A stretch of 64,000 nucleotides of DNA from Methanoregulaceae archaeon (GTDB lineage: Bacteria > Armatimonadota > Fimbriimonadia > Fimbriimonadales > Fimbriimonadaceae). The position numbers and the translations under genes were made by a program. The notes below the pieces were generated by a model. It made no database searches, was not told where the DNA came from, and saw only the letters and a program-made list of their open reading frames with translations. Where the stretch lies: contig JADZEW010000021.1 of the NCBI GenBank assembly GCA_020850325.1, forward strand, positions 62,001 through 126,000. The letters run 5' to 3'. This document shows positions 1 through 64,000 of this stretch, piece after piece (position 1 is the first letter of the stretch; every line of letters begins with the position of its first letter).

Positions 1-22
1 GACCATCAAAAGAAGCAGGGCG

Positions 23-1015
23 ATGACCGATCTTGAGGCGATGGCTCGGGCGATTCGGCTCGCCGGACGTGGCTATCCGGCTCCCAATCCCCGCGTCGGT
101 TGCGTGATCGTGCGCGATGGGCTGGTCATCGGCGAAGGTTGGCACGAGGCGGCTGGGCGTCCCCACGCCGAGGTCATGGCTCTCGCGAACGGCGACGCCA
201 AGGGGGCGACCGCTTACGTGACCCTGGAGCCCTGCAACCACCACGGGCGAACTCCGCCCTGCGCAGAGGCCTTGATCGAAGCCGGGGTGAGCCGGGTGGT
301 CGTCGCTGTCGAAGATCCCAACCCGGAAGCCGCGGGTGGGGTCGCTCGCTTACGCGCGGCAGGCATCGCTGTGGACGTTGGCGTGGCCGCCGACCGAGCC
401 GCCGTGCAGAACGAGCGTTTCTTGACGGCTATGCGCCTCAGACGGGCGTTTGTGACCATCAAAGTGGCTATGGGCCTGGACGGACGCATCGCGCTGCCAA
501 GCGGCGAAAGCAAGTGGATCACGGGACCAGCCGCACGTCGCGAGGGCCATCGCCTTCGGGCCGAGATGGGCGCGGTGCTGGTTGGGAAAGGCACGCTGCT
601 GGCGGACAATCCGTACCTCACGGCTCGGATTCCCGGCGTCGTCAATCCGCCTACGCGCGTCGTGCTCGATCCGCAACACGACCTGCCGCGTGACTTAAAC
701 GTGTTTAACGAGGCTGCGCCTACGGTTGTCTTCTCGGCGGGTAGGTTCTCACCCCAGGACATCGCCGCGATGCTGTTCTCAATGGGCCATACCGGGCTCC
801 TCGTCGAGGGTGGTGCCGGAATGATCGGTTCGTTCCTTCAGGCGGATGTCGTCGATGCTCTGGAGGTGTTTGTCGCGCCGAAGCTATTGGGCCACGGCAA
901 GACGTGGCTTGAAGTACCGCTTCTTGATCGTCTTGATGAACCCGCTCGATGGCGCTTGCGCAGGACGGGCCGCCGGGGCGAGGATGTCCAACTGAGCTAC
1001 CGTCGGCGGCGGTAA
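23..1015 (+). CDS. ribD: Bifunctional riboflavin biosynthesis deaminase/reductase RibD
   Basis: Catalyses two consecutive cytosolic steps of riboflavin synthesis: deamination of the diaminopyrimidine, then NADPH-dependent reduction of its ribosyl side chain. The N-terminal cytidine-deaminase-like domain (about residues 1-145) has the zinc signature: H48-A-E50 and a PC...PPC element with C71 and C80. The C-terminal reductase domain (about 150-325) starts near the KVAMGLDGRIA stretch and has VLVEGGAGMIGSFL near residue 262. At 330 residues the length is close to that of the family. An AGCAGGGCG stretch just before the ATG can serve as ribosome binding site. The other riboflavin genes are not in the window. 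The next gene follows after 12 bases on the same strand, so the two are probably cotranscribed. Confidence 0.95.
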   Translation: MTDLEAMARAIRLAGRGYPAPNPRVGCVIVRDGLVIGEGWHEAAGRPHAEVMALANGDAKGATAYVTLEPCNHHGRTPPCAEALIEAGVSRVVVAVEDPNPEAAGGVARLRAAGIAVDVGVAADRAAVQNERFLTAMRLRRAFVTIKVAMGLDGRIALPSGESKWITGPAARREGHRLRAEMGAVLVGKGTLLADNPYLTARIPGVVNPPTRVVLDPQHDLPRDLNVFNEAAPTVVFSAGRFSPQDIAAMLFSMGHTGLLVEGGAGMIGSFLQADVVDALEVFVAPKLLGHGKTWLEVPLLDRLDEPARWRLRRTGRRGEDVQLSYRRRR

Positions 1016-1027
1016 GCTTCGCGCCCG

Positions 1028-1687
1028 ATGAAGCGTGCTTTGATCGTTTGGGGTGGTTGGGATGGCCACGAGCCGCGGGCCGTGGCGGAGCTCTTCGACG
1101 AGATCTTGAAGGGCGAGGGTGTTGATACCGTCGTGAGCGACACGCTTGACGCGTTCACCGACGCCGACCTGATGGCGAGTGTGAACCTGATCGTGCCGAT
1201 TTGGACCATGGGCGAGATTACGTCGGCCCAGTGCGACCCGGTCGTGGCCGCGGTCCGAGATCGCGGGGTCGGCATGGCGGGATGCCATGGCGGCATGTGT
1301 GATTCCTTCCGCTCGAACACCGAATGGCAGTTTATGACCGGTGGCCAGTGGGTTGCCCATCCAGGCAATGACGGCGTTCGCTATACGGTCAACATGACGT
1401 CGGTCGCGCACCCAATCACCGAGGGGCTGGGCGACTTCGAGGTCGTCAGCGAGCAGTACTACCTCCACACCGATCCAGGCAATCTGGTGCTCGCGACCAC
1501 GCATTTCCCCCATCCCGCGCACACGGAACCGCACGGCGAGAATCCCTGCGAGATGCCTCAAGTATGGGTGCGGAAGCATGGACGGGGCCGGGTCTTCTAT
1601 AGTGCGCTCGGCCACAGCCGAGCGGTGTTGGAAGCCGGCACCTCAAGAGAGTTGATGCGCCGGGGCTTCCATTGGGCGATGGCGTAG
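1028..1687 (+). CDS. ThuA-like domain protein
   Basis: A 219-residue protein of the ThuA (trehalose utilisation) family, which has a class I glutamine amidotransferase-like fold. Family features visible are the N-terminal LIVWGGWDGHEP stretch, the GCHGGMCD turn near residue 80, and the C-terminal PQVWVRKHGRGRVFYSALGH motif. The biochemical role of this family is poorly defined; some members lie in sugar utilisation loci, but here the neighbour is ribD. No signal peptide is visible, so the protein is probably cytosolic. The 12-base gap to ribD suggests one transcript. The family call is firm; the substrate is unknown. Confidence 0.85.
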   Translation: MKRALIVWGGWDGHEPRAVAELFDEILKGEGVDTVVSDTLDAFTDADLMASVNLIVPIWTMGEITSAQCDPVVAAVRDRGVGMAGCHGGMCDSFRSNTEWQFMTGGQWVAHPGNDGVRYTVNMTSVAHPITEGLGDFEVVSEQYYLHTDPGNLVLATTHFPHPAHTEPHGENPCEMPQVWVRKHGRGRVFYSALGHSRAVLEAGTSRELMRRGFHWAMA

Positions 1688-1806
1688 TTCCCTCACTTTC
1701 ACTCCGGTGAGAGGGAGGGTTAGGGAGGGAGAGCTCTTTGAGTCAGGCTTGACTCGGCGCCTCTCCACCCCCAACCCCTCCTCTCTAAAGAAAGGAGGGG
1801 GCTCGA
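1688..1806. repeat. Intergenic cluster of inverted repeats
   Basis: The gap between the convergent genes holds three inverted repeats: CCCTCAC/GTGAGAGGG, GAGTCA/TTGACTC, and CCTCCTCTC facing AAAGGAGGGGG near its end. The last unit closely resembles a stretch near 51375-51411, so it is probably a dispersed intergenic repeat. The structures could also end transcription from both sides, although no clear T-run is present. Confidence 0.5.
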
Positions 1807-2634
1807 TCACCGCAACCTGATGCGATCCGCTTCCAACTCGATCACGCCTTCTTTCCAGAGCGTGCCGATCAGCTTCTTGAACGCGCCCTTGCTGAGCCCG
1901 AAGCGGCGCTGAATCTCCTCCGGCGAAGAGCGATCGGAGACCGGAAGAGTGCCACCCGCAGCTCGCAGTTCGCTGAGGACGCGGCTCCGGGCGTCCATCA
2001 CGCGTTCATAGCCTTGCGGTCTAAGCGAAACTGCCACTCGTCCATCTTCCTTGCGGATCGCCTTCACGAACGCCGGGCGGACATCTCCGACGCGCAAGTC
2101 CTCATGCCATTCGTCGGGAAAGAGCGACCCCTTAACCTCGCCATTGATGATCACGGTGATGGCTTCATGGCCCCGGGCGACGACCATGATCTGCACCGGC
2201 TGGCCCACTTCTAGACTCCAGCCTTCGGTTTGCAGGAAGCGGTTGAGGCGGGTCGAGCACGCTGGCCGGCCGGAGACCTCGTCAAGATACACCCGCACGA
2301 TGTAGCTGCGGCCTTCGACCATGGGATCAACCTGCTCCTTGGGCGGGCAGAACAGGTCCTTGTCGAGTCCCCAATCGAGAAAAGCGCCACTCTTGGTTAC
2401 GCTGACGACGCGCATCTTGGCGAACTGGCCGACGGTGGCGAACGGCACTCTCCGCGTCGCGATGAGGCGGTCGTCGGAGTCGGTCAGGACGAACACCCGG
2501 ACGGTATCCCCCACCCGCATGGAGGAGTGACATTCCTTCTTGGGGAGCAGAACATCTTGGTTCTCATCGCCAAGAAAGAGCCCGTAGGGCGAGCCCCGGA
2601 GGATGCGCAACTCGTTGAACTCGCCAATCTTCAT
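1807..2634 (-). CDS. S1 RNA-binding domain protein, CvfB-like
   Basis: A 275-residue protein built of S1-like OB-fold domains with a C-terminal winged helix (SSPEEIQRRFGLSKGAFKKL), the architecture of CvfB/YitL RNA-binding proteins. In Firmicutes CvfB affects virulence gene expression and binds RNA; the role here is unknown. The opening MKIGEFNELRILRG is typical of the family. I chose the ATG at 2634 because it overlaps the stop of the upstream gene as ATGA, which implies translational coupling, and because the longer frame adds only an Arg-rich stretch lying inside the upstream gene. Cytosolic. Confidence 0.85.
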   Translation of the reverse strand: MKIGEFNELRILRGSPYGLFLGDENQDVLLPKKECHSSMRVGDTVRVFVLTDSDDRLIATRRVPFATVGQFAKMRVVSVTKSGAFLDWGLDKDLFCPPKEQVDPMVEGRSYIVRVYLDEVSGRPACSTRLNRFLQTEGWSLEVGQPVQIMVVARGHEAITVIINGEVKGSLFPDEWHEDLRVGDVRPAFVKAIRKEDGRVAVSLRPQGYERVMDARSRVLSELRAAGGTLPVSDRSSPEEIQRRFGLSKGAFKKLIGTLWKEGVIELEADRIRLR

Positions 2635-3104
2635 TCGTCGCCTTCTCCGATTCGCAAGACGATGCAACCCCTCATCTTGGGTTCAATGAAGATGTAGAGC
2701 TTGTCGGGGCCGCCCTCCGCGATTGCGCAGGCCGGGTGCCAGTCATCGACCACAAGGTCCTTCAGGCTGCGTCGGGTCTCGCCGCGGAGCCGATGCCCCT
2801 CGATCGCGTCGATAGAGGGATAAACGATCGACACCTCGGCGTGGGTGGCGTCTTGGAGTCCAAGCGAGGCGAGCGTGCGCTCCCACGTATAGAACACGGC
2901 GTCATCACGGAAGAACCGATTGCCAAACTTTGCGCGGGGCGTCGGGAAGAACTGCCGAAACTTCTTCTCCATCCGGTTGGGGATGAAGACGTCGATGAAA
3001 TCCTCGAGGACGTCAGTCGCTTCAGAATCGCTAAGCAGCCGAGGCGTGCCCCAGAGCTTCTTCCACTTCTCGACGCGTCCCTCTGGGGTGATCGGTTTGG
3101 CCAT
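2631..3104 (-). CDS. Hypothetical protein coupled to the CvfB-like gene
   Basis: A 157-residue soluble protein that I do not recognise. It has no signal peptide or membrane segment and is rich in aromatic and charged residues (for example FRQFFPTPRAKFGNRFF). Its stop codon overlaps the start of the S1-domain gene by four bases (ATGA), so the two are translated together, which suggests linked function. A TAGCTT box eight bases before the ATG could be a -10 element giving a very short leader. Coding potential is supported by the coupling and by uninterrupted GC-rich codons. Confidence 0.75.
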   Translation of the reverse strand: MAKPITPEGRVEKWKKLWGTPRLLSDSEATDVLEDFIDVFIPNRMEKKFRQFFPTPRAKFGNRFFRDDAVFYTWERTLASLGLQDATHAEVSIVYPSIDAIEGHRLRGETRRSLKDLVVDDWHPACAIAEGGPDKLYIFIEPKMRGCIVLRIGEGDE

Positions 3105-3130
3105 GCGTAGTCAAGCTACCCGAGGAGCCA

Positions 3131-3166
3131 CCAAAAAGCGCGAGGCGGTTCACCTCGCGCTTTTGG
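3131..3166 (-). terminator. Hairpin terminator after prepilin-like gene
   Basis: CCAAAA(A)GCGCGAGG and CCTCGCGCTTTTGG form a nearly perfect 14-bp stem around a short loop just beyond the stop of the minus-strand prepilin gene. The arms end in A/T runs, so the element may work in both directions. Confidence 0.7.
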
Positions 3167-3182
3167 CGGTGCCCTATGTAGG

Positions 3183-3836
<654 letters not shown>

Positions 3837-3903
3837 GGCTAAAACCTATACTAGGTAGGAGTATAGACGATCTGTTAGCATTATCGGGTTCGGTCACAAA
3901 AAA

Positions 3904-3937
3904 AGAGAGCCCCGAAACTCGATTTCGGGGCTCTTGC
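3904..3937 (-). terminator. Rho-independent terminator of the TPR gene
   Basis: Read on the minus strand, AAGAGCCCCGAAA and TTTCGGGGCTCTT form a 13-bp stem with a 5-base loop, followed by a run of eight T. This is a textbook terminator directly after the stop of the TPR gene. Confidence 0.92.
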
Positions 3938-3953
3938 TAGGCTCGAACTGGGC

Positions 3954-5705
3954 TTACGGTCGGGTCAGCTGAGGCAACCGTCCATAGCGCGTAAAGTAGC
4001 CGTAGACGTCGATCGCGCGCGGGATCGAACGGCCGCCAAGCTTCTTCGGGTCGAGTTCTTCGGCCTTCGCCTTGGCGGCAGTGGATCGGTTCTGGAAGTC
4101 CGTTGCCGCTCGATCCAAGTCTGCGAGCTTGGCTCGGGTGTCGGCATCGGGGTTCTTGGCATCGCGGCGGATGATCGACGCCTGATTCGCCAACTCGACA
4201 GCCATCGCGTAGTACACCATCGACGCCGTGTAATAGCCCGCCGGATAGTAGCTGCCGGCCCGCACGGTTGCGTCGGCATAGCTCACCGCGTCCGCAGGCT
4301 TACCCTGTAGCGTCTTCATGAAGGCGACGGCGGCGAGTGCCTGGGGCGACTCGGGCCAGGCCGCGAGAGCAGCCTCATAGTAGGCCGTGGCCGCGTCGAA
4401 CTGGTACTTCATTCCATCTTTGTCAGTGATTCGGTTCGAAACCACCGGCTCGATGGCCTGATTGCCGCGCTCGACATACATGTCGGCGTTCGCTGGCTCG
4501 GCAAGAAGGGCACGCCCGAATCGATCATCGGAGTCAGTGAAGCTTCGCAGCTGGTGTAGCAGGACAGCAAGGTAGTAGTTGACTTCGGTGCGCTGGCCCT
4601 CTTCCTTGGCGAGGTTGTTGGCGAGATTGCCAAAGGTGCCGGTGCGCCCGCGCCAGAGGGCAACGAATACTTGCGCGGTGCGAACACCCAAATCTTCCGG
4701 ATCGTTGCCGACCGCTTCGGTCATTGCCTTGTCGGACTCCGTGTCGTCGCCGGCGATCGCCTGAGCCACACTCATCATCGCGTAGCCGTACGCGTCCATC
4801 GAGCCAGCCTTGTCCATCATCCGCAAGGTCTCGTAGGCATCGGCGTTTCGGGCCGAACGCAACTGCGCGTAGGCGATTCGATTGCCGTACTCGGCTCGCT
4901 TGGGGTCTTTGATGAAATCCGGCTGGAGCGCCTTCACCGCGGCGTCAAAACGATACGTGCGGAGGAACGTGTCGGCGGCACGAAGGCGATTCTGATCGTT
5001 CACTTCGCCCACCGAGTCAGCGAGCTTGTCGAGGTTTTGGCGGCGGTACTCGGCGGCTTGCTTCATTGCCGAAGCGATGAGCTTCATGGCCTCGTCGCGG
5101 TTCGACATGCTTGCCCCGGCGCCTAATGCCTTGCGCAGGTTGATCGCGGCCAGGAGTTCTCGGCCCTCGGCGAAGTTTGCGTCGGCGGCAAGCGCATCTT
5201 GAGCGAACTGCTCAGCCTTGTCCATCACGCCTTTCGCAAGATAGGCGCGGGCCAGCAGGATTCGAGCGGGGTTGTAGTCGGCCTTCGCCTTCAGCGCAAC
5301 TCGGCCCGCGCGAATGGCGTCATCGAGCTTCTGGTCAGAAAGAAACTCGTTGCCTTGCTCCACGTGGAACTCTGCGCCCTTGCTGACCCCCGTATCGATG
5401 CTCAGTTTCAGATCTCGGCGGGCTTTCTCGCCTTCGCTGGTGTAAGCGACGAACCCGACGGCGTAGGGTCCCTCCTTCTCGTTCAGGGGATCGATCTTGA
5501 ACTCGTACGGCGTGCTGCTATCGCTATCGCGCAGCGAATCCCCGACGTAGAACTCGACCTGAGTTACTGGGTTATCCGAAACAACGGTGACCCGAAAGGT
5601 CTTCTCGGCCGAAATGACGTCGCCGTCCTTCACGTCCCGAACGTTGATCTCGATTTTGAGGGGCGTCCAGCCCAAAAGCGCCGAAGCGATAAGTGCGGTC
5701 AACAT
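3954..5705 (-). CDS. Secreted Ig-like/TPR repeat protein
   Basis: A 583-residue protein with a hydrophobic N-terminus (probable signal peptide, residues 1-14). A beta-rich domain about 20-105 resembles bacterial Ig-like modules (FRVTVVSDNPVTQVEFYVGDS). From about residue 112 onward there is a long array of tetratricopeptide-type helices. Such proteins usually act as scaffolds; no catalytic motif is visible. It is a single gene with its own terminator. The function cannot be deduced. Confidence 0.8.
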   Translation of the reverse strand: MLTALIASALLGWTPLKIEINVRDVKDGDVISAEKTFRVTVVSDNPVTQVEFYVGDSLRDSDSSTPYEFKIDPLNEKEGPYAVGFVAYTSEGEKARRDLKLSIDTGVSKGAEFHVEQGNEFLSDQKLDDAIRAGRVALKAKADYNPARILLARAYLAKGVMDKAEQFAQDALAADANFAEGRELLAAINLRKALGAGASMSNRDEAMKLIASAMKQAAEYRRQNLDKLADSVGEVNDQNRLRAADTFLRTYRFDAAVKALQPDFIKDPKRAEYGNRIAYAQLRSARNADAYETLRMMDKAGSMDAYGYAMMSVAQAIAGDDTESDKAMTEAVGNDPEDLGVRTAQVFVALWRGRTGTFGNLANNLAKEEGQRTEVNYYLAVLLHQLRSFTDSDDRFGRALLAEPANADMYVERGNQAIEPVVSNRITDKDGMKYQFDAATAYYEAALAAWPESPQALAAVAFMKTLQGKPADAVSYADATVRAGSYYPAGYYTASMVYYAMAVELANQASIIRRDAKNPDADTRAKLADLDRAATDFQNRSTAAKAKAEELDPKKLGGRSIPRAIDVYGYFTRYGRLPQLTRP

Positions 5706-5837
5706 AGCTCTATCCGTCGGGGCAAACAGAGAAAACTGGCCCCGTTATTGGACGCATCGTACCGCGTGAATCATTCGCGGAGTTGCACCGATCCTAGAAA
5801 TTGAACGATCCGTACAACATTGTTCCCAGAATGCCTG

Positions 5838-5843
5838 TACAAT
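5838..5843 (+). promoter_or_regulatory. Possible -10 box for the HTH/glycosyltransferase pair
   Basis: TACAAT lies 45 bases before the GTG start of the HTH gene. No convincing -35 is seen at 16-18 bases, but GTACAA occurs twice nearby (5816 region and here). The gene itself has a strong GAGGGGG ribosome binding site five bases before the start. Confidence 0.4.
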
Positions 5844-5888
5844 GCCCTTGGGAGATTGGCGCCGGCGCGCCGACAATGAGGGGGTACC

Positions 5889-6461
5889 GTGAAAAAACCC
5901 GAGTTTGACCCGTTGGAATACATCGAGAACGCGTTTCTCGATAAGCGAAAGCCTGAACCTAGGCTCGACGTCAGCGACCCCAGCATCCCCATCCCCACCT
6001 TGGGGGCCTACCTGAACAAGGAAGGGGCTCCCGTCGAGGCACCGCAGAGTCCTGGGGAAGGGCGCAAGCGATTCAAGAAGACGCAGATGAGTGCCCCGCG
6101 TCCGCGACGTCGGGGTGCGACGACCTCCGCGCCCGTCGATCCTGAACTTCAGGACGCGTGGCAGCACTTGCCGAAGAGCGTTGCCTTCCTCATCGAGTAC
6201 TTCGATGACTCGGTGACTGCCAACTCGTATCGTGGTGAGTTCAAGGAGACGCGGCAGGATCTTATCCGGCGGATTCTCGATCCCGAACTGTCCCTCGAAG
6301 AAACGGCGAGGCTGCTTGGCGTGTGCCCCGCGACCGTCCGACGCTATACGAATCGGGGCTGGTTGGTCCATCACCGCACGAAGGGCGGGCAACGCCGGTT
6401 CAAACTGAGCGGTGTCGTCAAGTTCGTCGAAGTTCACGGAAGGTTTCCCGAAGAGAAGTGA
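5889..6461 (+). CDS. MerR/excisionase-type helix-turn-helix protein
   Basis: A 190-residue protein whose C-terminal part (about 135-176) is a MerR-like helix-turn-helix: LSLEETARLLGVCPATVRRY followed by the wing TKGGQRRFK. The N-terminal 80 residues are Pro/Arg/Lys-rich and probably disordered; residues 88-130 are helical. The GTG start is preceded by GAGGGGG at good spacing. The stop overlaps the start of the glycosyltransferase (GTGA), so the two are coupled. It probably binds DNA, but the target is unknown. Confidence 0.82.
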   Translation: MKKPEFDPLEYIENAFLDKRKPEPRLDVSDPSIPIPTLGAYLNKEGAPVEAPQSPGEGRKRFKKTQMSAPRPRRRGATTSAPVDPELQDAWQHLPKSVAFLIEYFDDSVTANSYRGEFKETRQDLIRRILDPELSLEETARLLGVCPATVRRYTNRGWLVHHRTKGGQRRFKLSGVVKFVEVHGRFPEEK

Positions 6462-7648
6462 CTGATTCACGCCGGCTGAGGATCGCGCTGTTCTCCGACT
6501 CGGCGCTGCCGATCCTCAACGGTGTGAGCATCAGCATTCGGTCGCTGGTTCATGAGCTACGTTCGCGGGGCCACTCGGTCACAATCTTCACGGCGGCGCA
6601 CTTCAAGTATCGCGATCCCGACCCGAACACCATTCGGTTTCCGGCGATCGAAACCCCGTGGACGAAGGGCTACCCTTTGGCTTTTCCGCCTTTCTATCCG
6701 ATGCTCCGCGAGTTTCGGAAGCATGAGTTCGACATCGTCCACACTCACACACCGTTTACGATCGGTTACGTGGGTCTGCGCTGGGCCGAGTCGCACGATC
6801 TCCCGATCGTATCGACCTACCACACGCTGTACGATCGGTACGCCCACTACATCCCCTTGCCTCGGCGGTACATCCGGTTCAAGATCGCCAAGCACACGAG
6901 CTTTTACTATAACAATGTCGACCACGTGATCACACCGAGCGAGGCGTCGATGAAGTGGTTGCAGCGCCACTCGGTCACCACTCCAGTAACGGTCATTCCA
7001 ACGGGAGTCTCGAACGGGGCCATGATCGACCGGGCCGAGGCTCGCATGAGTCTGGGTGTCGCTCCCGACGAGCGAATCCTGCTGTACGTCGGGCGGATCG
7101 CCCAAGAGAAGAACCTCGGCACGCTGTTCGAGTCGGTGGCCATGGCGTTCCGTGAGGACCCACGGCTCCGACTTTGGTTGGTCGGCGACGGTCCGTATCG
7201 CGAAGAAGCGCGAGCGATGGTTCGAGCGTTGGGAATCGGCGATCGGGTTCGATTCGTCGGGTTCGTGCCTCGGGAGGAAGTCGATCCGTATTACGCGGCG
7301 GCCGATCTCTTTGTCTTCACGTCGGTCACCGAAACGCAGGGATTGGTCGTCCAGGAAGCGATGGCGTTTGGGTTGCCCGCGATCGTGGCCGTGGGCGGGG
7401 GGGCCTCGGCTAGCGTCGAGCACGGCGTCAACGGGTTCATTGTCAAGAACGAGGCTCAAGAAGTGACGACCCACATCCAACGCGTCCTTGCCGACGACCA
7501 CCTGTACGCTCGCCTTTCGGAGGCGGCGAGGGATTCGGTTCGGGGGTACACGACGGCCGATATGGGTGGGCGGGTCCTCGATCTGTATCGTCACGTGATT
7601 GGAGAGCGAGCCGTGCGGCGAGAGCAGGGCGTTCTCGCCGGTCTGTAG
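6458..7648 (+). CDS. GT4-family glycosyltransferase
   Basis: A 396-residue GT-B fold retaining glycosyltransferase. The N-terminal acceptor domain has LPILNGVSISI, typical of the diacylglycerol and phosphatidylinositol glycosyltransferase branch. The C-terminal donor domain has GRIAQEKNL and the EX7E motif in ETQGLVVQE. It likely transfers a sugar from a nucleotide-sugar to a lipid or glycan at the membrane; the acceptor is not predictable. I place the start at the GTG overlapping the HTH stop (GTGA), because the upstream extension of this frame is only a shadow of the HTH gene. No terminator with a T-run follows. Confidence 0.88.
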   Translation: MTDSRRLRIALFSDSALPILNGVSISIRSLVHELRSRGHSVTIFTAAHFKYRDPDPNTIRFPAIETPWTKGYPLAFPPFYPMLREFRKHEFDIVHTHTPFTIGYVGLRWAESHDLPIVSTYHTLYDRYAHYIPLPRRYIRFKIAKHTSFYYNNVDHVITPSEASMKWLQRHSVTTPVTVIPTGVSNGAMIDRAEARMSLGVAPDERILLYVGRIAQEKNLGTLFESVAMAFREDPRLRLWLVGDGPYREEARAMVRALGIGDRVRFVGFVPREEVDPYYAAADLFVFTSVTETQGLVVQEAMAFGLPAIVAVGGGASASVEHGVNGFIVKNEAQEVTTHIQRVLADDHLYARLSEAARDSVRGYTTADMGGRVLDLYRHVIGERAVRREQGVLAGL

Positions 7649-7730
7649 CTTCTACGTTACCGAGAACACCCCTTCGTCGGGGCTACGATCTCGCCGATCT
7701 TGGGCATGAAGCCAAAGAACGCGAGCGAGG

Positions 7731-8306
7731 CTAGTTCTTAATCTCGGGATACCCCTTGAAGAACTCCTTGAATGTGTCACTTAGCGCAAGCGGGATGGCC
7801 CACACTTGGCGATCGCTGGTCCTGTGCGAGGCTCGCGCGCTGCGGGCGGTGTTCGACCTAGCTGAGAAGATTGGCTTGCCAGACTTGACGTCAACCAACC
7901 ATGACTTCACTGTGGAGACACCGTAGCCGGACTCGAGGAAGTTCGCGCCGTCCTGTCGTGTGTCTGTGATGACGGTTAAGTGCACTAGGTCAGCCTGGAC
8001 GGACTTGCCCACCTCGAGGACGTTTGCTCTCGCGATGTTCTCCTCATCCGTAAAGTCGATACCGAGCGAAGTGATCGCCTTCGCGACGTCGGCATCTTCC
8101 ATCACCAAAAAGCCACGCTTCTTGAAGCTATCACGTAGCCAATCCGCTGCCGCCTTCTCCTGACGCGCCCTCAACTCCTTCCATTTCTCGCCGCTCGTAT
8201 TCAGCACCGGCAAGATCGCGACCTTGGTCGCCTTTGGATCGTACGTGACAACCGGAGGCTCGGCCTGGACCAGGCATAGAGTGAAAATGAGAGCGCTGAC
8301 CATCAT
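7731..8306 (-). CDS. Small secreted protein with a CsgG/LpoB-like core
   Basis: A 191-residue protein with an N-terminal signal peptide (MMVSALIFTLCLVQA). The body starts TKVAILPVLNTSG and continues with helices and strands ending in a solvent-exposed tail. That beginning resembles periplasmic TolB-N/CsgG/LpoB-like proteins, but the similarity is weak and is my inference. The start is fixed by a TATATT -10 exactly six bases upstream, which predicts a leaderless mRNA. GGAGGG lies between the box and the first ATG, so a second ATG immediately following could also be used. Confidence 0.7.
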   Translation of the reverse strand: MMVSALIFTLCLVQAEPPVVTYDPKATKVAILPVLNTSGEKWKELRARQEKAAADWLRDSFKKRGFLVMEDADVAKAITSLGIDFTDEENIARANVLEVGKSVQADLVHLTVITDTRQDGANFLESGYGVSTVKSWLVDVKSGKPIFSARSNTARSARASHRTSDRQVWAIPLALSDTFKEFFKGYPEIKN

Positions 8307-8324
8307 CCCTCCAATATAACACGG
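8307..8324 (-). promoter_or_regulatory. Extended -10 promoter, leaderless configuration
   Basis: On the minus strand CCGTGTTATATTG contains TGT-TATATT (an extended -10) six bases before the ATG at 8306, putting the predicted +1 on the A of the start codon. The same 13 bases occur before the next gene at 8947-8959. Confidence 0.65.
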
Positions 8325-8326
8325 TC

Positions 8327-8941
8327 TCAGCTGCCGATCGCATCGATTGCGTCGGATAGTTGCTTGACCGGCTTTAATGCGCTGCCCTTTAGGGAGTCCT
8401 CGTGATTGCCCAGCCGAATGAGCAACTCGCTACTTTTGGCGAGCTCTTTGAACTGGTCGGCCGTAATGCGAATGAACAACCTCTCGATGAAGCTCCGCCC
8501 AATCAGGATCCGCGTGAAGTCGTCAGTGTCCGCGACCCGCTCATACTTTGCCGGGAACCGTACGGGCTCATCCCCCCACCGCATAATGATCTCCGACACT
8601 CCACTCCACTGGGCGAGTTCTGAATCGGACCGGCGTTCGCCACTATCGACGGTTCTGCGGGTGCCAAAGGCCAAGGTGAGCTCAACTGGCCGGACAGCGT
8701 TCTTGCCTTTGAACGTGTAGTAGGCAATCCACGCAAAGCCGCTAATCGATCGAAACTTCACTTCGCCCGATGACCATGTCGTTTCGTTGGCCACCTTCGA
8801 ATATTGAACTTTGGGTGGCTTGACCTTCGACGTTGCGCCGCCCTGACGTTTCCGCACGCTTGCGGCACTCCCTCCAGATGCGTCTTGCGCAAGTCCGGGC
8901 AGTACTGTGAGCAGTAATGCAGCTTGAACGATCCCAGTCAT
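8327..8941 (-). CDS. Hypothetical secreted protein
   Basis: A 204-residue protein with signal peptide MTGIVQAALLLTVLPGLAQ followed by a Ser/Gly/Lys-rich linker (about 20-45) and a mixed alpha/beta domain. I do not recognise the family. I chose the ATG at 8941 because it begins a clear signal peptide and lies exactly six bases after a TATATT box; the longer frame upstream overlaps that promoter and the divergent gene. It lies upstream of the other small secreted gene, with its own near-identical promoter, so the two are probably expressed under the same conditions. Confidence 0.65.
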   Translation of the reverse strand: MTGIVQAALLLTVLPGLAQDASGGSAASVRKRQGGATSKVKPPKVQYSKVANETTWSSGEVKFRSISGFAWIAYYTFKGKNAVRPVELTLAFGTRRTVDSGERRSDSELAQWSGVSEIIMRWGDEPVRFPAKYERVADTDDFTRILIGRSFIERLFIRITADQFKELAKSSELLIRLGNHEDSLKGSALKPVKQLSDAIDAIGS

Positions 8942-8959
8942 GCGCTCAATATAACACGG
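8942..8959 (-). promoter_or_regulatory. Extended -10 promoter, leaderless configuration
   Basis: The minus strand carries CCGTGTTATATTG, identical to the element before the neighbouring gene. TATATT ends six bases before the ATG at 8941, so the predicted transcript starts at the start codon. Confidence 0.65.
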
Positions 8960-8975
8960 CCAGGCACTTTTCACG

Positions 8976-9004
8976 TTGCGAAACTCCGAGATCCCTTGTA
9001 TCAT
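8976..9004 (+). promoter_or_regulatory. Sigma-70-type promoter of the M42 peptidase gene
   Basis: TTGCGA (8976-8981) and TATCAT (8999-9004) are separated by exactly 17 bases, a good housekeeping promoter. The predicted +1 near 9011 leaves a short leader beginning GAGGTCTC before the GTG at 9019. Confidence 0.65.
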
Positions 9005-9018
9005 CGAGTGGAGGTCTC

Positions 9019-10125
9019 GTGTTTGTTCAACTCGGTAAGCTCATCGCCATGCGCGCTGAATCGCTGGAGTTTCTCAAAGAAATCGTCAACACGCCGTCGC
9101 CTTCGGGCTATGAAGAGTACGCCGCCGAGGTGTATCGCGGCTACTGCAAGGACTTCGCCGACAAGATCCACACCGACGTTCACGGCAACGTGTGGGCGAT
9201 CCTCAATCCGGAAGCCGAGCACAAGATCATGCTCGCCGGACACATGGACGAGATTGGGTTCATCGTCCACTACATCGACGATGCCGGCATGCTGTACTTC
9301 AGCACGATTGGCGGCCACGACAGCGCGATCATCGTGGGACAGCGCGTATGGGTCCATGGCAAGGAGCGCGTCGCTGGCGTCATCGGACGCAAGGCGATCC
9401 ACCTGCTCGAGGACGATGAGCGAAAGAAGAAGCCCGAGGTCAAGGACTACTGGATCGACATCGGCGCATCCAGCAAGGCAGAGGCTGAAGCGCTGGTTTC
9501 GCTTGGCGATGTCGCCACCTACCAGTGGGAGTTTCAGATGTTGCTCGGCGACCGAGCCGTCGCTCGGGGCTTTGACAACAAAATGGGTTCATTCATCGTC
9601 GCCGAAGCGCTGCGACTGCTCAAGGAAGAAGGCGGCCTCGATCCGAATGTGGGCGTTTACGCAGTCGCCACCGTGCAAGAAGAGATTGGCCTGCGCGGCG
9701 CGAAGACCTCGGCTTACGGCATCGCTCCCCAGAGCGGCTTGGCCGTCGACGTGAACCACGCGATCGACTATCCCGGCCTGAGTAAGTCGCGGTACGGGCA
9801 GCTCGATGTGGGCAAGGGGCCGAGCGTCATGCGCGGGGCTAACGCCAACCCGATCGTGTTCAAGACGATTTGCGAAGCGGGCAACGAGGACGGCATTCCC
9901 TACCAGGTGGATGTTGCCCCTGGCGGAACCGGCACGGACGGCAACGCGATGCAGCTCAACCGCGACGGCATGGCGGTGGGCATCCTCGGCGTGGCTCTGC
10001 GATACATGCACACCCCGTGCGAGTTGCTGTCGTTGACCGACGTCGAGAACTGTGCGCGACTGATGGCGGCGTATTGCAAGCGCGTGAAGCCGGATACCGA
10101 CTTCACGCCCCGCGTCGTGCGCTAG
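9019..10125 (+). CDS. M42-family metallopeptidase (glutamyl aminopeptidase type)
   Basis: A 368-residue cytosolic aminopeptidase of the M42 family, which forms dodecameric shells that trim peptides. The co-catalytic metal ligands are visible in order: AGHMDEIGF (His), RGFDNKMG (bridging Asp), VQEEIGLRGA (catalytic and ligand Glu), LAVDVNHA (Asp) and YMHTPCE (His). I chose the GTG at 9019 because GGAGG lies four bases before it and a promoter lies just upstream. The ATG at 9049 (MRAESLEFL) is an alternative that removes ten residues. The stop shares a CTAG palindrome with the convergent RtcB gene. Confidence 0.88.
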   Translation: MFVQLGKLIAMRAESLEFLKEIVNTPSPSGYEEYAAEVYRGYCKDFADKIHTDVHGNVWAILNPEAEHKIMLAGHMDEIGFIVHYIDDAGMLYFSTIGGHDSAIIVGQRVWVHGKERVAGVIGRKAIHLLEDDERKKKPEVKDYWIDIGASSKAEAEALVSLGDVATYQWEFQMLLGDRAVARGFDNKMGSFIVAEALRLLKEEGGLDPNVGVYAVATVQEEIGLRGAKTSAYGIAPQSGLAVDVNHAIDYPGLSKSRYGQLDVGKGPSVMRGANANPIVFKTICEAGNEDGIPYQVDVAPGGTGTDGNAMQLNRDGMAVGILGVALRYMHTPCELLSLTDVENCARLMAAYCKRVKPDTDFTPRVVR

Positions 10126-11285
10126 TCTTTGAACGGGTCGAACACGTCCGCTCCCGCCATGGCGACCCCGATCGGGGTCAACGTATGCAAGATCTCGATC
10201 GAGTCGGCGTGGTGGGCGAGCACCTCAGGCAGCCGCTTGTAAGCGTGCATCGATTCGTCCACGTCGCCGCCCTTGAGCACGACGCGGGCGTCTTCGATCG
10301 CGCGCTGCATCGCCTTCACCGACACCCGCCCTGAGATGCCCTTCTTGGGATCGCCCTTGGCGGCGCGGCGGCTCATCACGCGTCCGGCACCGTGGACGGT
10401 CGAGCAGAGCGTGTGCGCGTTCTGCTCGCTTTCCTTGCCGCGCAGGATCACCGCCGGCTCCGCCATCGAGCCCCCGACGAAGCCAAGCTGCCCCGGAAAC
10501 GCAGGCGTCGCGCCCTTCCGCACCACCCACAAATCCTCGCCGCCGTGAGTCTCGCTCCAGCAATAGTTGTGGTGGTTGTGGATCTCCTCGACGATCTTGC
10601 CGCCGATGATCTTAGCCACCCGTTCGCACACCCAGTCACGACCCGCGTAGGCGTATTGCCCGGCGATATCCATCGCGACGAGGTACTCCTCTCCAGCATC
10701 GGAGCGCGCGTGGAGCGTGGCAATGCCGTCCTCCAGCTGGCCCTTGGCCGCCGAGATGTCGATGTACTCGCTGGCGATGGTGTGGCCGAGGCCCCGCGAA
10801 CCGAAGTGCACGCCGATCCAGACCTGGTCGGCCTCATCGACGAAGATGTCGACGTAGTGGTTGCCGCCGCCGACGGTGCCAAGTTGGTCGCGCGCCTTGT
10901 CGTAGGTTCGCTTGAGCACCGGGATGGTCTGCCAAGCATCGTTCTCGAAGAGCGGGTGATCGACCGGCTCCGGGTTCTTCCGCGCGAGCCCGAACGAGAT
11001 CTTCTTGGCGACCTCTTCCATGATTCGGTGGATGTGCGCCCGAACCTTGCGGGCGGGCACGTCGAGCCGCACCGCCTTGTTGCCGCAGCCAATGTCGTAG
11101 CCCACGCCGGAGGGCGAGACCAACTCGTGATACGCGACCACGCCGCCGATGGGGACGCCGAATCCGAGATGATGGTCGGCGAGTAGGGCGACGTGGGCGG
11201 CAAGGCGCCGCGCGTTCTTGATTTGTTCGAGCGCGCCCTGATCTACGGGGTCGCCAAACACGGGAATGCCGTCCAGTATCTGCAT
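10122..11285 (-). CDS. rtcB: RtcB-family RNA ligase homologue
   Basis: A 387-residue RtcB-like protein. RtcB joins RNA 2',3'-cyclic phosphate or 3'-phosphate ends to 5'-OH ends using GTP and Mn2+. Motifs seen are ADHHLGFGVPIGGV, DIGCGNKAVRLD (metal-binding Cys), GTVGGGNHYVD, HFGSRGLGH, and STVHGAGRVMSR with the His that is guanylylated. Several positions differ from the usual wording (CGN rather than CGM; VHGAGR rather than CHGAGR), placing it in a divergent branch. The start is secure: GGAGGTGA lies five bases before the ATG at 11285. No archease or RtcR is nearby. Confidence 0.85.
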   Translation of the reverse strand: MQILDGIPVFGDPVDQGALEQIKNARRLAAHVALLADHHLGFGVPIGGVVAYHELVSPSGVGYDIGCGNKAVRLDVPARKVRAHIHRIMEEVAKKISFGLARKNPEPVDHPLFENDAWQTIPVLKRTYDKARDQLGTVGGGNHYVDIFVDEADQVWIGVHFGSRGLGHTIASEYIDISAAKGQLEDGIATLHARSDAGEEYLVAMDIAGQYAYAGRDWVCERVAKIIGGKIVEEIHNHHNYCWSETHGGEDLWVVRKGATPAFPGQLGFVGGSMAEPAVILRGKESEQNAHTLCSTVHGAGRVMSRRAAKGDPKKGISGRVSVKAMQRAIEDARVVLKGGDVDESMHAYKRLPEVLAHHADSIEILHTLTPIGVAMAGADVFDPFKD

Positions 11286-11371
11286 GGGATTCACCTCCTC
11301 CGCGCCTCGCGCGAGGGTGGGGACGTGTTTAGACGTGCCAGGCGGGGAGTGGGTTCCAGGGCTTGATTTCC

Positions 11372-11393
11372 GAGAGTGGGACGTGTCACTCTC
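11372..11393. promoter_or_regulatory. Operator-like inverted repeat before vapB remnant
   Basis: GAGAGTG and CACTCTC form perfect 7-bp arms around an 8-base spacer, ending five bases before the ATG of the vapB remnant. VapB-type antitoxins bind such palindromes to repress their own operon, so this is plausibly a surviving operator. Confidence 0.5.
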
Positions 11394-11398
11394 CACAC

Positions 11399-11476
11399 AT
11401 GGCGACCAATCTGAACCTAGACGACGAGCTGATTCGCGAGGTCTTCGAACTGTGCGGCTGCCCACCAATTCTCTGA
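11399..11476 (+). pseudogene. Truncated VapB-type antitoxin remnant
   Basis: A 25-codon frame that begins MATNLNLDDELIREVFELCG and then stops. The first 20 residues match the N-terminal strand and helix of the VapB/DUF2191 ribbon-helix-helix antitoxins, which normally run about 60-70 residues and continue with a GxxxKREAV-like helix. No VapC PIN-domain gene follows. It appears to be the 5' end of a toxin-antitoxin operon whose rest has been lost. The recognition is from memory of the family, and the piece is short. Confidence 0.55.
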
Positions 11477-11486
11477 GCGACCTCAT

Positions 11487-11687
11487 ATGAAACACAAACT
11501 CTTTCTCGAAGATCTAAAAGAGGACTCTCGGAACGTAATCCTACTCCTACTTCTTCTAGCTTCTCTAATCATGTACTTTCTCTTAGTTGACAATCCTGTA
11601 GGAAAGCGCAATCCAGAACCTGTCTCTTATGAAACTTCAACACCAGCGAAGTACAGAGACAGCGGCATCGTAACTGCACCTCAATAG
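11487..11687 (+). CDS. Putative small single-pass membrane protein
   Basis: A 66-residue frame with one strong transmembrane helix (about residues 17-33, VILLLLLLASLIMYFLL) and a polar C-terminal tail. The stretch 11480-11760 is visibly richer in A/T than its surroundings. No ribosome binding site is obvious, and I do not recognise a homologue. It could be a real small protein, a recently acquired fragment, or a chance frame. It directly follows the vapB remnant, so the region looks like a site of gene loss and insertion. Confidence 0.35.
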   Translation: MKHKLFLEDLKEDSRNVILLLLLLASLIMYFLLVDNPVGKRNPEPVSYETSTPAKYRDSGIVTAPQ

Positions 11688-11870
11688 TAGTCTTTCTGTT
11701 TCTTATGGCCGCGGAGTTGTTCACCGAATGCAGGTCGAAAGGAATCCAAGGTTCGAACACTGACTTCCTGCTGTGCCCCTAGTGTTTCGGCGAGCGATGC
11801 CGATCTTCCCGCTTGACCGAGACTTTAGCGCCTTTGGCCGAGTGTTGCCAATCCGGCTCTGTCGCGACTT
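11688..11870. other. Intergenic region without recognised features
   Basis: A relatively AT-rich gap between the small membrane ORF and the end of the fused spermidine synthase gene. I see no tRNA, clear terminator or conserved frame in it. Confidence 0.5.
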
Positions 11871-14030
11871 CTAGTCCTCGGCCCTGCCCCAGACGTCCAG
11901 CAAGTTCGACCGATCATCCGTCCAAGCTGGCAGCCGTTCCAGTTGATCGACCGGTTCAAAGAGCGACGTCCGCGGCACGGCCCTCCGCAGCTGATCCTCG
12001 GTACGCGCCATGAAGAACCACTGCGATGGCTCCTTGCCTTGTTCACGCTCTTCGTCGAGGACGGGTTGGTCGCTGGCGTAACGACCCGCCAGTCCAAGCT
12101 CCTCACAAGCACCGACGAGCACCTTGCTCAAGGTCAGATAACGGTTTGAAATATGAAACGCGAGCACCCCCTCGGGCGCGAGCACGCGCAAGTAGAGTTC
12201 GATGGCTTCCTTCGTGAGCAGATGCACCGGGATGGCATCGCTGGAGAACGCATCGAGCACGATGATGTCGTATCCGGCGTCCTTGGCCGCGCCGAGCATG
12301 ATTCGGGCGTCGCCTTCGATAAAGGTCAACTCGGCCGCCGACGACGAGAGGAAAGTGAATAGCTTGGGATCGCGAGCGACGTCGATCACGACCGGGTCAA
12401 TCTCATAGCACTCGTAGAGATCCCCAGGCTGGCCGTAGGCGGCAAGCGAACCGACTCCGAGACCCACCAGCGCAACTCGTAGGTCACCGTCCCTGCCTGC
12501 CCGCATCTGGAAGACCTGGCCGACCGGTCCCGTTGGGTGGTAGTAGGTCAAGGGCGTCCCGGGATCGGACTTGGACTGGCGCCCGTGGATCGTGACGCCA
12601 TGCACGAGGCTGCGGAACTTGCCGTCCGGCGTGTCGATCACCCGGTGGATGCCGAAGAAACTCCGCTCGGTGTACACGATCTTGCCCCCGGCGGAAAGGC
12701 CGAACTGGCCGATCACGAACAAGAATCCGGCAAAGGCCATCGCATAGCGGAGTGGCCGGTCGATGGCGAGAAAGGCGAGGATGATCGGCAAGCCATACGC
12801 GATCCCCGTACGCAGCGGCCCCGGCTCCCAGCCGATGGCTCCCGCAGTCAGCGTCAGCGCGAGCGTGAGCAACCCGACCGCGAGACCGATGGAGGCATCC
12901 CCTCGCGACCGCTCACCGGGACGCAGCAACAGGAAGGCAACCAGCGCGATCGGATACTCCCAAGCGATCGGGAATACAGTCGGTGCAAGCAAGGCATTGA
13001 AGCTGCCGCCGAGCACTCCGCCGATCGAAAGGAACAAGTAGAACTCGGTGAGATGGGCCGCCGAGGGACGGTTCGCCGCGAGTTCGCCGTGACAGGCTAG
13101 TCCCGCGATCACGAACACCGCAAGATGGATGATCGCAAGAGGGAAGAATGGCTCGGTGGCTTCGAGGGCTAAGACGAGGGTCAGCGGCACGAGCAGGAAC
13201 GCACCGAACCGGTACAGACCTGCGTACGCCAGAGACCGCCCCCGTCGAAAAGCGGCGATGAATGTGACGAGATACAAACTGAGCGGGATCACCCATAGCA
13301 GCGGGATGGCCGCCAAGTTGGTGGTGAGGAAGCTCGTCACGCCCAGAAGCAAACTCGAAGGCACCGCAGCCAGCGCGATCCAGCGTAGCCGGGTCTTCGT
13401 ATCCGGCCGATCTGACTCAGAGGCGGCGCTGGCTTCGGCGCGGCCCCCGTAGCGCGCGCAAACGAGCACCAGCACAACGAGTCCGGTGAAGCCCAGAGCC
13501 CAGAACCGAAGCTGCCCAACCAGCGCCAGTTGCCGCTCGATGAGGAACGGGTAGCTGAGCAGTCCCGCCAGGCTCCCGGCGTTGCTCGCCGCGTAGAGGA
13601 AGAAAGGATCGCGGGCATCGGGATCGTTGGTCTGGGCAAACCACCGCTGTAGCAGCGGCGCGCCGGTCGACACCATGAGGTAGGGCAGTCCCACCGTCAG
13701 TGAAAGGATGGCGAGCACGCCCAGAGCCGGTGGCCCGGCCGAACCGGCCTCGGGGCGAAATCGGGAGAGATCCAAGCCCCATGCGACCGCGCCGGCAAGC
13801 AGGAGCAGAGTCGCGTGGACGCCAACTAGGGCCCGCTCGCCGATCCAGCGGGGCAGGTAGTTCGCGTAGGCGTAGCCGAGCAGCAGCAGGAGTTGGAAGA
13901 ACACCAGGGACACTCCCCACACCGCCGGAGCACCGCCGAATGTCGGCAGCACCATCTTCGCCGCCATGGGCTGGATGAGGAAGAGCAGAAACGAGCCCGC
14001 AAAGATCGCCAGGGTGAAGAGTGCGCGCAC
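11871..14030 (-). CDS. Fused membrane protein/spermidine synthase-like protein
   Basis: A 719-residue protein. About residues 1-450 form a dozen or more hydrophobic helices. The C-terminal 250 residues form a spermidine-synthase-like Rossmann domain: VALVGLGVGSLAAYG (nucleotide loop), YEIDPVVIDVA (acidic residue that binds ribose), and LDAFSSDAIPVHLLT in the catalytic loop. Such fusions are known widely, but their reaction is not settled; polyamine synthesis is not proven. The start is GTG at 14030 (MRALFTLAIFAG), with TAAAGT nine bases upstream predicting a near-leaderless message. Confidence 0.85.
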   Translation of the reverse strand: MRALFTLAIFAGSFLLFLIQPMAAKMVLPTFGGAPAVWGVSLVFFQLLLLLGYAYANYLPRWIGERALVGVHATLLLLAGAVAWGLDLSRFRPEAGSAGPPALGVLAILSLTVGLPYLMVSTGAPLLQRWFAQTNDPDARDPFFLYAASNAGSLAGLLSYPFLIERQLALVGQLRFWALGFTGLVVLVLVCARYGGRAEASAASESDRPDTKTRLRWIALAAVPSSLLLGVTSFLTTNLAAIPLLWVIPLSLYLVTFIAAFRRGRSLAYAGLYRFGAFLLVPLTLVLALEATEPFFPLAIIHLAVFVIAGLACHGELAANRPSAAHLTEFYLFLSIGGVLGGSFNALLAPTVFPIAWEYPIALVAFLLLRPGERSRGDASIGLAVGLLTLALTLTAGAIGWEPGPLRTGIAYGLPIILAFLAIDRPLRYAMAFAGFLFVIGQFGLSAGGKIVYTERSFFGIHRVIDTPDGKFRSLVHGVTIHGRQSKSDPGTPLTYYHPTGPVGQVFQMRAGRDGDLRVALVGLGVGSLAAYGQPGDLYECYEIDPVVIDVARDPKLFTFLSSSAAELTFIEGDARIMLGAAKDAGYDIIVLDAFSSDAIPVHLLTKEAIELYLRVLAPEGVLAFHISNRYLTLSKVLVGACEELGLAGRYASDQPVLDEEREQGKEPSQWFFMARTEDQLRRAVPRTSLFEPVDQLERLPAWTDDRSNLLDVWGRAED

Positions 14031-14059
14031 CGCTCGGAGACTTTACCGCGAAGGTCCCC

Positions 14060-15538
14060 TCAGCAGAACTGGAACTCCGGCGTGCCGAACATCAGCCGAC
14101 AGACGGCTCGTGCCGTCGGACCCGCATTCGCGATCGTAATCCTCCCACCGCTTGCTGCCTCAGCTGCCTCGATCAGCACCTTCTCTTGCTTGGGGTCCAC
14201 CTGAACATCGAACACCGAGGCGAGCTTCCGAACGACGTCAGCCATCGAATCCTGCGCACCGAACAGGCTGTCCGCGCGGAAGGCGACCGAGGGTGCTCGT
14301 CCGCCGCCCACGTTTCCGCCGATGTTGGTCGCCGTCGCGGCGGGAGGCGCCCCGATGAAGAGGAAGTCTGCCCACTTGATCCGCTCGACCATGGTCGCCG
14401 TCGTGAGCCAGGCCGAACCCGGTTTCCAACCCGAGACATCGGGCGGATACATGAGCTCCATGCCCATGGCCTTTGAACCCAGGCGTGTCGCAAAGGCCGA
14501 TGCCAACGATGCCACAAGGTTCACATTGAGTCCAGTCTCTTCATTGATGCGAGGGTTCTCCAAACCGAGCCGGATCCGCTCGGCAGCGGTTGCTCCGGCC
14601 CCCAACTGGCGCGCCGTCGAAACGACAAAGTCGATCGGGTGTTTGATCAAGCCGCGCCGTGTTCGCTCCGAGCGAAACTCTGGGGCCATTGCGATCGCAC
14701 GCACGAGCGATTTGATGTTCAGATCCGAGTCGCGGAAGGCCTTGGCCAATCGTTCGACGAGCGCGGGCTCTGGGTTCGGAGAGGCGAACCACTCCCACAT
14801 CTTCGCCGCGATGAAGCGCGCCGTTTGAGGCTGGGAGCAGAGGTGGTCTATGACGTCGTCGCCATTGAGGTTGCCCTTCTTGCCGAGCACGGTCTTCTCG
14901 CCGTCATCATGTCGAGACGGCGTGAACACAAAACGATCCACGCGGCGTGGAGCTTGGTCGTTGATCCGGGCGCGCACGCCGTATCCCCAGCCCGTAAAGG
15001 CGCGCGAAGCTTCCTGAACATCTTCCTCGGTGTAGTGTCCGATGCCGAGCGTGAACAACTCCATCAACTCGCGGGCAAAGTTTTCGTTAGGCTTGCCTTT
15101 GACATTCTCTTGGTTGTCCAACCAGTAGATCATCGCCGGATCCCGGCTGATCGCCAGCACGAGTTCCCGGAAGTTGCCCAGCGCATGTGAGCGCAGCGTA
15201 GAGACGTGGTTGTTGAAGACGAAGGCGTTCTCGACCTTCTGCGCGCTCGTCGCGAAGTGGTTGTGCCAGAAGAGCGTCAGCTTCTCTTCTACTGGGCGCT
15301 GGGTCGCGAGGAGTCGGTAGTACCAGAGCCCTTGCATGACGCGCAGGTTGACCGTGCCCTGCTTGTTGGCAAAGTCCTGAGGATTCACTTCGACTTCGGG
15401 CAAGCTCTCAAAGTTCAGCAGCTTGTCGACGGCCTGTTCATAGGTGCCTGAGCCGTAATAGTCGAGTTCTTGCTCGCTGGCTCCAAGTCCAAACCGCCGT
15501 AGGAGATGGGCGATATCGGCTTGCGTCTGCGCGTTCAT
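14060..15538 (-). CDS. DUF1800 domain protein
   Basis: A 492-residue protein of the DUF1800 family. Typical markers are [16 protein letters not shown] near the N-terminus, [10 protein letters not shown] (about residue 100), [13 protein letters not shown] and ASRAFTGW. These proteins often pair with a DUF1501 protein, but none is in this window. No clear signal peptide is seen at this start. The ATG at 15538 gives the family-like beginning, and a start at 15565 would add nine residues; neither has a good ribosome binding site. The function is unknown. Confidence 0.82.
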
Positions 15539-15637
15539 GCCGGGTCTGACGGCATGTGTGCCCATTTGTTCAGCCTTGCGCCCGGCTTAACGCTCGCTTC
15601 ACCCAATCCCCGTGAGAATCGGTGCAAACTGGAGCGC

Positions 15638-16384
15638 ATGCGTCGGGCGTTTACGCTGATCGAACTCCTCGTGGTGATCGCGATCATCGCGATCCTGGCG
15701 GCGATTCTCTTTCCGGTCTTTGCGTCCGCGAAGGAAGCGGCCAAGAGAGCATCGTGCCTGAGCAACCAACGCCAACTCGGCATTGCCCTTTCGATGTACA
15801 TGACCGACCACGACGACATGTGCTTCTTCTTCGCGCACTCGGTGGATCTCAGTCGCACCCAGCCCAGCGCACCCTTCGGGGCGACGCGGGAGAACCGATG
15901 GTGGAACCAGATCTTGCCGTACCGCGGGAACAGCCAGGAGATTCTGCGATCGCCGAGCGACCAGGGCCAACTGCCTTGGCCGGGTGAGGACGGTTCGGCC
16001 CCCGACAAGCCCCTCGTCAAGCGATCTTACGTCGCCAACCGAGCCGCCGAAGGGCTCAACCTCAGCGTGGTCGACACCCCAGCCGAAATCGTCGTCATCG
16101 CGATCAAGGGTGCGATCTACGATGATTCGTGGTTTGAGCCGCCCAAGAACCTTTACAACAAGATCAGCGGCGGCGTGGATCTGGGCCAGCCTGTGCTAGC
16201 GATGGAACTCCAGAAGAAGGGCAGCAACGCGACGTTCTTCGACGGCCACGCGAAGTGGATAGGCAAGGGCGCCTGGCTAAGCGACGCGTGCGGGCTGCCC
16301 TATTCGGGCGTACAACTGATGCGCGACTATCCGATCCCGCTCGTTCCGGGACGGACGCCGTGGCACGCCAACTGTCCCGAGTAG
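15638..16384 (+). CDS. Prepilin-like protein (DUF1559-like)
   Basis: A 248-residue protein starting [19 protein letters not shown], so the leader before the F is only four residues long (MRRA), with A rather than the usual G before the cleavage site. The Cys in [23 protein letters not shown] and the C-terminal FFDGHAKW place it among the Armatimonadota/Planctomycetota prepilin-like secreted proteins. GGAG lies three bases before the ATG. It ends exactly where the convergent zinc-ribbon gene ends, with no base between the stop codons. It is a solitary gene without assembly partners. Confidence 0.87.
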
Positions 16385-17497
16385 TCAGGGTTCTGACCCG
16401 CCGCCGCGAGCCGCATCATCCGAGGGCGGATTGCCGCTGGTGTCGGGAGGAATGCTGTTCGTGGGGTCCGTGGGCGGAGCTACCGGGTCGGTCACCGGAG
16501 CAACTGGCGTCGGCATCCGGTAGCCCAACAGAACTTCGACGAGCAAAGCTTCGTTGAGCACATCAAACGCCGGGTCGAGCGTCCGGTTGTAGGTTTCCCG
16601 GTTCACCGATTGGGTCATTGTGCGGTCGCCATCTTTGACGGTGAGTTCCACCTGGGGAGCCCCAGACACCAGGTCAAACGCCTTGCGAACGACCTTGGCC
16701 CGCAAGGGCCACTCGCCGTCCGAGGCTTCGACCAGGAGCGTAATCCGAACATCGCGATCATTGGTGCCGACCTCGGCTAAGGGAACTCGCCGGGGGTCCA
16801 GCGCCAAAGCTTGGCACAGCTGGCTCAGAAGTTCGGGATCTGACTCGTAGACCGGAGTGGCGGATTCGGGCGTTTGCGCTGCTGCCTGATTCGGGTCCAT
16901 CGGCTTCGCCCCGGTGTCTTCTTGACCCTGAACCACGAGAGGTCGATTCGGATCATCCCCTTTGCCGGCATTGTTGACCATCATCGCGCCCGCGATTCCA
17001 AAGGCGACGACGATCAGCGTCACCAGGGCAATGAGCACGTAGGGCGGTTTCTTTGCGGGAATACCAAGATTCTCGACTGTCGTTTGAGTCTGCCTCTCGC
17101 TCAGCTTGGCCCGGACTGCGGCAAGCTTCTCCTGGTTCTCTTTCGAGTCGGGGAGGATGTCCAGCGCCAGTTCATACCATTCGACGGCTTGCTCGAGAGT
17201 GCCCCTCTCGACCGAGATATCGCCGAGCAGGGTGTTGGCCGATGCGTTGTTGGGGAAGCGGCGCAGGATCGCGAGGCAAATATCCTCGGCCGCTTTGAAC
17301 TCCTTGCGCATGCGCAAGACGTTCGCCTTGGCGAGTTCGGGATACACCTCTGCATCGCTGCCGGCAACGCCGGGAGCGTCACTGAGCGGAGCGCCGCACT
17401 CGGTGCAGTACTCGGCATCCGAGGGCATCATCGCGAAACACTTTTCGCAAAGGATGAGATCTCTATGTTCCGGTGCTTCCAAATCCCCCCTCCCCAC
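16385..17497 (-). CDS. Zinc-ribbon/TPR membrane protein
   Basis: A 370-residue protein. An N-terminal zinc ribbon has C17-x2-C20 and C31-x2-C34. TPR-like helices span about 50-125, one transmembrane helix lies about 152-172 ([20 protein letters not shown]), and the C-terminal domain ends in a Pro/Thr/Asp-rich tail. The topology suggests cytosolic N-terminal modules and an external tail. The start at 17497 overlaps the end of dut by 35 bases; a TTG at 17482 after GGAGGGG is an alternative that keeps both cysteine pairs. The role is unknown. Confidence 0.75.
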
Positions 17498-17909
17498 GAT
17501 CGGTCGGAAAAGCGGAAACGTCGTCCACTTGGGTGATCACGGCCCGGACGACCGGCGCGATCACGAGTTGGGCGATCCGTTCACCTTTCTTAAGTTTGAC
17601 GTCAGCTTGGCCCCAGTTGATCAAAATGACCCCGATTTCGCCTCGATAGTCGGCGTCGATGGTTCCCGGAGCATTCACCATGCCAATGCCATGTCGGGCC
17701 GCCAGACCCGATCGGGCGCGGACCTGGCCCTCGTATCCGGCGGGGATCACCGCCCGCAGTCCGGTGGGTACGACTCGGCGTTCCCCCGGAGCCAACTCGA
17801 CGTCGACTGCCGCGCAGAGGTCCATCCCGGCGGCGTCGGCGGTTTGGTAGGCGGGCAGGGTCGCACCCTCACCAACTTCAAACCGAACTTCGACGCGGGT
17901 TTCCATCAT
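17463..17909 (-). CDS. dut: dUTP diphosphatase (trimeric dUTPase)
   Basis: A 148-residue homotrimeric dUTPase that hydrolyses dUTP to dUMP and so keeps uracil out of DNA. All five motifs are present: [10 protein letters not shown] (I), [12 protein letters not shown] (II), [12 protein letters not shown] (III), [10 protein letters not shown] (IV) and GEGGFGSTG (V), the last closing over the substrate. The start is one of two adjacent ATGs at 17909/17906. TATGGT lies five bases upstream, a near-leaderless arrangement, and the longer frame reaches into the divergent reductase gene. Confidence 0.95.
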
Positions 17910-17934
17910 TGGGCACCATACCCGCCCGGTGCCC

Positions 17935-17940
17935 CATAAT
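17935..17940 (+). promoter_or_regulatory. -10-like box, leaderless configuration
   Basis: CATAAT lies exactly six bases before the GTG at 17947, the same geometry as in other genes of this window. The first base is not the consensus T and no good -35 is seen, so this is tentative. Confidence 0.4.
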
Positions 17941-17946
17941 TTGGGG

Positions 17947-18933
17947 GTGCGCAAGGATGTGACCGTGATCGGCGGTGGACCGGTCGGACTGTTTGCCGCG
18001 TTTTACGCGGGCCTTCGAGGAATGTCGGTTCGGATTATCGACAGCCTCCCCGAACTTGGCGGCCAGCTAACCGCGCTGTATCCCGAGAAGTACATCTACG
18101 ATATGCCGGGGTTCCCGAAGGTGCTCGCGAAGGAACTCGCCGTCCAGATGGCGGAGCAGGCCCAGATGTTCGGTCCCGAACTGGTTCTCGAAGAAACCGC
18201 CCAAACCCTGACCGAGGACGAAGAGGGCTTCCTGATCGGTACGGGAACCGCGATCTATCCCACGCGGACGGTGATCATCTCGGCGGGAGCGGGAGCCTTC
18301 TCCCCGACCAAGCTCGGGGTTCCACTGGAAGAACAATACGTCGGGCGCGGCCTCTCGTATGGCGTGCGGGAGAAGAGTGTTTTTGCCGGCAAACGGGTCT
18401 TGGTCGTGGGCGGAGGCGATAGCGCGGTCGATTGGTGTCTGAACCTTGAGCCGATCGCCAAAGAGATCACACTCGTGCACCGCCGCGACCAGTTCCGGGC
18501 CCACGAGGAATCGGTGCGCCAGCTCGAGCAGAGTACGGTCGGGATGCGGCTCTGGCAGGTGATCAAGGAGTTGCACGGCGCCGATCAGCTTGAGGCGGTC
18601 ACCATCGAAAACTCGCAGACCAAAGAGCTCGAGCGGGTCGAAACCGACGCCGTCATCGTAAACGTCGGGTTCAAGTCGTCCTTAGGGCCGATCAAGGATT
18701 GGGATCTGCAGATCGAGAAGACCCAGATCGTGGTCAACGATCAGTTCGAGACCAACCGTCCGGGAGTTTTCGCGGTCGGCGATGTCTGCACCTTCCCCAG
18801 CAAGATGAAGCTCATCGCGACCGGCGTCGGTGAGGCGGCCATCGCGGTGGGATTCGCCAAGCTTCGCCTCGATCCCGAGGCGAAGCTCTTTCCGGGCCAC
18901 AGCTCGGATATGGACTTGGGCACACCCAGTTAG
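17947..18933 (+). CDS. Type 2 ferredoxin--NADP(+) reductase
   Basis: A 328-residue flavoprotein resembling thioredoxin reductase but without the CxxC redox pair, as in YumC-type ferredoxin-NADP reductases. The FAD motif [16 protein letters not shown] is at the N-terminus, and the NADP motif [17 protein letters not shown] is central with HRRDQFRA following. [21 protein letters not shown] binds the flavin near the C-terminus. It transfers electrons between NADPH and ferredoxin or flavodoxin in the cytosol. I chose GTG at 17947 over GTG at 17929 because of the CATAAT box. It is divergent from dut, and its stop overlaps that of the convergent prepilin gene by four bases. Confidence 0.9.
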
Positions 18934-19742
18934 CGGAAGCGCCAGATAATCGTTCCGAAAACGTTCATCTGCTTGGCGGAGTAGATCTTGCAATGGCCGT
19001 CGGCAAAGATGACCGGAGTCACGCCGTTGCCTTGCTTGTCCGCCCCGTACCGCGCCCAAACCGGCTTGAGTTGGCCCGGATTCAGGTTCGGTGAGTTCGG
19101 GTAGTTGGGGTCGGTCCCGTCAACCACGAGGTCGCGGTCGGAGATCATCGGCAGACCCTTCTTGTAGTCGCCATCCGGCGAGTTCATGCCGTTGTACGGA
19201 TTGAAAACGTAGCCACGGTGCTTGGTCGTGGTTACCCCGACGGGAGCGTTGGGGGTCACGGTGAAGAGACCAACCTTCGCGACTTCCTCAGCTTCGCTGA
19301 AGTTTGCCGCTCCGGGGAATCCCTCGGTTCCTGGGGGTGCATTGCCCGGAACGGCCGTGGAGGCCGCCCAAACGCCGGTAGCATCGCTGTAACCAATGCT
19401 GCCCTGTTGTCGGCTAGCCCAGTTCTCCGGGTAACCGCCATTCGAGTCTACGGCGATGAAAATGTCCTTGTTCTTGACGTAGGGCTGGAGGGCCTGGGTC
19501 CAAATGATCGCTTCTTCGGCGGGCCAAAGCAGGGGCCGGTTTGTCGCGGGCACGAAGTGGTCGTCGTAGTCGGTGGCGTACATCATCACCGAGATTCCCA
19601 GCTGCCGCATTTGCGACAGTGACTTGCTCTTCTTGGCGGCAAGCTTTGCCTGCGAGAACACGGGGAACAAGATGGCGGCGAGGATCGCGATAATCGCAAT
19701 GACGACCAGTAACTCGATGAGCGTGAAAGCAGAACGTTTCAT
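18930..19742 (-). CDS. Prepilin-like protein (DUF1559-like)
   Basis: A 270-residue protein beginning [20 protein letters not shown], a class III prepilin leader. [22 protein letters not shown] and the C-terminal [17 protein letters not shown] are family signatures. An ATG at 19751 would add MPA in front; the shorter form fits the usual length of the leader. It is convergent with and overlaps the reductase gene by four bases. No pilus genes are nearby. It is one of four such solitary genes in the window, counting the broken one. Confidence 0.87.
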
Positions 19743-19793
19743 GGCGGGCATTGTTAGTAAGACGGATCGCGACGCAGGCGAGTTCGCCGGAGC

Positions 19794-20564
19794 CTAGCCG
19801 TCGATCTGAATGTGCAGTCCATCGTAGGCCAAGGCGATCCCCGGCGGCAACTCAGCGTTCACGATGTCGTGGTCGTAGTCGTGGCTGAGGTGAGTGAAGT
19901 AGGTCTGCCGGGCACCAAGTTCGAGGGCAAGCTCGACCGCGGCTTCAAAGTGCAGATGATTGGGATGGGGACGATAGCGAACCGCATCTAGGATCAGCGT
20001 GTCCAGCCCGCGTAGTTCGACAAGGACCTCGGGAGAGATCGTCTTGACGTCCGTGACATAAGCGAATCTGCCGACCAACACGGCTAACACCGGCCAAGGA
20101 CCGTGCTCCACTACGCGCAGTCTAATCTGCATTCCCGCAAGTTCCAGTTCATCCGGGGCGTCGCGCAGGTCGTATCGCGGCACCTCGACTCCGGGGGGAA
20201 ACTCCTGGAACGCGTAGTTGAACACCCGGCGGATGTCTTCCTGGTAACGCGGCAACGTGTACACCGGCATGTCGCGCTTGGTGCGAAGGTAGAAGGACCG
20301 CAGATCGTCCATCCCCATGATGTGATCGGCATGGGTATGGGTGATGATCACGGCGTCGACTTGCTTGATATCCTCGCGGATCAGTTGCAGGCGCATCTCC
20401 GGCGCGCAATCAATGAGAACATTGCCCTGCGGCCCCCTGAGCAAGAGGGATGGCCGGGTGCGGTGGTTCTTCGGGTTGGCCAGGAAGTCGGGCGGGTAGT
20501 CGATGCCCAAGGTCGGCACCCCGTTGCTGGTCCCCGAACCGAGAATGATCGCCTCCGCGATCAT
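19794..20564 (-). CDS. PhnP-like metallo-beta-lactamase fold hydrolase
   Basis: A 256-residue hydrolase. The zinc-binding THTHADHIMGMDDLR motif is central, LGSGTSNGVPTLG starts the protein, and a downstream Asp and a final His (THLSHDYDHD) complete the metal site. The order resembles PhnP and related cyclic-phosphate phosphodiesterases, but no other phosphonate genes are nearby, so the substrate is open. The ATG overlaps the stop of the preceding gene as ATGA, so the two are translationally coupled. Confidence 0.85.
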   Translation of the reverse strand: MIAEAIILGSGTSNGVPTLGIDYPPDFLANPKNHRTRPSLLLRGPQGNVLIDCAPEMRLQLIREDIKQVDAVIITHTHADHIMGMDDLRSFYLRTKRDMPVYTLPRYQEDIRRVFNYAFQEFPPGVEVPRYDLRDAPDELELAGMQIRLRVVEHGPWPVLAVLVGRFAYVTDVKTISPEVLVELRGLDTLILDAVRYRPHPNHLHFEAAVELALELGARQTYFTHLSHDYDHDIVNAELPPGIALAYDGLHIQIDG

Positions 20565-21169
20565 AGTTCGCCGGCGGCTTTCAGGGTGTAGTGTGCGACG
20601 AGGGCACTCGGTAGCTCGGTGTACTGCGCCACGCGTTCGATACAGCGAGCGAAGTTTCGCTCGGCGAGATCGTCGTGGGACTCTTGGTTGCGACGCGACT
20701 CGGCTAGGATGGCGATGGCTTCGTCGAAGAATCTAGCCCGGTTGGTGGGCAACGACTTGTTGCTGATCGCGGCATACCGTCGGCTGAGGCTCTCGTAGAC
20801 CGACTCCCAATTTGTGCGGGCGCTGATCTCGGCGCGGAGCTTGGCCTGGGCGGCGTCTTGCAGGCGCTGGGCCTCTCCGTCGCGCCGCTTCGCGCGTTCC
20901 CAAGCCTCGCCCGTAGTGCCCTCGATCACCCGGAGCAGCACTGGTGAGCCGATGCTCTTTGAAATCTCGGATTCGATGAGCTTCTTTGTCTGCGGGATTC
21001 TAAGATGGCCGGCGAGTTCGAAATCGCTTGAGCCCAATCCGAGCACGATGAACCCATTCTCGATGGCCACCGGCACGCAGCTATTGAGCGCCGTCCAAAC
21101 ACCGACGCCGGTGACACCGTTGCGTATCGTCGGCAGAGCCGCCGCCCAAATCTCCGTAACTTGCGCCAT
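20561..21169 (-). CDS. Hypothetical protein with a possible DnaA-N-like domain
   Basis: A 202-residue soluble protein. The first 90 residues follow the pattern of DnaA domain I: an IWAAALPTIRNGV helix, VWTALNSCVPVAIENGFIVLGL strands, then a helix and a final strand (SPVLLRVIEG). The rest is predicted to be charged helix. It lacks AAA+ and DNA-binding domains, so it is not DnaA itself. The similarity is by eye and needs a profile search. It is coupled to the PhnP-like gene. CATAAT lies seven bases before the ATG, suggesting a near-leaderless start. Confidence 0.7.
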   Translation of the reverse strand: MAQVTEIWAAALPTIRNGVTGVGVWTALNSCVPVAIENGFIVLGLGSSDFELAGHLRIPQTKKLIESEISKSIGSPVLLRVIEGTTGEAWERAKRRDGEAQRLQDAAQAKLRAEISARTNWESVYESLSRRYAAISNKSLPTNRARFFDEAIAILAESRRNQESHDDLAERNFARCIERVAQYTELPSALVAHYTLKAAGEL

Positions 21170-21202
21170 CCGTTAGATTATGGTGGTTTTGCGGGGCTCA
21201 AG

Positions 21203-22864
21203 TCAGGGCGCATCGCGCACTTCATCGTCAATCGCGCCGTGAGCGAGTCGGGCGGCTTCTTCGCCTAACCGCCTCCCCAGCAACTGCTCTTCCCCGATGA
21301 CCAAGTCGGCCCCGGCTTGCTTGAGTTCCTCGGCATAGGGGTGGTTGCGCGAGCGTGCCACGATGGGCAGTTCGGGCGCGATCTGCCGAGCATGTGCGAT
21401 GACGAGCGAGGCCGATCGATAATCCGGGATGGCCAAGATCAGGCCGCGCGCGCTATTCAAGTTCAGCTCGAGCAGGAGGTCGGTCTGGGTGGCATCCCCA
21501 ACTTTGGCGATGGCGCCGTGTTCGGGGGCGGTCCGGACGATCTTCGGATCGAGGTCCACAACGAGAACCTGATACTGGGCTTCGCCCAGCACCTTGGTTG
21601 CGGTGCGCCCCGCGGTGCCAAACCCCGCCACCACGAAGTGACCCTGAAGCGTTGCTCGTTGGGCTTCGATTTCTTCGCGGGCCAGCCTTCGAGGTGGGAC
21701 AATCCAACGCGCCAACCGCCGGGCGATTCGCGGAGATCGGACAACCAACAAGGGCGAGACCAGCATGGAGACGACGATCACGGACGTGAGGAGTTGAATC
21801 GTTGGCTGGTCGAGTAATCCGCCCCGCCCGGCAACCTGCAGCAGGATGAACCCGAGTTCGCCAACCTGAGCCAAAGACAGCGCGGCGGCAATCGACACGG
21901 TTGTCGTGAACCGCCAAGGCCGGACCCCGATAAAGTTGGAGAGTCCCTTCGCCACCAGCAGCAGCACGACCGCGGTGAACACGAGCCAGAGGTGTCCGGC
22001 GATCCATCGAACATCCGCGAGCATCCCGACCGATGCAAAGAACACGGTCCCGAATAGCGCCTTAAGCGGGGCGACATCGGATCGGATCTGATGCTCGAAT
22101 GAGGTCTCCGCGAGGAGCATGCCCGCGATGAACGCCCCGAGCGAGGGCGACATCCCCATCCAGTGGGCGGCGTACGCCGCTCCTGCACACGTAACCACGC
22201 CGAGGAGAATTGGGAGTTCGCGGTTGGTAGTCATCGCCTGCGAGCGCAATGCCCGGGGCAGAAAGCGGGTGAGAATGACCGCGGCGACGATGATCATTCC
22301 CGCAATCGCGACCGGGGTTGGCCGAACCTGAGCATCGGACTCCGCGCGGCTGGCCAGAGCGGTCATGCCGAGCACCAGCGGGATCAGTGCGACATCTTGG
22401 ATCAGCAGGATTCCGAGCGACAGCTTTCCGTGCGGCGCGTCGAGTTCGCCCCGCTCGCGAAGTTGGCGCAAGACGATCGCTGTGCTGCTGACGCTGACGA
22501 TCATGCCGACGGCGAGCGATTGTCGCCACTCGAGCCCGCTGGCCAAGGCGATGACTGTGAAGAACAGAATGGTAATGAGGAGTTGGGCGGTGCCCGCCTT
22601 AAGGGTCGATCGGCCCAGCTTGCGAAGGCGGTAGGGTGAGAACTCGAGCCCGGTGGAGAAGAGCAGCAGCGCGACGCCAAGCTCCGCGAGTCCGAGGACG
22701 ACGTCCATGGACTGGACCACTCCGAGCGCAAACGGCCCAATGAGAACCCCGGCAAGCAGATAGCCGACGACCGCCCCAAGCCGGATTCGCTCAAAGATTG
22801 CGCCGAAGAAGAAGGAAGCGGCAAGAACGGCCACAAGCTCAAGCAGCAGGGACCAACCGTCCAT
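21203..22864 (-). CDS. Kef-type cation:proton antiporter with RCK domain
   Basis: A 553-residue CPA2-family antiporter. About residues 1-385 form a dozen membrane helices, including LLLFSTGLEFSPYRLRKLG and GAFIAGMLLAETSFEHQI, both typical of KefB/KefC. A TrkA-N (RCK) nucleotide-binding domain (about 405-530) begins HFVVAGFGTAGRTATKVL. It probably exchanges potassium or sodium for protons under the control of NAD(H)-type ligands. TATCGT five bases before the ATG suggests a near-leaderless mRNA. No ancillary KefF/KefG gene is present. Confidence 0.9.
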   Translation of the reverse strand: MDGWSLLLELVAVLAASFFFGAIFERIRLGAVVGYLLAGVLIGPFALGVVQSMDVVLGLAELGVALLLFSTGLEFSPYRLRKLGRSTLKAGTAQLLITILFFTVIALASGLEWRQSLAVGMIVSVSSTAIVLRQLRERGELDAPHGKLSLGILLIQDVALIPLVLGMTALASRAESDAQVRPTPVAIAGMIIVAAVILTRFLPRALRSQAMTTNRELPILLGVVTCAGAAYAAHWMGMSPSLGAFIAGMLLAETSFEHQIRSDVAPLKALFGTVFFASVGMLADVRWIAGHLWLVFTAVVLLLVAKGLSNFIGVRPWRFTTTVSIAAALSLAQVGELGFILLQVAGRGGLLDQPTIQLLTSVIVVSMLVSPLLVVRSPRIARRLARWIVPPRRLAREEIEAQRATLQGHFVVAGFGTAGRTATKVLGEAQYQVLVVDLDPKIVRTAPEHGAIAKVGDATQTDLLLELNLNSARGLILAIPDYRSASLVIAHARQIAPELPIVARSRNHPYAEELKQAGADLVIGEEQLLGRRLGEEAARLAHGAIDDEVRDAP

Positions 22865-22999
22865 AGCTGACGATACCTGCTGATCACGCGCAGCTCATGG
22901 ACTTGCCGCCCTGAGGCTCCGTTTCGTCAAAACATCGAACAATCGCCTAAACAAGTAAGAAACAACGTCAAAAGCGAAAGAGAACGGAATAAGCTGAGT

Positions 23000-23005
23000 T
23001 AAAAT
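23000..23005 (+). promoter_or_regulatory. -10 box, leaderless configuration
   Basis: TAAAAT is exactly six bases upstream of the ATG at 23012, predicting transcription from the start codon. The AT-rich 22920-23011 leader shows no SAM or other riboswitch fold that I can recognise. Confidence 0.6.
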
Positions 23006-23011
23006 AGCAAC

Positions 23012-24268
23012 ATGGCAAAAGATGTTCCCATTGAGCGTATGCGGCCCGAGAGCTTGATGATGTCGTATGGCTACCGCCCCGAGCTATCGGAAGGGGCATT
23101 GAAGTGTCCGATCTTCCAGACGTCGACCTTTGTCTTTCGCAGTGCCGAAGAGGGGAAGGCGTTTTTTGAGGTCGCCTACGGCTTGCGCGACCAAGCCCCA
23201 GGGGAACAACTGGGTCTCATCTACAGCCGTTTGAACAACCCGGATCTGGAGATCCTCGAGAACCGGCTTGCACTTTGGGATCGCGCCGACGATGCGGCAG
23301 TCTTCGAGAGTGGCATCGCCGCGATCAGCACGGTCTTGCTCGAGTTCCTTCGCCCCGGCGACGTCCTCCTTCACAGCAAACCGCTCTACGGCGGAACCCA
23401 CCACTTTATTCACACGTTCTTGCCTCAGATCGGCGTCGAGCCAGTTGGGTTCATGCCTCAAGACGATGCCGAAGCCATGCGCGCAAGGATCGCCGGCAAA
23501 GAGGATCGGGTTGCCCTGATCTTTGTAGAGACCCCGGCGAACCCGACGAACCACCTTATCGACCTTGAGATGGTGGCCCGTTTGGCCCGCGAACTCTCGA
23601 CAAGAGAACGCAAGGTGGTTACGGCTTGCGATAACACGTACATGGGACCGATGTGGCAGAACCCCCTCCAGTTCGGCATCGACCTCAACGTGTATTCGGC
23701 TACCAAGTTTATCGGGGGACATAGCGACGTCATCGCGGGATCGGTCGCAGGCTCAGCTGACTTGATGCGGCGGATCAAGACGTTGCGAACCTTCTTGGGC
23801 AACATGGCGGGGCCGTGGACGGGCTGGCTGCTGATGCGCTCGCTCGAGACACTGAAGGTCCGCACCGATCAGATGCAGGCGACCGCACAGCGCGTTGCTG
23901 AGTTCCTACAAGGTCATCCCAAGGTGAAACTGGTGCGCTATCTGGGTTTCCAAGAGCCGGGGTCGCGAGCCGAGGCGCTCTTCCGAAAGCAGTGTACGTG
24001 TGCGGGATCGATGATCTCGTTCGAGGTGGAGGGCGGGGAGGCCGGAGCATTCCGCTGCCTCAATGCGCTGAAACTCATCTCCTTGGCGGTCAGCTTGGGC
24101 GGCACCGAATCCCTCGCGGAACACCCGGCGACCATGACGCATGTGGACGTACCGTGCGCAGAGCGCGAAGAGCTGGGCATCTCGGAGAGCCTGATCCGGC
24201 TCTCGGTCGGAGTTGAAGCCGCGGATGACCTGATCTGGGATTTGGAACAAGCTCTGCTGGCGGTCTAG
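23012..24268 (+). CDS. Cys/Met metabolism PLP-dependent enzyme (cystathionine gamma-synthase family)
   Basis: A 418-residue fold type I PLP enzyme. K232 in YSATKFIGGHSDVIAG forms the Schiff base. RLNNPDLEILENRLA near residue 75, FVETPANPTN and the C-terminal SLIRLSVGVEAADDL are diagnostic. Candidates are methionine gamma-lyase, O-acetylhomoserine sulfhydrylase or cystathionine gamma-synthase/lyase; sequence alone does not decide. The insert YGLRDQAPGEQL in the N-terminal part is unusual for the smaller members. It is preceded by a TAAAAT box at leaderless spacing. It stands alone, with no methionine genes next to it. Confidence 0.9.
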   Translation: MAKDVPIERMRPESLMMSYGYRPELSEGALKCPIFQTSTFVFRSAEEGKAFFEVAYGLRDQAPGEQLGLIYSRLNNPDLEILENRLALWDRADDAAVFESGIAAISTVLLEFLRPGDVLLHSKPLYGGTHHFIHTFLPQIGVEPVGFMPQDDAEAMRARIAGKEDRVALIFVETPANPTNHLIDLEMVARLARELSTRERKVVTACDNTYMGPMWQNPLQFGIDLNVYSATKFIGGHSDVIAGSVAGSADLMRRIKTLRTFLGNMAGPWTGWLLMRSLETLKVRTDQMQATAQRVAEFLQGHPKVKLVRYLGFQEPGSRAEALFRKQCTCAGSMISFEVEGGEAGAFRCLNALKLISLAVSLGGTESLAEHPATMTHVDVPCAEREELGISESLIRLSVGVEAADDLIWDLEQALLAV

Positions 24269-24340
24269 ATCGCCGGGTTGTGCTCAACCTGCCAAAAACA
24301 CGGGTACAGGAAATAATGCGGGTGTGCCGATCATCTCCGT

Positions 24341-25252
24341 ATGCAGGCACGGATGCTGGCCTACCGGCTCATGGTTTTGAGCCCGATCCTCTACATTGGA
24401 TCACTAGCGATGCGCGCTCGAACGCACGTCAATGTGTTCGAGTTCACCGCCTGCACCCAAAAGCAGCATCACGCGATTACTGCTTACCAGCCCTTTGTCG
24501 TAGAGGCGGCCCCGTTTCAGTCGAGGTATCCGCGCGATCTCAATCGCCCGGCGCTGAGGCAAGTGGCGAAGTCTTGGATCTCCGCTTCGAAGTCGGGCGA
24601 ACTACAGCCTCTACTTCCCGTGCATGTTCATGACTTCGTTCGAGAGGGCATCAAGCAAGAGGTCTATCGCTCAGCGGATGTCCTCGTGATGCACTTGATG
24701 ACGATCGCGAAGTACGAGGTCAAGGAAGGACAGGCCGATCAGGCTGCCGAGGACTTGGTCTTGGCGATGCACCTGGCCGAAGTGCTGAAGTACAGCGATC
24801 CCTATGCGGTGGCGCACTCAGGAATGCAGCAGCGGTCTGCACTCGGCCATCTCCAGGATTATCTTCCGTTCATGTCGCAGCCAGCGATCGAGCGCTGTCG
24901 CGAGCAACTCATCGCGGTGCGCGTGCAGCAACAACCGCTTGATCATCTCGTTCGCTGGATGCGGCAGCTTTACAATGCCGAGCGCATCCGGCAGGGCCAC
25001 AAAGTCTCCCCCATCGAGGAAGTCGATCGATTCCTTGCGCTGAACCGGATGAATCCAGAAGATGGCCTTACGACGTTCACGTCAGTGCCTCGTCCGGTTT
25101 GGGCATCGACCGGCGAAGTGCCCACACTCTTGGGCGAGCTTAGGATGGCAAGCCATAGCCAAACGAGCTTTGTTCGAAAGTTGGATGAGCAGATCGAGGC
25201 GCTAGTTCTCGAGAATCCAGAGTATTCGGGGTTCGCTTCGATCTCCCCTTAG
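24341..25252 (+). CDS. Hypothetical protein
   Basis: A 303-residue protein that I do not recognise. The N-terminus (MLAYRLMVLSPILYIGSLAM) could be an uncleaved signal anchor; the rest is largely helical, without recognised catalytic motifs. The 3' end overlaps the convergent anti-sigma gene by 51 bases, which is long for a real gene pair. The start is uncertain and no strong ribosome binding site is seen. Codon composition is consistent with a coding sequence. Confidence 0.62.
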   Translation: MQARMLAYRLMVLSPILYIGSLAMRARTHVNVFEFTACTQKQHHAITAYQPFVVEAAPFQSRYPRDLNRPALRQVAKSWISASKSGELQPLLPVHVHDFVREGIKQEVYRSADVLVMHLMTIAKYEVKEGQADQAAEDLVLAMHLAEVLKYSDPYAVAHSGMQQRSALGHLQDYLPFMSQPAIERCREQLIAVRVQQQPLDHLVRWMRQLYNAERIRQGHKVSPIEEVDRFLALNRMNPEDGLTTFTSVPRPVWASTGEVPTLLGELRMASHSQTSFVRKLDEQIEALVLENPEYSGFASISP

Positions 25253-26059
25253 CTCGATCTTCAAGTTGTGGTTGGTGAGGGCACCCTCCGCCGACCGATG
25301 AGCGTCGCTTGAGTCGATCGTCCAGGGGTTCAAGCTCAACTCGGCACCTTGGTACACGACGGGAATGCGGCACTGATTGGCGATATCCAGGGCCAACTGG
25401 CGGATGTCGCCTTGGCCAATGGCTGGCGGGATTTCTCCCTGACCCGGAAGGGCAATCCACGTGTGCGCGTCTTCGATCACGATCTCGACGATGGCGGCCG
25501 ATGCCCCTTCGTTTGTAAGTAGCTTGTCCTCAATCGCCTGGTTCACCAGTTCGATCCGCTCCTGCTCTTGGCCCTCGGCGTCACGAATGCTGACGACTCG
25601 GTTGCCAACCCGTGGGTAGCTGAGCGCGACTCCGTTGGTAGCGGGCTTCACGTCAAGACTTGCGCGCGGAGACATTTGCGGAACGACGGTCGCTTCGGTG
25701 GGGGTGCCGGGAGCCTCTTGGCCGGCCCGGATCGCGCCGAATGCGGCAACGGCGATCACGGCCGCGGCTACGAGCGCGGTCTTCCACCAGGCAAAGGTCG
25801 GAACGCGCTTCTGCTGCTTCTGCTCCCAAGCATTCAAATCGAGTCGCGCCATGATGCGGTCGTGAAGATCGCTGGGCGGTTCCACGTCGGAGAGCCCAAA
25901 CTGGCTGAGCTGATCCATCGTGCCGCAAAACGCCTTGTACTCGGCTTGAATCTGGGCGTCGGATCGGAGGACCCTCTCAAAGCTCTCGCGCAATCCACGG
26001 TCAAGCGAACCCTCGTAGTGGGCGCTGAAGTATTCGCGGGCTTTGTGGGCGTTCATCAT
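25202..26059 (-). CDS. Putative membrane anti-sigma factor with an STN-like C-terminus
   Basis: A 285-residue protein directly downstream of an ECF sigma gene. The N-terminal 80 residues are a helical cytosolic domain that could bind sigma but lack the HxxxCxxC zinc motif of classical ZAS domains. One transmembrane helix lies about 92-110. The outer part includes a region near 205-245 (IRQLALDIANQCRIPVVYQG) that looks like a secretin/TonB short N-terminal (STN) domain. Two ATGs in tandem (26059, 26056) are possible starts. Function is inferred from position. Confidence 0.7.
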   Translation of the reverse strand: MMNAHKAREYFSAHYEGSLDRGLRESFERVLRSDAQIQAEYKAFCGTMDQLSQFGLSDVEPPSDLHDRIMARLDLNAWEQKQQKRVPTFAWWKTALVAAAVIAVAAFGAIRAGQEAPGTPTEATVVPQMSPRASLDVKPATNGVALSYPRVGNRVVSIRDAEGQEQERIELVNQAIEDKLLTNEGASAAIVEIVIEDAHTWIALPGQGEIPPAIGQGDIRQLALDIANQCRIPVVYQGAELSLNPWTIDSSDAHRSAEGALTNHNLKIELRGDRSEPRILWILEN

Positions 26060-26090
26060 AGGCTAGGAATAATCTCCCATCGCTTTGACT

Positions 26091-26684
26091 TCATCCGAGA
26101 TTGAAGAGTTCCTCATCTTTCACGAGATGTTCTCGCAAAGAGAGGCGAGCACGGTTGAGCCGACTCTTGACGGTGCCGATGGGTAGGTCCAGAGCTTCGG
26201 CAATCTCCTCGTACGACAAGTTCTCGGCGTGATAAAGGGTGACCATTGCGCGCTGGTACTCCGGGAGCACCGCGACCGCGCGTTCGATGGTGGCCTCGCG
26301 CTGGTTTCGTTCCGCGACTTCATCCGGGGTGGGTTCATCGCTTTCAAACTGACGCTCGACGAGTCCGTCCTCGGTTTGGAGTGTGGCCTCCAGACTCTGC
26401 GTAGGTCGACTACGCTCCCGTTTGCGCAGGTCGAGGAAGCAGTTGGTGAGGATTCGATACATCCAGGTCGTAAAGGCGCTGTTGCCTTTGAAGTTCTTCA
26501 TCGCGGCGTGGATGCGCACGAAGGCATCGCCCACGACGTCGGACGCTTCTTCGGCGTTCGAGGTCAATCGGTAAGCGTATTGGTAGGCTCGTTTCTCGTA
26601 CTTGCGGATCAGCTGATCCAGCGCATCACGATCGCCCTTTTGGGCGCGTTCGATGAGCACAAGATCGTCGGCGAACTGGGTCAT
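26091..26684 (-). CDS. ECF RNA polymerase sigma factor
   Basis: A 197-residue group 4 sigma factor. Region 2 (about 25-90) contains LIRKYEKRAYQYAYRLTSN, DAFVRIHAAMKNF and FTTWMYRILTNCFLDLRKRE. An acidic linker follows, and region 4 (about 135-190) ends in the helix-turn-helix LSYEEIAEALDLPIGTVKSR. It directs RNA polymerase to stress or envelope promoters and is presumably held by the adjacent membrane protein. It is in one strand-consistent unit with the DUF4446 gene upstream (7-base gap) and the anti-sigma gene downstream (32-base gap). Confidence 0.93.
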   Translation of the reverse strand: MTQFADDLVLIERAQKGDRDALDQLIRKYEKRAYQYAYRLTSNAEEASDVVGDAFVRIHAAMKNFKGNSAFTTWMYRILTNCFLDLRKRERSRPTQSLEATLQTEDGLVERQFESDEPTPDEVAERNQREATIERAVAVLPEYQRAMVTLYHAENLSYEEIAEALDLPIGTVKSRLNRARLSLREHLVKDEELFNLG

Positions 26685-26693
26685 GGCGGTCCG

Positions 26694-27215
26694 TTAAGGC
26701 GAGATGAGCGGCTTGGGAGTCGAGCGCCGGGCGTCATCGAGGGCTCGCTGCTCTTCCTGTGAAAGCGTGCGATCGGAGCGGCCGCGATTGAGCGGCTTCG
26801 CGTACACTCGACAGTCGGCGCGGCCGACCAGGCTGTTGATGATCGCTCCGTCGCCTCGGTCATCGAAAATCGCAAGGGCGAAGCTCTGCGACCCACCGAC
26901 GTCCTCAAAGGCGTCGTAGCGGATGAGGCCAAGGTGCCGCTTTGACGATTCCAACTTCTCCTCGAGAATCTCAACCCGCCGGCGTGTTTCAGCGTGTTCC
27001 GCCAGCAACATTCGCCGCTCGTCGAAGTGGTCATGGAGCATCCGCTCCACGTTAGAGCCTGAAGTCTCTCGCAGCAACGTCTGCCACCGCTGTTCCATCG
27101 ATCGGAGCTTGCGATGGAGGTTGAAGGCGACAATCACCAAGATGATGACTGCGACCCCGAGGCCAAGCAGTAGGCTGGGCGCCAGTTCGGATAAGCTCTT
27201 GAGCAACGCATCCAT
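26694..27215 (-). CDS. DUF4446 family membrane protein
   Basis: A 173-residue protein with one N-terminal transmembrane helix (about 15-32), a coiled coil (about 36-90) and the DUF4446 signature HLGLIRYDAFEDVGGSQSFA, followed by GAIINSLVGRADCRVYAKPL. DUF4446 proteins are widespread in Gram-positive and related bacteria and have no assigned role. It lies just upstream of the ECF sigma gene on the same strand. TATACT upstream would give a leader of about 17 bases. Confidence 0.85.
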   Translation of the reverse strand: MDALLKSLSELAPSLLLGLGVAVIILVIVAFNLHRKLRSMEQRWQTLLRETSGSNVERMLHDHFDERRMLLAEHAETRRRVEILEEKLESSKRHLGLIRYDAFEDVGGSQSFALAIFDDRGDGAIINSLVGRADCRVYAKPLNRGRSDRTLSQEEQRALDDARRSTPKPLISP

Positions 27216-27257
27216 GGAAATTTTGCCGACCGTTAAGTATAGCGAAGGTAACGAACA

Positions 27258-27692
27258 ATGAACGGAAGACGGCGGCTCATCACCGGTTTCGGCGTGGTCC
27301 TCGTCATCATCTTCGGGATCACGGTGTTCTTCTACATGAACTTCCGCACCGTTGTGGTCACGGGCAACTCGATGGAGCCGACGTTCACGTCGGGCCGGCG
27401 GTTGCTCTCAAGCCGCGCCTATTGGCTGGTGGGGCAGATCCAGCCCCGAGACGTGATCGTGATCACCGGCGAGGCACCCGGCGAGTACATGATCAAGCGC
27501 GTATACAAATTGGAGGGACAGGTGGTCGATTGGGCGAACGTGCCCGAATCGTGGTCGATCTCGAACGGCGAGTACGTTGTCCCGAGCGGGCACGTCTATG
27601 TATTAGGAGACAACCGAGACTTCTCCGAGGACAGCCGACGCTACGGAGCGGTGCCTCGGAACCGCATTCTCGGAAAAATCGTGAGTTATTAG
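27258..27692 (+). CDS. lepB: Signal peptidase I
   Basis: A 144-residue S26 signal peptidase that cleaves leader peptides of exported proteins on the outer face of the membrane. One N-terminal transmembrane helix (about 8-27) is followed by GNSMEPT with nucleophile S38, then YMIKRVY with general base K80 and the box GDNRDFSEDSRRYG. The length is short, as in Gram-positive-like SipS forms with only the catalytic core. It is divergent from the DUF4446 gene. The Nudix gene begins one base after its stop, so the two are cotranscribed. Confidence 0.92.
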   Translation: MNGRRRLITGFGVVLVIIFGITVFFYMNFRTVVVTGNSMEPTFTSGRRLLSSRAYWLVGQIQPRDVIVITGEAPGEYMIKRVYKLEGQVVDWANVPESWSISNGEYVVPSGHVYVLGDNRDFSEDSRRYGAVPRNRILGKIVSY

Positions 27693-27693
27693 G

Positions 27694-28179
27694 TTGAAGC
27701 GTTTTTTGAGTGGCAAGTATGGCCGTCAAACGCTCCGCTTCTATCCGGCTCCCTTCCGGGCGCCGCTGCGGGCGTTTGCGGGGTTGGTCTTTCCCTGGCA
27801 AGGCGAGGAAGTCTTGGTCTGCGAGATCGTAGGCCGGGGCTGGTGCATTCCCAGCGGAAGGGTCGAGGCCACGGAAGACTCGTTTGTGGCAGTGCAGCGG
27901 GAGGCTCTAGAGGAAGCAGGAGCCGTGCTGGATGAAATCCAATACATTGGCTGCTACCAGATCACGGAACGAAACGAAGTTCGCTGGGCCGATTGCTACA
28001 CGGCCCGCGTCGCCGATCTGGTGGAGATTCAGATCGCCGAAGAGTCGACCGGCCGGCGGTTTATGACCCTGGACGAACTCCCGGAGCACTACCATCTGTG
28101 GAACGACCTCACGGATCAGGTGTTCCGCCACGCCTACGAAGTGCTCATGCGTGCCCAGAAACTGAGAGACGCTTCGTGA
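27694..28179 (+). CDS. Nudix hydrolase
   Basis: A 161-residue Nudix protein. The Nudix box Gx5Ex7REUxEExGU is present as G-RVEAT-E-DSFVAVQ-REALEEAGA, near residues 49-71. It hydrolyses some nucleoside diphosphate derivative linked to another moiety; the substrate is unknown. The start appears to be TTG at 27694, one base after the signal peptidase stop. The stop overlaps the possible GTG start of the methyltransferase (GTGA), so the three genes form one operon. Confidence 0.87.
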   Translation: MKRFLSGKYGRQTLRFYPAPFRAPLRAFAGLVFPWQGEEVLVCEIVGRGWCIPSGRVEATEDSFVAVQREALEEAGAVLDEIQYIGCYQITERNEVRWADCYTARVADLVEIQIAEESTGRRFMTLDELPEHYHLWNDLTDQVFRHAYEVLMRAQKLRDAS

Positions 28180-28181
28180 GC

Positions 28182-28928
28182 ATGAACGAACGCCCGAGGG
28201 TCTGGCAGAAGTTCTTCGACCAGCACGCCCCCCACTACATGCAGAATCCCTTCACCGCGAACACGCGGGCCGAGGTTGAGTTCTTGCTGGAGCTCCTCGA
28301 ACTGCCCAAAGGCAGCCGTATTTTGGACATGGGCTGCGGCACCGGGCGTCACGCCGTGATGCTCGCCGAGCGCGGATTCCGAGTGACCGGAGTCGACTTG
28401 AGCGAAGGGATGTTGACCGAGGCCCGAAAAGCCGCCGCCGAGGCGGGGGTGGAGGTCGAGTGGATTCACGCAGACGCGACGACCTGGGAATCGGACAGGC
28501 TCTTCGATGCGGCGATCTGTCTGTGTGAAGGCGCGATTGGCCTTGCGGATCTGGATGAAGAGCCGGTTAGTCACGATCTAGCGGTCTTGCGTCGCATTTA
28601 CGGGGCGCTGAGACCGAATGCCCGGTTCGTAATGACTGCGCTCAATGGGTACGCCGTGATTCGCCAGATGACCGATGAGTTGGTAACCGAGGGTCGTTTC
28701 GATCCGGCCTCGATGCTTTCGATCTATGAGGATGAGTGGGAGCTTCCCGAAGGCAAGCAGACCATGCAGATCCGCGAACGGTTGCTGATTCCTCCGGAGA
28801 TGGTGGCGATTCTGCGCCATGTCGGGTTCACGGTCGAAGCCGTCTGGGGCGGGACCGCCGGCGAATGGGGCCGCCGCCCGGTGAAGCTCGACGAGGTCGA
28901 GGCGATGTACGTCGCGGTGAAAGAGTAG
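28182..28928 (+). CDS. Class I SAM-dependent methyltransferase
   Basis: A 248-residue methyltransferase. Motif I is ILDMGCGTGRHAVMLA (about residues 48-63), motif post-I is VTGVDLSEGMLTEA, and the acidic ICLCEGAIGLA is motif II. The C-terminal part GFTVEAVWGG and the ending resemble small-molecule methyltransferases. Substrate unknown. An alternative GTG start six bases upstream overlaps the Nudix stop. It is cotranscribed with lepB and the Nudix gene. Confidence 0.88.
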   Translation: MNERPRVWQKFFDQHAPHYMQNPFTANTRAEVEFLLELLELPKGSRILDMGCGTGRHAVMLAERGFRVTGVDLSEGMLTEARKAAAEAGVEVEWIHADATTWESDRLFDAAICLCEGAIGLADLDEEPVSHDLAVLRRIYGALRPNARFVMTALNGYAVIRQMTDELVTEGRFDPASMLSIYEDEWELPEGKQTMQIRERLLIPPEMVAILRHVGFTVEAVWGGTAGEWGRRPVKLDEVEAMYVAVKE

Positions 28929-28953
28929 CGTTGCCCTCCAGCCCATCTCTTCC

Positions 28954-28975
28954 CTCAAGACGCGTCTCTTGAGGA
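28954..28975. terminator. Inverted repeat between methyltransferase and ctaAB
   Basis: CCTCAAGA and TCTTGAGG are perfect 8-bp arms around a 6-base loop in the 104-base gap before the haem A gene. No T-run follows, so it may be a weak terminator, a processing site or a protein-binding site. Confidence 0.4.
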
Positions 28976-29017
28976 CACTCGGCGTATCAAAGGCGGCCCC
29001 ATCTCCGAGACCCTAGG

Positions 29018-29023
29018 TAGAAT
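29018..29023 (+). promoter_or_regulatory. -10 box at the head of the respiratory cluster
   Basis: TAGAAT lies nine bases before the GTG of ctaAB, predicting a transcript with a leader of only about three bases. This would be the promoter for the whole ctaAB-act-cox cluster. No clear -35 is visible. Confidence 0.5.
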
Positions 29024-29032
29024 CAACCATCC

Positions 29033-30964
29033 GTGGGGTTGAGCCGATTCGCTAAATTCGCCTGGCTCACGCTGCTCTACAACCTTGTCGTGGTTGCATG
29101 GGGAGTGTTTGTTCGAGCATCCCGCTCCGGCGATGGCTGTGGAAGCCACTGGCCGCTCTGCGACGGCGATCACACTCCGCTCATGGGCGACGTCGGCCGC
29201 ATGGTCGAGCTCTCTCATCGCATTTCCACCTCCCTGTGTGGGTTGCTCGCGATCATCCTGGTGGTTTGGGCTTTTCGCCTTTCCGCTCCGGGGTCGTCCA
29301 TCCGCCGTGCTTCCGCCACCGTACTGGGCCTCACGTTGTTCGAGGGACTGATCGGGGCGGTCATCGTCAAGTTCGGATTGGTCACGGACAATGACTCGGT
29401 GGCACGTGCGCTCGTGATGGCGATCCACGTCATCAGCACCTACTTCCTCGTTGGAGCGATTGCGTTCACGGCCCTCATGGCGAGCGGCTCCGAGACTCCC
29501 AAGTACCGGGGACAGAGTTCAGTGCTGATGCTCCTCGCCGTCGGCTTCCTGGGCTTGATGCTGCTTGGGGTCAGCGGTGCGATTTCCGCGCTCGGCCACC
29601 AACTTAAGCCGGTCGACAACGTTATCGCCGCCTCTCTCAATCCTGCGACCCATTGGATGGTGCGCCTGCAGCCCCTGCACCCCTTGCTGGGCGTGACGAT
29701 CGGGGTCTACCTGCTGTTCATCAGCGGACTCATTTCGCACTTGCGACCGAGTCCGCAGGTTCGAAAGGCGGCTCAATGGGTGGTGGGGCTCTACGCGTTC
29801 CAGATTGCGGTCGGCCTGCTCAACATCTTCTTCAAGGCCCCCATCCCCATGCAGATGTTCCATCTGGTGATGGCGGACATCAACTTCATCTCCTTGGTGG
29901 CCCTGGGCCTGTTTGCTCTTTCGCCCAGCCTGGAGCGAATCGAGGCCGCCCATGAAACGGATGAGCCGATTCCTGCGCTCGACGGCTGGCGGGCTAAGGT
30001 CGGGGCTTACCTCGTGCTCACCAAGCCGCGGGTCATCAGCCTCTTGCTCTTCACGACGATGACCGCGCTATTCGCCGCCGCGGGCGGCTGGCCGGGGGGC
30101 ACGCTCTTCTTGGCCTGTTTGGTCGGGGGCTACATGGCGGCGGGCTCGGCCAATGCCATCAATATGGTCATCGACCGCGACATCGACCGCTCGATGAAGC
30201 GCACCGCCAAGCGACCGACCGTCACTCAAGCCATTCCTTCCACCCACGCGCTGTTCTTTGCGTTCGCCCTGGCGGTGGTGTCATTTGCGATCTTGTGGAT
30301 TGGGGCGAACCTGATGGCGGCGATGTTGGCTCTGGCCGGGCTCGCTTTCTATGTGGTGGTCTACACGCTGCTTTTGAAGCGACGAACCTGGCACAACATC
30401 GTCATTGGCGGAGCCGCGGGAGCGTTTCCACCGCTTGTGGGCTGGACGGCGTACACCAATGAACTCAGCCCGATCGCATGGATTCTCTTTGCGATCATCT
30501 TCGTGTGGACGCCGGTTCACTTCTGGGCACTCGCGCTGATGATCAAGGACGACTATGCGAAGGCCAAGGTGCCGATGCTGCCGGTGGTTCATGGAGAGCG
30601 GGCGACCGCCGTGCAGATTGTGCTCTACGCAGTGGTGACGGCGATTGTGTCGGTGCTCCCCGTTTTAGTTCCTTCTCAGGATGGACCTCGCGCGGCGCAA
30701 ACTTATCTGATCACCGCCATCGTCCTGAACGTCGTGCTGCTGATGATGAGCGTCCAGCTGTTCCGCCAGACTGACCGGCCCCATGCTTTTCGGCTGTACA
30801 AGTTCTCGATGATCTACTTGGCGGTGCTGTTCCTCGTCTTCGCAATTGATTGTTCGATCCCAAAAAGTCCGTCACCAGCGTCAAGACAGGCAACGCATCA
30901 TCATGGTAGTCTTTTTTGCGACTCGGGGCATGTGAATCTGATCGGGGGCATAGGGCGCACCTAA
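29033..30964 (+). CDS. Fused haem A synthase/protohaem IX farnesyltransferase (CtaA-CtaB)
   Basis: A 643-residue membrane enzyme that joins the two steps of haem A synthesis. Residues 1 to about 300 are CtaA/COX15: SRSGDGCGSHWPLCDG, VELSHRISTSLCGLLA and a second half with HWMVRLQPLHPLLG histidines for haem b. After a short linker, residues from about 325 are a UbiA-type CtaB: KPRVISLLLFTTM, INMVIDRDIDRSMKRTAKRP (prenyl diphosphate Asp motif) and KDDYAKAKVPMLP. The product is used by the caa3 oxidase encoded downstream. GTG at 29033 follows a -10 box closely; TTG at 29039 is an alternative. The stop TAA is immediately followed by the actA ATG. Confidence 0.92.
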   Translation: MGLSRFAKFAWLTLLYNLVVVAWGVFVRASRSGDGCGSHWPLCDGDHTPLMGDVGRMVELSHRISTSLCGLLAIILVVWAFRLSAPGSSIRRASATVLGLTLFEGLIGAVIVKFGLVTDNDSVARALVMAIHVISTYFLVGAIAFTALMASGSETPKYRGQSSVLMLLAVGFLGLMLLGVSGAISALGHQLKPVDNVIAASLNPATHWMVRLQPLHPLLGVTIGVYLLFISGLISHLRPSPQVRKAAQWVVGLYAFQIAVGLLNIFFKAPIPMQMFHLVMADINFISLVALGLFALSPSLERIEAAHETDEPIPALDGWRAKVGAYLVLTKPRVISLLLFTTMTALFAAAGGWPGGTLFLACLVGGYMAAGSANAINMVIDRDIDRSMKRTAKRPTVTQAIPSTHALFFAFALAVVSFAILWIGANLMAAMLALAGLAFYVVVYTLLLKRRTWHNIVIGGAAGAFPPLVGWTAYTNELSPIAWILFAIIFVWTPVHFWALALMIKDDYAKAKVPMLPVVHGERATAVQIVLYAVVTAIVSVLPVLVPSQDGPRAAQTYLITAIVLNVVLLMMSVQLFRQTDRPHAFRLYKFSMIYLAVLFLVFAIDCSIPKSPSPASRQATHHHGSLFCDSGHVNLIGGIGRT

Positions 30965-31732
30965 ATGGCTCAATTATTCAAACCAAGTGCAAACTCGGCA
31001 GCGAGGGGCAGTCTCATGATGCTCGGGCTCGCTCCATTCATCCTGTTCTATGCGGGGTCGACGCTCAGTCGTTCGTCCTACAACACGAAACAGGGCGTTC
31101 CGCTGAACCAGCCGGTTCCTTTCAGCCATAAGCACCACGTGCGAGAGCTGGGCATCGACTGCCGGTTCTGCCACCCGTCTGTCGAGGAATCCGGCACCGC
31201 TGGCATTCCGCCGACTGAGACGTGCATGTCGTGCCATAGCCAGATTTGGACCAACAGCCCGATCCTCGAGCCGGTCCGCAAGTCGTTCGAGACTGGCGAG
31301 CCGATCAAGTTTGCGAACGGGGACAAGGGCTGGAACCTCGTCAACAAGGTTCCGGAGTTCGTCTACTTCAACCACAGCATCCACATCGACCGCGGCATCG
31401 CTTGCAACCAGTGCCACGGCCCGGTGCAGGAAATGCACATCACGTTCAAGGGCAAGCCATTCGCGATGGCTTGGTGTTTGGAGTGTCACCGCGAGCCGGA
31501 GAAGTTCATCTACGCGGATCCGGCCAACACCGACATGACCCCGCGAGAGCAGGTGTTCGATCTTTATCGGAAGATTCAAGCGGGCGACCCGCTGACCGCG
31601 CGAGAGAAGGACATCGAGCGGGGCGGCATGGGTGCCCGCAAGAAGGACGAGAGGCTCACCGAGGAGCAGCTCGAGAAGTTTTATCGACTCAAGAAGAAGC
31701 AGTTGGAAGACTGCTGGATTTGCCACAGGTAG
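30965..31732 (+). CDS. actA: Alternative complex III subunit A, pentahaem cytochrome c
   Basis: A 255-residue multihaem cytochrome of the alternative complex III, a bc1-independent quinol:cytochrome c oxidoreductase. There are five CxxCH haem c sites, at C66, C87, C147, C171 and C250, and one N-terminal helix (about 18-33) that anchors it in the membrane with the haems outside. It relays electrons from the FeS subunit to the next carrier. It starts directly after the ctaAB stop codon, so it is translated from the same mRNA. Confidence 0.93.
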   Translation: MAQLFKPSANSAARGSLMMLGLAPFILFYAGSTLSRSSYNTKQGVPLNQPVPFSHKHHVRELGIDCRFCHPSVEESGTAGIPPTETCMSCHSQIWTNSPILEPVRKSFETGEPIKFANGDKGWNLVNKVPEFVYFNHSIHIDRGIACNQCHGPVQEMHITFKGKPFAMAWCLECHREPEKFIYADPANTDMTPREQVFDLYRKIQAGDPLTAREKDIERGGMGARKKDERLTEEQLEKFYRLKKKQLEDCWICHR

Positions 31733-31766
31733 GAACAAGTTGGGGACGGAAGGGAAGCGTTTAGAT

Positions 31767-34700
31767 ATGTCCGCCATCCGGCAGAAGCTGGGTGGCAAGT
31801 CGGGCTCTGCCTATTGGAAGGGGTTGGAGCAACTGGCGGAGACCGACGAGTTCAAAGAGTGGCTCGACGATGAGTTCCCTCATCGTCGTTCGATTCCTGA
31901 AGTCGATCGCCGGTCGGTTTTGAAGCTGATGGGGGCCTCGCTCGCCCTCGCGGGCTTGGCCGGTTGCCGCAATCTGCCGCAGGAGAAGGTGATCCCATTC
32001 GTTCGCGATCCCGAGAATCGCCCGCCAGGGACCGCGCTTCACTACGCGACCTCGATGCCCTTCGGAGGGTACGGGTTCCCGGTGATCGTCGAGAGTCACG
32101 AGGGTCGCCCGACCAAGCTCGACGGCAACCCGGACCACCCGGCCAGCCGCGGACTGTCAGACTGTTTCGTTCAGGCGGCGATTCTGAACATGTACGACCC
32201 GGACCGGCTCGGGGACGTCACCCAGAAGGGGCTGATCAACACCTGGGATTCCTTCTTCGGCATGTCGCGCAAGATGCTCGACGATATGAAGCCGACGGGG
32301 GGCACCGGCTTCCATCTCTTGACCGGAGCGGTTACCTCGCCCACGCTCTATGGGCAGATCCAGCGATTCCTCAAGGCGTTTCCCAACGCCAAGTGGCATC
32401 AGTACGAGGTCGTCAACAACGATCACGAGATGGCGGGCACGCGCTTGGCCTTCGGAGAGGCCGTTCAGCCGATGTACCGATTCGCTGAAGCGCGCGCGGT
32501 GCTCTCGCTAGATGGTTGCTTCATGGCAACTACCCCGCACACCGTCGCCTACGCCCGAGACTTTGCTTCGACGCGAACGCCTGGCCAAGGCATGAGCCGA
32601 CTTTGGGCCGTGGAGAGTTCACCCACGCTCACCGGCGCCTTCGCCGATCACCGGGTGGCGCTGTCGCCCGCCGAAGTGCTTCAGGTTGCCGCCGCGGTTG
32701 CGGCCAAGCTCGGGGTCATGGTCGCGAATGTCGACCTGCCTGGCGGGGTGACCTCGAAGTGGATCGATGCACTGGCCGAGGACCTGTCGCGCGGAGGCTT
32801 GGTCTACGTCGGCGCGCATCAATCCGCCGAGGTTCACGCGATCGCGCACGCGATCAACAAGAAGATCGGCGCGCCCGTCGATTACTATCCCCTTGCTGAG
32901 CGCGCACCCGTCATGAAGCTTGATTCGCTAGCCGAACTCGCTCAGGCGCTCTCCAGCGGCAAGGTGAAGACTTTGCTCATCGCTGGCGGCAATCCGGTCT
33001 ATTCGGCTCCGGGAGATCTGAAGTTCGGCGACTTCTTGCCGGCCGTCACGACCTCCATCTATCTAGGAGAGTCCGGAAACGAGACCTCCAAGCTTTGTCA
33101 ATGGGTGCTTCCTGAGGCGAGTTTCTTGGAGACGTGGGGGGATTTGCCTTCGCTCGACGGAACGATCACGCTCCAGCAGCCGTTGATCGAGCCGCTGCAC
33201 GCGGGCAAGTCGTTGCTCGAAGTGCTCGCCCTGATGATGAAGGACACGCGTCCTTCGGAAGAGATGGTCCGCGAGACGTGGAAGGCGGTTTTGCCGACTC
33301 AGATGGCTTGGGAGCAAGCGCTCCATGATGGATTCATCAAGGGCACGCAAGCGCAACCGAAGGAAGTCACGGCCTCGCTCGCCGGGCTGGACGTCAGCCC
33401 GAAGGCGGCGAGTGGAACCTATGCGGTGTTCCTGCCTGATCCGACCATTTGGGACGGGTCATACGCGAACAACGGCTGGATGCAGGAACTGCCCAAGCCG
33501 CTGACCAAGATGACGTGGGATAACCCGGTCCTGATGAGCCCGGCGACCGCCGAGCAACTCGGCGTTCAGTTCGAGGATCACGTTCAGGTCACCGCGAATG
33601 GCGTGACCGTCGAGGCGCCGGTCTTCGTTCAGCCGGGGCATCCGGACAACGTGGTCACCCTCCACATGGGTGGGGGCCGCACTGAAACCGGAAAGGTCCT
33701 CGGGGGCGTTGGCTTCGACTTCATGAAGCTCCGCTCGACGCGACATCCCAACTTTGCCGTTGTGCAGGTCGAGAAGGTGAAGGGCAAGACGCCGCTGGCG
33801 ACCGCCCAACTCCACCACTCGATGGAGGGCCGTGACATTATCCGCGAGGGTACGGTCGCCGACTTCATGAAGGACAACTCGCTCGAGCCCGAGAACCTTC
33901 ACCACTTCGAAGACGTCACGCTGTATAACCTCACCAAGGAGTGGGAGAAGTACGGCTATCCGCAGTACGGCATGGTCATCGACCTGAACCTGTGCGTGGG
34001 CTGCAACGCCTGCGTCACGGCCTGCCAGTCGGAGAACAACATCCCGACGGTCGGCAAGGGCGAGGTAAGCCGCGGCCGCGAGATGCACTGGATTCGCGTC
34101 GACCGCTATTACCGCGTGAAGGACGCGGGCAAGATGCGCGACGTGGGAACCGGAGCCGGTTCCCCTTGGGAGAGTCCCGCCCAGTCGGGCTCGATCAGCC
34201 CGAAGGCCGCCCAGGACGTGCTTGATCCGAACTCGACCATGACGGTGTTCCAGCCGATCATGTGTATGCACTGCGAGACCGCGCCGTGCGAGCCCGTCTG
34301 TCCGGTTGCCGCCACGGTGCACAGCCACGAAGGGTTGAACCAGATGGTCTACAACCGCTGCGTCGGCACGCGCTACTGCTCAAACAACTGTCCTTACAAG
34401 GTGCGCCGGTTCAACTACTACAACTATCAGTTCGGTAGCCGGGACCAGATTCCTGGCAAGGACTACGGCCAGCGCAACTTCCAAACCGAGCAGGACATCA
34501 AGCTGCTACGACTGCTCCACAACCCGGACGTCACGGTTCGAAGCCGGGGTGTCATGGAGAAGTGCACCTACTGCGTTCAGCGAATCAACGAGGCCCGAAT
34601 CGTGGCCAAGAAAGAAGAGCGCGAGATCAAGGACGGCGAGATCGTAACCGCGTGTCAGCAAGCGTGTCCGACTCAAGCGATCACCTTCGGCAACCTCGCC

Positions 34701-34835
34701 GATCCGGCAAGCGCGGTCACCCGCGCTCGGGCCAACGGCCGCAACTACGGCCTGCTCACCGAGTTGAACACGCGACCGCGAACGACCTATCTGGGTCGGG
34801 TTCGAAACCCGCACCCCGCATTGGAGACCGCATAA
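31767..34835 (+). CDS. actB: Alternative complex III subunit B, molybdopterin-like/FeS fusion
   Basis: A 1022-residue extracytoplasmic subunit. The N-terminus has a twin-arginine-like leader (DRRSVLKLMGASLALAGLAGC). About residues 90-700 form a molybdopterin oxidoreductase-like domain, which in this family carries no cofactor. The C-terminal about 300 residues hold cysteine clusters for four FeS centres: CVGCNACVTAC, CMHCETAPCEPVCP, CVGTRYCSNNCPYK and CTYC...CQQACP. I chose ATG 31767 because the frame upstream is a shadow of actA and the leader starts soon after it. The 34-base gap to actA still implies one transcript. Confidence 0.93.
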   Translation: MSAIRQKLGGKSGSAYWKGLEQLAETDEFKEWLDDEFPHRRSIPEVDRRSVLKLMGASLALAGLAGCRNLPQEKVIPFVRDPENRPPGTALHYATSMPFGGYGFPVIVESHEGRPTKLDGNPDHPASRGLSDCFVQAAILNMYDPDRLGDVTQKGLINTWDSFFGMSRKMLDDMKPTGGTGFHLLTGAVTSPTLYGQIQRFLKAFPNAKWHQYEVVNNDHEMAGTRLAFGEAVQPMYRFAEARAVLSLDGCFMATTPHTVAYARDFASTRTPGQGMSRLWAVESSPTLTGAFADHRVALSPAEVLQVAAAVAAKLGVMVANVDLPGGVTSKWIDALAEDLSRGGLVYVGAHQSAEVHAIAHAINKKIGAPVDYYPLAERAPVMKLDSLAELAQALSSGKVKTLLIAGGNPVYSAPGDLKFGDFLPAVTTSIYLGESGNETSKLCQWVLPEASFLETWGDLPSLDGTITLQQPLIEPLHAGKSLLEVLALMMKDTRPSEEMVRETWKAVLPTQMAWEQALHDGFIKGTQAQPKEVTASLAGLDVSPKAASGTYAVFLPDPTIWDGSYANNGWMQELPKPLTKMTWDNPVLMSPATAEQLGVQFEDHVQVTANGVTVEAPVFVQPGHPDNVVTLHMGGGRTETGKVLGGVGFDFMKLRSTRHPNFAVVQVEKVKGKTPLATAQLHHSMEGRDIIREGTVADFMKDNSLEPENLHHFEDVTLYNLTKEWEKYGYPQYGMVIDLNLCVGCNACVTACQSENNIPTVGKGEVSRGREMHWIRVDRYYRVKDAGKMRDVGTGAGSPWESPAQSGSISPKAAQDVLDPNSTMTVFQPIMCMHCETAPCEPVCPVAATVHSHEGLNQMVYNRCVGTRYCSNNCPYKVRRFNYYNYQFGSRDQIPGKDYGQRNFQTEQDIKLLRLLHNPDVTVRSRGVMEKCTYCVQRINEARIVAKKEEREIKDGEIVTACQQACPTQAITFGNLADPASAVTRARANGRNYGLLTELNTRPRTTYLGRVRNPHPALETA

Positions 34836-34836
34836 C

Positions 34837-36257
<1,421 letters not shown>

Positions 36258-36258
<1 letters not shown>

Positions 36259-36821
36259 TGCATGCCCCGACTAAACCTGGACCCTTCGGCATCATCGCCG
36301 AATACGAAAGCCCGGAAACCCTGATTGCGGCGGCGAACACCGCCCTCGATCAGGGCTACACCCGGATGGATGCGTTCACGCCGTTCCCCGTTCACGGGTT
36401 GCCCGAGGCGATTGGATTCCGCGAAGCAAAAGTGCCGTGGATCATCTTCGTCATGGGCGTGATGGGCGGCTTTGGCGGCCTGGCCCTCCAATGGTGGGTG
36501 TCGGTCCACGCCTATCCGCTCAACGTCGGTGGCCGCCCGCTGTTCAGTTGGCCGTCGTTCGTGCCGCCCGCATTCGAAACAACCATCCTGTTTGCCGCCT
36601 TTGGCGCGGTCTTCGGCATGATTGGCCTGAACCGGTTGCCCCAGCCGCACCACCCGGTTTTCGATGCCCCGAACTTCGACCGAGCTTCGCAAGATCGGTT
36701 CTTCCTGCTGATCGAAGCCAAGGACCCGCGGTACGCCGCCGACGAGACCCGATCGACGCTGGAAGGCACCGGCGCGGTCCAAGTGACCGTGCTCGGCCAA
36801 GAAGAGGAGAGTGACTGGTAA
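36258..36821 (+). CDS. actD: Alternative complex III subunit D (DUF3341)
   Basis: A 187-residue protein with two transmembrane helices (about 56-78 and 98-118) flanked by soluble ends, the DUF3341 architecture. YTRMDAFTPFPVHGLPEAIG is the diagnostic N-terminal motif. It carries no cofactor and has a structural role in the complex. The start overlaps the actC stop by one base and its stop overlaps the actE start (both TAATG). Confidence 0.92.
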
Positions 36822-37432
36822 TGCGCCGCTCGACGTTTAAGTTAGCCCTTCCGCTGTTGCTCGGCGTGACCACCGTGCTTGCCGGATGCCACACCGATAT
36901 GTGGGTGCAGCCCAAGACCAAGCCGCAGCACGCCAGCGAGTTCTTCGAGGACGGCATGGCTTCGCGACCCAAGGTCAAGGGCACGGTCGCCCGTGGCCAG
37001 CAGGTGGATGATCCGGTTTACTTCACCGGTCGCGGCGCTGACGGGAAGCTGATTGCCGCGATTCCCGCCGACCGCGCGATGAGCGAACTCAAGATCGAGT
37101 CCTACAAGGATCTACTGATGCGCGGCAAGGAGCGCTATACGGTCTTCTGCAGCCCGTGCCACGGTCAGATTGGAAACGGCAAGGGCATGATCGCCAGCCG
37201 TGGTCTGACCTTGAAGCGCCCAGTCGGCAACTACCATACGGATCGGCTGCGCGAGATGCCGGTCGGCCACTTTTTCGATGTGATGACCAACGGATATGGC
37301 GTGATGTACAGCGTGTCGTCCCGCGTTCCGGTCGAGGATCGCTGGGCAATCGCGGCGTACATCCGCGTTCTCCAGCGGAGCCAAAACGACGGTAAGACCG
37401 CCGCGAGCGAGGAGATCAATGCAACGCGATAA
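36821..37432 (+). CDS. actE: Alternative complex III subunit E, monohaem cytochrome c lipoprotein
   Basis: A 203-residue lipoprotein: basic N-terminus, hydrophobic stretch and the lipobox LAGC with lipidated C23. A single haem c site lies at C110-S-P-C113-H114 with probable distal Met near residue 162. It likely passes electrons from actA/B to the oxidase or to soluble cytochrome c. The stop lies 14 bases inside actF, so the two are coupled. Confidence 0.93.
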   Translation: MRRSTFKLALPLLLGVTTVLAGCHTDMWVQPKTKPQHASEFFEDGMASRPKVKGTVARGQQVDDPVYFTGRGADGKLIAAIPADRAMSELKIESYKDLLMRGKERYTVFCSPCHGQIGNGKGMIASRGLTLKRPVGNYHTDRLREMPVGHFFDVMTNGYGVMYSVSSRVPVEDRWAIAAYIRVLQRSQNDGKTAASEEINATR

Positions 37433-38594
37433 CGTGGCCTTTTCTAAGTTCTCCGCGATCGGAGGCTTTGCCGCACTCTTTGGGCTGATCGCACTCGGCG
37501 TCGGGTTTGCGACTAACCGCACGGCGACGATGCAGGCCTACCTGTTCGGGTGGGTTTTCTGGACGATCCTCGTCCTCGGCTGTCTTGGACTGACGATTCT
37601 CCACCACACCATCCGCGGTTCGTGGGGCCTCTCAGTTCTGCGGATGCTCGAGGCGGGCGGTGGAGTTGTGGCTCTGGGGGTCAGCGCCATCCTGATGGTG
37701 CCGATCCTGCTGTTCATGCCCGATGTGTTTCCGTGGATGGCGGGCGAGAACATGCACGACCATATCGTGCACGCCAAATCGTGGTATTTGAATCAGCCGT
37801 TCTTCATCGGCCGGCAAGTGCTGTACTTCCTAATCTGGATCCTCATGGCGAGCGTCCTTCGGCGCTCTTCGCTGAAGCAGGACGAAACGCTCGATCCCGC
37901 TTTGGGCGTGCGTCGCCAGTCGGTGGGTGCCGTCGGCTTGGTCGTGTTCTTCGTGACGATGACCTTCGCGGTGACCGACTGGATTATGTCGCTCGAACTC
38001 GCGTGGTACTCGTCGATTTTGCCGATGCTGACCGCGGTCGGCTCGGGCCTCACCGCGCTTTCGCTCTGCGTCATCGTCTTGCTGGCGAATCGCCACAAGG
38101 AGCCGTTCGCGTCGATCGTCACTCCGCAGCTCACCAAGGATCTCGGCAACATGCTGTTCGCCCTGACCATGCTGTGGCAGTACATGACGCTGAGCCAGTT
38201 CCTCATCACGTGGTCGGGCAACCTGCAAGAAGAAATCCCCTACTACTTGAAGCGCAACGACGCAGGCTGGACGATTCTGATCACGTCGAACATTCTCTTC
38301 CAGTTCTTCGTGCCGTTCACCGCTTTGCTCGCTCCGCGAACTAAGCGGGTGGCGCGCAACTTGCTGATCGTCGCGGTGCTGATCTTCGTGATGCGCTTCG
38401 GCGACATGTACTGGACGATCATGCCATCGATGCGCGGTGGCCGCCTGCTCGACTCGCTGGGCCATTGGCAAGACTACGTTGCCTGGTTCGCGCTGGGTGG
38501 AGTTTGGCTCGCGGTTCTCGGCAGCCAGATCGCTCAGGCTGCCGTTCTGCCGAAGCACGACACACGCCTTCTGGAGGTGGAGCATGCACACTAA
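37419..38594 (+). CDS. actF: Alternative complex III subunit F, NrfD-like membrane protein
   Basis: A 391-residue integral membrane protein with about ten helices, the second NrfD-like subunit. Family markers are GWVFWTILVLGCLGLTILHH, YLNQPFFIGRQVLYFLIW and LAWYSSILPMLTAVGSGL. In known complexes actF resembles actC but may act in proton translocation. GAGGAGA lies a few bases before the ATG. The start overlaps actE by 14 bases and the end overlaps the next gene by 11. Confidence 0.92.
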   Translation: MQRDNVAFSKFSAIGGFAALFGLIALGVGFATNRTATMQAYLFGWVFWTILVLGCLGLTILHHTIRGSWGLSVLRMLEAGGGVVALGVSAILMVPILLFMPDVFPWMAGENMHDHIVHAKSWYLNQPFFIGRQVLYFLIWILMASVLRRSSLKQDETLDPALGVRRQSVGAVGLVVFFVTMTFAVTDWIMSLELAWYSSILPMLTAVGSGLTALSLCVIVLLANRHKEPFASIVTPQLTKDLGNMLFALTMLWQYMTLSQFLITWSGNLQEEIPYYLKRNDAGWTILITSNILFQFFVPFTALLAPRTKRVARNLLIVAVLIFVMRFGDMYWTIMPSMRGGRLLDSLGHWQDYVAWFALGGVWLAVLGSQIAQAAVLPKHDTRLLEVEHAH

Positions 38595-38964
38595 GCAACC
38601 CGTCGAAGTCGATGCCTCGAAGGGCTACGAGCAGTCCGATCTGCCGATGCGCGATATCCGCATCGGGATGATTGGCCTGGTCGTCATGGCCGTATTCGGC
38701 ATCATTGCGACGCCGCCGATCATGCGGTTCATTGACAAGAACTCGGTTGGCCCCAAGAAGGCCGAACACTACGAACTGCGCACGCTTCCCGTCGAGCCCA
38801 ATCCGGCTTTGCAGGATAACGCGACCAATCACACGGATACGGTCAACCTGCGCCGACGAGAGCACGAGCGAATGACGACCGAAGGCATCGACCCGCAGAC
38901 GGGCCGACGCTACATTCCGATTGATCAGGCGCTTGCCGAGGAGGCTGCTCGAAGCGGACGATGA
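38584..38964 (+). CDS. Small single-helix protein of the ACIII/caa3 cluster
   Basis: A 126-residue protein with one transmembrane helix (about 28-46, IGMIGLVVMAVFGIIATPP) and a polar C-terminal tail. I chose ATG 38584 because GGAGGTGG lies directly before it and because the longer frame upstream is a shadow of actF. Its place and single helix fit the small ActG-like subunit or an assembly factor, but similarity was not tested. It overlaps actF by 11 bases and the SCO gene by 4 (ATGA). Confidence 0.75.
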   Translation: MHTKQPVEVDASKGYEQSDLPMRDIRIGMIGLVVMAVFGIIATPPIMRFIDKNSVGPKKAEHYELRTLPVEPNPALQDNATNHTDTVNLRRREHERMTTEGIDPQTGRRYIPIDQALAEEAARSGR

Positions 38965-39851
38965 GACTCTCGACTGGCGCTTGGTGGGGATTGGGTACAG
39001 CGGCAGCCATCGGGCTGACCGTTTGGTTTGGCACGATTCTCAAGCGTGACCAAGGCCCGAACCTCAACAAGGAGATGGCGTTCGATCAGAAGCTCGGTGC
39101 GCAAGTGCCGATGGACGCCATGCTGCGCAATGAAGAGGGGAAGGAAGTTGCCTTCGGCAGCCTCTTCGGCGAGCGGCCGGTCGCCCTGATGCTCGTTTTC
39201 TACCAATGCAAGGGCACGTGCCTGCTCGAGTTCGAAGGCGCGATGAAGATCTTCCGCGCGCTTCGGGTCGATGACATCGGCAAGTCCTATGATGTCGTCA
39301 CCGTGAGCATCCACCCGCGCGAAACGCCGGAGTTGGCTCTCGCGAAGAAGAACCAATATCTCTCCCTTTACAACCGTCGGGGCAGCGAGGCTGGCTGGCA
39401 CTTCATGACGGGAGACGAGGACCAGGTCCGCAAGATCGCCGACTCGGTCGGCTTCAAGTACTACTACAATCCCGACAAGGACCAGATCGTGCACCCGACG
39501 GGCTTGGTTGTGCTAACTCCCGAGGGTCGAGCCTCGCGCTACTTCTTGGGCACCGAATACTCTTCGGTGCTGTTCCGCGACTCGCTGGTGGCCGCAAGGG
39601 CGAATGCAATCGGCCCGATGGAGCAGCGAACGTTCTTGATGGGCTGCTTCCAGTACGACCCGCTGACCGGCAAGACCCGGCTGCACGTGTGGCGAGCCCT
39701 GCAGCTGACGGGTGCCGCCACCATCATCGCTTTGATCAGCTCCATCTTGGTGATGAACCGCCGGTATAGCCGGAGCCGCCAGGATGGGCTTAACATCCGT
39801 CTGAGAGAGATTTCGCAAGGGAAGGAGGATTCGACCGGGCGGGAGGCCTAG
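38961..39851 (+). CDS. SCO1/SenC copper chaperone with a C-terminal helix
   Basis: A 296-residue SCO-family protein that helps to insert copper into the CuA site of the oxidase. It has an N-terminal anchor (about 7-24), a thioredoxin-like domain with CKGTC (CxxxC copper site), and a downstream His in DQIVHPTGLVVL, the third ligand. Unlike most SCO proteins it continues with a second hydrophobic helix (about 248-264) and a cytosolic tail. It lies between the ACIII and oxidase genes and overlaps the previous gene as ATGA. Confidence 0.9.
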   Translation: MRLSTGAWWGLGTAAAIGLTVWFGTILKRDQGPNLNKEMAFDQKLGAQVPMDAMLRNEEGKEVAFGSLFGERPVALMLVFYQCKGTCLLEFEGAMKIFRALRVDDIGKSYDVVTVSIHPRETPELALAKKNQYLSLYNRRGSEAGWHFMTGDEDQVRKIADSVGFKYYYNPDKDQIVHPTGLVVLTPEGRASRYFLGTEYSSVLFRDSLVAARANAIGPMEQRTFLMGCFQYDPLTGKTRLHVWRALQLTGAATIIALISSILVMNRRYSRSRQDGLNIRLREISQGKEDSTGREA

Positions 39852-39866
39852 TCGAGTGACGCTGGA

Positions 39867-40856
39867 ATGAACTACGATATCGCCCCACCGCAGGCCTCGA
39901 CCTTCGCTCCGAAGGTGGATGCCCTGTTCTACGTGATCTCCGCGCTCACGGCGTTCTTTACGATCGTCGTATTCGCGCTGGTGCTCTACTTCGCGGTCAA
40001 GTATCGCAAGGGCTCCAAGGCAGATCGCTCGAACATCGTTCACGACAGCCATAAGATCGAGTTGGCTTGGTCCCTCCCCCCGCTGGTTCTCGGTCTAGGA
40101 ATCTTCGCTTGGGGTGCGCAAGTCTTTATCGAGATGCGCACGATGCCCAAGGATGCGATCGAAATCTTTGTCATCGGCAAGCAGTGGATGTGGCACGTCC
40201 AGCATCCAAACGGCGTGCGCGAGAATAACGAAATCCACGTTCCCCTGGGCAAGAAGGTCAAGCTCACGATGATCTCGCAGGATGTCATCCATGCGGTGTA
40301 CATCCCGGCCTTCCGCGCGCAGTATCAGGTCATCCCCGGACGCTACACCAGCCTGTGGTTCGAGCCGACCAAGGAAGGCAAGTATCCGCTGTTCTGCAAC
40401 ATGTACTGCGGAACGCAGCACTCCGAAATGGGCGGCTACGTGTACGTGGTGAAGCCCGACGAGTACGCGCAGTTCCTCGAGCGCGGCGGCGACAAGAAGA
40501 AGCCGGGCGCGCCCACCAGCTTGGTGGAGAGAGGCAAGGAACTCTATACGAAGCTGAACTGCATGGGCTGCCACGAGTTGAACGACAACGTCCGCGGTCC
40601 GTCGCTCCACGGCATCGCCGGCCAGAAGCGAAAACTGGTGAAGGGTGAGTTGGTGACGGCGGACGACGACTATCTCCGCGAGTCCATCATCCGGCCCGAG
40701 GCCAAGATCGTGAACGGCTACGAGAACACGATGCCGCAAGACTACAAGGGCCAGCTCACCGAAGAGCAGATCCGCGAACTTCTCGAATACATCAAGTCGC
40801 TGACGGGCAAGAGCGCGTCTGTGACCCCGACCCCGAATGAAGGCATGAATCCATGA
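39867..40856 (+). CDS. coxB: Cytochrome c oxidase subunit II fused to cytochrome c (caa3 type)
   Basis: A 329-residue protein. Two N-terminal helices (about 20-45 and 65-85) precede the CuA domain with [12 protein letters not shown] and the copper site [14 protein letters not shown]. The C-terminal domain (about 220-320) carries one haem c, CMGCHELND, with a downstream Met (NTMPQDYKG). This fusion defines caa3 oxidases. It accepts electrons from the ACIII cytochromes and feeds CuA then haem a. The last bases overlap the coxA start (ATGA). Confidence 0.95.
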
Positions 40857-42549
40857 GCGCCACCGTTGTCACCCCCGGAGAAGCTGTTCAGGCACCCGAA
40901 CCCGAATCGAGTTCGGTCAACTACCTGAATGTCAGCCACACGCTAAGATCGTGGCTGCTCACCGGCGATCACAAACGGATCGCGGTGCTGTATCTCATCA
41001 GCGTCTCGTTCTTCTTCTTCCTTGGCAGTATCGCCGCGTCGTTGGTTCGAATCGAACTGATGTCGCCGAACGGCTTGATGATGGAGAGTGAGACCTACAA
41101 CAAGATGTTCTCGGCCCACGGGATCATCATGATCTTCTTCTTCTTGATTCCCTCGATCCCCGCGATCTTTGGGAACTTCTTGATACCGATCATGATCGGC
41201 GCGCGCGACCTCGCCTTCCCTAGGTTGAACCTGGCGAGTTGGTACATGTACATGGTCGCCGGCGTTCTCGTGCTGACGTCGTTCCTGATGGGTGGCGTCG
41301 AGTCGGGCTGGACGTTCTATACGCCGTACTCGTCGTTGACGACCTCGCAGGTCACGCTCTGTCTGATCGGCTTGTTCATCATGGGCTTCTCGTCGATTGC
41401 GACGGGTCTGAACTTCATCGTGACCATCCACAAGATGCGGGCGCCGGGAATGACCTGGGATCGACTGCCGCTCTTTGTGTGGGCGCACTACGCGACGAGC
41501 ATCATCATCATTCTCGGCACGCCGGTGGTAGCGATCACGCTCTTGCTGGTCGTCATGGAGCGCCTGTTCGACATCGGGGTCTTCAACCCGGCCAACGGCG
41601 GCGATCCGGTGCTCTTCCAGCACATGTTCTGGTTCTACTCGCACCCGGCGGTCTACATCATGGTGTTGCCCGGCATGGGTGTGATCTCGGAAGTGATCTC
41701 CAACTTCTCGCAAAAGCGGACGTTCGGCTATCACATGATCGCTTACTCGTCGCTGGCGATCGCGCTGCTCGGCTTCCTCGTGTGGGGACACCACATGTTC
41801 GTGGCTGGTCAGTCGATGTACCAGGGCGTCGTCTTCTCGCTGCTGTCGTTTGTCTTGGCGGTGCCGTCGGCGATCAAGGTGTTCAACTGGACGGCGACCA
41901 TCTACAAGGGTCAAGTTCGGTTGCAGACGCCGATGGTCTACGCCCTCGGCTTCCTCGGGTTGTTCTTGATCGGCGGCTTGACGGGCCTGTACTTGGCCTG
42001 CTTGGCCACCGACGTACACCTGACCGCGACTTACTTTATCGTTGCGCACTTCCACTACGTGATGGTCGGCGGCGCCATGGTCGCATTCCTCGGTGCGCTC
42101 CACTACTGGTGGCCCAAGATGTTCGGCCGGATGTATCCCGACAGCTGGGGCAAGATGTCCGCGCTGCTGGTGTTCGTTGGCTTCAACCTGACGTTCTTCC
42201 CGCAGTTCGTGATGGGCTACATGGGTATGCCGCGCCGCTATCACTACTACTACTTCGCGCCGGAGTTCCAGCCCTATCACATCGCGAGTACGCTAGGCTC
42301 GTCGGTTCTGGCGGTTGGCTTGATCCTCCCTGCGCTTTATCTGACCTGGTCGCTCAAGTACGGCAAGAAGGTCGGCCCGAACCCATGGAACGCACGGGGA
42401 CTGGAGTGGGAGACCGCTTCGCCGCCGATCCCCACGAACTTCGAGGAGATCCCGATTGTCGAGCGCGAAGCGTACGACTTCGACCATGGTCCCATCGATG
42501 ACACCTGGGATGAAGAATCTCCCGTCCGAGCTCATGAGGTGAAGCGCTA

Positions 42550-42550
<1 letters not shown>
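40853..42550 (+). CDS. coxA: Cytochrome c oxidase subunit I
   Basis: A 565-residue catalytic subunit with about 12 helices. [22 protein letters not shown] contains a haem a ligand, [17 protein letters not shown] the CuB His-Tyr pair, WGHHMFVAG two more CuB His, and HFHYVMVGG the haem ligands. The YSHPAV motif instead of the GHPEV form marks an A2-type enzyme, which lacks the D-channel Glu. It reduces O2 to water and pumps protons. It overlaps coxB and coxC at ATGA and TAATG junctions. Confidence 0.97.
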
Positions 42551-43211
<661 letters not shown>

Positions 43212-43215
<4 letters not shown>

Positions 43216-43691
43216 GCAAGCACACTGATACCAACCACGGTCACGACGACCACCACGTTACGCAGCCGGGCACGTTGTTCGCGACGATGATCCTGCTCGC
43301 GGTGCTGATGGGCTTGACCATCTTGGTCTACAAGGTCGACTTCGGCCACATGCTGAGCGGCGGCAACGATGCGCTGGGCTCGTGGATCAACAACATCATC
43401 GCGTTGGCGATCGCCATGGTGAAGGCGACGATGGTCGTGCTGGTCTTCATGGGCGTCAAGTGGGGAACCAAGCTCATCAAGCTGTATGCGCTGCTGGGCT
43501 TCTTCTTCTTCCCGTTCCTGCTCATCACGTTCGGCGACTACATGACGCGTTCGTGGGAGCCGGTGCAGGGCTGGACCCCGCCGAGTAAGATCCACGGCCG
43601 CTTCCCGGATGAGGCGGCGCTGCCGTCGGAGCTGAAGATTCCCAAGGCAGGCGAACCGACCGAGTCGTTGCCCCAGCCTGAGTCACACTAG
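43212..43691 (+). CDS. coxD: Cytochrome c oxidase subunit IV
   Basis: A 159-residue protein with a His-rich cytosolic N-terminus, three hydrophobic helices (about 22-40, 55-78, 82-104) and a polar tail, as in prokaryotic COX4-type subunits. AMVKATMVVLVFMGVKWGTK is characteristic. It is the last gene of the cluster and is followed by a strong terminator. Confidence 0.88.
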
Positions 43692-43715
43692 CGGTCTCGG
43701 GTGCTCGCTCTCTGA

Positions 43716-43757
43716 AGATGCCCGCGGGTCCTGGTCCCGCGGGCATCTTTGTTCTTC
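43716..43757 (+). terminator. Rho-independent terminator of the respiratory cluster
   Basis: AGATGCCCGCGGG and CCCGCGGGCATCT form a perfect 13-bp stem with a 7-base loop, followed by a T-rich tail (TTGTTCTT). It lies 24 bases after coxD and closes the 14.7-kb gene cluster. Confidence 0.9.
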
Positions 43758-43783
43758 CGCTGGCAACTCGGGTTGGCTCGGCT

Positions 43784-43829
43784 CCCCCTCGCCTCGCTTG
43801 CGGGGAGAGGGGCTGGGGGTGAGGGGACA
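43784..43829. repeat. GC-rich inverted repeat unit
   Basis: A C-rich arm (CCCCTCGCCTCGC) faces G-rich sequence (GGGGAGAGGGGCTGGGGGTGAGGGG). It is one of several palindromic units in the 700-base gap after coxD and looks like a dispersed intergenic repeat. Confidence 0.45.
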
Positions 43830-43845
43830 TCGCCGGAATCGACAT

Positions 43846-43904
43846 GGGAGGGCGGCGCTCCGTCGCCGCCGAATCTAGAGGCTCCGACAAAGCGGAGCCC
43901 TCCC
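43846..43904. repeat. 59-base three-stem palindromic element
   Basis: The outer arms GGGAGGGC/GCCCTCCC enclose two inner hairpins: GGCGGCG with CGCCGCC, and GGCTCCG with CGGAGCC. The whole could fold like a small cloverleaf on either strand. It has no coding potential. Confidence 0.6.
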
Positions 43905-44006
43905 GCGTCGGGACGAGCCCACCGACGTCCTCAGGGCAGTTCAAAGGCCTCACCCAATCACGAGGCGCGAGGGTGGTTCGTACCTCGAATGACGGGCGGC
44001 ACGCCA

Positions 44007-44039
44007 CCCTTCCCGCCACAGTCGCACTGTGGCGGGCCA
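44007..44039 (+). repeat. Left copy of a 33-bp inverted repeat
   Basis: This 33-base sequence, itself almost a hairpin (CCCGCCACAGT...ACTGTGGCGGG), is the exact reverse complement of 44333-44365. The two copies bracket 293 bases without a convincing gene, so the pair resembles terminal inverted repeats of a small non-autonomous element or two opposed repeat units. Confidence 0.85.
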
Positions 44040-44332
44040 CTCCTGCGGCAATCATACATCTTCTGGTCTTTGAAGTCAAGGTCCCATGCGGCACCTGGCC
44101 GGTGACATACCGCCTCATGCGCGCCGCCTGAAGGCATCGATCAGCAAGTCAATGCGGGTTCCGTCTCAATCCCGTTCGGGCTGGACGCTGTGAACGCGAG
44201 ATCGACTACGCATGGAGTTCGGCTTGGCGGTACGAGGCGGGCCATTGGAATGAAGATACTCATGCCGCGGATGAGTGTCTAGTTTCTGCCCGGGTCGGTG
44301 TATGCTGAGATCGTGGAGAGTGCTGTCCATTT

Positions 44333-44365
44333 TGGCCCGCCACAGTGCGACTGTGGCGGGAAGGG
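44333..44365 (-). repeat. Right copy of a 33-bp inverted repeat
   Basis: The exact reverse complement of 44007-44039. It ends 22 bases before the start of the broken prepilin gene. No target-site duplication is evident at the outer edges. Confidence 0.85.
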
Positions 44366-44387
44366 AGACGGAGTCGACCGTGAACCC

Positions 44388-44968
44388 ATGAGCACAAGTT
44401 CGACAGAGCTGCGCGCCTTTACCCTTATGGAAACGATGGTCGTGGTGGCCATCGTTTCCATACTTGCGGCAATTCTAGTCCCCGCGGCGATGAGGGCGTG
44501 AGCCTGTTTATCAATGGATCCGGTCAAATCGGTCCGTTGCCTACGGATTCAGAGTCGCCAAGGCTGCTTCGCGAGAGCCTTCAAGCCTATGTGCGGAACG
44601 ACGATGTGTGGTTTTGCCCCGTCGATCCGGTGAAGCGCCAGGACCGATACTATCTCGGATTGAGGCACAAGTACACGAGCTACCTGTACACGCCGCCCTT
44701 CTATCCGAACATCTTGGAGCATGTTCGCACGAATGGCACATTGCCCCCGATTCGGCCCCTGAATCTCATGCCGTCTTGGATGGCCCTGCTTGCGGAGCCG
44801 AACTCTTCGGGAGGTGAGGTTGATAACGAGGAGTCACTCCGATGGAGTGGCAATAAGCATCGTGGGTATCACAAGAGCGGTCGCCAGTACATTCTCTTCT
44901 CCGACCTCAGTGTCAGGGCGTTCTCAGTGGACCGAAGGTTCAAGGTTGGCGAGTTCGTTGATGAATGA
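44388..44968 (+). pseudogene. Broken prepilin-like gene
   Basis: The first frame (44388-44501) encodes a prepilin leader (LRAFTLMETMVVVAIVSILAAILVPAAMRA) and then stops. An overlapping second frame (44498-44968) continues with the body of such a protein, ending with YILFSDLSVRAFSVDRRF, which resembles the FADGH-type end. The stretch found in intact relatives just after the helix (Cys, SN.RQLG, MY..D.D) is missing, so an internal deletion shifted the frame. Recoding through the GTGA overlap is conceivable but unlikely. It lies beside the 33-bp inverted repeats. Confidence 0.65.
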
Positions 44969-44977
44969 CCGCAGAGA

Positions 44978-45766
44978 TCAGCTTTGCTGTTCCTGCTGCA
45001 ACTCGTCAGGCATCGGCGGCGGCATGACCGAGATCGTGGTCGGGAACTGCCGGAAGTCGAGTTCCTCCAGCGCCTGGTCGATCGCCAGAAGCTGCAGCTT
45101 CGCCTCACTCATCGCCTCCAGAAACTCCTGGCTCGACATCTCGGGCGACCGCGCGGCCATGCGATGGCCGATCAGCTGCATGCGAAGGCTGTCCAGGGTG
45201 GTCATGAACACCGCGCACTGGGCCTCGGCCCGCTGCACCCCCGCCATCACCCCGGCGTATCGCTGACGATACTCGGCGATGTTCTTGTCCGCGATCCGGT
45301 ACAGCTCGGTCAGTTGAGGATCGTTGCCTTGCGGGGTCCACGTTGGCGGTTGGTGGAGTATGCCTTTCTCGGTCTCCAGCACCTCGACGGTGATGATATC
45401 GGCCCGGCGTAGCGCCGCGTAGAGCGAATGCGACACCGCGCGGATCGTCTTCGGCATCTCCTGCAGGTCGGCAATCTGGTCCTTGCGGAGCCGCGTCAGC
45501 ACCTCCTCGAATCGCGACAGCCGGTCGCGGACCGAGTTCCAGAGCGCCTCGAAGCGCCGGTGGGTGAAACGCGCCCGTACACTGCGATGCCAGGCGGCGT
45601 TGACGTGGAACACGATTGGCAGCAGCCCCATGGCCATCCAGAGCCCACCGAGGCCCGATAGCGCCCAGCCGACGAAGACAGCCAAGAGAGCAGTGCCGAC
45701 CACTCGCCCTGGGCGGAGGAGTTCGCGGATGAAGAGCCGCCGATCCTGTTCGCGAATATCCTGCAC
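44978..45766 (-). CDS. Membrane protein with a long helical domain, downstream of gatA
   Basis: A 262-residue protein. Two closely spaced hydrophobic segments (about 20-55, RVVGTALLAVFVGWALSGLGGLWMA being split by a Gly-rich turn) form a membrane hairpin. The remaining 200 residues are helical and charged, probably a cytosolic coiled coil, ending in a Gln-rich tail. No family is recognised. The GTG start is preceded by GAGGAG. It lies 21 bases after gatA on the same strand, so it is probably cotranscribed. Confidence 0.72.
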   Translation of the reverse strand: MQDIREQDRRLFIRELLRPGRVVGTALLAVFVGWALSGLGGLWMAMGLLPIVFHVNAAWHRSVRARFTHRRFEALWNSVRDRLSRFEEVLTRLRKDQIADLQEMPKTIRAVSHSLYAALRRADIITVEVLETEKGILHQPPTWTPQGNDPQLTELYRIADKNIAEYRQRYAGVMAGVQRAEAQCAVFMTTLDSLRMQLIGHRMAARSPEMSSQEFLEAMSEAKLQLLAIDQALEELDFRQFPTTISVMPPPMPDELQQEQQS

Positions 45767-45787
45767 GGGTCTCCTCGGACAGTCTTC

Positions 45788-47233
45788 TTACGGGAACGGC
45801 GCGCGCATCGTTGCCCCAAGCGCCTGCTCCGTCGCATAGGCGACTTGGAGCACCCGCTCATCGGCCAGCGGCGGGGCCATGAAGTGCAGCCCCACCGGGA
45901 GGCCGTCGGTCAGCCCGGCGTTGATCGAGATCGCGGGGCATCCGAGCATGTTGGCGGGGATCGTGCAGAAATCGAGCAGCTTCAGCGCCATCGGGTCGTT
46001 CTTCAGTTCGCCGATCTTAAACGCTGGCACGGGGCTGGTCGGGCCGACAACCACGTCGTACTTGTCGAAGACCGACTTGAACTCTTGCACCATGAGGCCG
46101 CGCACCTGCTGGGCGCGCAGATAGTAGGCATCGTAGTAGCCCGCCGACAGCGCATAGGTGCCGATCATGATGCGCGCCTTAACCTCGTGGCCAAACCCTT
46201 CGGCGCGGGTGCGCTCGACGACCGAGATATGGCCGGAGCCTTCCGCTCGGGGGCCATAGCGGATGCCGTCGAAGCGGGCAAGGTTGCTCGAGGCTTCGGC
46301 GGGGGCGATGATGTAGTAGGTCGTGACGCAGTATTGGATCGACGGCAGCGACACCTCTTCGAGGATCGCGCCCTCCTTGCGCATCGTGTCCAAAGCCTGC
46401 TCGACCACGGCGCGCAGTCCTGCGTGCATGGAGTCGCCAAAGAACTCCTTGGGCACGGCTACCCGCAACCCCTTCAGACTTCCATTCCTTACGGAAGAGG
46501 CATCGATCGGCGCATGCCGCAGGGAAGTGCTGTCGCGCGGGTCGTGGCCAGAGATTGCCTCCGCCATGAGCGCGGTGTCCTCGACGTTGAACCCGAACGG
46601 TCCGATCTGGTCGAGGCTCGAGCCGAACGCAACCAGTCCGTAGCGCGACACGCGGCCATAGGTTGGCTTAAAACCAACGATGCCACAGAGCGACGCGGGC
46701 TGTCGGATGGAGCCGCCGGTATCGGAGCCGAGCGAGAGCGGAGTGAAGCCCGCCGCCACGGACGCCGCCGATCCGCCTGACGAACCGCCCGGAGAGCGCG
46801 CAAGATCCCACGGGTTGTGGGTGAGTTGATAGGCCGAGTTCTCGGTTGAGGTGCCCATCGCAAACTCGTCGAGGTTCGTCTTGCCGAGGATGATCGCGCC
46901 CTGCTCTTTCAGCTTGGCCACGACGGTCGCATCGAAGGGCGGCACGTAGTCGCTGAGGATCTTGGAGGCGCACGTCGTACGCAGGCCGCGCGTGGAAAGG
47001 TTGTCCTTCAGCGCGACGGGAACACCGGTCAATGGAGTGCCTTCTCCGGCATCGAGCATGGCCTGAGCGCGATCCGCCTGGTCGCCAACATCTTCGGCGA
47101 GCTTGAGAAAAGCACCGACCTGGCCGTCGAACTCATTGATGCGGTCGAGCGAGGATTGAACCCCCTCACGGACAGAGAGTTCACGACGGGCGTAGGCGCG
47201 AGCCAGATCGGCCGCGGTCATAGGTTCTGCCAC
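45788..47233 (-). CDS. gatA: Aspartyl/glutamyl-tRNA amidotransferase subunit A
   Basis: A 481-residue amidase subunit of GatCAB, which converts Glu-tRNA(Gln) and/or Asp-tRNA(Asn) to the amide form in bacteria lacking the matching synthetase. The Ser-cisSer-Lys triad is visible: K76 (VALKDNLST), S151 (PGGSSGGSAAS) and S175 (GSDTGGSIRQPA). It is full length. The GTG start lies three bases after the gatC stop. gatB is not in the window. Confidence 0.96.
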   Translation of the reverse strand: MAEPMTAADLARAYARRELSVREGVQSSLDRINEFDGQVGAFLKLAEDVGDQADRAQAMLDAGEGTPLTGVPVALKDNLSTRGLRTTCASKILSDYVPPFDATVVAKLKEQGAIILGKTNLDEFAMGTSTENSAYQLTHNPWDLARSPGGSSGGSAASVAAGFTPLSLGSDTGGSIRQPASLCGIVGFKPTYGRVSRYGLVAFGSSLDQIGPFGFNVEDTALMAEAISGHDPRDSTSLRHAPIDASSVRNGSLKGLRVAVPKEFFGDSMHAGLRAVVEQALDTMRKEGAILEEVSLPSIQYCVTTYYIIAPAEASSNLARFDGIRYGPRAEGSGHISVVERTRAEGFGHEVKARIMIGTYALSAGYYDAYYLRAQQVRGLMVQEFKSVFDKYDVVVGPTSPVPAFKIGELKNDPMALKLLDFCTIPANMLGCPAISINAGLTDGLPVGLHFMAPPLADERVLQVAYATEQALGATMRAPFP

Positions 47234-47236
47234 CGA

Positions 47237-47527
47237 TTAGCCCTCGAGGATGGTGGGCACGACGAACAGCCCGGCCTTCGACACCGGCGCGTTCTGCAGG
47301 GCCTCGGCCCGGGTCAGGCACTCGCCGGGAAGATCCTCGCTCCACACGTTGTGCATGGTGACCGCGTGGGATGCCGGATCGATCGCGCTGACATCCAGGT
47401 GCTGGATGTCCTCGAAATGGCCGATCAGGGCATTGAGCTCGCTCTGAAGCGACATCATCTCCGCTTCACCAAGGTCAAGGCGAGCCAAACGGGCTACGTG
47501 GCGCACCTCTTCGAGCGATATGGACAT
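47237..47527 (-). CDS. gatC: Aspartyl/glutamyl-tRNA amidotransferase subunit C
   Basis: A 96-residue subunit that stabilises GatA. Typical features are ISLEEVRHVARLARLDLGEAE at the N-terminus and a middle LIGHFEDIQHLDVSAIDP. The start at 47527 gives the usual length; the longer frame reaches into the promoter. TAAACT seven bases before the ATG predicts a leaderless or near-leaderless message. Confidence 0.94.
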   Translation of the reverse strand: MSISLEEVRHVARLARLDLGEAEMMSLQSELNALIGHFEDIQHLDVSAIDPASHAVTMHNVWSEDLPGECLTRAEALQNAPVSKAGLFVVPTILEG

Positions 47528-47534
47528 GGCATCT

Positions 47535-47540
47535 AGTTTA
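47535..47540 (-). promoter_or_regulatory. -10 box of gatCA, near-leaderless
   Basis: On the minus strand TAAACT lies seven bases before the gatC ATG. On the opposite strand a TAATCT box eight bases before the GTG of the next gene makes this a compact divergent promoter region. Confidence 0.5.
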
Positions 47541-47565
47541 GCACAGCCCCATAATCTAAACAACC

Positions 47566-49662
47566 GTGCAAAAACCCAGTTTTTCGGTGGTTACGCTGGT
47601 GGTAGTCGTGCTCGGCATTTTCGGGCTTGGCCTTCGTCAGCTTGCCACGTTGCTACCGCCTCCGGCACCGAACCGAATGGAGGTGGAGACCGCGGATTTC
47701 TTGCGCCAAGGTTCTCGCCATGCCATCAACTGGCGTCTGCTCAACGACGAGGCCTTCAGCGAGGCCCGACGCACCGATCGGCCCATTCTGCTGCTGCTCG
47801 GATCGGTTTGGAGCACGGAAGCTCGCCGTATGGATCAGATGATCTTCACCGACAGCGAGGTGCAGTCGTTCCTTGCTCGCAACTTCATCTGCGTACGGGT
47901 CGATCTCGACGAGTCCCCCCAGTGGCGGAGCGCGTTTCTGCCTGTCTCAAGGGTGCGTACGGGCATATCGTCGGGGTTTCAGCTGTACTACTTGGATCCG
48001 CAGGGCCGACTGTTTGACTTCTATCCTCGTCGAGGAAGCAGGCCGCTGACCGACGCGCTGGTTTTTCTTGACGAGTTCGTGTCGGCGCGAAACCGGTACG
48101 AGGAAGTGCGGCGCGGCGATGGCGGGCCGCTACCGGCGGGGACGCTGCAGAATAACGACCTGGACATCCTCGAGCAAGCGCCGAGCATGTTCCCTAACCG
48201 CGCGTACTTTCTGCAGGAGTTGATCGATGCGATCGATCCCCGGTTTGGCGGATTTGCACGATACGGCCAGTCGCCGCGGCCACTCGCTCTGAGCTACCTG
48301 CTCTCGTACGGGCAGGTCGATGCGTGGCGCACCGCAACGGGTCCGATGCTCCGTTCCGGCATCGTCGATTGGCTAGACGGCGGATTCTATCGCGCCTCGA
48401 AGTCCCGAGACTGGACGGTCATCGAGTTCGACAAACTCGCCCTGCATAATGCCGAGCTGATGCTGGCGATCGGCGTTGGCGGCCAGTTGCTGGATGATGC
48501 ATTCTGTCTGCGCATCGCAAAGAACACCTTTGACGCCTTGCTCGAACGATTTGGGTCCGAGGGTTGGATCGTCGCCGCCCGTATCGGCGACGATGATCGC
48601 CGCGGCCGGAGCGCTTACGCCAGTTTTTCGGTGCAAGAACTTCGGCGCTATGGTGGCACGGGATTGCTGACCCGCGACGAAACCGACCTTGCGCGCGACT
48701 TCTTCGGGCTGAGCGTCGAGGAAAACCCGCAAATGGTGATGAAGGTGCTCGACCCGGCGGAGTTCGCTGATCCGCGGTTCGATCCGCTCATCTCCAAGCT
48801 TCGCGAAAGCCGGAAGACCCGTCCTGCCCCTTACTCGAAGGTCCCCTATGCGCATGTGAATTTTGGGGTTGCGGCAGCAACGTTGCGCGCGGCGCGGATT
48901 TGGAACGACCCCGAGAGGATTGAGCGGGCGGAAAGATTCCTGGAGCAATTGGGGCCCTTTCTCGGTACGAACGACGTTACGCACCGCATGCCGCAACAGG
49001 TCGGAGATCGGCCGTTGCTCCCCGACTATCTGAATGCGTGCGAGGCGTTCTTAGAGCACTACTTGGCCACGGGTCGCGTGGATTCGCTGGAGCGGGGTTT
49101 GGGCATCCTCCGCCGGTCCCGCACCTTGTTTCTTGAAGATGGCAAGTGGCTACTCGCGATGAATCGAGCCGGTGCCTTGGGGCCTGAGGGGACGGATGTG
49201 CCAGAGATCATCGACATGCCTACCGAATCAGCCACCGCCCGGGTCATTCGGCTTCTCGGCATGTACGGCAGACTTCTCCGCGGAGGCAACTACGCCTCAC
49301 TCGCCCGCCAGTTCACCGAGGAGGCGCTCGAGCTTTCCACCCAATATGGCAGCATGGTGCCCGAGATGGGCGTTGGGGCTTCGGGAATCATGTCGGCGGC
49401 ATCGGAAGTGCTCGACGAGCGCCACGCCATCGTCGTAGGCGAGTATGCGGTAGAAGTGGTGCGCCGCTTGTCCAGTCGTGTGCCGACCCGGTTCGTGGCT
49501 CCCGCCTTTGGCATCGCGCGGGAAGATCTCCAGCGCCGCGGTCAGGGAGTGTACGTGGTCGAGGGCGGAGATGTGGTTGGGCCGCTCAGCGTCGAGGAGG
49601 CGCTAGCCCAACTGCCGGTGTACTTCGACCTCACGCGCACGCCCGGTTCTGCGCGGGAATGA
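47566..49662 (+). CDS. YyaL-like protein: degenerate thioredoxin domain plus helical toroid
   Basis: A 698-residue protein. One N-terminal anchor helix (about 7-28) is followed by a DUF255-like thioredoxin fold (about 45-170): INWRLLNDEAFSEARRTDRPILLLLGS is family-like, but the usual CHWC cysteines are replaced (VWSTEARRM). From about 215 on comes the YyaL/SSP411-type alpha/alpha toroid (DPRFGGFARYG, WLDGGFYRASKSRDWTVIEFDKLALHNAEL). It ends with a domain containing a repeated FGIARED-type segment. Because the cysteines are missing it is probably not a redox enzyme. GTG start; a TAATCT box lies eight bases upstream. Confidence 0.8.
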   Translation: MQKPSFSVVTLVVVVLGIFGLGLRQLATLLPPPAPNRMEVETADFLRQGSRHAINWRLLNDEAFSEARRTDRPILLLLGSVWSTEARRMDQMIFTDSEVQSFLARNFICVRVDLDESPQWRSAFLPVSRVRTGISSGFQLYYLDPQGRLFDFYPRRGSRPLTDALVFLDEFVSARNRYEEVRRGDGGPLPAGTLQNNDLDILEQAPSMFPNRAYFLQELIDAIDPRFGGFARYGQSPRPLALSYLLSYGQVDAWRTATGPMLRSGIVDWLDGGFYRASKSRDWTVIEFDKLALHNAELMLAIGVGGQLLDDAFCLRIAKNTFDALLERFGSEGWIVAARIGDDDRRGRSAYASFSVQELRRYGGTGLLTRDETDLARDFFGLSVEENPQMVMKVLDPAEFADPRFDPLISKLRESRKTRPAPYSKVPYAHVNFGVAAATLRAARIWNDPERIERAERFLEQLGPFLGTNDVTHRMPQQVGDRPLLPDYLNACEAFLEHYLATGRVDSLERGLGILRRSRTLFLEDGKWLLAMNRAGALGPEGTDVPEIIDMPTESATARVIRLLGMYGRLLRGGNYASLARQFTEEALELSTQYGSMVPEMGVGASGIMSAASEVLDERHAIVVGEYAVEVVRRLSSRVPTRFVAPAFGIAREDLQRRGQGVYVVEGGDVVGPLSVEEALAQLPVYFDLTRTPGSARE

Positions 49663-49714
49663 AGCCGTCGTTCCCCACCCCCCCGGCTCCCTTCCTGAAG
49701 CGGGTGGCTTCGGG

Positions 49715-49720
49715 TAAATT
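49715..49720 (+). promoter_or_regulatory. -10 box of tRNA-Ser
   Basis: TAAATT ends seven bases before the first base of the tRNA, so transcription would begin at or next to the mature 5' end. Confidence 0.5.
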
Positions 49721-49727
49721 CTCCGGC

Positions 49728-49815
<88 letters not shown>

Positions 49816-49958
49816 CCGGAGTCGTCGAAGAGGCGACCTTGTGTCCCCGTCACTGCGACCTTCGCCCCACTACCGGGACCAACGACCCGCGTCCAAGGGC
49901 CCAAGGCGTTTCCCAAAGCGTGAATAATCCCTCATACCATTCATTTGGGGAGGAAACC

Positions 49959-51341
49959 ATGCCAACAACCACCAACATCGACCACCTGCGCCAGCAGCTC
50001 ACCGGAACCGTAGCCGCCCGTGGAGAGGCCGCCTACGACGACCTGCGTTCGTGCTGGAATCTCACCGTAGACCTTCAGCCGGAACTGATCATCGCCGCGG
50101 CGGACGAAGCCGACGTTCAAGCCGCCGCGAGGTACGCAGCCGAGCACAACTTGCCGATCACGGTCTTGGCCACCGGCCATGGCCAGCCGCGCAACTGCCA
50201 AGGCGGAATCGTCATCCGAACGTCCGCGATCAATCATGTCGAGGTCGAGCCGGCCAGCCGAACCGCCAAGGTCGGCGGCGGGGCGGTCTGGGGTGACGTG
50301 ATCGCCGCCGCCCACCCGCACGGCCTGGCCCCGCTCTCGGGCAGTTCGCCCAACGTCGGTGTCGTCGGCTACCTGCTGGGCGGTGGCTACGGGCTGATGT
50401 TGCGCACGTACGGGCTGGGTATCGACCACGTGAAGGCGTTCCGCGTCGTGCTCAGCGACGGCACGGCGGTGACCGCCAGCGCCGAGAGCCACACCGATCT
50501 GTTCTGGGCGCTCCAGGGCGGCGGAGGATCGTTCGGCATCGTCACCGAGGTGACGGTCGGCCTGGTGCCGCATGCCGAGGTGTACGCCGGTTCGATGATG
50601 TTCCCGGCCGATCGCGCGCCTGAGGTCTATGCTGTCTACGGACGCTGGACGAAGACCCTGCCGAATGACCTCACGACCGGGCTGATCATGATCTCATTCC
50701 CGCCGGTGCCATTCGTGCCCGAGTTCCTTCAGGGGCGCCAGATGGTGATCCTCACGGCCTGCATGGCGGCCGATCCCGAGCGGGCCAACGAGTTGCTGCA
50801 GCCGATGCGCGACCTGGGCCCCGAGTTCGACTTCATGGGCGTGATGCCCTTCACGGAGTCGGCGCGGGTGTATAACGACCCGGTGGATCCGCTGCCCGCG
50901 AATGGGCGCGGCATCCTGCTGCGCGATGTCGACGACGAGGCGCTGGCCAAGTTGCTCGAGGCGATCGGCCCGATGGCGTACTCGCCGAACCTGATGATCC
51001 AGTTGCGCCACCTCGGCGGCGCGATGGCCAACCGCGCGGAGAGCGACTCGCCGATCGGCGACCGCCGTCGGGCCACGTACGTGCTGTACTTGCTGGGCGT
51101 CACGATGGGTCCGGTCACCATGGAGATGATGGCCGGCCACGCCGAATCGGTCTTCGCCGCGCTTCAGCCCTGGACTTTGAGTCGTGGCCCGTTGAACTGG
51201 CTCGGCGAGGGAGCGGTGTCGGCAGAAGAAATCCGCAGCGTGTTTGGTGATGCGGACTACGAGCGGCTCTGCGCGGTTAAGCGCACGTACGATGTGCGCA
51301 ACGCCTTCCGTTGTGCCGGCGTGGGAATCTGCGACGCCTAG
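49959..51341 (+). CDS. FAD-linked oxidoreductase (berberine bridge-like)
   Basis: A 460-residue flavoprotein of the FAD_binding_4/BBE type. The FAD domain (about 35-210) has TVLATGHGQ (where covalent FAD usually attaches through a His), SGSSPNVGVVGYLLGGGYGLM and ALQGGGGSFGIVTEV. The substrate domain follows. These enzymes oxidise alcohols, sugars or alkaloids. GGGGAGGAAACC precedes the ATG, which fixes the start; upstream is the tRNA. Third codon positions are strikingly C/G rich compared with neighbours, and the type is common in actinobacteria, so transfer is possible. Confidence 0.87.
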   Translation: MPTTTNIDHLRQQLTGTVAARGEAAYDDLRSCWNLTVDLQPELIIAAADEADVQAAARYAAEHNLPITVLATGHGQPRNCQGGIVIRTSAINHVEVEPASRTAKVGGGAVWGDVIAAAHPHGLAPLSGSSPNVGVVGYLLGGGYGLMLRTYGLGIDHVKAFRVVLSDGTAVTASAESHTDLFWALQGGGGSFGIVTEVTVGLVPHAEVYAGSMMFPADRAPEVYAVYGRWTKTLPNDLTTGLIMISFPPVPFVPEFLQGRQMVILTACMAADPERANELLQPMRDLGPEFDFMGVMPFTESARVYNDPVDPLPANGRGILLRDVDDEALAKLLEAIGPMAYSPNLMIQLRHLGGAMANRAESDSPIGDRRRATYVLYLLGVTMGPVTMEMMAGHAESVFAALQPWTLSRGPLNWLGEGAVSAEEIRSVFGDADYERLCAVKRTYDVRNAFRCAGVGICDA

Positions 51342-51374
51342 GCGGGTTCGACTTTCGAACGACTCTCCCCGCCC

Positions 51375-51411
51375 TACCCCCTCCTCTCGCCAGAGCGAAA
51401 GGAGGGGGCTC
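51375..51411. repeat. Intergenic inverted repeat like that at 1767-1803
   Basis: CCCCTCCTCTC faces AAAGGAGGGGGCTC with a short spacer, nearly the same unit as in the gap after the ThuA-like gene. It lies between the FAD oxidoreductase and the desaturase. Confidence 0.5.
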
Positions 51412-51420
51412 CGGATCGCG

Positions 51421-51426
51421 TAGAGT
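51421..51426 (+). promoter_or_regulatory. -10 box, leaderless configuration
   Basis: TAGAGT lies exactly six bases before the ATG at 51433, the same spacing as in other leaderless candidates of this window. Confidence 0.55.
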
Positions 51427-51432
51427 GATCCT

Positions 51433-52860
51433 ATGCCACGCAGCGCGATCGTCGTAGGAGCCGGAATGGGCGGACTGAGTGCCGCCGTTCACGCGAAGCT
51501 GCAGGGGTGGGATGTCCTCGTCATTGAGCAGTCCGCGCGGTGCGGCGGCAAGGCGTCGGGTATCGAGATCGAGGGATTCCACCTCGACCCCGGACCCAGC
51601 ATCATCATCCTTCCGGAAATCTACCGCGACGTGTTCAGAGCTGCCGGGCGGAACCCGGACGACTACCTCCGCTTCATCCCGCTCGACATCCTCTCGAGGG
51701 TGTACTTCGAGGGTCATGAGCCGCTGAACCTGCCGAGCAACTACGACGCGTGCCTCAATCTCTTGAAGGAGATCGCACCCGATGACGTCGCGCCGTTTCG
51801 ACGGCTGATCGAGAAGTTGGATCGATCGGTTTCGTCGCTCGAAAAAGCAGTCTTCGAGCGGCCGATCCTCAAGATGTCGGACTTCGCCCGACCGGGCCTG
51901 ATGAAGTTCGGAATGCAGTTCAATCCGTTCCGCAACTATCGGAACCTCGTCGACGGCTGGTTCTCCTCGCCCCTGCTGAGGGCCCTTTTCTACGGATTCC
52001 CCAGCTACAGCGGGCTCTCGTACAACGATCCCGCTCCGGGCGCGTTCTTGATCCCCTATTACATGCTTCGCGACGGTGTCTACTTCCCCGAGGGTGGTGT
52101 GCGGTCGATTCCGCAGGCGTTTGAGCGGCTTGCTCGGGAGCTTGGAGTGGAGTTCCGTATGGAGACTCGCTTCCGTCGGTTCGTGGGTGAACGCGGCATC
52201 GAACTCGAGAGCGGGGAAGTCCTCGAAGCCGACCACATCATCTGCAACGTCGACAAACTCACCGCTACCGGCGAGACTTCTCTCGAACCCAGTCTGAGCT
52301 ACTTCACCCTGCACTACGGCCTTCGGCAGGAGTTGCCCGGATTGGAGCATCACACGTTGTTGATTCCCGGCCAGTTCGCCGACGGCTTCGAACGGCTGTA
52401 TGACAACGCCTTCCCCGACCCGCCGATCGTTTATCTCAACGCCACGCAAGCCCTAGACCTGCAGGCGGCTCCGAGCGGCCACACCAACTTGTTTGCCGTG
52501 GTGACGGTTCCCTCACGCGGTCCCACCCTCGATTGGCCGGGCGGCCGAGAAGAGTATCGAAGCAAGGTGCGGGGCGTGATGTCGCAGTTCGGCTTCGACT
52601 GGAGCCGCGATGCCGAGGTGTTCGAACGGGTGCAGGATCCTGACTATTTCGAATCAGCTCACGGCAACTACCGCGGTTCCCTGTACGGGCCGGTTCCCAA
52701 GCAGCGAGCCTTCGGAATGTTCCCGCTCGGGAACTGGGACCCGGCTCATCCGAACCGGGCGTACTGCGGGGGCTCAGTGCAGCCCGGAGCCGGGCTGCCG
52801 ATGGTGACGTTGAGCGGCAAGTTTGCGGTGGATACCCTCGCCAAGCAGCGATCAGCGTAG
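51433..52860 (+). CDS. Phytoene desaturase-like FAD oxidoreductase (CrtI family)
   Basis: A 475-residue flavoprotein. The N-terminal dinucleotide motif AIVVGAGMGGLSAAVHAKLQG is followed by the GGKAS motif, and the C-terminus has RAYCGGSVQPGAGLPMVTLSGK, diagnostic of the CrtI carotenoid desaturase/isomerase family. No phytoene synthase is nearby, so the substrate may be another isoprenoid or retinoid. The TAGAGT box six bases before the ATG suggests a leaderless mRNA. It overlaps the convergent gene by nine bases. Confidence 0.87.
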   Translation: MPRSAIVVGAGMGGLSAAVHAKLQGWDVLVIEQSARCGGKASGIEIEGFHLDPGPSIIILPEIYRDVFRAAGRNPDDYLRFIPLDILSRVYFEGHEPLNLPSNYDACLNLLKEIAPDDVAPFRRLIEKLDRSVSSLEKAVFERPILKMSDFARPGLMKFGMQFNPFRNYRNLVDGWFSSPLLRALFYGFPSYSGLSYNDPAPGAFLIPYYMLRDGVYFPEGGVRSIPQAFERLARELGVEFRMETRFRRFVGERGIELESGEVLEADHIICNVDKLTATGETSLEPSLSYFTLHYGLRQELPGLEHHTLLIPGQFADGFERLYDNAFPDPPIVYLNATQALDLQAAPSGHTNLFAVVTVPSRGPTLDWPGGREEYRSKVRGVMSQFGFDWSRDAEVFERVQDPDYFESAHGNYRGSLYGPVPKQRAFGMFPLGNWDPAHPNRAYCGGSVQPGAGLPMVTLSGKFAVDTLAKQRSA

Positions 52861-53310
52861 CTTCGCGGTGTCCACCATGTGCTGGAACCACTGCGCGTAC
52901 TGCTTCTCGTCCTTGCGGGTCGGGATCTTCACGCTGAGGGCCAACGCGCTGCCCGCGTCGTTCTTGAGCAAGGTGTAGCGCCGATCGGCCCAACCGTCCT
53001 TGTTGATCATCTCGAAGCTCATCGACTCGTAGCCTTGTTTGGTCTTGCCAACGCGGAAGGGCGTCTCCTTGCCTTCGCCTTCGCGCTTGATGAAGTAGAG
53101 GCTGGTGCGGTAGAGCTCTTCCCACGAGGCGCGCGTCGGTCCGGCGGTCATGGCGCCGAGCTTGCCGCTGCCATTGCCAGGGACGACATCACGGGCTCCC
53201 CACGGGGTCTCCTTGCCGACGTTCCACCCTTTCGGCACTTCGAACGAGTATCGGTCGGATTCAAAGGTCACGAAAGTGTTTACAGCGAGAGCGAGGATCG
53301 CGAGAGTCAT
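52852..53310 (-). CDS. Hypothetical secreted protein
   Basis: A 152-residue protein with a hydrophobic start (MTLAILALAVNTFVTF) that could be a signal peptide. The remainder, including YSFEVPKGWNVGKETPWGARDVV, is beta-rich and resembles PsbP/DUF1795-like domains of small exported proteins. No enzyme motif is seen. It is convergent with the desaturase gene, and the stop codons overlap by nine bases. Confidence 0.62.
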   Translation of the reverse strand: MTLAILALAVNTFVTFESDRYSFEVPKGWNVGKETPWGARDVVPGNGSGKLGAMTAGPTRASWEELYRTSLYFIKREGEGKETPFRVGKTKQGYESMSFEMINKDGWADRRYTLLKNDAGSALALSVKIPTRKDEKQYAQWFQHMVDTAKLR

Positions 53311-53358
53311 GTCGTGGTCTACGAGGTCTTACCTTTCGATGTCAGCCGGATGAGCAGG

Positions 53359-53364
53359 TATCCT
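53359..53364 (+). promoter_or_regulatory. -10 box of tRNA-Leu
   Basis: TATCCT lies 12 bases before the mature tRNA-Leu, leaving a short 5' leader to be trimmed by RNase P. No good -35 is seen. Confidence 0.4.
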
Positions 53365-53376
53365 CTTGGGCGGTGC

Positions 53377-53462
53377 GCCGGGGTGGCGGAATGGTAGACG
53401 CGGCGGTCTCAAACACCGTTGAGGTAACACTCATGTGGGTTCGAGTCCCACCCCCGGCACCA
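53377..53462 (+). tRNA. tRNA-Leu (anticodon CAA)
   Basis: An 86-base class II tRNA. The acceptor stem GCCGGGG pairs with CCCCGGC, the discriminator is A and the CCA is encoded. The loop CTCAAAC gives anticodon CAA, which reads UUG. The D-arm TGGCGGAATGGTAGACGC and variable arm (TTGAGGTAACACTCATG) are typical of leucine tRNA. Confidence 0.93.
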
Positions 53463-53569
53463 AACGTGGAGACGTCCTCGCGCGTGTCCCGTAGATAAGG
53501 CAGGTTTTGAAAGTCGAGACTCTCCCCACATTGGCCGTCATCCCCGCTCCCCATTCCGAGGAGCAAACG

Positions 53570-54565
53570 ATGCGAGCGCTTATCCTTGAAGAGCCGGGCA
53601 GCATTCGGCTGCAAGAAACGGCGATTCCTCGGCCCTCGACCGGTGAAGTTCTGATTCGAGTGAAGGCCGCGACCACGTGCGGTACCGATCTCAAGGCGTA
53701 CCTGCGCGGCCATCCTCAGATTCCCATGCCGGGTGGCTTTGGCCACGAATACAGCGGGGTTGTCGCCGCTGTAGGCGAGGGAGCGCCTTTCGCGGTGGGC
53801 GATGCCGTGATGGGCGTTCACTCGGCTCCGTGCCAAACCTGCTTCTGGTGCCTCCGTGGGCAAGAGAATCTCTGTGAGAGCATCATGGCGACCAAGGTGT
53901 TGGGCAGCTATGCCGAGTACCTGCTGATCCCTGAGCGCATCGCCCGGATCAACGTGTTCCCCAAACCGGCGGCGCTGAGCTTCGAGATGGCCGCGCTGCT
54001 CGAGCCGCTCTCGTGCGTGGCGCAAGCGATCGAACTGCTGAGGGTCGATGCGAACGACCGGGTGCTGATCATGGGGCCGGGGGCGATAGGGCTGATGTTC
54101 GTCGCTGCGCTCAAGCACTTGGGGGTCGGTGAGGTCGTCCTCGCCGGACGCAACTCGGCGCGGCTGGAAGTGGGTGAGCGGTTGGGCGCACGGACCCTCT
54201 ACAACGGTGATCTGCAGCCGGAGGGCCGCGGTTATGATTTGGTCGTCGAGTGCACCGGCAGCGTCGAGATTTGGGAGCGGAGTTTGAGCTTCTCGCGCCG
54301 AGGCGGCACGGTGGTGCTGTTCGGAGGATGCCCCTCTGGCACATCGGCCTCGTTCGACACGCGCCGCGTCCACTACGATCAGATCTCGCTGCTCAGCCCA
54401 TTTCACTTCGGCACCTCGGCCGTTCGAACCGCCCGCCGCTGGCTCATGGACCCGAACTTCGACTTGTCGCCATTGCTCTCCGGCACTCGTGAACTCGAAG
54501 ACGGCGAGCAGGTCTTCCGCGACCTGCGAGACGGCGTCGGCCTCAAGTACGTGTTCCAGCCGTGA
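53570..54565 (+). CDS. Zinc-dependent medium-chain dehydrogenase
   Basis: A 331-residue MDR dehydrogenase, probably acting on a polyol or sugar with NAD(P). The catalytic zinc ligands are in TTCGTDLK and GFGHEYSG; the structural zinc site is CQTCFWCLRGQENLC. The Rossmann motif is VLIMGPGAIGLMFVAALKHLG. GAGGAG lies six bases before the ATG, which fixes the start; the longer frame starts inside the leader after the tRNA. It overlaps the next dehydrogenase gene by four bases. Confidence 0.88.
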   Translation: MRALILEEPGSIRLQETAIPRPSTGEVLIRVKAATTCGTDLKAYLRGHPQIPMPGGFGHEYSGVVAAVGEGAPFAVGDAVMGVHSAPCQTCFWCLRGQENLCESIMATKVLGSYAEYLLIPERIARINVFPKPAALSFEMAALLEPLSCVAQAIELLRVDANDRVLIMGPGAIGLMFVAALKHLGVGEVVLAGRNSARLEVGERLGARTLYNGDLQPEGRGYDLVVECTGSVEIWERSLSFSRRGGTVVLFGGCPSGTSASFDTRRVHYDQISLLSPFHFGTSAVRTARRWLMDPNFDLSPLLSGTRELEDGEQVFRDLRDGVGLKYVFQP

Positions 54566-55521
54566 AGGTCGCTCGCTACATCGGAGGCGGCGAGATTGCC
54601 ATCGTCGATGAGCCCAAGCCAAGTTGTCCCACCGGAGGCTTGATCGTTCAGACCGAAGCTAGTGGCCTCTGTTCGGGCGAGCTCATGGATTGGTATATGG
54701 ATCGGAAGATCCCCCATGTGTTGGGCCACGAGGTCGCCGGGATCGTCGTCGAGAGCGAACATCCGGCCTTTCCCGTCGGCGTTCGCGTGTTTCCCCACCA
54801 CCATGCCCCTTGCTTGAGTTGCGATGCGTGCCGACGTGGCGCGCATGTGCACTGTGCGCAATGGCGACGTACCAAGCTTGTGCCCGGAGGAATGGCTGAG
54901 TTCTTTGCGGTGGGGGCCGAGAACCTCACCGACACAATGACCACGGATCTCTCACCTGCCGAAGCGGCATTGATCGAGCCGCTCGCTTGCGTGGTGAAGT
55001 CCATGAGGCGAGCGCGGCTCGAATCAAGCCATCCCCGCGCCGCGGTCATCGGGCTGGGCGCGATGGGACTGCTGCATCTGCTTCAGCTGGAGGATGGGGT
55101 TGGATACGACCTCAACCCTACGCGGGTCGAGTGGGCTCGGTCTCTCGGGCTCGACGCTCGATTCCCTGAACCCAAGGGCGAGTTCGACCATGTGTTCGTT
55201 TGCCCGGGAACGCCGCATGCGATTCTTGAAGGGGCAAGTCTGTTGCGGCCCCAAGGGCGACTGGTGTTGTTTTCGCCGATCGGACCTCCGGGAACGATGG
55301 ATTTCCCGATCGACGAACTCTATTTTCGAGACATCGAAGTTGTCACGAGCTACTCGTGCGGCCCGACCGACACCGCCGAGGCTCACGCCCTGCTGAAGGC
55401 GGGCAAGGTGCGATCCGAGCAGGTCGTCAGCGACCGGATCACGATCGACGAGCTCCCCGAGGCCTACCAGAAGATGAAGCGTGGCGACATCCTAAAGCCA
55501 ATGGTCATGTTCGACGTCTGA
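54562..55521 (+). CDS. Second zinc-dependent medium-chain dehydrogenase
   Basis: A 319-residue MDR protein. The catalytic Cys is in EASGLCSGELMDW, the His-Glu pair is in VLGHEVAG, and the structural zinc Cys cluster is CLSCDACRRGAHVHC. The Rossmann motif AAVIGLGAMGLLHLLQLE is shorter than usual. The GTG start overlaps the stop of the first dehydrogenase (GTGA), so the two are coupled. Two related dehydrogenases in tandem suggest successive or reversible steps on the same sugar alcohol; the substrate cannot be named. Confidence 0.87.
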   Translation: MKVARYIGGGEIAIVDEPKPSCPTGGLIVQTEASGLCSGELMDWYMDRKIPHVLGHEVAGIVVESEHPAFPVGVRVFPHHHAPCLSCDACRRGAHVHCAQWRRTKLVPGGMAEFFAVGAENLTDTMTTDLSPAEAALIEPLACVVKSMRRARLESSHPRAAVIGLGAMGLLHLLQLEDGVGYDLNPTRVEWARSLGLDARFPEPKGEFDHVFVCPGTPHAILEGASLLRPQGRLVLFSPIGPPGTMDFPIDELYFRDIEVVTSYSCGPTDTAEAHALLKAGKVRSEQVVSDRITIDELPEAYQKMKRGDILKPMVMFDV

Positions 55522-55565
55522 TCCCCACGAACAACGCCCCCCAGCGTCCAAAATGAAGGACGCGA

Positions 55566-57884
55566 ATGCGAACGGTCGGGAACCGCCTCGATAACCTGCA
55601 AACCCTGCGAATGGCGAACCTCGACGGTGCCTTCGCAACCGCGTTCGCCTCGCTCGTCACCGGCGCGTTCATCGCCGGTTACATCACCTCGATTGGCGGG
55701 TCGGACACGTGGGTCCAGCTTGTTTCCGCCGTTCCCGCGTTGTTGGGCTTGCTTCAGATTCCCGGAGCGATCTGGGGCCGGCGATTCACTAGCTACAAGC
55801 GGTTCGTGCTCCCCGGAGGACTGTTGTGGCGGCTCCTGTATGTGCCGCTGGTTATCCTGCCCTTCCTGCCGTTCCCCGACCCCGTGAAGCTGGTGGTGGT
55901 GGTCACGTGCGCGTCGCTCGCGGCGGCGTCCGTGCTGCTGGTCCAGCCCATCTACAGCGAGTGGTTGGCCGAGTTGGTGCCCTCTACATCACGCGGCTTC
56001 TTCTTTTCGCGCCGAAACGCGATTGCCACCGCGGTTGGCGCGGTGGCTGGCCTCCTCGGCGCGTTCATTCTCGATGCGTTCAAGGCTGGGGGCGATCAGA
56101 ACACGGGATTCGCGGTGGTCTTTGGATTCGGCGTGCTGTGCGCGATGGTGAGTTTCGCATTCTTCGCGCGGATGCATGACGCCCCCCGTCTGAACCCCGA
56201 ACGGCGCAGTCTGGGCGAAGGTCTCCGCGCCCTCAAAAACCCGTTCGTCGATCGTAACTTTCGTGGCGTGCTCCTCTTTCTCGCGCTATTCATAACCGGG
56301 CAAGCATTTGCGGGCAACCTGTTCGCCGCGTTTGCGATCAAGAGCCTCGAACTGCCCTACACGATCATCCAGTGGGCGGGCGTCATGCACGCCCTCGGAA
56401 ATGTGATCTCGGCGAAGTTCTGGGGGTTCCTCGCCGATAAGTACGGCAACAAGCCGGTGCTGACCCTGGTGGGCTTCGGCCTGTCGCTGACCCCGATGAT
56501 GTGGCTGTTCTGCGAGCCGAACCAGGACATGCGGAATGCCCTCATCCTGCTGCCGACCCACGTGCTCGTCGGAGCAACCTGGGCTGGGGTGGCGCTATGC
56601 CAGTTCAACATTTTGCTCGCGACGGCCCGTCCTGAGGATCGCGCGAACTACCTAAGCGTGGCGCTCACCGTGCAGTCGATCTGCGGCTTCATCGCCCCGT
56701 TGCTCGGTGCGCAGGTGCTGTACCTGTTCGCGCGCGGGATGGACGCCGCATCCGCCTACAAGGCGGTGTTCATCGTCACCATGGGCCTGCGCTTCGTCAG
56801 CATGTTCTTCCTGATCCGAGTCCGCGAGGAGGGGGCGAAGGAAGTGCGGAGTGCCCTGAAGGACCTGCGCCGCATTACTCCGCGCGGCATGCGCGCCATG
56901 CGGGACCTCTCGAAGAGCCGCGACGAGGGAACGCGTCAGCAAGCGATCGCCGATCTGGCCTCGCACGGATACACTTTGGCCGGCGACGAAGTTGTCAAGG
57001 CCCTGCACGACCCTTCGCCCCGGGTGCGCCGACAAGCCGCACAGGCGTTGGCGCAGCTTCGCACCCCCGAAGCGACCCAAGCGCTTCTTCATCAGCTGGA
57101 GGAACACCCGGATCTTACTGAGGAAGAGACCGTCGAGGCCTTGGGCCAAATCGGAGACCGAGCGGCAGTTCCGGCGCTGATTCGCATGCTGCAGAGTCCG
57201 CGCTCAATGCTGCGCCGCGCCTCTGCACGCGCCCTGGGCCGCATCGGCGACCCGGCAGCAATCGAGGCGTTGAAGCAAGCTACAGAGGAAAAGGGCGATC
57301 CCGATCTCCGCCGCGCTTCGGTGCAGGCGTTGCGTGTTCTCGGAGCGACTGAGGCCGACCAGCAGATTGCCGACGCGCTATTCGACCCGTTCCCATCGGT
57401 TCGCATCGCCGCCGCTGAAGCGGTGAGCGAACTAGAACTGGAGTCTGCGCTCCCCTACGTCAGGCAGTCGCTGAGCTATTACCAAGATGAGGCCGAGAGC
57501 GAGGTGGCCTATGCGCTCGGGGTCATCGGCTCACGCGAAGATCTGCCGCTGATTCTCCGCGAAGCGCAACGGTGCGTGAGCATCACCACGCGCCGGCGAT
57601 GTCTGCTCGGAGTCGCGCGGCTGCTCGGCATCGAAAGCGAGGTTTACCGGCTGCTCCTGGCGGAGGGGATGGCGCGCGACACGGCGATCATGCAGCTTGC
57701 CAAGCCCCTCATGAAGGGTAACAAGCGGCTGCGCGATGCGCTGGCCCTCTTTAGCGCGGGGGACGAGGAGGCGGCGCTACGCCAACTGTCGCCCAATCGC
57801 AGGTACCCCGAGTTGGACGAGCTGGCCGAGTATCCATCCGAAGAGCTGTTCTTGGTGGCGGTAGCGCTGCTGGCAAAAGAATAG
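55566..57884 (+). CDS. MFS transporter fused to HEAT repeats
   Basis: A 772-residue protein. About residues 15-420 form the 12 helices of a major facilitator, with the motif GFLADKYGNKPVL between helices. From about 440 to 720 there is an array of HEAT-type repeats recognisable by PRVRRQAAQALAQL, LRRASARALGRIGDPAA and VRIAAAEAVSELE. The C-terminal array is predicted to be cytosolic and may bind a protein partner or ligand. AAGGA lies before the ATG. It sits 44 bases after the second dehydrogenase, so it may import their substrate. Confidence 0.88.
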   Translation: MRTVGNRLDNLQTLRMANLDGAFATAFASLVTGAFIAGYITSIGGSDTWVQLVSAVPALLGLLQIPGAIWGRRFTSYKRFVLPGGLLWRLLYVPLVILPFLPFPDPVKLVVVVTCASLAAASVLLVQPIYSEWLAELVPSTSRGFFFSRRNAIATAVGAVAGLLGAFILDAFKAGGDQNTGFAVVFGFGVLCAMVSFAFFARMHDAPRLNPERRSLGEGLRALKNPFVDRNFRGVLLFLALFITGQAFAGNLFAAFAIKSLELPYTIIQWAGVMHALGNVISAKFWGFLADKYGNKPVLTLVGFGLSLTPMMWLFCEPNQDMRNALILLPTHVLVGATWAGVALCQFNILLATARPEDRANYLSVALTVQSICGFIAPLLGAQVLYLFARGMDAASAYKAVFIVTMGLRFVSMFFLIRVREEGAKEVRSALKDLRRITPRGMRAMRDLSKSRDEGTRQQAIADLASHGYTLAGDEVVKALHDPSPRVRRQAAQALAQLRTPEATQALLHQLEEHPDLTEEETVEALGQIGDRAAVPALIRMLQSPRSMLRRASARALGRIGDPAAIEALKQATEEKGDPDLRRASVQALRVLGATEADQQIADALFDPFPSVRIAAAEAVSELELESALPYVRQSLSYYQDEAESEVAYALGVIGSREDLPLILREAQRCVSITTRRRCLLGVARLLGIESEVYRLLLAEGMARDTAIMQLAKPLMKGNKRLRDALALFSAGDEEAALRQLSPNRRYPELDELAEYPSEELFLVAVALLAKE

Positions 57885-57912
57885 GCCCCCGATGCGGAAG
57901 CATCGAGGGCCT
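57885..57912. terminator. Bidirectional terminator between convergent genes
   Basis: GGCCCCCGATGC and GCATCGAGGGCC form a 12-bp stem with one mismatch around a GGAA tetraloop, directly after the MFS-HEAT stop and before the end of the PEP-CTERM gene. Confidence 0.75.
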
Positions 57913-57930
57913 TCGTGGAGAAGGAGCCGA

Positions 57931-58524
57931 TTAGCGGCGACGTCGTCGGAGCAGCGCGGCGACGCCAAGACCGACCACGGCCATCGTGGCGGGCTCGGGC
58001 ACCGGAGTGAACTCCTGACGCACGTAGTCGATCCGGGCAAAGGAGTTGCTGCCACCGGTTAGGATGAACAAAAGGTCCTTCTGAGCCTGACCCATCGTTA
58101 CCGGCTGGCTGAACGTGTAGGTCGCACTGTAGTTGAACAGGAGGTCGTTGACGCCCCCGTTCGTTACCGTAAACTCGACCAGACCATTGGCAACTTCTAC
58201 CGGGGTGGACGACATGTCGAACACCTTCTCGCTGCCGATGCCCTCGATCACGCTACCGCTGCCCAGCCGGCCGCCGATATCGATCCGTACGGCGGTAAAT
58301 GCCGGGACCGGATTGGAGTCGAAATCGAACACCCAAGCAAGGTCGCCGACCGGCAAGTTGGCCGTCAGGTTGAATCCGGTAAGGTTCGCGGTATAGCTGT
58401 TGCCAGCAGTCACGAAGTTTGCGGTAGCACCAACCGTATTCGCGAACGACACGGTATTGAAGGTCTGCGCATGCGAGGCCACGGCAAAGGTGGACAGCGC
58501 CAGCAAGGTTAGAGTTCGTTTCAT
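57931..58524 (-). CDS. PEP-CTERM surface protein
   Basis: A 197-residue exported protein: signal peptide at residues 1-19 (TLTLLALSTFAVASHAQ), a beta-rich body, and a C-terminal sorting tail with PVPEPATMAVVGLGVAALL and a run of Arg. PEP-CTERM tails are cut by exosortase during export to the cell surface. AAAGGAGGTCAAGCG before the ATG is a strong ribosome binding site lying within the end of the upstream gene. The start overlaps the stop of the other PEP-CTERM gene by four bases. Confidence 0.9.
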   Translation of the reverse strand: MKRTLTLLALSTFAVASHAQTFNTVSFANTVGATANFVTAGNSYTANLTGFNLTANLPVGDLAWVFDFDSNPVPAFTAVRIDIGGRLGSGSVIEGIGSEKVFDMSSTPVEVANGLVEFTVTNGGVNDLLFNYSATYTFSQPVTMGQAQKDLLFILTGGSNSFARIDYVRQEFTPVPEPATMAVVGLGVAALLRRRRR

Positions 58525-59093
58525 CGCTTGACCTCCTTTCGTCGTCGCGCGGCCAAGGCCGTGAGGCCGAAGGCGACCGCTGCCATCGTTGCGGGCTCGG
58601 GCACGGCTTCCGCGTACGAGACACTATAGAGACTAACCGTGTTCACCGAGTTCGCGGCGATGCCCGTCAAGTCGATGGTCGTCGTGACGTCGTAAAACGT
58701 CTTGGTCCCCGAAAGAGCGATATTGGTCTGGCTGGGGAGCGAGATCAGACTCGAACCCGAGGTCACCGAATAAAGGTGGCTCTCAAGGCCGCCGTTCGAA
58801 TGATCGACTTGGATATCGACCGTCCCGTTCCGGCTGTTGCCCACGGGGAACATGTCGAAACCGGTCAAGAAGTTGCCGGGCGTTGCGTCGACGCGGTAGT
58901 CGATCTGTAGAGTTTGGAATCCGATGCCCACCAAGAAATGGTTGGGAATCGTAAAGGTGATTCCATTCGGACCAAACGGAGTGCCAGAAGCAGGCAAGTT
59001 GTTGATCAGAATGTTTGAAAATGTGATTGCGTAGGCTCCTGATACGGGAATCATCATCCCGAGCATCAGCAGTCCTAACTTTGTTGGTTTCAT
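58521..59093 (-). CDS. PEP-CTERM surface protein
   Basis: A 190-residue exported protein with a signal peptide (LGLLMLGMMIPVSGAYA), a beta-rich body and the C-terminal tail AVPEPATMAAVAFGLTALAARRRK. It is the first gene of a two-gene operon, coupled to the second PEP-CTERM gene by an ATGA overlap. GGAGAG precedes the ATG. The two proteins differ in sequence, so they are not a recent duplication. No exosortase gene is in this window. Confidence 0.9.
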   Translation of the reverse strand: MKPTKLGLLMLGMMIPVSGAYAITFSNILINNLPASGTPFGPNGITFTIPNHFLVGIGFQTLQIDYRVDATPGNFLTGFDMFPVGNSRNGTVDIQVDHSNGGLESHLYSVTSGSSLISLPSQTNIALSGTKTFYDVTTTIDLTGIAANSVNTVSLYSVSYAEAVPEPATMAAVAFGLTALAARRRKEVKR

Positions 59094-59134
59094 GCGCTCT
59101 CCACCGTCCGTCAGCCACTTGACTGACTCTTCTC

Positions 59135-59162
59135 AGTATAGCCGGATCTGTGCCAAGTTCAA
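59135..59162 (-). promoter_or_regulatory. Promoter of the PEP-CTERM operon
   Basis: On the minus strand TTGAAC and TATACT are separated by 16 bases. The predicted +1 near 59128 gives a leader of about 35 bases containing a GTCAG/CTGAC inverted repeat and a GGAGAG ribosome binding site. Confidence 0.6.
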
Positions 59163-59204
59163 ATGAACTTAACAAAACCCGGTAAATTTACGCACCCGTG
59201 GGGG

Positions 59205-59834
59205 CTAGAAAGCCATGCCAGCGTAGTCGCGGATCAAACCCACGATTCGTCCGAGAACCCTCGCCTCTTCCGGATTGACGATGATCGGATCGTACGCGGC
59301 GTTGGCGGGCATGAGCCGGATAGCGTCCCGGTCGAAGTGAATCCGCTTGACCGTAGCTTCTTCGCCGACCAGGATCGCTACGAGGTCGCCGTGGGAGGCG
59401 TTGGGCTGGGGCTTGACCAGCACGAGATCGCGGGGCATGATCCCCTCTCCGGTCATCGAGTCGCCTTTGACGCGAAGGAGGAACGCTCCCTCGATGTTCC
59501 GCACCATCTCAGAAGGCACTGGAATCAAATCCTCCACGCTTTCTTGCGCCAGAATCGGTTGTCCAGCCGCGATGCTTCCCAGCAAAGGAATAAGAGTTGC
59601 CTTGCTCGACGACTGAAAACTTGGGTGAGTGACCTTAATCGAGCGAGGTGTGTTCGATCGCTCGATGAATCCCTTCCGCTCGAGGGCGTCCAAGTGGACG
59701 GTGACGCCGCGAAGTGAGCCGATCGCGAAGTGGCTGCCGATTTCGCGGATTGAAGGCGGGTAGCCCTCGCGCTGCACATAATCCATCACAAACTGCAAAA
59801 TCGCCTGTTGGCGTTTGGTCATTCCTTTGGCCAT
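59205..59834 (-). CDS. lexA: LexA-type SOS repressor
   Basis: A 209-residue SOS repressor. The N-terminal winged helix (about 5-65) recognises DNA. The S24 domain has the self-cleavage bond A90-G91 (GSIAAGQPIL), nucleophile S126 (KGDSMTGEG) and lysine K163 (EATVKRIH). RecA-stimulated cleavage would relieve repression. I start at ATG 59834; an ATG four codons later (MTKRQQ) is possible. The frame upstream crosses the promoter. The specific target box of this lineage is not known to me. Confidence 0.94.
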   Translation of the reverse strand: MAKGMTKRQQAILQFVMDYVQREGYPPSIREIGSHFAIGSLRGVTVHLDALERKGFIERSNTPRSIKVTHPSFQSSSKATLIPLLGSIAAGQPILAQESVEDLIPVPSEMVRNIEGAFLLRVKGDSMTGEGIMPRDLVLVKPQPNASHGDLVAILVGEEATVKRIHFDRDAIRLMPANAAYDPIIVNPEEARVLGRIVGLIRDYAGMAF

Positions 59835-59845
59835 CGGTTCACCCC

Positions 59846-59868
59846 GTGTACGTAGACGGATTATACAC
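59846..59868 (-). promoter_or_regulatory. lexA promoter with operator-like palindrome
   Basis: TATAAT (59860-59865, minus strand) lies inside GTGTA-N13-TACAC, and GTAGAC/GTCTAC arms lie at 59852-59857 and 59876-59881. This could be the site where LexA represses its own gene. The predicted leader is about 19 bases with GGGGTG before the ATG. Confidence 0.5.
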
Positions 59869-59977
59869 GCACTTTGTCTACTGATTACGCACAAAGCGAA
59901 ACATAAACGGAATCCGTGAGCCCGCTGTGCCATACTCTCCCAAGCCCAATAGGGCGTTCTTTTGAGGTGTATGGACA

Positions 59978-61705
59978 GTGTCGGTCTCTAAGTTTCGCGA
60001 CATGATGGAATCGAAAGGCTGTCAGGCCATCGTTTTCCTCATTTTGTTGGCCCTGGCGGTCTCCATGATCTTCTCGACTTGCGGCCCGCGGGCGGCTTCC
60101 GGTCCAGAACTCAATCCGGAAGCGTCGGCCATTGCCCGAGTGGGCAAGTTCCCGGTCACCGAAGAAATGGTCTTCAACATGGCGGAGCAGACGTTGAGTC
60201 AGTTCCGCCAGATGCTGGGTGGCCAGGTACCGCCTCCGCTGGTCGCCCAGTACACCGGAAATGCGGTCGAGCAGCAGATCAACGCTGGCCTGCTGATCGA
60301 ACTCTGCAATCGCGAAGGCGTTGCGCTCGACGATGGGTCGGTCATGCGAGCCGTCGGCACGATGCTGGATGAAGAGATCGCCCGCAACAAGGAGAAGCTG
60401 GTCGCGGAGAAGAAGGTTGCGGCCGATGCCTCGCCGACCGTGGCCGATGCCGCCTACAAGACCGAGTTCGGAGATGACCCCAAGGCGTACCGCGAGAAGG
60501 TCATCAAGCAGATCGAGGATGCACTGAAGGTGCCCGCCCAGCGCAATCAGATCCTGGTTTCCGCGGCCAACACCTTGCTGATGGAGAAGTTCAGCAACGC
60601 CGCCGCGGTAAGCGATGAGGCGGTCAAGGCGTTCTACGACCTCTACATGTGCAAGCGCATCTTCCTGAAGGACGATATGCACCCGGGTGAGGACCTGATC
60701 AAGAAGGCCGAAGACATCATGGCCGAGATCAAGGGTGGCCTCAAGTTCGAGGACGCCATGGTTAAGTACACCGACGACACTCCTGGCCCGAACAAGCCGA
60801 AGAGCGACAATGAGTTCCAGGTCGACGGTAAGACGATCGCGTTGAACGCCTCCTACGGCCCGATTGCCAAGCAAACTCCGGGCGTGGTCTCAGGTCCGTA
60901 CTCGCTGGGCGATGGCGGTGTTTCAATTGTCCGCCTCGACACCAAAGTCAGCCAGTTGCCGCCTGATTTCGAGGCGAAGAAGGTGACCTACAAGAAAGAC
61001 TTCCAGCGCGACAGTGCCGCGGGCACACTGCAGGAGAAGCTGAAGGGTCTGAAGGAGCAACAGGGCTTGGTCAGGTGGGAGAGTCCGGCCTACGAAGTGC
61101 TCTTCGATCTCACCGTGTTCGCCCAGGGAGAGGAATCGCGCAAGATGAGCCCCGCCGATCGCAAGGTCAGGTACGAGGAGTTCATGAAGCGTGCCCAAGC
61201 GGCGGCCGACGATCCCATGGGACTCCGAGCCGCTCCGTTGGCGCGGTTCTGGGCCTTCAACCAGATCTGGACTGACTCCAGCGATGCCGACAAAGCGAAG
61301 CTGACGGACCAACGAATCGAGGTGCTCGAGGAAGTGCTCCAGCAGAATGAGAGCGCAGACCTTCGCCTTGAACTCACGGACCTCTACGCGAGCCAGAAGG
61401 ACGGCGCTCGTGTGGCCGACAACCTGGAGTTAGCCGCCATGTCGATTGCCAGCGACTTCGAGGAGAACGGCCAACGCCGGTACACCGAGATTCAGGCGAA
61501 GCTGCTGAAGTTCAAACAGAACAACGTGCTGAACGCGGAGCAAGAGGCGAAGATTCGCAAGGTGCTCGACCAATGGGCGATCGATAAGCGCGACAAGGAT
61601 AAGTTCGACGAAGAGCAGCGCAAGGCGGAGGAGCAGGCCCGCAAGGAAGCTGAGGCCGCCGAGAAGGCCGAGAAAGACAAGCCTCTACAGCCGGCTCCTA
61701 AGTAG
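59978..61705 (+). CDS. SurA/PpiC-like periplasmic foldase
   Basis: A 575-residue protein with one N-terminal anchor helix (about 17-34). A SurA-N-like helical chaperone part covers about 50-240. A parvulin-like peptidyl-prolyl isomerase segment follows (about 225-325), including PGVVSGPYSLGDGGVSIVRL. The C-terminal helical part, with TPR-like stretches, ends in a long Lys/Glu/Ala-rich coiled tail. It probably assists folding of exported proteins. The start is GTG at 59978, with GAGGTG upstream. The stop is two bases before rsmI, so the two form an operon. Confidence 0.8.
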   Translation: MSVSKFRDMMESKGCQAIVFLILLALAVSMIFSTCGPRAASGPELNPEASAIARVGKFPVTEEMVFNMAEQTLSQFRQMLGGQVPPPLVAQYTGNAVEQQINAGLLIELCNREGVALDDGSVMRAVGTMLDEEIARNKEKLVAEKKVAADASPTVADAAYKTEFGDDPKAYREKVIKQIEDALKVPAQRNQILVSAANTLLMEKFSNAAAVSDEAVKAFYDLYMCKRIFLKDDMHPGEDLIKKAEDIMAEIKGGLKFEDAMVKYTDDTPGPNKPKSDNEFQVDGKTIALNASYGPIAKQTPGVVSGPYSLGDGGVSIVRLDTKVSQLPPDFEAKKVTYKKDFQRDSAAGTLQEKLKGLKEQQGLVRWESPAYEVLFDLTVFAQGEESRKMSPADRKVRYEEFMKRAQAAADDPMGLRAAPLARFWAFNQIWTDSSDADKAKLTDQRIEVLEEVLQQNESADLRLELTDLYASQKDGARVADNLELAAMSIASDFEENGQRRYTEIQAKLLKFKQNNVLNAEQEAKIRKVLDQWAIDKRDKDKFDEEQRKAEEQARKEAEAAEKAEKDKPLQPAPK

Positions 61706-61707
61706 CT

Positions 61708-62412
61708 ATGGCGGGAAAGATCGTCCTGGTCGCCACACCGATCGGCAACTTGGGCGATCTTTCCCCTCGCGCCGTGGAGGCGCTGACCTCGGCTCAGATT
61801 TGGCTGGTCGAGGATAGCCGAGTCAGCGGCAAGCTTCAGTCCGTGCTGAATCTTCGGCGCCCGATGCGTGTACTGAACGAGCACACGACCGATGGGAAGA
61901 TTGGCTCCTACCTCGAGGAGATTGGCGATCAGACAGCGGCCGTTCTCTCGGATGGCGGGGCACCAGGCATTTCTGACCCTGGAGCAAGGCTTGTCGATCT
62001 TGCGGCGGATGCAGGCTTTGAGATCGATGCCATCCCCGGGCCAAGTGCCGTCACCACCGCCCTGATGCTGAGTGGGTTCTATGCCCAGCGGTTTGCGTTT
62101 CTCGGCTTTCTGCCTCGGAAGCCCGGGGCGATCCGCTCCGAACTAATGCCCTTTGCGGAATCCCCAATGACCCTTGTGCTGTTCGAATCCCCGTTTCGGG
62201 TGGCCTCATTATTGAAGCTAGCCAGTGAGGTTTTGGGTGATCGACGATTTGCTTTGTGCCGCGAAATGACGAAGTTTCACCAGGAGATCATCCGGGGCCA
62301 CCTACTTTCGGATGAAGAAAGCAGGAAGCTTCCGACCAAAGGGGAGTATTGCATCGTCATAGAAGGAAAGAGGCGGGGGTTGCGTACCGACAATTCGGAT
62401 GTGCTAGAATGA
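61708..62412 (+). CDS. rsmI: 16S rRNA (cytidine1402-2'-O)-methyltransferase
   Basis: A 234-residue tetrapyrrole-methylase-fold enzyme that methylates the ribose of C1402 in 16S rRNA. Markers are LVATPIGNLGDLSPRAVEAL at the N-terminus, VLSDGGAPGISDPGARLV and GFLPRKPG. The length is slightly shorter than E. coli RsmI because the C-terminal accessory part is reduced. It starts two bases after the foldase gene. Confidence 0.93.
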   Translation: MAGKIVLVATPIGNLGDLSPRAVEALTSAQIWLVEDSRVSGKLQSVLNLRRPMRVLNEHTTDGKIGSYLEEIGDQTAAVLSDGGAPGISDPGARLVDLAADAGFEIDAIPGPSAVTTALMLSGFYAQRFAFLGFLPRKPGAIRSELMPFAESPMTLVLFESPFRVASLLKLASEVLGDRRFALCREMTKFHQEIIRGHLLSDEESRKLPTKGEYCIVIEGKRRGLRTDNSDVLE

Positions 62413-62461
62413 CTTGCTGCCGGGCGGCTCTTTTTAGCGCTAGGCACGGGCTGGGTTGGAA

Positions 62462-63406
62462 ATGAGACTGGTAAAGCTAGGATTGCTACTAGGGCTAACC
62501 CTATTGATGGGGGTGGTGTCAATCGCCCAAACCCTCACCCAATATCGGCTGCGTCCGCTGGATGAAATCCAGATCACGGTTTACAACGAAGCGCAGATCA
62601 ATGCGATTTTGCCTGTCCTGCCGGACGGCCGCATTAGTGCGCCATTTGCGGGGCTCATTGAAGTCGCCGGCAAAACGACCGTTGAGGTTGAGGCGTTGCT
62701 GGTCGATATCTACAAGGAGCGCCTGAAGCTCCGGGATCCCAAGGTCTCGGTAGTTGTTATCCGGTACCGGCCCTTGCGCGCAAGCGTCAGTGGCATGGTC
62801 CTGAATGGCGGGACGTTCCCCGATCTTCGCCCTGGCGACACGCTGATCACGCTGTTGAGTCGTGGCGGGGGCGTGAACCCCGACCGCGCCGATTTGCGCC
62901 GCGCCACCCTGTCACGAGCCGGGTCGCGCGAGGTAATCCCGATCGATCTCCACTCCATGTTGTTCAAGAACGACATGTCGCAGAACTACGAGGTCGAGGA
63001 TGGCGATCTGCTGTACGTGCCGGAAGAAGTGATGAACCGCGTCCAGATTCAAGGCGCCATCGCGCAGCCAGGTCAGTATCCGTACAAGGAGCCGATGTAC
63101 CTGTCGGACCTTATCTCGATGGCTCGAGGCGAGATCCCCAACCGGACGAAGTTCTCGGAAGTCCTGATCATCCGCCGTAAAGCGGGCACCGACGACCAGC
63201 TCTTCCGCATCAAGGCGAACTACGTGAACTACGTGCGCAAGGGCGACCTGTCGCAAAACGTTCTGCTGATGCCGGGTGACCTGGTCTTCGTTCCGACGAC
63301 CAAGACTCCGGATTACAACCAGCTGGGCACGATCTTCAACACGCTGTTCGTGGTGGATCGCTTGCTGACCGGCGGTCTGTTTGGGTTCCGCTTGTTCGGG
63401 AACTAG
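62462..63406 (+). CDS. Polysaccharide export protein (Wza-like, SLBB domains)
   Basis: A 314-residue exported protein. Signal peptide MRLVKLGLLLGLTLLMGVVSIAQ, then the polysaccharide export domain (YRLRPLDEIQITVYNE, LPVLPDGRISAPFAGLIEV) and two SLBB repeats (SVSGMVLNGGTFPDLRPGDT and VQIQGAIAQPGQYPYKEP), as in Wza/BexD-type outer envelope polysaccharide channels. There is no lipobox. The start at ATG 62462 gives the normal signal peptide; TTG at 62456 would add two residues. The partner tyrosine kinase and polymerase genes are not in this window. Confidence 0.87.
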   Translation: MRLVKLGLLLGLTLLMGVVSIAQTLTQYRLRPLDEIQITVYNEAQINAILPVLPDGRISAPFAGLIEVAGKTTVEVEALLVDIYKERLKLRDPKVSVVVIRYRPLRASVSGMVLNGGTFPDLRPGDTLITLLSRGGGVNPDRADLRRATLSRAGSREVIPIDLHSMLFKNDMSQNYEVEDGDLLYVPEEVMNRVQIQGAIAQPGQYPYKEPMYLSDLISMARGEIPNRTKFSEVLIIRRKAGTDDQLFRIKANYVNYVRKGDLSQNVLLMPGDLVFVPTTKTPDYNQLGTIFNTLFVVDRLLTGGLFGFRLFGN

Positions 63407-63417
63407 TCGCCGACGCC

Positions 63418-64000
63418 TTGGACGCTTGCCTGATTGTCAACCGCAACTCGCGGCGGGCCCGCAAGTGGAGTTCTCAGGTCGGCGCCTTACTCGCGGAGCG
63501 CGGCATCGAGATCAAGATGTCGCGCTTCGTTTCGGGTGGCCGACATCTGGATGACGCAGGCAAGCAAGCCGCTGAATCTGGCATTGGCGTCGTTGTTATC
63601 GGCGGCGGAGACGGCACGATCAGTGGTCTGGCCAAGTACTTCGCCAAGACCGGGTTAACAGTTGGCCTGCTGCCGTTTGGAACGGGAAACGCCCTTGTCC
63701 GCGACTTAGACATTCCCGTCGACTTGGCCCAAGCCTGTGATGTGATCGCGCGCCAGGAACGCCGCCAGATCGACTTGGGGCAGGTTAACGATGCCTACTT
63801 CGTCAACCACGTCGCGGTCGGCGCTTCGACTTTGGTTTCCCGAAGCCTGAATCCGCAGGCTAAGCGCGTCTTGGGCAAACTGGCCTACTTGGCGGCAGCG
63901 TTTCGAGCGTACATCCACGTGACCTCGTTTCGGGCGGAGCTGACGATGGATGGCGAGCGGTCCGAGTTCGATACCCTCCAGATCGTGGCGGGCAATGGAC
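63418..64000 (+). CDS. Diacylglycerol kinase family lipid kinase (5' part)
   Basis: A partial protein of 194 codons, truncated by the end of the window. It has the DAGK catalytic glycine loop VVIGGGDGTISGLAKYF and LPFGTGNALVRDL, followed by INHVAVGAS-like core (here FVNHVAVGAST). Members phosphorylate diacylglycerol, sphingoid or related lipids using ATP. The likely start is TTG at 63418, 11 bases after the export gene stop; no ATG or GTG is available in this frame between the stop of the previous gene and the start of the domain. Confidence 0.83.
   Translation, partial: MDACLIVNRNSRRARKWSSQVGALLAERGIEIKMSRFVSGGRHLDDAGKQAAESGIGVVVIGGGDGTISGLAKYFAKTGLTVGLLPFGTGNALVRDLDIPVDLAQACDVIARQERRQIDLGQVNDAYFVNHVAVGASTLVSRSLNPQAKRVLGKLAYLAAAFRAYIHVTSFRAELTMDGERSEFDTLQIVAGNG

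Follow-up and report, generated by a model that had tools for sequence, protein, structure and literature searches.

A probable non-autonomous, internally deleted RAYT element between REP-like palindromes in a Fimbriimonadaceae genome

The source genome comprises 3.52 Mb in 41 contigs, and the window analyzed here is a 64,000-nucleotide stretch of it (C21:62001-126000). Within the window, a 359-bp element (44007-44365) is bounded by two arms of 33 nt each, 44007-44039 and 44333-44365, which are exact reverse complements separated by a spacer of 293 nt; when 38 nt are compared, complementarity between the arms is 95%. Within each arm, the inner 25 nt corresponds to CCCGCCACAGT-3 nt-ACTGTGGCGGG, forming a perfect 11-bp stem with a 3-nt loop. 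Therefore, the perfect 33-bp inverted repeat and the near self-complementarity of its arms, which had been proposed in a sequence-only reading of the window, were both borne out. As in that reading, no target duplication was seen in the flanks of the 359-bp element; known IS200/IS605 members are reported not to make larger target duplications (PMC2817692). The features of the locus are as follows; C8 designates the contig that carries the full-length element described below.

43994-44009, minus strand: left outer hairpin (hairpin 2), 16 nt, overlapping the 33-mer by GGG; 6 pairs folded, net score 7
44007-44039, minus strand: left terminal REP-like palindrome (hairpin 1; 33-mer) with foot GTGG; exact reverse complement of 44333-44365, with the same 33-mer at the C8 RAYT ends
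44031-44116, plus strand: RAYT left end and codons 1-17; 92% identity to the C8 copy
44051-44079, minus strand: outward sigma-70-like promoter site TTGACT-17-TATGAT, also in the RAYT left end; 10 of 12 consensus matches
44117-44158, plus strand: block of RAYT codons 99-112; 78% identity to the C8 copy
44159-44260, plus strand: RAYT codons 166-200, C-terminal part; 84% identity in DNA and 79% in amino acids over residues 166-199
44333-44365, plus strand: right terminal REP-like palindrome (hairpin 1; 33-mer) with foot TTGG; pairs with the left arm and matches the C8 RAYT ends
44363-44379, plus strand: position of the right outer hairpin 2, with no convincing hairpin in the window copy; net score 3, below the shuffle mean of 3.38
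44387-44968, plus strand: broken prepilin-like gene, a neighbor outside the element and directly to its right; N-terminal methylation motif and remainder in different frames

To the left of the element, a near-perfect 17-bp inverted repeat follows the cytochrome oxidase gene (43715-43749) and precedes a T-rich stretch. It looks like a terminator, though the scan of 43700-45000 called no terminator-like sites. Two dispersed repeats of about 45 and 150 bp were also seen in this flank (43782-43992). Sequences next to the element on contig C31 match them with 96% and 91% identity, and parts of the two repeats occur in many places in the related genome G001.

We searched for the 25-mer core of the arms, setting the three loop bases to S and allowing up to three mismatches, and no site was found in the window beyond the two arms. 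The same 25-mer gave 0 matches in 100 dinucleotide shuffles of the window, which excludes a chance palindrome. A coding palindrome held in frame was excluded as well, because the length of the outer hairpin varies by one base among copies. When the window was scanned with Rfam at gathering scores, two tRNAs were identified and no match was obtained at the 359-bp element.

The core was present in two of the 61 genomes searched, the source genome included, with nine places in the source genome (up to three mismatches) and 11 places in G001, a congener of the source genome (Fimbriimonadaceae, Armatimonadota). A scan of named genomes returned one relative, the Fimbriimonadaceae MAG contig JANJUB010000162.1. 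The full 33-mer was not confined to the window: on contig C8 of the source genome, two facing 33-mers with 0 mismatches relative to those of the window enclose a RAYT ORF of 208 aa (L009 1597-2223, minus strand). Hence, the RAYT with matching ends that the sequence-only reading had suggested looking for does exist elsewhere in the genome, and further facing pairs are dispersed over other loci of the source genome and G001.

The C8 protein matched NCBIfam NF047646 (REP-associated tyrosine transposase) with 80.9 bits, passing the cutoff of 80 by 0.9 bits only, and Pfam PF01797 with 38.6 bits (cutoff 23); a PDB sequence search with it resulted in 0 matches at 0.001. The HxH histidines H93 and H95 and the putative catalytic tyrosine Y165 were invariant in all 16 aligned RAYTs. 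When the C8 protein was compared with the source genome, three matches were obtained, namely C8 itself, a RAYT on contig C15 (55% identity), and window positions 44159-44260 on the plus strand. On either side of the C15 RAYT (L026 about 1048-1890) lie related palindromes that are longer and have CCCACCACAGTT stems, as would be expected had the ends diverged along with the transposase.

The window unit aligns to RAYT codons 1-17, 99-112, and 166 to the end, and beyond 44260 the alignment to C8 runs on at about 74-75% identity through the end of the ORF to the right palindrome. H93, H95, and Y165 all lie outside the retained blocks. As two internal deletions removed these three residues, the window unit is incapable of making such a transposase; the ends of the autonomous element were kept and the transposase was lost, as expected of a non-autonomous derivative. 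The 293-bp interior is itself a leftover of RAYT sequence. The sequence-only reading had reported no convincing gene between the arms; it was right in that no intact gene is present, and it overlooked the transposase remnant at 44159-44260 (RAYT residues 166-199). In places, the window interior is nearer to two copies in G001 (C89 and C16) than to C8, so the C8 element is to be regarded as a sister of the parent and not as the proven parent.

The RAYT of G001 (C2) is 95% identical to C8 and has the same ends, the right one with one mismatch. In the two gutted copies of this genome, C89 and C16, both deletion junctions are identical to those of the window unit, and the pairwise identities among the three gutted copies are 85.0, 84.1, and 81.7%. 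The left flanks of C89 and C16 do not match each other, and those of C16 and the window have dispersed-repeat stretches of 40 bp and 22 bp in common; these comparisons rest on left flanks, as the C16 contig stops 49 bases past the palindrome. The C89 copy lies 0.87 kb and the window unit 0.6 kb from the corresponding gene, in the same orientation and with different intervening DNA, and the two may represent one old insertion. Given this possible common insertion and the unlike left flanks of C89 and C16, the gutted form is found at two or more loci, and thus constitutes a small family. We also checked the cytochrome oxidase region of G001 for an empty site. Its similarity to the window extends to about 43854 and then stops inside another repeat, and no 33-mer was found in this region at up to 10 mismatches. 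Because the break falls in another repeat, before the element, the locus does not represent a clean empty site.

In the wider survey, some RAYT match was found in 34 of the 61 genomes (source included). We picked 23 RAYT loci from the matches and fetched stretches, representing fewer than 23 genomes, and at 21 of them the flanks contained inverted repeats whose score exceeded the best of 30 shuffles by 5 or more; of the remaining two, L034 had none and L108 was marginal. G011, which belongs to another genus of the same family, contains a gutted RAYT of about 400 bp between palindromes like those of its own full RAYT, and the two blocks of this copy are 75-77% identical to the full one. Thirteen C-terminal RAYT remnants were examined in other genomes, and this copy alone was flanked by cognate palindromes left and right. 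In G018, the remnant has a palindrome pair unlike that of the G018 RAYT locus. The two remnants of G050 are 98% identical over 293 bp (L095 1-292, L096 672-964), lie at contig ends, and have a hairpin on one side only; perhaps they are another repeated gutted form, or a single place seen twice. No such palindrome pair was found at the remaining nine remnants.

Many copies contain a second hairpin outside the 33-mer, which starts from its last GGG and whose arms differ among copies. The mean net pairing score of hairpin 2 over 33 sites was 5.15, against 4.46 (sd 0.18) when the right parts were re-dealt among copies, with 5.15 reached in 0 of 2000 such trials, and against 3.38 in shuffles. Nine of the 33 sites scored 3 or less, including all six RAYT-type right ends (window, C8, C2, C89, C16, and C31); either the outer hairpin is dispensable at some ends or it has decayed there. 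In a model-fitted alignment of both hairpins, which leans to structure and in which many sites are orthologues or copies, 26 compensatory-change cells were counted versus 12.2 in shuffles. The unfitted alignment had 20 compensatory cells versus 10.9 in shuffles, its score was above shuffles too, and 67% of the helix 2 cells were paired; the count of pairs altered on each side was no higher than in shuffles, at 7 versus 6.1 (177 of 500). We regard this covariation, read from aligned copies, as support for the hairpins, not as proof.

With the double-hairpin covariance model (E<=1e-4), at least 15 sites were found in the source genome and at least 20 in G001, mostly those used to build the model, from 150 candidates scored per genome; the G001 sites on C74 and C194, each at a contig end, may be the same place. 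At the foot of hairpin 1, GTGG was read in four of the five RAYT-type left ends (C8, C2, window, and C89, not C16), and TTGG, CTGG, or CTGA in the right ends of these five units. The canonical REP head is described as GT(A/G)G (PMC2817692).

We consider it likely that the window unit is a non-autonomous, internally deleted RAYT element for which the full C8 element supplies, or supplied, the transposase. In a RAYT element, two inverted REP-like palindromes enclose an IS200/IS605-like Y1 transposase gene; according to this explanation, two internal deletions took the catalytic core while sparing both palindromic ends. The C8 element would give, or would once have given, a transposase that recognizes the end hairpins as single-stranded DNA and moves the short unit in trans, and such movement via single-stranded hairpins would leave the target unduplicated. 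The sequence-only reading had compared the unit to a MITE, or to a pair of opposed REP-like units mobilized by a transposase elsewhere. The C8 RAYT with identical ends and the gutted relatives support that comparison; we infer, from sequence comparison, that the C8 RAYT may be active and may be the mover of the window unit. A DDE-type MITE was excluded by the hairpin ends, the HUH source, and the target duplication not being seen. Several points count against the explanation: the window copy has no clean empty site, it may be one old insertion with the C89 copy, the C16 contig stops too soon for its right flank to be compared, the GT(A/G)G foot is confined to left ends, the NF047646 cutoff is passed narrowly, C-terminal remnants elsewhere are seldom so bounded (1 of 13 with cognate palindromes), and RAYTs are reported to be single copy and unable to move themselves (PMC3116915).

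Among known systems, TIRtrons (TIRYT; PMC3733652) appear to be the closest match. They share a RAYT-like gene and long, partly self-complementary inverted repeats, some of them double palindromic and also dispersed. They differ in that the host here belongs to Armatimonadota, and deleted derivatives with common junctions, as seen here, were not met in the part of the TIRtron description considered. The RAYT/REPtron arrangement (PMC2817692) likewise has two inverted palindromic repeats enclosing a Y1 transposase gene, and the window unit shares such ends; however, the GT(A/G)G foot is here at the left end only, the unit is gutted, and REPs are described as usually numbering more than 100, versus at least 15 and at least 20 sites per genome here. 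REPINs (PMC3116915) resemble the unit in having two inverted REPs and in being non-autonomous and thought to depend on a RAYT from elsewhere. They are characterized by high copy number and a short spacer, whereas here the core occurs at nine and 11 places and the 293-bp spacer is a RAYT remnant. Bacterial MITEs (PMC3116915, PMC3733652) are also short, non-coding, bounded by terminal inverted repeats, and descended from an element that resides in their own genome, but the unit differs from them in its Y1/HUH source, its hairpin-folding ends, and the target duplication not being seen.

PMC3116915 describes the route by which RAYT elements give rise to REP and REPIN populations as unknown. In the literature searched, as judged by titles and abstract openings, no description of gutted RAYT copies or REP-bounded genes in Armatimonadota was found. 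The full RAYT, the gutted derivatives with fixed junctions, and single ends occur together in the two sister genomes, and a separate gutted RAYT is present in a genome from a different genus; this coexistence makes the step from transposon to non-autonomous unit readable and testable.

At other loci, single genes lie between such ends, with hairpin 2 facing the gene, and these loci raise the possibility, which we consider rather unlikely, that the hairpin ends delimit exchangeable modules (a RAYT, its gutted form, or a single gene), with cleavage or recombination at hairpin 1 accounting for the gain and loss of the modules. On contig C1 of the source genome (L136 301-772), a lipoprotein-like gene of 127 aa lies between two double-hairpin ends. 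The G001 counterpart on C7 (L137 about 3921-3945) has one shortened hairpin and no gene, with flanks 80% and 90% identical, and would represent a near-empty site for the C1 gene. Conversely, at the G001 counterpart of C26 (C133/C190) there is an additional gene, of 313 aa, together with a second pair of palindromes; the join of C133 and C190 crosses contig ends through 82 identical overlapping bases within a repeat, which weakens this case. At C31/C33 and C35/C83, the genes of the site differ between the source genome and G001, and the neighbors are conserved (peptidase-like 97.9%, CTP synthase-like 100%, amidohydrolase-like 97.5%, C35 neighbor 90%; these names, like RHS-like, were assigned by eye).

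Each of the three enclosed proteins searched in 41 genomes occurred in just one of the two congeners, which favors the exchange of modules: the C1 protein in the source genome and marginally in G023, the C31 protein in the source genome only, and the C133 protein in G001, with a weak match in G016. In addition, only one of ten proteins from the enclosed-gene regions had a Pfam match (DUF4265), and nine genes of these regions had a GC content of 47-58% versus 61% for the window. However, since REPs mostly lie in intergenic DNA, any gene with a REP on either side is bounded anyway; the source genome has, on C30, a broken paralogue of the C1 gene without such ends; and the loci are few and were chosen after the fact, with no control rate of gene turnover. 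The enclosed genes fit exchange at hairpins and also fit ordinary accessory-gene turnover between intergenic repeats.

A broader form of this explanation seems improbable to us. It would make RAYT-linked double hairpins the exchange boundaries, in this Fimbriimonadaceae genus, for modules of a single gene (RHS fragments as well as small lipoprotein-like or orphan genes with a lower GC content), as integron-like variable sites served by an HUH transposase, with the window unit as a gutted promoter-bearing module. If true, the gain and loss of genes at fixed sites would be linked to an HUH transposase as well. Separately, we observed that RHS-like fragments start or stop at palindromes (L009 2193-3801, L131 near 3433, L132 near 1983 and 2627), as if RHS modules had been cut there.

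It is unlikely that the unit is a dead remnant, that is, a RAYT that decayed in place before the genus split, with relatives arising by recombination or duplication and with the ends of the deleted form never used. The age of the copies (82-85% identical) agrees with such decay, as do the single site that the window and C89 copies may occupy and the RHS-like fragments adjoining the C8 and C89 copies. Against it, C89 and C16 have identical junctions and unrelated left flanks within one genome, and no difference has arisen between the two 33-mers of the window copy or between them and the C8 ends.

It is very improbable that the palindromes owe their retention to a role as RNA or terminator hairpins of neighboring genes, unrelated to mobility: the covariation of the outer hairpin favors such a role, and the outward promoter-like site would yield transcripts starting with the hairpin, but the scan of 43700-45000 is against it, the same ends flank a transposase gene, and the 25-mer core is restricted to two of 61 genomes. 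The promoter-like site was not seen in the shorter C31 unit. By consensus match alone, and as one observation given that the ends are related by descent, TTGAC(A/T)-17-TATGAT pointing outward was present in all five RAYT-type left ends scored.
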